This document shows, piece after piece, positions 1 to 21,667 of a stretch of DNA of 21,667 nt. The position numbers and the translations under genes were made by a program. Position 1 is the first letter of the stretch. Each line of letters opens with the position of its first letter. The notes below the pieces were generated by a model that did not search any database, was not told where the DNA came from, and saw only the letters and a list, made by a program, of their open reading frames with translations. The DNA comes from a virus, in the IMG/VR virus record IMGVR_UViG_3300021376_000414, positions 1-21,667 of that record. The stretch is one strand, 5' to 3'.

Positions 1-295
1 AAGGCACCGTCACTATTTTGCCGTTTGTGATTTCTATGCTCCCCACCGACATGCCGCTTTTGCCGGCAGTCAACGTGTAATCTTCGCTGATCACCTGAGA
101 GAGTTCCGTCACAGGGCCACTAGCGCCCCCTCCACCAGCGCCGATCTCCACAATCGAGTCAGTGCCGCTGGCGCTTTTCTTGGTGAACAGCTTGCCGTCG
201 TAGGTGTTGAGCGCCAGCTCGCCTAGCTGGAGGTCGCCAACCGCTGGGGCCTTGCCCGCGACAGCAGAACGCTTGATCTTAATCGTGTTGGCCAT
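1..295 (-). CDS. tail fibre protein, N-terminal fragment (gene continues past window start)
   Basis: An ATG at 295 opens a frame that stays open to position 1 (98 codons visible). It begins MANTIKIKRSAVAGKAPAVG followed by DLQLGELALNTYDGKLFTKK. This is clearly paralogous to the preceding fibre gene but closer to the common phage form, in which a GELALN motif precedes a D-G-K-L-F strand. The following GAGGGGASGPVTELSQVISE is a glycine-rich hinge. The last visible part (DYTLTAGKSGMSVGSIEITN) is a short beta repeat known from phage fibre proteins. The C-terminus, and so receptor specificity, lies outside the window. Confidence 0.85.
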   Translation of the reverse strand, partial: MANTIKIKRSAVAGKAPAVGDLQLGELALNTYDGKLFTKKSASGTDSIVEIGAGGGGASGPVTELSQVISEDYTLTAGKSGMSVGSIEITNGKIVTVP

Positions 296-309
296 GTGGC
301 GGTCCCAGT

Positions 310-321
310 GCCTATATAGGC
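310..321. repeat. perfect 12-bp palindrome GCCTATATAGGC
   Basis: The palindrome sits in the 47-base gap between the two fibre genes and is loosely flanked by GTCC and GGAC. It could be a protein-binding site, a weak hairpin or a chance TATA-containing sequence. No -35 element is recognisable at the right distance, so I do not call it a promoter. Confidence 0.4.
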
Positions 322-342
322 GGACTTTTTAAGATGCCGCGC

Positions 343-1170
343 TTAGAACACCCCGCCGTCAATCGTGGTGTTGGGGCTTAGGTAGTCTGTGCCGTCAACG
401 GCTGCGGTGAACGCTGAGGTGCCGTTGCCTTTAAGCACTCCAGTCAGCGTGGTGGCCCCTGTGCCGCCGTAGGCCACGCCCACCGCAGAGCCTTCCCACA
501 CGCCCGTGGCAATCGTGCCGACGCTGGTGAGGCTGGAGCTGGTAACGCCACTGCCAAGCGTGGATCCGCTGAGCACAGCCGCGCCGTTGATGTAGTAGCT
601 CTTGCCGCTGACTAGGTTGACGTGCTCAGAACTGGTCCAGGCCGATGTGGAGCTCAGCCACAACCAGGTCTTATCAGTGGCGCCTTTGAGCACCAGACCG
701 CCGCCATTGGCGGTGCTGTCATCGGGGCTGGCGACGGCACCCAACTCAAAAGTGATGTCATCAACCGAGACCACCGTGGAATTGATAGTGGTGGTGACGC
801 CGTTGACTACCAGATTCCCCGAGACGGTCAGATTCCCCGAGACCGTGCCACCTGCAAGGCCTAAATAGGCAGAGCTCAGATCTGGAATATCGTCGCTGAC
901 CAAGCCGCGAAACTGTGGGGTCGCTGCAGAGCCAGAGGTTGGACCCGCGAAAACCAAGTTGGCGCCGCGAGTGGTGCCTGCACTGATAAACGCGCCCGGA
1001 CCGCCAATCGCTAGAGCATTGGTTGCCGTACCACCAGCGCCGCCGGTGCCCAGGCCGTAATACAGCACTTGGCTGTCTTCATTGAACGCCAGTTCGGCAT
1101 TGGCCAGGCTGGTTGGTGCGCCTGAGCCCCCACCAATGGCACGGCGCTTAATCCTGATCGTATTGGCCAC
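343..1170 (-). CDS. tail fibre protein, 275 aa
   Basis: This small fibre protein starts with an N-terminal domain (MANTIRIKRRAIGGGSGAPT, then LANAELAFNEDSQVLYYG) shared with the next gene. A low-complexity glycine, alanine, serine and threonine-rich shaft follows, with GNLTVSGNLVVNGVTTTINS and TVVSVDDITFELGAVASPDD, a block common in phage fibres. The C-terminus ends in GVAYGGTGATTLTGVLKGNG and DYLSPNTTIDGGVF. The N-terminal domain resembles the Mtd-type fold that anchors receptor-binding proteins. It starts with GTG at 1170 after a weak ribosome-binding site. It probably forms trimers for host recognition or is an adaptor to a larger fibre. Confidence 0.82.
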   Translation of the reverse strand: MANTIRIKRRAIGGGSGAPTSLANAELAFNEDSQVLYYGLGTGGAGGTATNALAIGGPGAFISAGTTRGANLVFAGPTSGSAATPQFRGLVSDDIPDLSSAYLGLAGGTVSGNLTVSGNLVVNGVTTTINSTVVSVDDITFELGAVASPDDSTANGGGLVLKGATDKTWLWLSSTSAWTSSEHVNLVSGKSYYINGAAVLSGSTLGSGVTSSSLTSVGTIATGVWEGSAVGVAYGGTGATTLTGVLKGNGTSAFTAAVDGTDYLSPNTTIDGGVF

Positions 1171-1192
1171 GGGCTAGCAGGGTCTTTCCCTG

Positions 1193-1200
1193 AACTTGCC
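1193..1200 (-). repeat. junction motif GGCAAGTT, copy 1
   Basis: The octamer begins two bases after the TAG stop of the 197-aa gene and is followed by CAGGGAAAGACCCTG, a 5-bp hairpin. It is one of four exact copies that I can find by eye on the coding strand. Confidence 0.5.
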
Positions 1201-1201
1201 T

Positions 1202-1795
1202 CTACCAGTTGCCGCCATCGGTCAACGTCAACGTGGTGTGCTGGTTAACAGTCCAACGGCTCGTGGTGGCATCCCAGACCAACACGGCGTCATCGATAAG
1301 GCCGGTGGCGTCTACATCCTCTAAATCGGCCAGCTCTAGGGTGACATGCCCAGTTTGACCGTTCACGCTCTGAACCTGAAGCGTTGGCGGCAGCTCATAG
1401 GAAAATGCTCCACCGGGCCGAATCAGAGGAATACGCAGCTGCATTTGGCGCACAGGCCCGATCTCTTCGGTGACTGCCAAGATCACCGCTGTTGTCCCTG
1501 GGAAGCCGCTTTGCACCCAGGCCGCAGCGCCTTCCAAGTCACCGCCGCCCCAGTCGATCAAAAAGACGTTCCAGGTCTGAACAAGTGGGCTGCTGGTGTA
1601 TTGCGCTTCTTGCTGCAGTTCCGGCACGCTGGAGATCACCACCTCCAAGCCACTGACCGTGGTGCCCGCTGCCATGCCCTGCCCCGGGTCACGCACCACA
1701 ATCGCCGGCGTGGTCATGCCATTGGCGAGGGTGTATGTGCCGAGGTGGTTGGTGAGAGCAGTTGCTAGGGCTGCCCGTAAGGCAAGGATGTTCAC
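1202..1795 (-). CDS. tail protein with terminator-like N-terminus and fibre-like C-terminus, 197 aa
   Basis: The first 130 residues (MNILALRAALATALTNHLGT, GLEVVISSVPELQQEAQYTS, TWNVFLIDWGGGDLEGAAAW) have the helix-then-strand layout of small tail terminator/completion proteins. The last 57 residues (VQSVNGQTGHVTLELADLED followed by VDATGLIDDAVLVWDATTSRW) are a repeat motif common in phage tail fibres. The protein therefore looks like a fusion linking a structural ring or adaptor to a fibre module. It starts with GTG at 1795, 9 bases after the stop of the frameshift gene. Its stop is followed directly by the GGCAAGTT motif and a small hairpin (CAGGG, loop AAAGA, CCCTG). Confidence 0.7.
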   Translation of the reverse strand: MNILALRAALATALTNHLGTYTLANGMTTPAIVVRDPGQGMAAGTTVSGLEVVISSVPELQQEAQYTSSPLVQTWNVFLIDWGGGDLEGAAAWVQSGFPGTTAVILAVTEEIGPVRQMQLRIPLIRPGGAFSYELPPTLQVQSVNGQTGHVTLELADLEDVDATGLIDDAVLVWDATTSRWTVNQHTTLTLTDGGNW

Positions 1796-1804
1796 GCCTA
1801 GGCT

Positions 1805-2488
1805 TTAACTTAAACTTGCCCCCAACAACCGCTCACTGCCGAGCTGTTGGTTGAGCAGCAGCACGCCGGCTTCAAAATGCACTGGCTGGATGTGGTCGGG
1901 CAGTTTAAGGCCGTAGCGCAGCAGCGGCCGGTCTACATCGTGCAGCTCCACGCAAGCACCGCGTGGCTGGCCTTTGACTGCCAAAAACCCGCGCAGATTC
2001 TGCCCCTCCCAGCTGGGGGCCACCACCACCGTCTGCTGATCGTCCGACACCAAAGCCCGCACCTCGGGCAGCTCAGCAGGTTGCGCCGCTTGGTGCACCA
2101 CCTCCCGCCAAATGGCAATCAGCAGCGACGGCAGCTTCTGCTCATGGCGCAAGGCCAAACAGACATGGGCTACCACCGGCGGCAGTGCGTCACTATCGTG
2201 GCGCCCTGCTGAACGGAAGAACTGCCAGTCTTGGTGCGTGGTGGGCTTGGTCTTTTTCTGATCGCGGTTGATGTTGAACAGCAGACTGCAGACCTGCGCC
2301 CCCTGCAGCTCCATCAGCTGCAGCTCTTGGCGCTGCTGCTCCAGCAACTGCCGATGAGCAGCCAGCACCACCGTGACCCGCTCCTGGCCAAAGCTGCGGC
2401 GATCAAATTGGCCGGGGTAGGCGCGGCACAACGCCCAGAACAGGGCGGCCCAATCTATGCAGCTCGGTGTCCAGTCCCCGGCCGCCGC
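1805..2488 (-). CDS. frameshift extension of the tail assembly chaperone (T domain)
   Basis: This frame has no ATG or GTG near its beginning; only a TTG at 2431 could start it alone. It is open from just upstream of the slippery heptamer. A -1 slip at 2494-2488 joins residue 177 of the preceding protein to AAAGDWTPSCIDWAALFWAL and onward, giving a fusion of about 404 aa. The extension is a 227-residue domain with GQERVTVVLAAHRQLLEQQR, KKTKPTTHQDWQFFRSAG and PPVVAHVCLALRHEQKLPSL. It looks helical first and mixed later. In lambda the equivalent gpGT fusion links the chaperone to the tail tube. The frame ends with TAA at 1805-1807. Confidence 0.8.
   Translation of the reverse strand, partial: AAAGDWTPSCIDWAALFWALCRAYPGQFDRRSFGQERVTVVLAAHRQLLEQQRQELQLMELQGAQVCSLLFNINRDQKKTKPTTHQDWQFFRSAGRHDSDALPPVVAHVCLALRHEQKLPSLLIAIWREVVHQAAQPAELPEVRALVSDDQQTVVVAPSWEGQNLRGFLAVKGQPRGACVELHDVDRPLLRYGLKLPDHIQPVHFEAGVLLLNQQLGSERLLGASLS
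1813..1820 (-). repeat. junction motif GGCAAGTT, copy 2
   Basis: The octamer lies in the last codons of the frameshift extension, followed by TAAGTTAA, 18 bases before the next GTG start. Confidence 0.5.
2444..2486 (-). other. possible frameshift-stimulating stem-loop
   Basis: GGCGGCC at 2486-2480 can pair perfectly with GGCCGCC at 2450-2444, giving a 7-bp all-GC stem with a 29-base loop right after the slippery site. The spacer is only one base, shorter than the usual 5-9, so a melted lower stem or a pseudoknot would be needed for the classical geometry. Confidence 0.4.
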
Positions 2489-3018
2489 TTTTTTATCTCG
2501 TCTTCAGACGGTGGCGCCACGCTGTCGGGTTCGGCGCTGGTCCGCTCCTGCTCAAAGAAAGCAAAAAGGGCATCCATCAACGGCTGCGGCAGAGCCATCG
2601 TGTCGGCCACCGCCCAGTCGGGTCGATCCAGTCGGTGACGCACTAAGGCGGTCACGCTGGCCAACATGCGCTCGCGGCCGATTTGAATGTAGGTGCGGGT
2701 CAGCTCGGCAATCTCCGGCAGGTAGCGCAGCCTGATCGCCTCCTGCTCAGGCGTCATGTCACGGCCCACCGCAGCCGCCTCCACTAAGGCAAAGGCCTCC
2801 AGGATGCTGATCTCTTGCTCAGCGCTCATGCGCTGCGCCAGCTTGGCCGCAACGACTACAGCAGTGTCGCTCTCACCGGTCAAGTCACTAACGGTGATTA
2901 CCTCCGCCACCTGCAGGGAGCCCAACACCGGCAGCTCCAGCACGCCCGTTTCTTTGTTGCCAACCCGCTGATTGGTGCGTTTCGGCGGCGCAATAACGAA
3001 GGGAAGATCAATGCTCAT
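2455..3018 (-). CDS. putative tail assembly chaperone, unshifted product (gpG-like)
   Basis: This 187-aa protein begins MSIDLPFVIAPPKRTNQRVG and contains a compact helical domain (LAQRMSAEQEISILEAFALV, later YLPEIAELTRTYIQIGRERM). It then has LDRPDWAVADTMALPQPLMD and ALFAFFEQERTSAE. A short helical protein ending in an acidic tail with a slippery site near its 3' end is the hallmark of lambda gpG-type chaperones, which bind the tape measure during tail assembly. In the zero frame translation ends KKRRPGTGHRAA at the TAG at 2457-2455. A fraction of ribosomes is expected to slip at A AAA AAG (2494-2488) into the next frame. The ATG overlaps the previous stop by four bases. Confidence 0.72.
   Translation of the reverse strand: MSIDLPFVIAPPKRTNQRVGNKETGVLELPVLGSLQVAEVITVSDLTGESDTAVVVAAKLAQRMSAEQEISILEAFALVEAAAVGRDMTPEQEAIRLRYLPEIAELTRTYIQIGRERMLASVTALVRHRLDRPDWAVADTMALPQPLMDALFAFFEQERTSAEPDSVAPPSEDEIKKRRPGTGHRAA
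2488..2494 (-). promoter_or_regulatory. -1 ribosomal frameshift slippery site A AAA AAG
   Basis: On the coding strand the zero frame reads GAG ATA AAA AAG CGG. The heptamer A AAA AAG fits the X XXY YYZ rule exactly and is among the most efficient bacterial slippery sequences. After slipping back one base the frame reads GCG GCG GCC, which opens the 227-residue downstream frame. The site lies 10 codons before the zero-frame stop, the usual arrangement in tail chaperone genes. Confidence 0.85.
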
Positions 3019-3713
3019 GCGCCCAGGCCGTAGTTGATTTTGTCAAGGGTGCTCATGCCATGCAGGCTGCCGGTGGTCAGGTTGCCGCTGCCGCGCATCC
3101 CGCCGCCGTGGCCGCTGGAGGTCGGGGCGAAGAAATGGCCATAAACCGGGTGGCTCTTGAGCTGCTCCAAGTAAGCCACCGGCGTCAGTTGATCGCCGTT
3201 ATCGGTCAACATCGGCTCGCCGTTGGCGTTAATCACCACCACATCACCGGCTTCAGAGACCTTGAAACGGGAACCCACAGCGCCCATCAGGGCATCGAAA
3301 TAGGTGGTGCCATCCTCAGCCCCGCCACTGCGCCCACCAGCGGCTTGGAAGGCATTGGCGAGAGCTTGCTTGCGGTAGAGCTCGGACTTTTCCGCTAGCG
3401 CTTCCGCCAGCTTCTGGTCTTTGATCTTGACCTGCTGCAGGACTTCGGCCCTTGCGGCTTCAACTTCTTCTTTAACGCGCTGCTCCGCCTGCAGGCGCAG
3501 ACGCTCCTCTCGCTCTTTGGATTCGGTAAAGCTGCGCTGCTGATCCGCATCCATCAGGCGCTCCATTGCCTTTTTGTCGCGCTCAGCGGCCTTCAACTGT
3601 GCGCGCAGCTTTTGCAGCGTCCGCTCCAGAACAGCCTCGTCTTGTTCATCGACTGCAGGTGCTTCGGCGGCCTCAGGCGCTACAGGCTGCAGCTCCTCAG
3701 TGGTTTCGCTCAT
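3015..3713 (-). CDS. scaffold-like coiled-coil protein
   Basis: This 232-aa protein looks like a capsid scaffolding protein. An acidic N-terminus (TTEELQPVAPEAAEAPAVDE) is followed by a long charged coiled coil (about residues 26-115). A globular C-terminal part follows with FDALMGAVGSRFKVSEAGDV, then VINANGEPMLTDNGDQLTPV, AYLEQLKSHPVYGHFF and a glycine-rich SSGHGGGMRGSGN tail. This arrangement is typical of scaffolds in several phage groups, where the gene usually precedes the major capsid gene. Here it is instead followed by the chaperone-like pair, so its role is uncertain. The ATG at 3713 follows a 39-base gap. The stop overlaps the next ATG as ATGA. Confidence 0.7.
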   Translation of the reverse strand: MSETTEELQPVAPEAAEAPAVDEQDEAVLERTLQKLRAQLKAAERDKKAMERLMDADQQRSFTESKEREERLRLQAEQRVKEEVEAARAEVLQQVKIKDQKLAEALAEKSELYRKQALANAFQAAGGRSGGAEDGTTYFDALMGAVGSRFKVSEAGDVVVINANGEPMLTDNGDQLTPVAYLEQLKSHPVYGHFFAPTSSGHGGGMRGSGNLTTGSLHGMSTLDKINYGLGA

Positions 3714-3752
3714 ACAAGGTCAGGACTAATGGGCAGGCTAGTGCTGCGCAGT

Positions 3753-5096
3753 CTAAATAATAAACATTAAATAGCTAGTCTTGCCGACTTCAAACGACAG
3801 CTGCCCCTGATAAGTGGTGAAGACCACTGGATCAGTGGTGGTCAAGTTGTAGCGGGTCATGGTGGGGGTCACTGTCGTCGGCAAAGGTTTTGGCACCCCA
3901 GCGTTCACCGTGTCTTGATCCTCTTGTTCAAGGCCACCTGTATTCAGTTGCTGATCGGCCGACTGCACCGCCCCCGCGTTGTAGGGGCTGAAGGAATTGT
4001 GCCCAAGCAGGCCCAGGTAGCGGTAATTTTCGCACTCCCGATAGGTAGGGGTCGGGGGCTTAGGGCTCGGATCGCTTAGCTTGGCTAGCTCATAAAGGAC
4101 CTGAAAGCGTTCAGATGTCACATTGCCAGCCTGGGCGGGTTCAGCAACTGTTCCACTCGATTTCACCACATGCTGATCGGTTTGAGTGCTAAGCGACAGG
4201 GTTTTGTTGAATAAATCCCCTTGAGTTATGTGAATAAAGTGAAATGGCAGCAGAAAGGCATTTTGACGATTGAAATATTGTACTATTGGGATGTCTGAGC
4301 CATTGCCCTCGTTGGCAAACGTGCTTTGACCCAGTGGTATGACACTGCTAGCCAGATAGCCGTATAGCTCCGAAGCGTTGCAGCCGTGGTAGGGATGAGA
4401 AATCGGGATGAGGCTCGTGAGGATTTCTTTGAAGCCGCCGTGTTCCACGTCAACGGTCCAGCGATAGGGACGGGTGGCCCCAATAGAACTAATATCCGAG
4501 CTGACGGCACTGTCGATGGTAATGTCGTATTTATAGAGCGGCGCCGAGCTGTGTGACTGGAAGCCGGTCTCTAAATCAATCGTGGTGTAGAGAATGTCAT
4601 AGCGGGCGCTTGAGGCCATATGGGCCGAAGTCTCCACAGTAGAGGTTCCAGCAATAGGAGTACCAGTTAGAGTATTCATCGACGTATAGCCCACTTTTGC
4701 CTGGCCACTCATAAATACCCCCCGCAGAAACGCGATGTAGGCTTGACCATTAATGACTTCAAGCACTATCGGATAACAGAACCGCCGCAGTTGTCCCGTC
4801 CACTCACTGCCATCAATTCGATACTGTGTCGCGTCATCGAACAGATCACGTAGAGCTGACAGCAGTCCCCCATCACCTAGGCCCACGTCTGATAAATGCT
4901 GCTGATCTCCCACTTCCCATGGCTTAAACTCTGTCAACCAACCCTTAGAACCGCGATACAACTCAACAGTACGCTGCAGCGGATCGTTAGGGTAAAAGGG
5001 CTGGTTTTCAAAATTCTCGGTTACAACCCAAAGCGGATCGAGCTGCAAAGAACGTCTAGCGGCCGGGCGATAACGGACGGCAGGCGGCTTAATCAC
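3753..5096 (-). CDS. tail-associated protein of unknown family, about 447 aa
   Basis: No family is recognised. The product starts with a basic, proline-rich segment (PPAVRYRPAARRSLQLDP). A mixed domain follows (WVVTENFENQPFYPNDPLQR, DATQYRIDGSEWTGQLRRF), then a beta-rich C-terminal half (MTRYNLTTTDPVVFTTYQGQ, LSFEVGKTSYLMFII). It has no signature of a major capsid protein, so I treat it as a tail or baseplate component by position. The start is uncertain. GTG at 5096 overlaps the stop of the 48-aa gene by eight bases; TTG at 5111 would add five residues. Composition around 4050-5100 is less GC-rich than the genes on either side. Confidence 0.68.
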   Translation of the reverse strand: MIKPPAVRYRPAARRSLQLDPLWVVTENFENQPFYPNDPLQRTVELYRGSKGWLTEFKPWEVGDQQHLSDVGLGDGGLLSALRDLFDDATQYRIDGSEWTGQLRRFCYPIVLEVINGQAYIAFLRGVFMSGQAKVGYTSMNTLTGTPIAGTSTVETSAHMASSARYDILYTTIDLETGFQSHSSAPLYKYDITIDSAVSSDISSIGATRPYRWTVDVEHGGFKEILTSLIPISHPYHGCNASELYGYLASSVIPLGQSTFANEGNGSDIPIVQYFNRQNAFLLPFHFIHITQGDLFNKTLSLSTQTDQHVVKSSGTVAEPAQAGNVTSERFQVLYELAKLSDPSPKPPTPTYRECENYRYLGLLGHNSFSPYNAGAVQSADQQLNTGGLEQEDQDTVNAGVPKPLPTTVTPTMTRYNLTTTDPVVFTTYQGQLSFEVGKTSYLMFII

Positions 5097-5235
5097 GGGC
5101 CTTGTAGGCAATCATTTGGGCCTGCATACGCATATTTAGTGCAATTCGATTTGCATCGACCTGATCTTGTAAGCGATGCCGCAATGGTTCAATGCCGCCA
5201 TCTCTTACCGTCACATTGACTTTTACAGCATCCAT
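5089..5235 (-). CDS. very small hypothetical protein, 48 aa
   Basis: This short gene starts MDAVKVNVTVRDGGIEPLRH and ends MRMQAQMIAYKARD. Its ATG at 5235 shares one base with the stop of the 231-aa gene (TGATG), and its stop at 5089 overlaps the start region of the following gene. It fills what would otherwise be the largest gap in the tail block. It is basic, with a short strand followed by a helix (PLRHRLQDQVDANRIALNMR). Function unknown; tail genes of this size can encode small baseplate or assembly proteins. Confidence 0.6.
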   Translation of the reverse strand: MDAVKVNVTVRDGGIEPLRHRLQDQVDANRIALNMRMQAQMIAYKARD

Positions 5236-5930
5236 CAGTCGTTGACCGCCAGCTTCACGCTATAGCCGATTGTCTGCCCATTGCTGACGGTCACCATGCT
5301 GCTTTCGGTGAGCACCCCATAGATGCTGCCGGCACACTTGCGCAACCGCAGCGTTCCGCTGCCGGTGCTGGTGATGTTGATTTTGTTAGCGCTGCCCACG
5401 GAGGCGCTGCTGTGTAGGGTGATTGTTGAGCTGGTGACGCTTTTAACGTAATAGAGGCTGCCAGCCGTCAGGCCGCCGGGAAGGGTGCCGCCGCTGTCTG
5501 CTGTCACAGTGACGGCATTGCCATCACTGAGGCCATGGCTGGCCACGGTGATCACATCGGTAGCAGGGTCCACGGCGCTGCTGGCCGTCAGAGCGCCGCC
5601 GGCCTGACTATCGGCCGCTGCATCAATTAACAGCACCACATGCGTATAGAGCAGGCTGCCGCCCGTGGCGCTGAACTCCACCGAAACAGGCGCCTGCTCA
5701 TAGCGAGTGTTGACGGAGCTAAAGCTGCCACCGGTCAGAGCTGCACTCTGAAAGCGCGCGTAGCCGTTGGCGCCCCCCACCAGCTCATACTGCAACCAGC
5801 TGGCGATGTCCGCATCAACGACTGGTGCACTGACGGCATTGACCAGGGCAGCGGTGAGCACCTTGCCGCTGTAGGCCGCAGCCATCACCCGTGACAACTC
5901 GGCTTGCGTTAGTGCGCTGGTTACTGCCAT
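5235..5930 (-). CDS. tail protein, long paralogue with inserted beta domain, 231 aa
   Basis: This protein matches the preceding gene at both ends. WLQYELVGGANGYARFQ corresponds to the WFPYLLAGSF block, VSVEFSATGGSLLYTHVVLL to the LSFQL block, and IYGVLTESSMVTVSNGQTIG to the FVGVIHESS block. Between the second and third blocks lies an extra 80 or so residues (about 117-197). These contain TDVITVASHGLSDGNAVTVT, GTLPGGLTAGSLYYVKSVT and NITSTGSGTLRL. This is a small beta domain that I know as a recurrent cassette in phage tail and fibre proteins. The ATG at 5930 is preceded by a 27-base gap carrying the GGCAAGTT motif. The stop overlaps the ATG of a 48-aa gene. Confidence 0.72.
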   Translation of the reverse strand: MAVTSALTQAELSRVMAAAYSGKVLTAALVNAVSAPVVDADIASWLQYELVGGANGYARFQSAALTGGSFSSVNTRYEQAPVSVEFSATGGSLLYTHVVLLIDAAADSQAGGALTASSAVDPATDVITVASHGLSDGNAVTVTADSGGTLPGGLTAGSLYYVKSVTSSTITLHSSASVGSANKINITSTGSGTLRLRKCAGSIYGVLTESSMVTVSNGQTIGYSVKLAVND

Positions 5931-5949
5931 GACTTAATCGCTATACAGA

Positions 5950-5957
5950 AACTTGCC
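5950..5957 (-). repeat. junction motif GGCAAGTT, copy 3
   Basis: The octamer follows the TAG stop of the 148-aa gene with no gap and is followed by TCTGTATAGCG, which contains a TATAGC hexamer that could act as a weak -10 element. Confidence 0.5.
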
Positions 5958-6404
5958 CTAGAGCCATTTAGCTGTCAAATCCAGCCTATAGGTCTTGGTT
6001 TGGCCGGTGTTCAACGTGATGGGAGAAGATTCATGGATCACTCCAACAAATGGCGAGAGATAGGTGGGCTGACCAGCTGCAACAGCTGGCCGCTGAACTG
6101 GTATTGCAAAAATTACAATGTCTGTGTAGGTAACAGACTGACTGTAACTGAGCTGAAAGCTTAACTGCTGCAGTTGAGCCAAGAGCACGTTTGTGGAGTT
6201 ATAAGAACTACTGCCGGCTGTCAAAAACAAATCAAAGCTTCCGGCTAAAAGATAGGGAAACCAATCGGATAAATTGCTAGATGCAGATGCTGGAGGCGTT
6301 GCGCCAGAGGTGTTAGCCAAGGCGGCAACAATCAAAGCGCCTTCAAAGACATACCAAATTGCAGCCCTAGCAGCCTCTCGGCTAGCCGTTAGTGTGGCAG
6401 GCAT
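5958..6404 (-). CDS. tail protein, short paralogue, 148 aa
   Basis: This is the shorter member of a paralogous pair. It begins MPATLTASREAARAAIWYVF and contains WFPYLLAGSFDLFL (residues 48-61), LSFQLSYSQSVTYTDIVIFA (81-100) and FVGVIHESSPITLNTGQTKT (119-138). The same three blocks occur in order in the next gene. It is probably a minor tail or baseplate component. It begins 14 bases after the stop of the 800-aa gene, with only a weak ribosome-binding site. Its stop is followed immediately by the GGCAAGTT junction motif. Base composition is lower in GC than the paralogue. Confidence 0.68.
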   Translation of the reverse strand: MPATLTASREAARAAIWYVFEGALIVAALANTSGATPPASASSNLSDWFPYLLAGSFDLFLTAGSSSYNSTNVLLAQLQQLSFQLSYSQSVTYTDIVIFAIPVQRPAVAAGQPTYLSPFVGVIHESSPITLNTGQTKTYRLDLTAKWL

Positions 6405-6418
6405 TGGTCATTCTTACT

Positions 6419-8821
6419 CTAGCTAAGGTTGCCGCCCAAGCCCAGTCCAGCTGCAAAGCTTTCAGCTAACACTTGTTGCTGACCACTTTCAACCTGCATC
6501 TGCACCTGACTGGTCAGCTGTTGCGATGCTTGAAACTCCAAACGGGCCTGTAGGCTTGGTTCACCCATACTGCGTTCGATACCGAGCGGCACCACCAGCG
6601 TCGAGGTTTCCAATCGGAGTTCAAAAAGCACATTAAAGATTGGCTTATACGGTAAGGCCAGCTCTAGCGGTTGTAGGCTGATTGCGAACTGTTCAGTCTG
6701 ATTATTGGGCAGCGACGCCAGCAACGCATTGACAGCAGCCTGATCATTGACATTTACAGGTTCGTCCAGCTGCACACTGTTAGCGATAACAGGGTTGGCC
6801 ACCACAGTCTCCTCTGGTGCCACCGGCAACGCTGTTGTTCCTGGTGCTACCGGTGTCCATAGCGGACCATTGACATCCCCGTCTGCCACGCCCCAGTAGA
6901 GCGCATCCGTGGAAACCAAACAGCTGTTGGCGTCAAATGTCCAGCAACTTCCATTGGTACGGTATGTGGCCGTGATGCCGTTGCTTTGCAGATGAAATGC
7001 CCCAAGCGGTTCAGTTGGCAGCACACCTAAAGCGGTTACAAGTTGCAGTCCTAAGCGGTGTCCTATCAATAGACGATTTTGCTCCTCCGCATAATCGCTT
7101 GCGACTTCACTTCCATTTCCCGCAATAACATTCCCTTCAGCGTCAACTATGTCATCGGGGAGGAAGGGGACTGAAAATTGACCGCTACGACTTGTTGTGT
7201 CTGATGGTGTATCGCCTATTTTCATGCTGGCAGTACCTTGAATTACGATGTTGCCAGCCTGCACACCAGCGTTGGCAAGGTAATCGGGTATTGGTTTTGC
7301 ATCCGGTGTCGATGTTGTTTGGAGATTCACCTCGTAATTTTCATACACAAGTGCAAAAAACTGATCAAGTAACACGTAAAGATTTGCGCTAGAACTGCGA
7401 AATGCTGGCTTTAGGGCGGCTGCTGATAAAGCCTGCTGACCCATTTGAGTTGATCCATAAGCAACAAATGTCTGCTTGATTTCTTTTGTCCACTGATCGC
7501 CGTAGAGATACGAAGTTGTCACCATGTTTGATACTCCCTGCCCCGAGGGAATGGTCTCAAATTTGGAATAGTCACCAATGCCTATACGGCCCAAAGCTTC
7601 GGCATAAGATATTGTTTCAACAGATTCTTGATAACTCTTGCGAAACGTGGGCAGAGTGGGCATCACATAGATTGTACCGGCAGACGAAAGGATTGGATGA
7701 CTGGACACGTCATTACCTGTTAGTGCATCCTTCGCGCTTTCTATTTCTTGTTCTAGCTGCTCCTGCTCCTGCTCGCTTAGCGGAGGCGCTGGTATTTCTT
7801 CATACACATAATTCTCTGTCTTAGTTGTTGTGACAGATTGATAGGCAATGCCATCATCCAGGCCAGCATCAATGTAATCCTGAATGATTTGACTATTGAC
7901 TTTAACTAAGGCTGTGTCGGTGGTGATAACTTGTTGCATTGTACGGCTATCAGGTTCCGCTGTCTCCGTAGAGGTAGTTGCTGTTTCAGTAATGTCATAC
8001 GTTCGCGTGTTACCATTTTTCAGCGTAACCTTAAGGCCTGTAGTTATGCTGCCGCTACTGTTAGTCCAAGATTGGGTCCATGTGCCATATGAGCCCGACA
8101 CTACGTGTACTCCTGCTGAATGTTGAAGTGGCGTCAATGTTTGCGCATCCCCTGTTGCTACAGGCGTTTCACTGTAATCAACGCCCCCTTCATTCGAAGA
8201 AATATCGACCACTTGATCAAAATTAACTACGGGGCCATCAAGTGACAGCTCCTCGTATGAAAACGCCTGCAATATATTTTCGGCATTTACATAGCCAAAA
8301 CGAGAAACACTTGCCAATATATCCGACATTGTAGTAACATAATCATCAGCGGTTAGAGAGGACAGCTGCTTTTTTAAGTCCCATTGACCAATGACTCCAA
8401 CATCGATACCAATGCGATCCGCCATCACCTCAAAAGCATCGTGCAAATCAAGTACAGGTGCATCTTTATAGGTGCGGCCATATAGCGCATCAACCAATGT
8501 GCTATTGATAACCCCGCCGCCTTGATCTTTCATATATGCCAATTCATCGGCTATTGAGACACTTGTTTCATTTTTTAGTGGGTTTGCAAAGGATTTTGTG
8601 ATGCGAAAAACGCTACGCGGGAAACGGACGGCTTGCTGGCCATCAGGTGTAATGTATGCCAACAACACCTGCTCGCCAACCGCCGGAGTGATCAAGCCAG
8701 CGATCACCAGCTCTCCTGTTGTAAAGATCAGCCCTTGACCTTGCACATGGTCATCACGCACGCTGCCAGAAATAATTGGCCCCAAGTTGCAGATGACCTC
8801 GGCACGAACATCAAGCACCAT
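6419..8821 (-). CDS. large tail protein, putative baseplate hub/tail tip, 800 aa
   Basis: The true start is probably the ATG at 8821 (MVLDVRAEVICNLGPIISGS), which overlaps the preceding stop and has GGAG eight bases upstream. An 11-residue extension to 8854 is less likely. The first 220 residues (ISGSVRDDHVQGQGLIFTTG, then DLHDAFEVMADRIGIDVGVI, then LASVSRFGYVNAENILQAFS) resemble a hub-type protein: a beta domain followed by a segment describing a short period in which the protein is tested against the tape tip. The middle has threonine-rich strands and a glutamate/glutamine coiled coil (LSEQEQEQLEQEIESAKDAL). The C-terminus is helical. The gene is noticeably less GC-rich (about 7000-8600) than its neighbours. 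The hub role is inferred from size and position. Confidence 0.65.
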   Translation of the reverse strand: MVLDVRAEVICNLGPIISGSVRDDHVQGQGLIFTTGELVIAGLITPAVGEQVLLAYITPDGQQAVRFPRSVFRITKSFANPLKNETSVSIADELAYMKDQGGGVINSTLVDALYGRTYKDAPVLDLHDAFEVMADRIGIDVGVIGQWDLKKQLSSLTADDYVTTMSDILASVSRFGYVNAENILQAFSYEELSLDGPVVNFDQVVDISSNEGGVDYSETPVATGDAQTLTPLQHSAGVHVVSGSYGTWTQSWTNSSGSITTGLKVTLKNGNTRTYDITETATTSTETAEPDSRTMQQVITTDTALVKVNSQIIQDYIDAGLDDGIAYQSVTTTKTENYVYEEIPAPPLSEQEQEQLEQEIESAKDALTGNDVSSHPILSSAGTIYVMPTLPTFRKSYQESVETISYAEALGRIGIGDYSKFETIPSGQGVSNMVTTSYLYGDQWTKEIKQTFVAYGSTQMGQQALSAAALKPAFRSSSANLYVLLDQFFALVYENYEVNLQTTSTPDAKPIPDYLANAGVQAGNIVIQGTASMKIGDTPSDTTSRSGQFSVPFLPDDIVDAEGNVIAGNGSEVASDYAEEQNRLLIGHRLGLQLVTALGVLPTEPLGAFHLQSNGITATYRTNGSCWTFDANSCLVSTDALYWGVADGDVNGPLWTPVAPGTTALPVAPEETVVANPVIANSVQLDEPVNVNDQAAVNALLASLPNNQTEQFAISLQPLELALPYKPIFNVLFELRLETSTLVVPLGIERSMGEPSLQARLEFQASQQLTSQVQMQVESGQQQVLAESFAAGLGLGGNLS

Positions 8822-9570
8822 CAGACTTGCTCCACGGTAATGCTGACACTCCAAACGTTGGTCTTTAAGCCATTAACTATCCGGGTTTCAACCGAAGCCG
8901 TCGGCGCGCTAGTGGGCCACCAATCACCAACTACCGGGGCGCTTTGCACCGTGCTCGCCACCCAGTTGCGCAGGGTATAGAAGGCCGCCTCATTAGCCAC
9001 GGTTCCACTGATCTGACGCACGGCTGAGGCGCGCAGCGGCCCTTGAACGTAGGCAAACCCCCCGGCGGTGCGCTCCAGTGTCGGCAGATCGTCCAACGAC
9101 TCCATCGGTTCCGTCAACGTGATTGTCACCCCGCCCAAGGTCACGGTGCCGAGGTTGGGCAGCATGGCATCGTCAGCGGCAGCGCTTTTCTCCAGCGCTT
9201 TCTTGGCGATGCTTAAAGCTTGGTTGGCATCCACCAAGGTGGCGCTTACCTGCACATAGGAGCCGAGCTGATCAAAGCTGGGGGCATCGGTGAACCAACA
9301 AGCCACGCCGGAGGCGGTGAGGCCATTGGCACTGGCGCTCAACGCCACGGTGCTGCCAACACTGTTGCTGGCAATCGAATCAGCATCTCCCTGGCGTGCC
9401 GCCAGCCAGGTTTCAAAGATGCTTTTGAACTGCCCCAACTGCGTGCTGTCCAGCAGCCCGTTGATGGTCCAGCTCCGTGCCGCCAGACCCAGCTGCACAT
9501 CATCGGCCTGATAGCCAAAAGGCTGCGCCGTGAGGTTCTTAATTTGCAGGCCGTTGATGGTGACGCTCAT
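8821..9570 (-). CDS. tail protein with two similar halves, 249 aa
   Basis: The family is not recognised by name, but the location immediately after the tape measure suggests a distal tail or tail-tip adaptor. The protein seems to contain two copies of one fold. The first half has RSWTINGLLDSTQLGQFKSI, then FETWLAARQGD, later VQVSATLVDA. The second half has SAVRQISGTVANEAAFYTLR, then NWVASTVQSAP, later VWSVSITVEQV. Each shows a strand, a helix starting at an NG/AN turn, a Trp-containing helix end and a closing strand. The ATG follows the tape measure stop without a gap, and its own stop overlaps the next ATG (TGATG). Confidence 0.72.
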   Translation of the reverse strand: MSVTINGLQIKNLTAQPFGYQADDVQLGLAARSWTINGLLDSTQLGQFKSIFETWLAARQGDADSIASNSVGSTVALSASANGLTASGVACWFTDAPSFDQLGSYVQVSATLVDANQALSIAKKALEKSAAADDAMLPNLGTVTLGGVTITLTEPMESLDDLPTLERTAGGFAYVQGPLRASAVRQISGTVANEAAFYTLRNWVASTVQSAPVVGDWWPTSAPTASVETRIVNGLKTNVWSVSITVEQV

Positions 9571-11868
9571 TTACCGAGAAGTCCCACTCACCGCTGGTGA
9601 GTTGCCTCGGGCGATGCCACCCGTACCGTTGAGAGTGACATTGACGGTTGCCTGCTTGCCAGTGTTGGTAGCGATCTGCGAGAGGTAGGTGTTCATCTGG
9701 GAGAACTGCTGATTGCCGTCAATCACGGTGTTGACCTGCGTTTGGAAAGACGTGGAGAGATCACCGCGCGCCTCTGAGGCACCCTGCAGCTGGTTTCTAA
9801 AGTTCTGCGCTGAAACCGCTGCAGCGTCTGCGTAGCCGGCTTGCTCGCTGAGCTGCCTGTTGACATCGCGTTGCAGCTGCGCCTGCTGCTCGGCGCTGGC
9901 GTTCTGCGCCTGACCGTTGAGAGCAATCAAGCGCTCCTGGCCCAATCGTTCACGGGCTACGGCCTGCTGTTCGCCTAGCAGTTGTTGACGCAGGCCGCCA
10001 AGCGCTTGCTCCTCGCTGTTCTGCTTACGGATTAGATCAAGGTTCTGCTGCGCCAGCTCCACATTGCGCTGTGTTTCAGGGGTGTTCTTCTCGTTATTGG
10101 CCATCTGCGCTTGGATCAATGCGATCTGCGCTTCAATCTCTGCGCGCTTGCCCGCTGCAGCGACTTTCTGCTGTTCAAACGCCAGGCTGGCCTGCTGACT
10201 GCCCTGCTCGGCCACTAGAGCGCGTGCCTTGAGGTCAAACTCGGCCACGGTCTGGTTGAACTTAGCTTGGCCAAATTTCTTCTCTATTTGTTTGCGCTGC
10301 GCGTCGTTTTTAGCTAAGTCCTGGGCCTGCTTCATCTCCTGATCCAACAGGGTCTTGATCGTGTCGGAGCGACTAAGGGCGCCTTGTGCGCGGGCTGCAT
10401 TGATCTCGCCAACCAGCTTGTGCTCCTGTGCGTAGAAGCCAAGGCGTGCTTCCTGCCCCTGCAGGTTGCTCTTCTCAATCACTAGGGATTTGAGCTGCTG
10501 GTTTTGACGGTTTAACAGCGCTTTCTTTTCTGCCGCCGCGTGTTGCGCAGCGGCGGCGTTGGCTTCAAGCTGCTTGACCTTGGTGCGGTCGGTTTCAGCA
10601 CCGAGCTTGGCCTGACTGCCACTAGCGCCTTCAATGGCTTTGCCCACCGCCGCAGCGGTGCCAGCCCCGACGGCCAAGGCAGCCGCTACCTTAATGGCAC
10701 CGGCGGGGTTCATGATCGACTGCGCAATGGCCGCTGCCACGGCCAGCCCCTTTTGTGCTGCAGTCGCAATTTTGGTGGCCTTGGCGATCAGCATGTAGGT
10801 GCCCACTGCGCCGCCAAGACCCGCCATCACCGCCACCAGCGTCTTGGTGTTATCGGCGGCAAACTTCACTGCACCGGCCAAGTTCTTGGCCGCTCCCGCA
10901 ACAGTTCCCAGCAAGGTGTCACCAAGGGCCCTCTGCAAGTCCTCCCAGGCGTTGTTGAGCCGCGCAAACTGCTGCGCCGTTGTCTCTGCCCCACCACCGC
11001 CTGCGGTCAATTCATTGAGACCCTTAGTTAATGCCGGGAAGAAGTCCCCCGCTGCTAGCTGCCCGGACTCCACCAGGCCGATTAGACTCTGCTGACTGAT
11101 GCCTAGGCCTTTCGCAGTGGCGGCCAAGGCAATCGGCATGCGATCACCCAACTGCCCGCGCAGCTCCTCCATCTGCACGGTGCCCTTGGAGGCGACCTGC
11201 TGCAGCGCTTGCAGGCTGCCACTGACTGCATCATTGCTCAGGCCTAAGGATTGACCTGCCTTGGCCACCGCAGCAAAGACCGCCTGCTGTTGCTGCATGG
11301 GAATCCCAGCAGCGCTGGCTGCAGCGGTAAAGCTGCCGAAATCGTTGGAGAGCTGCTTGTAGGAAAGGCCCAGCTGATCGGCAACGCCCCTGGTGAACTT
11401 GAGCGCGTCCGCTGCACCGCCACTGCCCAGGGTGTTTGTCAGCTTGCGGGTGATCGTCTCAAACTCCACCGACTCTTGCACAGCACCCTTGATGCCAGCC
11501 GCCACGCCCGCAACGCTCAGCCCAATGCCCGCTGCATTGGCCAGGCCGCCCAGCCCTCCGCCACCTCCGCCACCTCCGCCACGGAGGCCTGCCTCGGCCT
11601 TCAGGCGCTCTTGCGTGGCACTGCGAATGTCCTTCTGCAGCTGCTTGTATTTCTTGCTGCCGATCTCAACCAGCCGGATCTCCTCATTCAGGCTGTTGAT
11701 CCGTATATCCAGGGACGCCAGCGTGCCCTTGCCAGGGGGACCGCCAAGAGAATCCTTGACCTTCTGCCCGGCGCCCTGCGCCATGGAGACTATTTTGTCA
11801 ATACCAGCCCTGAAAAAGCTGGTGTCTAGCAGGACATCAAAGGTTGCCCGTCCCAGCGACTCCGCCAC
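9571..11868 (-). CDS. tape measure protein
   Basis: This 765-aa protein sets tail length and is ejected with DNA. The characteristic conserved block of tape measure proteins is present (GTVQMEELRGQLGDRMPIAL, residues about 229-248), preceded by KLTNTLGSGGAADALKFT and AVFAAVAKAGQSLGLS. A hydrophobic stretch at roughly 345-410 (LVAVMAGLGGAVGTYMLI and following) is a probable membrane-interacting segment. Residues 420-700 are Gln/Ala/Glu-rich helix and coiled coil. Nine consecutive glycines (97-105) are encoded by a short GC-rich repeat near 11554-11583. At about 0.15 nm per residue the tail would be about 115 nm. The GTG start at 11868 follows TAGGACGAC. The stop abuts the next ATG (TAAATG). 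Confidence 0.95.
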   Translation of the reverse strand: MAESLGRATFDVLLDTSFFRAGIDKIVSMAQGAGQKVKDSLGGPPGKGTLASLDIRINSLNEEIRLVEIGSKKYKQLQKDIRSATQERLKAEAGLRGGGGGGGGGLGGLANAAGIGLSVAGVAAGIKGAVQESVEFETITRKLTNTLGSGGAADALKFTRGVADQLGLSYKQLSNDFGSFTAAASAAGIPMQQQQAVFAAVAKAGQSLGLSNDAVSGSLQALQQVASKGTVQMEELRGQLGDRMPIALAATAKGLGISQQSLIGLVESGQLAAGDFFPALTKGLNELTAGGGGAETTAQQFARLNNAWEDLQRALGDTLLGTVAGAAKNLAGAVKFAADNTKTLVAVMAGLGGAVGTYMLIAKATKIATAAQKGLAVAAAIAQSIMNPAGAIKVAAALAVGAGTAAAVGKAIEGASGSQAKLGAETDRTKVKQLEANAAAAQHAAAEKKALLNRQNQQLKSLVIEKSNLQGQEARLGFYAQEHKLVGEINAARAQGALSRSDTIKTLLDQEMKQAQDLAKNDAQRKQIEKKFGQAKFNQTVAEFDLKARALVAEQGSQQASLAFEQQKVAAAGKRAEIEAQIALIQAQMANNEKNTPETQRNVELAQQNLDLIRKQNSEEQALGGLRQQLLGEQQAVARERLGQERLIALNGQAQNASAEQQAQLQRDVNRQLSEQAGYADAAAVSAQNFRNQLQGASEARGDLSTSFQTQVNTVIDGNQQFSQMNTYLSQIATNTGKQATVNVTLNGTGGIARGNSPAVSGTSR

Positions 11869-11899
11869 GTCGTCCTACTGCTGTGTCGTGAAGTTGCCC

Positions 11900-12298
11900 T
11901 CAGAGCAACAGCTTTTGTAGCGTGCTCAACGGCGGCAGCTTGGCCAGGGCCGGTTTAATCCAGTCGCGTGGGGGCATCTGCTTGCCAGTAGCGGTGCGGT
12001 AGCCCTTGAGGATCAAGTACGAATAGGGCACCGTCCAAGTGAAGCGGAAGCCGTTGTCGATTGGCGTGCGCAGCTGGCTTTGACGGAAAGCACCGCTGTC
12101 GATGATGTCGCGCGGGCTGCCGGCGTCCTCACGGCCTTTGCCTTTGCGATTGGTACGCCCCCGCGTGGTGGTGGTGGGCCAAGTGAATTGCTTGGCGCTG
12201 ATCTCTTTGGTGAACTGCGCTTCAAGCAACTGGCTGTAACGCTCAAAAGCGCGCTGCAGCCGAGCCTGTAGAGCGCTGTCGTTTAGCTCAATCTTCAC
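11900..12298 (-). CDS. HK97 gp10-like tail completion/neck protein
   Basis: This 132-aa protein begins MKIELNDSALQARLQRAFERY. It contains PRDIIDSGAFRQSQ (residues about 63-76) and a C-terminal segment with YSYLILKGYRTATGK followed by PPRDWIKPALAKLP. The order helix, then D-S-G-x-L/F-R-x-S, then Y-x-x-x-x-x-x-G and a final P-R-x-W/F-I motif is the pattern of HK97 gp10-type neck or tail-completion proteins. It starts with GTG at 12298, with a perfect AGGAG seven bases upstream. The position before the tape measure gene is consistent. Confidence 0.72.
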   Translation of the reverse strand: MKIELNDSALQARLQRAFERYSQLLEAQFTKEISAKQFTWPTTTTRGRTNRKGKGREDAGSPRDIIDSGAFRQSQLRTPIDNGFRFTWTVPYSYLILKGYRTATGKQMPPRDWIKPALAKLPPLSTLQKLLL

Positions 12299-12301
12299 GG
12301 C

Positions 12302-12697
12302 TCACTCCTGGCGCACAGCATCCAGCACCACTGCATGGCCCACAGCGGCCTCCAGCAGGCTGCCGATGCCACCACGGCCGTAGGCGCTGCGCGCGGCCAC
12401 CAGCGTGATGTCATAGACGCTGCCATCGTCAATGCTCAAACTGCCTGTCATGCCCTCCAGCACAGCATCATTCAGCACCTGCGGATCGGTGACGTAGCCC
12501 TCAAAGCGGGAGGTGCGCACGTCCACGCCCGCAAAGTTCTGACCAAGCGTGGCGCCGATCTCTTTGACAAACACGCGGTAGCTGGCCGCCGTGGTGTTGG
12601 CAGTGACGTTGCCGGTGTAGAGGTCAGTTGTGGTGCCCGCTGCGGGGAGCTGAACGGTCAACTCCCCGTTGCTGTAGGCATCCAGCGGGCTAGCCAT
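12302..12697 (-). CDS. hypothetical tail/head-joining protein, 131 aa
   Basis: I do not recognise the family with confidence. The protein has an N-terminal beta-rich half (GELTVQLPAAGTTTDLYTGN, YRVFVKEIGA) and a second half with GYVTDPQVLNDAVLEGMTGSL and IDDGSVYDITLVAARS. Size and position between the tail tube and the gp10-like gene suggest a head-closure, stopper or tail-completion role. The ATG at 12697 has GAGG six bases upstream, overlapping the tube gene's stop region. A four-base gap containing TGAGCC separates it from the next gene's GTG. Confidence 0.6.
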   Translation of the reverse strand: MASPLDAYSNGELTVQLPAAGTTTDLYTGNVTANTTAASYRVFVKEIGATLGQNFAGVDVRTSRFEGYVTDPQVLNDAVLEGMTGSLSIDDGSVYDITLVAARSAYGRGGIGSLLEAAVGHAVVLDAVRQE

Positions 12698-12705
12698 CAG
12701 CTACC

Positions 12706-13176
12706 TCAGGCCGGGGCAGTTGCTTCGGTGTAGGTGTAGGAGCCGTAGCCCTGCAGGGTGAAGCTCACGGTGGCGATACCGCCGGCCTCAATCGACTCAG
12801 AAAAGTCGGTGATGATGCCGATGCCCGCGTGCTTCTCCACGGTGGCCACCGAGGAGCCGGGGTCAGGGGATTCCCTATACCACTTGACGTATTGACCAGT
12901 GGGAGCATCGAGGGCCGCGTCTTTCAGCAGCTTGTAGCCCGCATCCACCGTGTCCAAGTTCATGGTCATCGGGATGCTGTAGCTCTGCGAGGTAGCCACA
13001 GCCTTTTGGAAACCACCACTGGTGCCGTAATCGGTCACCGTTTCGGTTTCGGTGGAGCCTTCAATCCCCGCGTTCGTGAGGTTGAGGATTTCAGTCAGGC
13101 TGGTGCTGCTGGTGGGGTGGCTGTCGTTGGCCGTGTTGGCGTCGGCCATCCAGAGCCGATACCCGATGGCAGACAT
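12706..13176 (-). CDS. major tail tube protein
   Basis: This protein of about 156 aa (MSAIGYRLWMADANTAND onward) has the pattern of siphophage tail tube subunits: a serine/threonine-rich N-terminus, LTEILNLTNAGIEGSTETE (near residues 28-46), a middle reading QSYSIPMTMNLDTVDAGYKLL, and a C-terminal beta segment GGIATVSFTLQGYGSYTY typical of a tube beta-barrel. It polymerises into the tube around the tape measure. The start is ambiguous. The ATG at 13176 is the conventional choice, but a TTG at 13185 sits eight bases after a strong AGGAG and may be the true start. It is three genes upstream of the tape measure, as expected for a tail module. Confidence 0.78.
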   Translation of the reverse strand: MSAIGYRLWMADANTANDSHPTSSTSLTEILNLTNAGIEGSTETETVTDYGTSGGFQKAVATSQSYSIPMTMNLDTVDAGYKLLKDAALDAPTGQYVKWYRESPDPGSSVATVEKHAGIGIITDFSESIEAGGIATVSFTLQGYGSYTYTEATAPA

Positions 13177-13213
13177 AAAGGCCAAGGTGGGCGCTCCTAA
13201 AGCGATCTCACTA

Positions 13214-13221
13214 AACTTGCC
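13214..13221 (-). repeat. junction motif GGCAAGTT, copy 4
   Basis: The octamer starts one base after the TGA stop of the connector candidate and lies upstream of the tail tube gene and its AGGAG ribosome-binding site. Variants GGCAACTT (11898-11891, before the tape measure) and GGCAATTT (17576-17569, before the portal) occupy the same kind of position. Confidence 0.5.
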
Positions 13222-13222
13222 G

Positions 13223-13594
13223 TCAGGAGCGCAGCAGCTCAGCCTGGCCCAACTGTTTGGCGTAGAGGTTGGAGAAGCGGCCGTCGTAGCCCAGGGCAAG
13301 CGAGAGCTGCTCGCGCCAGTAGCCCTGCTGGGTAGTGATGCCGGCCAACTTGGCGGTGGGGTTGCCGGGCTGCCACTCCAACACGTCTGCGCGAATCAGG
13401 CCCAGATCCTCTGAGGCCTTGGCTTCAAAGGCGGTCTCCAGGGCGTTGAGCTTGGTGATGCTGGTTTGGCTGGTGGTGATCGAAGCGGCAGAGGCTTCGC
13501 CCATCAGCACGTCCAGGTGATCAAGGGCGATGGTGGTGGCTGGGATGGCGAGGTGACGGCGGATGGCCTCGCGGTCAGTGGAAAGCCAGGGCAT
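13223..13594 (-). CDS. putative head-tail connector protein, 123 aa
   Basis: The N-terminus reads MPWLSTDREAIRRHLAIPATTIAL, followed by a helical middle (SITKLNALETAFEAKA) and a C-terminal part with YWREQLSLALGYDG. The helical make-up and the location between the minor head protein and the tail tube suit a head-tail connector (adaptor), but no motif proves it. The ATG at 13594 has a good ribosome-binding site (AAGG, seven bases upstream). The gene is GC-rich again, unlike the two preceding genes. It begins 30 bases after the candidate immunity gene. Confidence 0.6.
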   Translation of the reverse strand: MPWLSTDREAIRRHLAIPATTIALDHLDVLMGEASAASITTSQTSITKLNALETAFEAKASEDLGLIRADVLEWQPGNPTAKLAGITTQQGYWREQLSLALGYDGRFSNLYAKQLGQAELLRS

Positions 13595-13624
13595 GGCGGC
13601 ACCTTTTGCTTAGGTTGCCATGGC

Positions 13625-13828
13625 TTATACAGGCCAAATGTCATTCACCGCATCAAAATCTTCATCTGTTTCAGCTAGAACCAAAAAAACTTCCACCAAC
13701 TCTGTGATTTTATTCCGTTCAGTTGTGTCGGCTTGATCGTACAAATATTTGAGCTGCCTGAATCGAGCCGCCGAAAACTTTTCAGCACTGGCGACCCTGA
13801 GAGCCTCTTCCAATAGCGGCGTGTTCAT
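13625..13828 (-). CDS. small acidic protein, candidate immunity protein for the MuF toxin
   Basis: This 67-aa protein is acidic and largely helical. It begins MNTPLLEEALRVASAEKFSA and ends ETDEDFDAVNDIWPV. I know of no family match. Its ATG (13828) overlaps the MuF-peptidase stop as ATGA, so the two are translationally coupled. It shares the AT-rich composition of the MuF C-terminal region and not that of the GC-rich connector gene after it. Small size, acidity, position immediately after a putative toxin domain and shared composition are the usual marks of an immunity gene in polymorphic toxin loci. The function is inferred from context only. Confidence 0.72.
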   Translation of the reverse strand: MNTPLLEEALRVASAEKFSAARFRQLKYLYDQADTTERNKITELVEVFLVLAETDEDFDAVNDIWPV

Positions 13829-16068
13829 GATTCTAAATACTCATAAAGGCTGCGTCTGATTCGATCATAAAGCTTAGGTCGCATTTTTTTAAGGGTTGCA
13901 GGCTGGGTAACAAAAGCGACAAATCCTTCTGCAAAGGCTTCTAGGTCATTTGTACCACTGTACGTGGTGAGTTTTTTGTCCGCACGGAGTCTGATGCCAA
14001 GCTTATCATCTTTAGTCTCATCCATAAATTGAACGACATGCCCGATTTCATGAATAAGCGTTGACATAACGCTTCTAGCGGCCCGCTCGTCAGCATGGCT
14101 GAAAGACCACACCTCCTCTCCGTTTTCTATTTTCTGCAAGACCTTAGAGACATGATCCGCTAAGTCTTTGGCAGAAAAGGCCTGCCCTTTTAACAGGTCT
14201 CCTCTTTTGACAGAAACAAAATTGTAGTTCTTGAAAGCCTGGCCATTGGCATCTGCCGGCGGCAGCATGAATCGCTTTATGTATTTGTCAATTTGAGATT
14301 CATAGTGCTCGTGGATTTTTTCGCCTGCTATTTTGTCCCTTAATTTAGCGCCGATAAAGTCCGCACCCTGCCCCGTTCGTTGTCGAAGAACTGCAGCCTT
14401 AAGCTGGTCGCTTTTCATAAACACCTCCCATCTTTCAGCTGGTGTCATCTTTCCTGTCAAGTGCACCGCTGTACCGCTCTTCTCCACAAACTGAAGCATT
14501 GCCCTGGCGTTTTTACCTGCTTCACCTGGCTGCGCCATCAGTGACTCAAATGCTTTAGTTATGTCAGCAGTTTTTAGGCCAGCCTGTGCAGTGGCATTGG
14601 CGACAGAGAAGTTAGCTTGAATAATTGCTTCAACGCTCTTGCCTAGTTTTGGTGCAAAATCTTTGGCCTTTTCAATCAGGGCAGCCTGCTCTTTGATTTT
14701 GGCTGCCTGCTCTAGCGAATCAATTTGACGCTGCAAATACCCTCTTCGCTCTTTTAGTTTTTTGTAGGGCTGCATAGCTTTTATTTGCATGTCATCCATG
14801 AGCTGCTCAAGCTCGTCAAGACGCGCTTCAAGTTTCGGCTCTCTAAATCCCTGTTTTGCAAACAAATTACTTATACGCAACATTTCGCTTTCATATTCCG
14901 CAAACTGCTTATTAGTCTTTTTAAGATTGTCATATTTCCATGGCGATTGGGCGTCCAGCTTTTTAAGCCTTTGATTAACAAGATCCAGCTGCTCAGCAGG
15001 ACTGAGCGCATTTTTTTTATTAAGTCTTTTGTTTGTTGCAGCACTTTCAACAGGCGGCGGGGTCCAGAGCGGTTTCGGTGCTGCCTTTAGCCCCAGCGCT
15101 TTCTCAAACGGGCTCGGCTTGTCGATTGGTTCTTTCCCCGCTGCCTTTAATTCCGCCAGCACCTCCGCCCGTGCCTTGGCCTCCTCCTGCAGATCCACCA
15201 GCCCTACTTCAAGCCAACGTGGATCCCAGGGCGACACTGTGCATCTGCAGTTTGGGTGCGCTGGTATCACCACCTCCCGCAGCAGATACACCCGCCCGTG
15301 ACGAGGGGCGCAATAGCCACATGTGCGGCTACTGCCCACCGCCTGCCATTGCACCTGCTGAATGCCCTCCGCCTCATACCGAATCTTGGTGCCCTCCAGC
15401 ATCGCGGCAGCCATCTCCGTGCGAGCAATCACCTGGGCGCGGCTGCTGGTCAATGCCAACGACTGCTTCAGGGTGCCGCTTAGCTGCCGCCAGCTGTCAC
15501 CCTGGGCTAGGTGAAACTCCACTGCGCCGATGATCCGCCCGCGCAGGTCCACCTCCACCAGGCGGTTCAGTGAGGCAAACGCCTGACTGCCCGTGGCGCC
15601 TGCGGCGTAACCGCTTAAGGCGTTCTGCCGTTGCGCTGCTGCCAGCAATGCCGAGGGGTTTTGCTGCGCCATCGCCGGGGTCAAGATCCCCTCCGGGTTG
15701 GCGGTAGCCGATGCAAACAACTCCGCCACCTGCTCGGTGCTTTGCGCCGTTGCCTGTTGCTGCACGCTGTTGAGCTGCGCCAAGCCCCAAAGGCCACCAG
15801 CCTGCCGCCCATCCAGCAGGGCCTTGGCAACGGTCAACTGCAACTCCGGCGGTAGGCGCAGCGTTTGCAGCTCTTGGCCTAACTGCTCCCTCAGGATCAA
15901 CAACCGCCGCAGCGGAAAGACATCGCCACCCTCCTGCGCTCGCTTGTAGGCCGTTTCAATGCGACCCTCTAAGGCGCGATAGGCGCCAGTAAGGCCCTCT
16001 ACGATGTCGCGCTCATAGGGGCCCAACAGGGCATCACTAAGCCGCTCCCAGCTTTCGGCTGGATCCAT
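13825..16068 (-). CDS. MuF-type minor head protein with C-terminal zinc-metallopeptidase (putative toxin) domain
   Basis: This 747-aa protein is much longer than plain MuF/SPP1 gp7 head morphogenesis proteins. Residues about 150-283 form the MuF domain: IARTEMAAAMLEGTK (214-228), then the paired cysteines TCGYCAPRHGRVYLL (249-263) and IPAHPNCRCTVSPW (268-281). Residues 345-600 are lysine- and glutamate-rich, with long coiled-coil stretches (365-470). The C-terminal domain carries LIHEIGHVVQ (671-680), an HExxH zinc site with His673, Glu674 and His677. LEAFAEGFVAF (709-719) follows, offering Glu710 or Glu714 as a third ligand. DNA encoding residues after about 345 is clearly AT-richer than the GC-rich first third, suggesting separate acquisition. 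MuF proteins with variable C-terminal effector domains are known phage polymorphic toxins. A capsid-processing protease is the alternative reading. It overlaps the next small gene by ATGA. Confidence 0.85.
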   Translation of the reverse strand: MDPAESWERLSDALLGPYERDIVEGLTGAYRALEGRIETAYKRAQEGGDVFPLRRLLILREQLGQELQTLRLPPELQLTVAKALLDGRQAGGLWGLAQLNSVQQQATAQSTEQVAELFASATANPEGILTPAMAQQNPSALLAAAQRQNALSGYAAGATGSQAFASLNRLVEVDLRGRIIGAVEFHLAQGDSWRQLSGTLKQSLALTSSRAQVIARTEMAAAMLEGTKIRYEAEGIQQVQWQAVGSSRTCGYCAPRHGRVYLLREVVIPAHPNCRCTVSPWDPRWLEVGLVDLQEEAKARAEVLAELKAAGKEPIDKPSPFEKALGLKAAPKPLWTPPPVESAATNKRLNKKNALSPAEQLDLVNQRLKKLDAQSPWKYDNLKKTNKQFAEYESEMLRISNLFAKQGFREPKLEARLDELEQLMDDMQIKAMQPYKKLKERRGYLQRQIDSLEQAAKIKEQAALIEKAKDFAPKLGKSVEAIIQANFSVANATAQAGLKTADITKAFESLMAQPGEAGKNARAMLQFVEKSGTAVHLTGKMTPAERWEVFMKSDQLKAAVLRQRTGQGADFIGAKLRDKIAGEKIHEHYESQIDKYIKRFMLPPADANGQAFKNYNFVSVKRGDLLKGQAFSAKDLADHVSKVLQKIENGEEVWSFSHADERAARSVMSTLIHEIGHVVQFMDETKDDKLGIRLRADKKLTTYSGTNDLEAFAEGFVAFVTQPATLKKMRPKLYDRIRRSLYEYLES

Positions 16069-17543
16069 CAGCTACCCGGCAGGATGTTGGCCGGGGGCGT
16101 CATTACACCGGCTTCCAGCAGTAGCCGGTCGCGCTCCACCTGTGCCTCCAGCTGGCTCTGCTGCAGGCCATCTACATCCAGCACCTCCTGCTCTACGTCA
16201 AAGTCGATCGGCAGCACCCCACCGCGCTGCAGCAGATCCAAGGTGGTGGACTTGCTGAGGTAACCGCCATCGGCAAGCGCCTTGATCTGCGCCACCTGCT
16301 GCGAATCCAACTTGCTCTCCAGCGCCTGGGCGGCGATCTGCAGGTGACCCATCGGCTCTTCGTTTGTGTAGCTGCACCACAGGAATTGGATCTGCTCAAA
16401 CAGGCTGGCCTTTTGCATCCCTGCCAGGGCTAAGCCGCTTTGCACCTGCCCGGCCTGCAGCCGCGCCTGGGTGGCTGTGACGGCCTCCTGGCCGCTCATG
16501 AACGCCAGCGTCTCGTTATTGATCAGCTTCTCAATGTGCAGCAGGTGCTCCTGCTGCTGTTGCAGGCTGCTGCCCGAGGGCTCAGCAAAGCGAAAATCCC
16601 CATCGACAGGCACATCGACCACGCTGTTGGGGCCAATCACCAAGGGCGGTGGGGTTTGGCCGTCCATCAGCAGCGCGCCACGGCGCACCGGCACCGGCAG
16701 GGCGCAACGGTGCAGGAGCTCGTTAAGGTCTGAACGGCTGCGGTAATGCTGCAGGGTCAGCAGCGCCAGCTCACGGAACGGCGGCAGGCCATGCCCCCAA
16801 CGCTGCGGCTGCGGGCTATACCAAACCAACGGCACGTCTTCGATGCTGTTGAAGCCCTCCTCCACCAGCTGCAGCTTTTGGGTGGCACCCAGTTGCCTGT
16901 TGACCTGCCAGACCTGATAGGCGCCTGGCGTGAGCACACGGAAGAATGGCTCCATGCTGAAGCCAAAGCTGCCGGACTCCACCTCGCGCCACTCCAGCAC
17001 GGTGGCTTGCACTAAGCGCTCCTGCCCTGCGATGTATTCGGTGCGCCAGTTGAGGATGTTGCGGCGCTCCAGCAGCACTAAGTAGGGGTTGCGGCCAAGG
17101 GCAATACGATCGGCCTCAGACAGCACCGACACCTGCTGGGGCATCTCCACCATCACGGCACAGCCGCCATCCCGCATGGCCAGGCTGTCGGCCATGGCTA
17201 AGAAGGCGGTGAGGTTGTTGCCCAGCTGATCAACGTCATCGAGCTGTTGCTCAATCGAGAGGGGCAGATCGGTAAGGGTGAATTGCGACAGGATGCCACT
17301 CATCGCTTCGATGGCCTTACGAAAGCTCGGCACATATGTGGCGCGTGCCAGGCGCGAGCGATAGGCACGGTCGGGCTCTTTGGTTTCCTGCGACAAGTAG
17401 GTGGCTTCCCTGCCGCGCAGGCCTAGCCAGCAGTCAACCAACAGCTGGAGATCGGGCTCTACATCACGCAGCACCGGATGCTTCCAGGTCGGCAGGTTTG
17501 GCGCATCAAAGAGATCGCCGTCAAGGGCAGGCCTGCCGTCCAT
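16068..17543 (-). CDS. portal protein (DUF4055-like)
   Basis: This 491-aa protein fits the phage portal, the dodecameric ring at the capsid vertex that docks the terminase. The N-terminal part (YLSQETKEPDRAYRSRLARA, FRKAIEAMSGILSQFTL) and the GGCAVMVEMP and NILNWRTEYI segments follow the pattern I associate with DUF4055 portal-like proteins. The position directly after the terminase and directly before MuF supports this. The ATG at 17543 is preceded by GGAAGAGAAACACATGG. The frame is open to a TTG at 17594, but no ATG or GTG lies between, and that extension would overlap the sigma-like stop. The C-terminus is helical and leucine/glutamine-rich. The stop overlaps the MuF ATG as TGATG. Confidence 0.82.
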   Translation of the reverse strand: MDGRPALDGDLFDAPNLPTWKHPVLRDVEPDLQLLVDCWLGLRGREATYLSQETKEPDRAYRSRLARATYVPSFRKAIEAMSGILSQFTLTDLPLSIEQQLDDVDQLGNNLTAFLAMADSLAMRDGGCAVMVEMPQQVSVLSEADRIALGRNPYLVLLERRNILNWRTEYIAGQERLVQATVLEWREVESGSFGFSMEPFFRVLTPGAYQVWQVNRQLGATQKLQLVEEGFNSIEDVPLVWYSPQPQRWGHGLPPFRELALLTLQHYRSRSDLNELLHRCALPVPVRRGALLMDGQTPPPLVIGPNSVVDVPVDGDFRFAEPSGSSLQQQQEHLLHIEKLINNETLAFMSGQEAVTATQARLQAGQVQSGLALAGMQKASLFEQIQFLWCSYTNEEPMGHLQIAAQALESKLDSQQVAQIKALADGGYLSKSTTLDLLQRGGVLPIDFDVEQEVLDVDGLQQSQLEAQVERDRLLLEAGVMTPPANILPGS

Positions 17544-17584
17544 CCATGTGTTTCTCTTCCGTGCTCTGAAATTGCCGCCAGTGC

Positions 17585-18214
17585 TTACAACCAACCAGCA
17601 TCCATCTCGTCCTCGCTGTTGTGCAGGTCAAAGTTCCCGAGCTCGTGCCCCATACCAGCGGTGGCACGCAGGTCAAGCTTGAGCTGATCGGTGCTAACGC
17701 CGAGCTTTTGACAGACCTGCTCCATGGTTTCGCCGCGTTCCAACAGGCGCCGCGCTTGCATACCTCGCTGACGCACGGTGCCTGGGGCTTTAAGCCAGAA
17801 GTTGTGGTCGCGTATGTAATGGCGCCACTCGCCAAGGATGAAAGGCAGGGCGATGGTGCTGAACTTAAAGCCGGTGCTGGGGTCGTAGCGGCGAACGGCC
17901 TTGAGCAAGCCAATCAAGCCCAGAGCAAAAAGCTCATCAATTTCAATGCAGCGGTATTTGTGAAACTGCTGCTGGATGATTGCTTTCAGCAGCGGGATGT
18001 GCTTCTGCACCATGCGCTCCTCTGCGCGCCGCTTACGCGGGCAGGTTTCCTTGTACAGGAGTGTGACCGGCCGATCAGTGGATGCTTTGCTGGGTTTGAG
18101 CACTGCCGTGGGCAGAGCAGCTGGCTGCCACGGCGCATCGGGCAGGGTGTCAAAGGCAAAGCTGAGCTGACCCTCCGGGCACTTGCGCTGGCGAGCCCTA
18201 GCCATCACGATCAC
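17585..18214 (-). CDS. phage sigma factor-like protein, regions 2 and 3 only
   Basis: This 209-aa protein resembles a sigma-70 family factor of the alternative (SigB/SigF/SigG-like) type. Region 2 runs from about residue 62 to 140: a helix (MVQKHIPLLKAIIQQQF), then DELFALGLIGLLKAVRRYDP (94-112), then GFKFSTIALPFILGEWRHYIRD (115-136), which is the core-binding and -10 recognition segment. A region 3-like helical part follows (145-185: RQRGMQARRLLERGETMEQV, then LGVSTDQL). The protein ends about 25 residues later in an acidic tail (NSEDEMDAGWL), so there is no room for a normal region 4, the -35-binding helix-turn-helix. I used the GTG at 18214, seven bases after a GGGGG run; ATG at 18205 is the alternative. 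It probably directs RNA polymerase to phage late promoters, perhaps with a partner protein. Confidence 0.82.
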   Translation of the reverse strand: MIVMARARQRKCPEGQLSFAFDTLPDAPWQPAALPTAVLKPSKASTDRPVTLLYKETCPRKRRAEERMVQKHIPLLKAIIQQQFHKYRCIEIDELFALGLIGLLKAVRRYDPSTGFKFSTIALPFILGEWRHYIRDHNFWLKAPGTVRQRGMQARRLLERGETMEQVCQKLGVSTDQLKLDLRATAGMGHELGNFDLHNSEDEMDAGWL

Positions 18215-19611
18215 CAGATGGCCCCCTGGCCGTAGCTGACGGCAGCGCTAGTGCTGATGGCAGGGCGTGAACGCAACCAGGCCAAGCCTTGGCTGAGCGC
18301 GTCCACTTGGTCATCGTGTGCGGCGTTGGGGAAGGCGGCGGCCTCTTCAATTAAGGCTGATGCCCAACTGCTGCGCTCCGGCAGGTAGACGTTGCCGGCT
18401 TCGATCATTGGGGAGATGGCTGCAGCACGGGAAAACTTCCCGCCTTGGGGGTTGACGGCAATCAGGCCAGGGATCTTGCTCTTCAGCATGGAGATCACGG
18501 CAGGGCCGTTGGCCTTGTCTTCAACGACGGTGGCAATAGGTTTGTAGCGGTTAAAGGTGTTGACGATGGCGGGGATGGTTTCAGTAATGTCCAGGCGATC
18601 ACGGATGCAGTCGAGCAGGTAGAAGGCAGCGCCTTTCTGAGCGATCACTAGGCCAACCACGAAGTCAGTTTTAGGGCCGTCTTTGAAGGTGAGATCCCAG
18701 CTGGTGATAATGCGGTCAAAGGTGGGTTGTTCGCGGTAGGTCTGCCACCAGGAGCGTTTGAACAGGCCACCGGCGGGTGGTGAGGGGCGCTGTTGAAACA
18801 GGGCGTTAAAGCCGTATTCACCAAGCACACGGCGGCGATCTTGCAGGGCATCGAGGTCGTAGCGCTCGGGGCAGAGGGCCGTGCCAGGCTCGCGGCCTAG
18901 GGGGTCGTTATCTTCAGCGATGGCTGGGAGGTTAACGACGGTCCAGGAGTCGGCGTCTGCGGAGTTAAGGATGCGTCCGGCTAGGTCGTCTTCATGCCAG
19001 CGGGTCATGGTGAGAACGACAGCACCACCGGGTTCAAGACGGGTGTAGAGGTCGTCTCGATACCAGTTCCAGACACGTTCGCGGTAGGCCTCGGACTCAG
19101 CCTCTTCACGGGATTTTGTTGGGTCGTCAATCAAGGTCAGTGAGCTTCCAAGACCTGTGATGCCGGCGCCAACACCAACAGCGCGGAGGCCACCACCGGC
19201 CGGTGTCTCCCACTGCTCAACGGCCTTGCGATCAGACGAGATCTCCATGCGCTGCGCCGCGATGCGACGGGCTTGGCGGCTGAAGGTATTGGCAAGCGTT
19301 TGGGAGTAGGCGGCAATGACTACGCGCTGGGAGGGGTCTTGCTCCAGGCGATAGACGGGGTAACGGATGGTGCCCTGATGGCTTTTACCGTGACGCGGGG
19401 GAACGGTAACGATCAGGCGCTTAATGGTGCCAGTGGTGATGGCGTCGAGGTACTTGCGGATGTAGACGAGGTGGGGCCAATCCCAGCAGTCATCGGGGGA
19501 GACCTGCTTAAGCCAGTCGTAAAAGCTCAAAGGCGTTGCAGGTGTGGCTGCAGGATCCAAGAAGGCCGTTATGGGCTCAGGCTTGCAGAGACCAGCGAGC
19601 AGCGATGGCAT
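18211..19611 (-). CDS. terL: terminase large subunit
   Basis: This 466-aa protein is the ATPase/nuclease of the DNA-packaging motor. The N-terminal ATPase has a Walker A-like motif VPPRHGKS at residues 70-77 and a Walker B segment LTLIDDP at 158-164. A coupling-type segment (VVLTMTRWHEDD) lies near 198-209. The C-terminal RNase H-like nuclease has acidic residues at Asp306 (TSWDLTF), at Glu364/Asp365 (VVEDKANGP) and at Asp433/Asp434 (AHDDQVDAL), which is the expected three-cluster metal site. The length is normal and the protein looks intact. The start is the ATG overlapping the small subunit stop. Its own stop overlaps the GTG start of the sigma-like gene. Confidence 0.97.
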   Translation of the reverse strand: MPSLLAGLCKPEPITAFLDPAATPATPLSFYDWLKQVSPDDCWDWPHLVYIRKYLDAITTGTIKRLIVTVPPRHGKSHQGTIRYPVYRLEQDPSQRVVIAAYSQTLANTFSRQARRIAAQRMEISSDRKAVEQWETPAGGGLRAVGVGAGITGLGSSLTLIDDPTKSREEAESEAYRERVWNWYRDDLYTRLEPGGAVVLTMTRWHEDDLAGRILNSADADSWTVVNLPAIAEDNDPLGREPGTALCPERYDLDALQDRRRVLGEYGFNALFQQRPSPPAGGLFKRSWWQTYREQPTFDRIITSWDLTFKDGPKTDFVVGLVIAQKGAAFYLLDCIRDRLDITETIPAIVNTFNRYKPIATVVEDKANGPAVISMLKSKIPGLIAVNPQGGKFSRAAAISPMIEAGNVYLPERSSWASALIEEAAAFPNAAHDDQVDALSQGLAWLRSRPAISTSAAVSYGQGAIW

Positions 19612-19937
19612 CAGCTGGACATCTCAAAGCGCAACAGCTTGGCCTGATATTCCAAGGCTTTAAGGGCAATGCTGAGCTGATTAGAGGCAGAAGCGCGGCG
19701 TTCGTATTCAGTGAGGCGAGCGATTGCAGCTACTAGCCACTGGGGGCGTTCGAGTTCAGCATCGAGCTGCATCAACTGACGAGCGCGCGCCAGGTAATTT
19801 TCGGTCTGACGTTCGCCTACATTCCAGTTTTCCGAACAGTATTGAACGATTTGAGTACGGCTGTAAGCCTTCAAGAGCAGGCCGTAGACAGCGTTGACCC
19901 GCTCATCGATTTCTACGTTCGTGCTCTTTTTTGCCAT
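19611..19937 (-). CDS. terS: putative terminase small subunit
   Basis: This 108-aa protein has the make-up of a small terminase, the part of the packaging motor that recognises phage DNA. The N-terminal half looks like a helix-turn-helix DNA-binding region (SRTQIVQYCSENWNVGERQTENYLARARQLM, residues about 26-56), a pattern common in TerS proteins. The C-terminal half is helical (LTEYERRASASNQLSIALKALEYQAKLL), as expected for oligomerisation. Identification relies partly on position: its stop overlaps the large terminase ATG as TGATG. The ATG at 19937 follows the previous stop by 9 bases. No strong Shine-Dalgarno sequence is visible. Confidence 0.75.
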   Translation of the reverse strand: MAKKSTNVEIDERVNAVYGLLLKAYSRTQIVQYCSENWNVGERQTENYLARARQLMQLDAELERPQWLVAAIARLTEYERRASASNQLSIALKALEYQAKLLRFEMSS

Positions 19938-19946
19938 GGCCAGAGC

Positions 19947-20261
19947 TTAGCCGGAGGCCGGCATAAAAAGGGTGGCTTCGGTGGATAGCACAGTCAGACG
20001 AAGGCCAGCGTCATGGAGGGACTCAGCCCAAATGGAGCCAAGGCGTGAGATTTTTTCAGGATGAATGATAAAGGTGAAGAGGTAGTGCCCGTGACGCTCG
20101 TGTTTGGCGGAGGCTGGCACGTAAAGGCCAGTGAGGTTAAAAGTACTAAGGAGTTGCCTGGCGATGTATTCGGCTTCAGCGAGAGTGGAGTCGTCTTGCA
20201 TGACGATTCCAAAAGGCTCACCGGTGTTGGGGTGTTCAGCGACGAGGGACCAGGGTTCCAT
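19947..20261 (-). CDS. hypothetical protein, 104 aa
   Basis: The family is not recognised. I used the ATG at 20261, which gives MEPWSLVAEHPNTGEPF. The frame extends upstream to 20444, but that part would overlap RusA and is rich in Pro, Ser and Arg as expected of a shadow frame. The product is a mixed alpha/beta protein with a predicted helix (TLAEAEYIARQLLSTF) followed by hydrophobic strands (HYLFTFIIHP). No catalytic motif stands out. It sits 22 bases after RusA and 9 bases before the small terminase gene, in the same direction, so it is probably co-transcribed with the packaging genes. Confidence 0.6.
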   Translation of the reverse strand: MEPWSLVAEHPNTGEPFGIVMQDDSTLAEAEYIARQLLSTFNLTGLYVPASAKHERHGHYLFTFIIHPEKISRLGSIWAESLHDAGLRLTVLSTEATLFMPASG

Positions 20262-20283
20262 AGATGGGGCCCGGTGACTTTGA

Positions 20284-20721
20284 TTAGTTTGCCGCCAGGG
20301 GAACAATGGTGATAAGCGCACCGGGAAGTTCACCGGGGCAGATGTAACGCTTGTGGGCGGAAAGCTGAACCACCTGCGAATCATCGTAAAGAAGCGAGCC
20401 AGTAAGGGCATCGAGGATGGCACGGGAAAGCTTGTCAATGTCACCTTTTTGTTTGGAGGTGAGGTGAGATGGAGCTTTGGAGGAGAGGCCTGATTTGTTG
20501 AAGTGTGACCTAGGTCTGAGGAACCTAAAGGTGATGGTGATGGAGACGGGAGCTGTGGTGAGGGGATGATTGGTTTGGAGAGCGGCGTCAGTGATGTGTG
20601 ATCGCCAAGGGCGCAGGCGTTTGTTGGTTTCGAGGAGGATGCCGTTAGGCATGGCGCGTTTGGAGCCTTGCGTAGCGGGCTCCATGCCTTGGACGTTGAA
20701 GGTGAGGGCGTCAGGCTGCAC
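20284..20721 (-). CDS. rusA: RusA-like Holliday junction resolvase
   Basis: This 145-aa protein belongs to the RusA endodeoxyribonuclease family, which cuts Holliday junctions and branched phage DNA before packaging. The family core is visible around residues 90-117: KGDIDKLSR, then AILDALTG, then LYDDSQV. Asp94, Asp96 and Asp113 or Asp114 correspond to the acidic metal-binding residues, and Lys97 is close by. The N-terminal PATQGSKRAM is also typical of the family. I chose the GTG at 20721. The frame is open further upstream (to 20874), but that extension is serine- and proline-rich and is a shadow of the 63-aa gene. The length is slightly above E. coli RusA (about 120 aa). The position beside the terminase genes suits a role in debranching DNA for packaging. 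Confidence 0.88.
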   Translation of the reverse strand: MQPDALTFNVQGMEPATQGSKRAMPNGILLETNKRLRPWRSHITDAALQTNHPLTTAPVSITITFRFLRPRSHFNKSGLSSKAPSHLTSKQKGDIDKLSRAILDALTGSLLYDDSQVVQLSAHKRYICPGELPGALITIVPLAAN

Positions 20722-20902
20722 GGATGACGATGGTGGCGGCGTTGACACGCGCTTGGAGGCGTTCAATGCGCCAGCGCTCAGCGGTGAGAGCTTGAGAGGG
20801 GTCTGATGAGAAGGTGCCGTTAACGGTAAGGAAGGCACCGGTGAGGGAGACCAAATGGCAGGGCTGCATACCATGAGGCGGGTTATCAGATAGAGCGGAC
20901 AT
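20711..20902 (-). CDS. small hypothetical protein, 63 aa
   Basis: I do not recognise this family. The ATG at 20902 shares one base with the methyltransferase stop (TGATG), and the gene's end overlaps the GTG start of the RusA gene by 11 bases, so it is embedded in a translationally coupled chain. That placement is the main support. A TTG one codon upstream (20905) is an alternative start. The N-terminal half is short and hydrophobic to neutral (HLVSLTGAFLTVNGTF). The C-terminal half looks helical and charged (ALTAERWRIERLQARVNAA). No cysteine cluster, signal peptide or clear DNA-binding motif is visible. Confidence 0.6.
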   Translation of the reverse strand: MSALSDNPPHGMQPCHLVSLTGAFLTVNGTFSSDPSQALTAERWRIERLQARVNAATIVIRAA

Positions 20903-21667
20903 CAAAGAAATGTCCCCTGCGTATGCTCAGGCACCGCAATCCGTCCGCGTGCAATCTCCAAATACTCAGCCTCACGCTCGATGCCGATAAAACGGAAGCC
21001 TTCCAGCACCGCTGCCTTACCCGTGCTACCGCTACCCATGTACGGATCCAGCACCACACCGCCCGGTGGCGTTACTAGCCGGCACAGGTAGCGCATCAAT
21101 TTGGTGGGCTTGACCGTGGGATGCAGGTTGTCAGCACCACGGTCGACTTTGCTTGCTTTGGCGCAGTAGAAGAATCTGGCGGCGGAGCCGGTGTCGCCGT
21201 AGCGCATCCCATTGCTGTCGTGACCGTTGATACCAAACATGCTTGAGTGATTACCGTGCTTCACTTGTCCCGCTTCCCGTTTTGCCCCTGCTCCGTGCGG
21301 GCTCGGAAACAGCCCCACCACCTCATCGCTGCCGTCGTGGATCAGGTTCGCGGGCCAGCGACCAGCGGGCTGTTTGTATTCGCCCCCCCGTTTGTGCTTG
21401 CCATAGCACACCGCTTGGTATTCGTCTGGCGTGTCTCTGTAAAAGCCGCCGTTCAGGTTGTCCTCCGTCCCCACCCTGCACCCGTCCACATTGATCGCCC
21501 CCGTGCCGTGCCGCAGCACGTTCTCGGCCACGGTCCCCTCAAGCGGCTTGCGCGCCACCGTGATCGGCTCTAGGGCGGGCTTTAGCGCCGTGCCCCAACC
21601 TTCCCACTGCTGCGCTTCAGGCGTGGCGGGGGCGGTGATGACGCCAATCTGATCAGGATTGGTAAAT
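20902..21667 (-). CDS. DNA adenine/cytosine-N4 methyltransferase, 5' end outside window
   Basis: This is the C-terminal 254 or so residues of a site-specific DNA methyltransferase of the N6_N4_Mtase type. The reading frame stays open to the window edge, so the start lies beyond 21667. A GTG at 21558 is internal, because the upstream residues (QQWEGWGTALKPALEPIT) match the conserved middle of phage methylases. Visible motifs are HPTVKP (motif X region) and DPYMGSGSTG (motif I, SAM binding). Motif I close to the C-terminus indicates the beta-type order, with the catalytic DPPY tetrad expected in the missing N-terminal part. It probably modifies phage DNA to escape host restriction, or is an orphan methylase. 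The stop overlaps the next gene's ATG by one base (TGATG). Confidence 0.9.
   Translation of the reverse strand, partial: FTNPDQIGVITAPATPEAQQWEGWGTALKPALEPITVARKPLEGTVAENVLRHGTGAINVDGCRVGTEDNLNGGFYRDTPDEYQAVCYGKHKRGGEYKQPAGRWPANLIHDGSDEVVGLFPSPHGAGAKREAGQVKHGNHSSMFGINGHDSNGMRYGDTGSAARFFYCAKASKVDRGADNLHPTVKPTKLMRYLCRLVTPPGGVVLDPYMGSGSTGKAAVLEGFRFIGIEREAEYLEIARGRIAVPEHTQGTFL

Follow-up and report, generated by a model that had tools for sequence, protein, structure and literature searches.

A G/GT-type tail assembly chaperone gene pair, very probably expressed by programmed -1 frameshifting, in a virus fragment and its relatives among cultured cyanophages

Long-tailed phages have a conserved frameshift between the tail genes G and T, and in phage λ the slip that yields G and GT takes place at G GGA AAG. 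The pair usually has the major tail protein gene on one side and the tape-measure gene on the other, a position that is customary and not a necessary feature. In λ, G binds along the tape-measure protein and T binds the tail tube protein, and both then leave (PMC5009743).

Here we analyse a comparable locus on the minus strand of a 21,667-base IMG/VR virus fragment (this whole stretch of DNA is called the window), and conclude from sequence comparisons that it very probably holds a pair of tail assembly chaperone genes of the G/GT kind whose expression relies on programmed -1 ribosomal frameshifting. As in λ, the -1 slip would occur near the 3' end of G, at a heptamer of the same classes, to give a short G and a GT fusion, and the T part is tied to the Phage_tail_T family through its relatives. 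Unlike λ, the window has a G without detectable sequence similarity to λ G, longer proteins, a T part with an additional, predicted C-terminal beta region, and a different gene order. The features of the pair are as follows.

2455..3018, minus strand: gene G, zero-frame product of 187 aa, putative short form of the tail assembly chaperone
2488..2494, minus strand: slippery heptamer A AAA AAG in the G frame, read as GAG ATA AAA AAG CGG
1805..2488, minus strand: T part in the -1 frame, 227 aa plus stop
2429..2431, minus strand: TTG at codon 20 past the slip, where automated gene calling would falsely begin T
2411..2482, minus strand: possible downstream stem GCCGGGG/CCCCGGC, arms 2482-2476 and 2417-2411, not supported as a stimulator

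Gene G begins with an ATG at 3018 that overlaps the preceding gene's stop codon (ATGA), and after the heptamer its frame holds ten sense codons before a TAG stop ending at 2455. A sequence-only reading of this DNA had proposed this arrangement of the zero frame without naming the strand, and its coordinates and frames are right; its product sizes, 187 and about 404 aa, were recomputed as 187 and 404, the computed -1 slip joining 177 residues of G to the 227 of T at EIKK-AAAGDW. The T part is expected to be translated only as the C-terminal portion of this fusion. In the mechanism that we propose, most ribosomes would read G and stop ten codons past the heptamer, while a minority would slip back one base, the P-site AAA and A-site AAG re-pairing as AAA AAA, and go on in the T frame to make GT. 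By analogy with λ, the role of G would be to coat the tape-measure protein and that of the T part to bring in the major tail protein, with both G and GT leaving before the tail is completed. In this scheme the slippage itself, its efficiency, the ratio of the products and their binding partners are what we infer. The window contains 17 heptamers of the form X XXY YYZ in frame within its open reading frames, and only A AAA AAG at 2494-2488 precedes a long -1 frame (227 codons, against 52 for the next longest); because it is the only one of the 17 with this property and is conserved across the family, the site exceeds what chance would give.

To examine that conservation, viral contigs were searched with G and T queries, in part as sub-alignments of the 38-member alignments, and isolates were added by tblastn, giving 126 distinct junctions in which both G and T are recognisable, picked by protein similarity and not by heptamer, and including the isolates P-SS2, S-CBS2, S-CRES1 and S-CRES3. 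At 126 of 126 junctions the second frame is the -1 frame and a slippery heptamer lies in frame inside the overlap, the same pattern having been present in 39 of 39 junctions of a first batch. The sequence-only reading had suggested comparing related phages for both the heptamer and the open -1 frame, with homologues that start the second frame separately as the counter-case; both features are kept throughout, and none of the 126 breaks the pattern. A further 10 loci have a T match with no recognisable G, four of which begin inside or just before T, the remaining six (L232-L237) being distant relatives. No T relative was found in a search of genome contigs.

The heptamer is GGGAAAG at 80 junctions, AAAAAAG at 43 and a variant at three, and thus two types interchange at one site. 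The variants occur once each at that same site, as A AAA AAA in L026 (8522-8528), G GGA AAA in L029 (8549-8555) and G GGA AAC in L035 (5188-5194), and amount to natural experiments on slippery-sequence function in these hosts. Past the heptamer the zero frame continues for anything from no codons to more than 50, and at 25 of the 126 junctions a stop codon follows immediately (examples are L063, L067, L069, L071, L072, L076, L080 and L081), an arrangement that possibly adds a termination pause. These counts also bear on the idea that the second frame arises from transcriptional slippage on a run of A residues, or from a sequencing or assembly error. The window site does contain a run of six As, but at the same place 80 of the 126 relatives have GGGAAAG instead of one homopolymer run, and because of these members polymerase slippage is disfavoured as a general mechanism. 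An error, for its part, is at odds with finding the same architecture in independent contigs and isolates, and we consider the probability of either origin to be next to negligible.

The codon before the heptamer tracks the heptamer type, being ATA or CTA with A heptamers and CTG, TTG or GTG with G heptamers. In the first 39 junctions, which are related sequences and so do not give independent counts, Ile before the heptamer was ATA in 9/9 cases (ATA makes up 8% of Ile codons in these genes), Leu before AAAAAAG was CTA in 6/6 (7% of Leu codons) and Gly was GGA in 21/21 (17% of Gly codons), with Leu before GGGAAAG encoded by CTG or TTG. The base ahead of XXY YYZ occupies the third position of its codon, and these synonymous third bases follow the heptamer type. 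The codon usage therefore indicates that the heptamer itself is under selection.

The same data can be set against the possibility that T is an independent gene, begun from the TTG at 2431 or from another codon, and that the heptamer is incidental. The annotations of P-SS2, S-CBS2, S-CRES1 and S-CRES3 agree with it in listing T as a separate gene, the frameshift being unannotated in all four. The annotated starts, however, remove conserved residues: T is conserved in the -1 frame from its first residues (AxxGxW...DWxxIxW), and these precede any likely start codon. In the window, as the sequence-only reading had observed, the -1 frame is open for 227 residues with no ATG or GTG nearby, the first GTG falling at about codon 39-40 and the first ATG at about codon 58-59. 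That reading had also foreseen the false TTG start, which would indeed drop 19 residues of the T part, some of them conserved (W13 and F17). A slippery heptamer in frame at every junction, and third bases that track it, likewise argue against a separate T gene, and we regard this alternative as extremely unlikely.

The assignment of T as the partner in a G/GT pair rests on a chain of family matches. All 38 T members match phrog_34388, a family with no assigned function. The Pfam family Phage_tail_T (PF06223, the λ T family) was matched by 27 of the 38 at E values up to 1, the best match (6e-6) scoring above the curated cut-off; the T of the window itself gave no direct match to PF06223, and its link runs through these relatives. 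A further link is phrog_337, 'tail protein', a family matched by λ T (4.7e-7) and by T members as well (best 7e-4). In the widest search the distant loci matched phrog_34388 and also, at about 1e-12, Phage_tail_T. The gene upstream of the distant T is phrog_344, 'tail assembly chaperone', in L232 and in L233 and L234 (1e-29 and 4e-22); since the last two are near-identical, these represent two architectures. At the junction these two architectures carry GGGAAAC or AAAAAAC in frame. An hhalign comparison of the T profile with the single λ T sequence returned nothing, and a comparison of the T model with the PDB gave uninformative matches to unrelated chains (Z up to 4.5), with no solved tail chaperone among them.

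G was less informative. It matches no sequence family, hhalign of its profile against the single λ G sequence gave nothing, and a sequence search of solved structures gave no match. Its AF2 model has a mean pLDDT of 83.5 and, when compared with viral folds, produced weak matches to named G or chaperone proteins (E 0.35-0.45). Comparison of the model with the PDB returned ion-channel chains (Z up to 8.0), an uninformative result in which no solved tail chaperone was listed.

Among the cultured phages, P-SS2 has homologues of the window's G (about 30% identity) and T (about 26%) in ORF064 and ORF065, which by position are its G and T genes and are annotated as two separate hypothetical proteins. 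They share the -1 overlap and would give a fusion of 409 aa, but differ from the window pair in using an in-frame G GGA AAG and in their position, 18-19 kb ahead of the tape-measure gene. In the published table of the P-SS2 virion proteome, peptides are listed for ORF061-063 and ORF066-069 and not for ORF064 or ORF065 (PMC2784084), an omission that would fit chaperones leaving the particle; frameshifting is nowhere mentioned in the text of that paper (PMC2784084). S-CBS2 and S-CRES1 (both with AAAAAAG) and S-CRES3 (GGGAAAG) have the same G/T pair as the window, with T annotated 'tail assembly protein' in S-CRES1 and S-CRES3. In the latter two, unlike in the window, the pair is within the tail module, just ahead of genes labelled major tail protein and tape measure, and in S-CBS2 its order relative to the tape-measure gene is the same. 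Taken with the Phage_tail_T, phrog_337 and phrog_344 links, the P-SS2 proteome supports the chaperone identity that the sequence-only reading had proposed for the pair. We found no earlier report of a G/T frameshift in cyanosiphoviruses in the open-access literature.

The position of the pair in the window relative to its presumed partners is best seen from three further genes.

3015..3713, minus strand: scaffold-like gene directly upstream of G (phrog_206, E 7.5e-22)
9571..11868, minus strand: tape-measure protein gene, 765 aa (phrog_2335, E 1.3e-36), presumed client of G/GT
12706..13299, minus strand: major tail protein-like gene (phrog_38654 tail protein, 1.4e-18; phrog_1407 major tail protein, 1.9e-13), its product the presumed partner of the T domain

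The adjacency to the tape-measure gene expected from λ does not hold here: in transcription order the pair comes about 6.6 kb after that gene, directly behind the scaffold-like gene, and so outside the usual interval, in which the two genes between the major tail protein-like and tape-measure genes have no slippery site in frame. The relative G001 has the order tape measure, scaffold, G/T and, about 3 kb further, a probable major capsid gene, and in the clade of the window and G001 the pair seems to be placed between the scaffold and capsid genes. Elsewhere it is upstream of the tape-measure gene, by about 4 kb in L035 and about 2-2.5 kb in the S-CRES phages and S-CBS2, as well as by the longer distance in P-SS2. 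A genuine programmed frameshift could, in principle, make products for another process such as head assembly, and the adjoining scaffold-like gene, the probable capsid gene beyond T in G001 and a G without a recognisable family are each in keeping with this. The links of T to Phage_tail_T and phrog_337, the placement of the S-CRES and S-CBS2 pairs in the tail module and the distance of the pair from scaffold and capsid genes in P-SS2, G012 and G014 all point the other way, and we judge a role outside the tail to be very unlikely. For a tail assembly chaperone pair, we take the displaced position to be a difference in order and not evidence for a different function. It is conceivable, but unlikely, that this lineage moved the pair from the tail module to the scaffold-capsid stretch, uncoupling its dosage and timing from the tape-measure gene, and that GT has another partner, perhaps on the side of the head, through the additional beta region at the C-terminus of T.

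Several other genes also drew our attention. Between the terminase and portal genes of the window, 17585-18214 (minus strand) looks by eye like a sigma-70-type factor (regions 2-3), and P-SS2 too has a sigma factor gene right behind its terminase genes. The product of 13825-16068 (minus strand) is a MuF-type minor head protein whose N-terminal part matches minor head families and whose C-terminal stretch contains HEIGH, a possible metallopeptidase domain. The adjacent proteins of 5235-5930 and 5958-6404 (minus strand) are without a clear family and may, by eye, be a diverged related virion pair. The P-SS2 gene ORF091, labelled 'host specificity protein J' (32102-33952 in L079; 83401-85251 in P-SS2), matches the scaffold family phrog_206 (E 3e-31), and the next gene, ORF092, has 43.5 peptides and is conserved in relatives; it is probably the real major capsid protein.

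We also considered elements flanking the heptamer that might stimulate slippage. The 7-bp GC stem noted in the sequence-only reading is present in the minimum-energy fold, 5 nt past the heptamer, but a stimulatory role for it is not supported: in the window it is no more stable than in shuffled sequences (z +0.80, or -1.1 with other bounds), and its columns are nearly unchanged in close relatives, without covariation, with a pair broken in L002 and L004. Nor is downstream structure general, the family mean z being -1.1 with wide scatter, and the GC stem is thus at most clade-specific. Many relatives have an SD-like GAGGA upstream of the heptamer (median rank 0.12 within the same gene), which the window itself lacks (rank 0.80); the motif could be a by-product of Glu codons.

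The mechanism proposed for this locus is a textbook one, and the value of the finding lies in re-annotation, in a likely function for phrog_34388 and in the unusual placement of the pair. In this phage group a tail-assembly protein that is probably essential has been mis-annotated, and phrog_34388, together with 'hypothetical' genes of cultured cyanophages, gains a likely function. Finally, the junctions form an extensive natural collection, with two heptamer types replacing each other at a single site, which would be useful for work on slippery sequences in these hosts.

What the first reader, a model, noticed from the sequence alone, without database searches (positions are those of the whole stretch)
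13625..16068. MuF head protein fused to a zinc-metallopeptidase domain with an ATGA-coupled candidate immunity gene
Seen: a 747-aa MuF-type protein with an intact HExxH site (HEIGH, residues 673-677) and a downstream LEAFAEGF segment that can supply the third zinc ligand. A 67-aa acidic protein starts inside its stop codon. Both the C-terminal half and the small gene are AT-richer than the flanks: 26 of 60 bases are G or C at 13861-13920, against 42 of 60 at 15541-15600 in the MuF core. Known: MuF domains on temperate phages can carry polymorphic toxin domains followed by immunity genes. Inferred: the module was acquired as a toxin-immunity cassette and may be delivered with the phage particle into the next host. 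This is the strongest candidate here for an undescribed system, because I cannot name the peptidase or the immunity family.
Basis: partly seen in the sequence, partly recalled or inferred. Interest (0 to 1): 0.88.

Follow-up and report, generated by a model that had tools for sequence, protein, structure and literature searches.

The report
Phage capsid peptidase with partner gene
A phage head protein carries a swappable protein-cutting domain that travels with the same tiny neighbouring gene, which fits a toxin that phages carry in their particles together with its antidote; the kind is known, but this peptidase-antidote pair and its spread into cyanobacterial phages look new.

Summary
In detail: a 747-aa MuF head protein with an intact HEIGH site, and a 67-aa acidic ORF overlapping its stop by ATGA, both AT-rich beside their flanks.

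Comparative genomics strongly supports a mobile effector-partner cassette. In phages sharing the MuF core (55-100% identity), one junction carries nothing, three different zincins, or two kinds of other tail. Between flanks about 97% identical, zincin extension plus small gene are present or absent as one unit. The small gene follows 97 of 99 surveyed zincin loci, 0 of 12 short-MuF relatives and 12 of 12 strong matches of a later search. It tracks the zincin, hardly the MuF core. One deletion (three identical contigs) removed the catalytic part and left the small gene intact.

The peptidase is M34-like (lethal factor/PPEP fold). The partner is a confident four-helix bundle without a PDB match.

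Best reading: a MuF polymorphic-toxin cassette, a capsid-borne effector peptidase with its cognate inhibitor. Toxicity, injection and inhibition are inferred. MuF toxins, some with metallopeptidases, are published, so this is not a new system. The pairing, its partner family and its presence in P-HS2, a Prochlorococcus phage treated as lytic, appear new.

The parts
13825..16068 (-). MuF head protein with C-terminal M34-like zinc peptidase, 747 aa
15235..15519 (-). Phage_Mu_F domain PF04233 (residues 184-278)
   Evidence: E=6.9e-13; PF04233 in 40 of 41 representative full-length proteins, the window's included
13828..15060 (-). exchangeable C-terminal extension, from about residue 337 (junction after ...PKPLWTPP)
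   Evidence: alternative C-termini at this junction in relatives; DNA break points in near-identical phages
14674..15021 (-). helical linker insert (about residues 350-465), absent from L006/L007 and present in L014
   Evidence: by eye; weak PF13355 match E=0.0036, below cut-off
13828..14619 (-). M34-like zinc peptidase domain (residues 484-747)
   Evidence: AF2 pLDDT 90.7; VIA-align Z 12.1 to lethal factor 4dv8, 9.9 to PPEP-3; profile search E=6e-7
14038..14052 (-). HEIGH motif (residues 673-677)
   Evidence: H, E, G, H invariant in 46 homologues
13921..13944 (-). LEAFAEGF segment, candidate third zinc ligand (E710 or E714, both invariant)
   Evidence: ligand role inferred
13625..13828 (-). 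67-aa acidic four-helix partner protein, ATGA-coupled; candidate immunity protein/inhibitor
   Evidence: AF2 pLDDT 95.9; present after 97 of 99 zincin loci; travels with the zincin
13223..13594 (-). 123-aa downstream gene (function unassigned), right flank of the cassette
   Evidence: its homologue lies directly after MuF in short-MuF relatives
16068..17594 (-). portal protein, upstream of MuF
   Evidence: PHROG 145 E=2.4e-81

Best explanation
It is a MuF polymorphic-toxin-type cassette. The N-terminal half of the protein is an ordinary MuF minor head protein. The C-terminal extension is an effector, an M34-like zinc peptidase, riding on that head component. The ATGA-coupled 67-aa four-helix protein is its cognate inhibitor (immunity protein), made in step with it so that the cell building the particles is not damaged. 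Proposed sequence: late in infection both are made; the inhibitor holds the peptidase inactive; MuF with its peptidase is built into the head at the portal; on the next infection the peptidase enters with or ahead of the DNA, away from the inhibitor, and cuts a host protein, to harm a competitor or to ease takeover. Shown here: architecture, conserved active site, gain and loss of the two genes as one unit, exchange of C-termini, co-inheritance of partner and peptidase. Inferred: proteolysis, toxicity, packaging, injection, inhibition, target.
For: One junction carries different C-termini in phages of one group: short; zincin A (window, L006, L007); zincin B (L121); zincin C (L134); other tails that match a MuF protein family, PHROG 16619 (L123, L136, L139). 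Cassette limits in near-identical genomes: L006 7014-8110 (1097 nt, extension plus small gene) replaced by 5 nt in L011 and L013, flanks 95-98% identical; L121 6017-7131 versus 10 nt in L118, flanks 95-97%. Small gene: 97 of 99 zincin loci (redundant; the viral part is drawn from the best 80 of 333 matches); 44 of 45 representatives below 90% identity, of which 37 overlap the MuF stop (longest ORF taken); 12 of 12 strong matches in a later order-level search with the profile fixed (11 if L164 is the genome of L114); 0 of 12 short-MuF relatives with the next gene visible; 0 of 1024 non-adjacent ORFs. Co-inheritance: partial Mantel small-zincin given MuF 0.69 (41 pairs) and 0.81 (26 cyanophage-like, my label), small-MuF given zincin 0.12 and 0.16; of 15 pairs with MuF parts at least 70% but zincins under 50% identical, 14 have small proteins under 50% too. 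One deletion state (three contigs, identical there) has lost the HExxH part but keeps an intact small ORF. Partner net negative in 34 of 41, zincin net positive in 38 of 41. Papers report toxicity and neighbouring inhibitors for other MuF toxins: Apk2/IapK (PMC12226406, passages) and Bxa (PMC11699363, passages).
Against: No activity, toxicity or interaction was tested; no complex could be predicted. Co-occurrence cannot tell an inhibitor from a chaperone. The partner family is recognisable across zincins only about 20-25% identical, more conserved than many immunity proteins (general knowledge). L121 and L134 have zincins 25% identical but partners 59% identical, so pairing is not strictly exclusive. 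The small residual link of partner to MuF was reached by only 3 of 1000 permutations, so it is weak but not nil. Three stand-alone 174-180-aa zincins in bacterial genomes have no such partner, nor has L162, which looks MuF-like by eye. In L068 the neighbouring ORF is only 37 aa; in L103 the partner lies 560 nt downstream. In the deletion contigs the zincin remnant is no more decayed than the small gene (6 of 43 versus 12 of 67 nonsynonymous codons), so the deletion looks recent and selection to keep an orphan partner is not shown.
Confidence: 0.72

Rival explanations
1. The small protein is a dedicated chaperone or packaging adaptor that folds the peptidase and keeps it in place during head assembly, not an immunity protein.
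For: It is present with nearly every zincin surveyed and follows zincin sequence. It is small, mostly acidic and helical and remains recognisable across very divergent zincins, as an adaptor might. Co-inheritance is equally expected.
Against: The deletion state keeps the partner after losing the peptidase core, though recently. Two other MuF toxins have adjacent small proteins reported to block the enzyme (PMC12226406, PMC11699363; passages).
Confidence: 0.15
2. The peptidase works on the phage's own proteins: head maturation or self-release of the C-terminal part before or after packaging.
For: Zincins of polyvalent proteins have been proposed to self-process (PMC5512222, section 8). It is fused to a head protein.
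Against: Close relatives with 95-98% identical flanks lack it altogether, so it is dispensable for assembly there. The Vibrio and Pseudoalteromonas phages with the same domain have a separate gene annotated as protease. A linked partner that comes and goes with it is not expected.
Confidence: 0.08
3. A decorative or decaying insertion without current function.
For: The cassette is AT-rich and patchy, and one lineage has lost the catalytic core.
Against: Catalytic residues are invariant in 46 homologues, which were collected partly by that motif. Both genes are open in almost all loci.
Confidence: 0.02

Closest known systems
MuF polymorphic toxins (Jamet et al. 2017, PMC5576092)
   Same: MuF N-terminus beside the portal gene, variable C-terminus, small downstream ORF; 20% of 191 predicted MuF toxins carried a metallopeptidase; 89.4% of toxin-type versus 25.5% of short muf genes were followed by a small ORF.
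   Different: No cognate immunity family for a peptidase is named in the passages I saw (supplement not open to me). [quoted passage not shown] here the pair is also in P-HS2, treated as lytic in PMC7852597.
Apk2/IapK and Bxa MuF toxins (PMC12226406, PMC11699363)
   Same: Head-gene position, MuF fusion, adjacent small inhibitor genes (passages).
   Different: Their C-termini are a (p)ppApp synthetase and an ADP-ribosyltransferase, not a peptidase; each also has an enzymatic immunity protein, while here only the 67-aa ORF lies between MuF and the 123-aa gene.
M34/ATLF-like peptidases (lethal factor, PPEP) and Tox-ALF-type domains of polymorphic toxins (PMC3482391)
   Same: Fold by structure comparison and profile match over the HExxH-to-C-terminus part.
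   Different: About 14-19% identity in the structural alignments; the window protein is below Pfam's cut-off for PF07737; PMC3482391 lists delivery by PVC/T2SS and Imm-SuFu for Tox-ALF (passages), here MuF and a four-helix partner.
Zincin domains of polyvalent phage/plasmid proteins (PMC5512222)
   Same: Packaged phage proteins with HExxH domains, proposed to self-process or act as effectors.
   Different: Those are multidomain proteins; a linked cognate small gene is not mentioned in the section seen.

Membership tests
MuF polymorphic toxins | N-terminal MuF domain encoded next to the portal gene | tested here: met
   PF04233 E=6.9e-13; portal ORF overlaps the MuF start; PF04233 in 40 of 41 representatives
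MuF polymorphic toxins | Conserved N-terminus with exchanged C-terminal domains | tested here: met
   short, three zincin types and other tails at one junction
MuF polymorphic toxins | Small downstream ORF linked to the toxin domain and absent from short MuF | tested here: met
   97 of 99 zincin loci, 0 of 12 short relatives, 12 of 12 later strong matches
MuF polymorphic toxins | Carried by temperate phages | tested here: inconclusive
   large serine recombinase in 5 of 8 contigs of the window's group, none in the 8 other records of that call; none of PF00589, PF07508, PF00239, PF02899 in Prochlorococcus phage MED4-184, though one gene is annotated excisionase
MuF polymorphic toxins | C-terminal domain toxic, neutralised by the neighbour | not testable with these tools
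   needs expression
MuF polymorphic toxins | Toxin domain shared with other polymorphic-toxin families | tested here: inconclusive
   no clear non-MuF toxin carrier recognised among 19 matches in 394 genomes of one order, full-length domains not annotated; three stand-alone zincins found
M34/ATLF peptidases | HExxH zinc site with downstream glutamate ligand | tested here: met
   H673, E674, H677 and E710, E714 invariant; ligand role inferred
M34/ATLF peptidases | Lethal-factor/PPEP fold | tested here: met
   Z 12.1, 153 residues, rmsd 2.9 (4dv8); Z 9.9 PPEP-3; profile E=6e-7. Foldseek alone is weaker: best E 0.03, probability 0.97-1 in the top rows, TM-score by query length only 0.25-0.44 in the PPEP and lethal-factor rows
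M34/ATLF peptidases | Above Pfam PF07737 curated cut-off | tested here: not met
   no PF07737 match for the window protein at E 0.1; 10 of 41 homologues match at E 0.001. Hence called M34-like, not a member
Polyvalent proteins | Protein with several unrelated enzymatic domains | tested here: not met
   only MuF and one peptidase domain recognised

The most novel reading that the evidence does not exclude
Head-borne MuF effectors with cognate inhibitors are not only weapons of lysogens. Lytic cyanophages such as P-HS2 use an M34-like peptidase carried in the head for takeover of the next cell or against co-infecting phages, and the small gene, which can outlive the peptidase, acts as phage-to-phage immunity in a mixed infection.
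Probability: 0.22. Interest if true: 0.82.

Novelty: new variant of a known kind. Interest (0 to 1): 0.62.

Why it matters
Whether MuF toxins are really delivered by phage particles, and what for, appears still open (PMC11699363 calls their biological role unknown, passages). This family offers a natural series, with near-identical phages with and without the cassette and with swapped C-termini, and a cultured carrier, P-HS2 on Prochlorococcus MED4, in which virion content, delivery and inhibition can be tested. It also names a partner family (within PHROG 36872 and 18304, both of unknown function) that could be annotated widely.

Tried and rejected
Head-maturation protease: rejected as an essential role, because relatives with 95-98% identical flanks lack it. 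Small gene as head completion or connector protein: rejected, absent from 12 of 12 short-MuF relatives with the next gene visible. Defence-system component: no PADLOC match for the window's two proteins at E 1; one E=0.019 match for a homologous partner, not followed. Small protein fold in PDB: best E 1.2, absence only. Own promoter for the small gene: one promoter-like site (9 of 12) does lie just upstream, at 13892-13864 (-), but the region has 2 such sites on both strands against 1.3 (sd 1.0) in shuffles, so this is no signal either way. No phage relative of the 67-aa protein by tblastn at E 1, although the profile finds the family. Identity of the other tails: L123 weakly resembles ADP-ribosyltransferases (HopU1 E=0.031, a PAAR-repeat protein E=0.63, two unrelated chains just below); L136 gave nothing in PDB; both and L139 match PHROG 16619. 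By eye I read all three as ADP-ribosyltransferase-like; that reading is not established, and Pfam gave no such match. dN/dS of the partner and zincin comparisons with L026 was saturated at synonymous sites. Tyrosine integrase PF00589: 0 of 12 and 0 of 10 records. A search of the class of L101's genome gave 3 of 369 genomes, one being that genome itself, the other two distant and without the partner.

Counts to read with care. One search found 333 viral relatives and kept the best 80; the 99 zincin loci are 77 of these, 16, three named phages, the window, L121 and L134. They are redundant (L062/L100 and L088/L101 are the same contigs). L033-L035 were left out because the HExxH part is missing. 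The small-gene profile was trained for three rounds on the neighbours themselves, so the fair tests are the 1024-ORF control (one strand) and the later order-level search. In that search L162 and L163 had no partner; L179-L181 had one (E 2.8e-8, 1.3e-6, 0.008). The cophylogeny used 41 representatives, some with partial N-termini (L014, L042); its 15-pair list was drawn from the 26 cyanophage-like ones. Of 30 loci classed for the MuF core, L011, L122, L140 and L010 were dropped from the counts because their contigs end too early; L143 was set aside beforehand as distant. Papers: PMC5576092 (passages and section 7), PMC5512222 (passages and section 8), PMC3482391, PMC12226406, PMC11699363 and PMC7852597 (passages only); no supplements. 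The view that the pairing is unpublished rests on seven listings and these passages; Jamet's supplementary tables might list some of these proteins.
Full report
What is there. The window is a 21,667-base IMG/VR virus contig. On the minus strand it carries terminase, portal, MuF and tail genes. The portal is followed by a 747-aa MuF protein (16068..13825) whose stop overlaps a 67-aa ORF (13828..13625) by ATGA. PF04233 covers residues 184-278. HEIGH is at residues 673-677. The extension and the small gene are 45% GC, against 62-64% in portal, MuF core and the downstream gene.

Which peptidase. Pfam gives only sub-threshold matches for the window protein (M90 E=0.011, Zincin_1 E=0.069). An alignment of 46 homologues gives a profile that finds lethal-factor chains (E=6e-7) and, weakly, Pro-Pro endopeptidases (best E=0.045). 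The AlphaFold2 model of residues 484-747 has mean pLDDT 90.7. Foldseek lists PPEP and lethal factor first, with probability 0.97-1 in the top rows but E only 0.03 and low TM-scores. VIA-align gives Z 12.1 (4dv8, 153 residues, rmsd 2.9) and 9.9 (PPEP-3). Z of this size can be unspecific for helical models, but sequence profile and fold agree. I call it M34-like and do not file it in PF07737, whose cut-off the window protein does not meet; 10 of 41 homologues match PF07737 at E 0.001. Invariant residues include both histidines, the catalytic glutamate and E710 and E714, one of which should be the third ligand.

The partner. The 67-aa protein is predicted as a four-helix bundle with pLDDT 95.9 and has no PDB match. 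Relatives fall in PHROG 36872 (MED4 cyanophages) and PHROG 18304 (Vibrio phage), both of unknown function; the window's own copy matches PHROG 36872 only weakly (E=0.0032). A profile built from the family finds a homologous ORF after 97 of 99 zincin loci. One miss (L040) ends 2 bases after the stop; the other (L068) ends 172 bases after it and shows a 37-aa ORF that resembles the family by eye. The viral loci come from the best 80 of 333 found. Among 45 representatives below 90% identity, 44 have the partner, and in 37 of these it overlaps the MuF stop, 27 times by four bases, if the longest ORF is taken; among 1024 non-adjacent ORFs of 45-110 aa none matches. Because the profile was trained on these neighbours, I tested it on a later search that used only the zincin (394 genomes of the order of L101's genome, 19 matches). 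All 12 strong matches besides that genome have the partner (11 if L164 is the same genome as L114). Three stand-alone zincins of 174-180 aa do not; three distant long ORFs do, one only at E=0.008.

Exchange at one junction. Searching with the MuF core brought 31 loci. L143 is a distant match (31% over 116 residues) and was set aside; 30 were classed (using L011 and L013 for the contigs of L131 and L138). After residue about 337 the relatives end (short), carry zincin A, B or C, or carry other tails. All 8 zincin loci whose stop is visible have the small gene, as has the window. Of 12 short relatives with the next gene visible, none has it; the homologue of the 123-aa gene follows at once. The three loci with other tails (L123, L136, L139) have no homologue of it; L123 and L136 have a different 55-aa ORF. 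Three contigs (L033-L035; the same as those of L141, L034 and L132) have lost the HExxH part but keep a C-terminal remnant and an intact small ORF; they are identical there, so they count as one event.

Break points. L006 and L011 are 97% identical up to L006 position 7013 and again from 8111 (only 41 bases can be compared there; L013 adds 5.8 kb at 97%). The 1097 bases between, the extension and the small gene up to the last base of its stop, correspond to 5 bases in L011 and L013. L121 against L118 (1115 versus 10 bases), L123 against L119 (849 versus 49) and L136 against L137 (964 versus 8) break at or near the same place. The cassette, not the peptidase alone, is the unit gained and lost.

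Co-inheritance. Over 41 representative pairs, partner distances follow zincin distances (partial Mantel 0.69 given MuF; 0 of 1000 permutations reach it) and only slightly MuF (0.12 given zincin; 3 of 1000). In 26 pairs that I labelled cyanophage-like the values are 0.81 and 0.16; in 15 Mu-like pairs 0.51 and 0.16. Of 15 pairs among the 26 with similar MuF parts (70% or more) and different zincins (under 50%), 14 also have partners under 50% identical; L121/L134 is the exception, at 59%. Between the window and L033 the small gene is less diverged at synonymous sites (dS 0.45) than the MuF core (dS 1.14), as expected if the cassette moved more recently than the cores split.

Who carries it. Annotated carriers found are the Prochlorococcus phages MED4-184, MED4-117 and P-HS2, a Mu-like Vibrio phage and Pseudoalteromonas phage HS6. 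The 16 bacterial-genome loci are, by their titles, Gammaproteobacteria but for one Ponticaulis (classes from my own knowledge). In the window's group 5 of 8 contigs encode a large serine recombinase, so that group is probably temperate. MED4-184 shows none of four recombinase/integrase families, and P-HS2, with an identical zincin, is treated as lytic in PMC7852597 (passages), although MED4-184 has a gene annotated as excisionase. The window's host is not established. Cyanobacteria are likely from MuF relatives in cyanophage PSS2 and two cyanobacterial plasmids, but the terminase matches phages of many hosts.

Reading. The features are those of MuF polymorphic toxins (PMC5576092), for which toxicity and small inhibitors have been reported with other C-termini (Apk2/IapK; Bxa). 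I therefore read the pair as a capsid-borne effector peptidase with its cognate inhibitor, at 0.72. The chaperone reading (0.15) cannot be excluded by genomics. Maturation or self-processing (0.08) is unlikely, since close relatives do without the domain. Whether the peptidase kills a competitor, helps takeover or acts against other phages is open. The small gene sits among the head genes and is coupled to MuF; one promoter-like site upstream of it is not above chance. If it has no promoter of its own, it protects the producing cell and not a resting lysogen; that is inference.

Novelty. The kind is published. The M34-like peptidase paired with this four-helix partner family, the series of C-termini in one phage group with exact break points, and the presence in a cultured cyanophage treated as lytic were not found in the papers and listings seen. 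Jamet's supplementary tables were not open to me and may list some of these proteins.

Noticed in passing
window 17585-18214 (-): ORF with a sigma-70 region 2 domain (E=1.5e-9) and PHROG sigma-factor matches, between terminase and portal genes; by eye a similar ORF stands before the portal in L033.
   Followed up: no
window 6419-8854 (-): 811-aa ORF without any Pfam or PHROG match at E 0.1, with a 45-47% GC stretch (about 7000-8750) in a 57% GC contig.
   Followed up: no
L135, L136, L137 (MuF ORFs): The MuF domain is interrupted just before the HNCRC motif by a long insert that looks like an intein (weak PT-HINT match E=0.096 in L136).
   Followed up: partly
L124, L134, L135, L136, downstream of the 123-aa gene: A 168-176-aa ORF with paired Cys motifs (RCDCGT...SCGCW) follows the 123-aa gene in some relatives only, perhaps a homing element.
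   Followed up: no
L123 and L136, after the MuF stop: Other C-termini have their own different 55-aa neighbours without Pfam match, candidate partners of further MuF effectors.
   Followed up: no
L176, L177, L178: Stand-alone 174-180-aa zincins with HE(I/V)GHH and CEDFAE motifs in bacterial genomes, without the small partner.
   Followed up: partly
L103 8423-8984: The partner gene starts 560 bases after the MuF-zincin stop instead of overlapping it.
   Followed up: no
window 20902-21558 (-): N6_N4_Mtase-type DNA methylase ORF (E=3.9e-20) upstream of the terminase genes.
   Followed up: no
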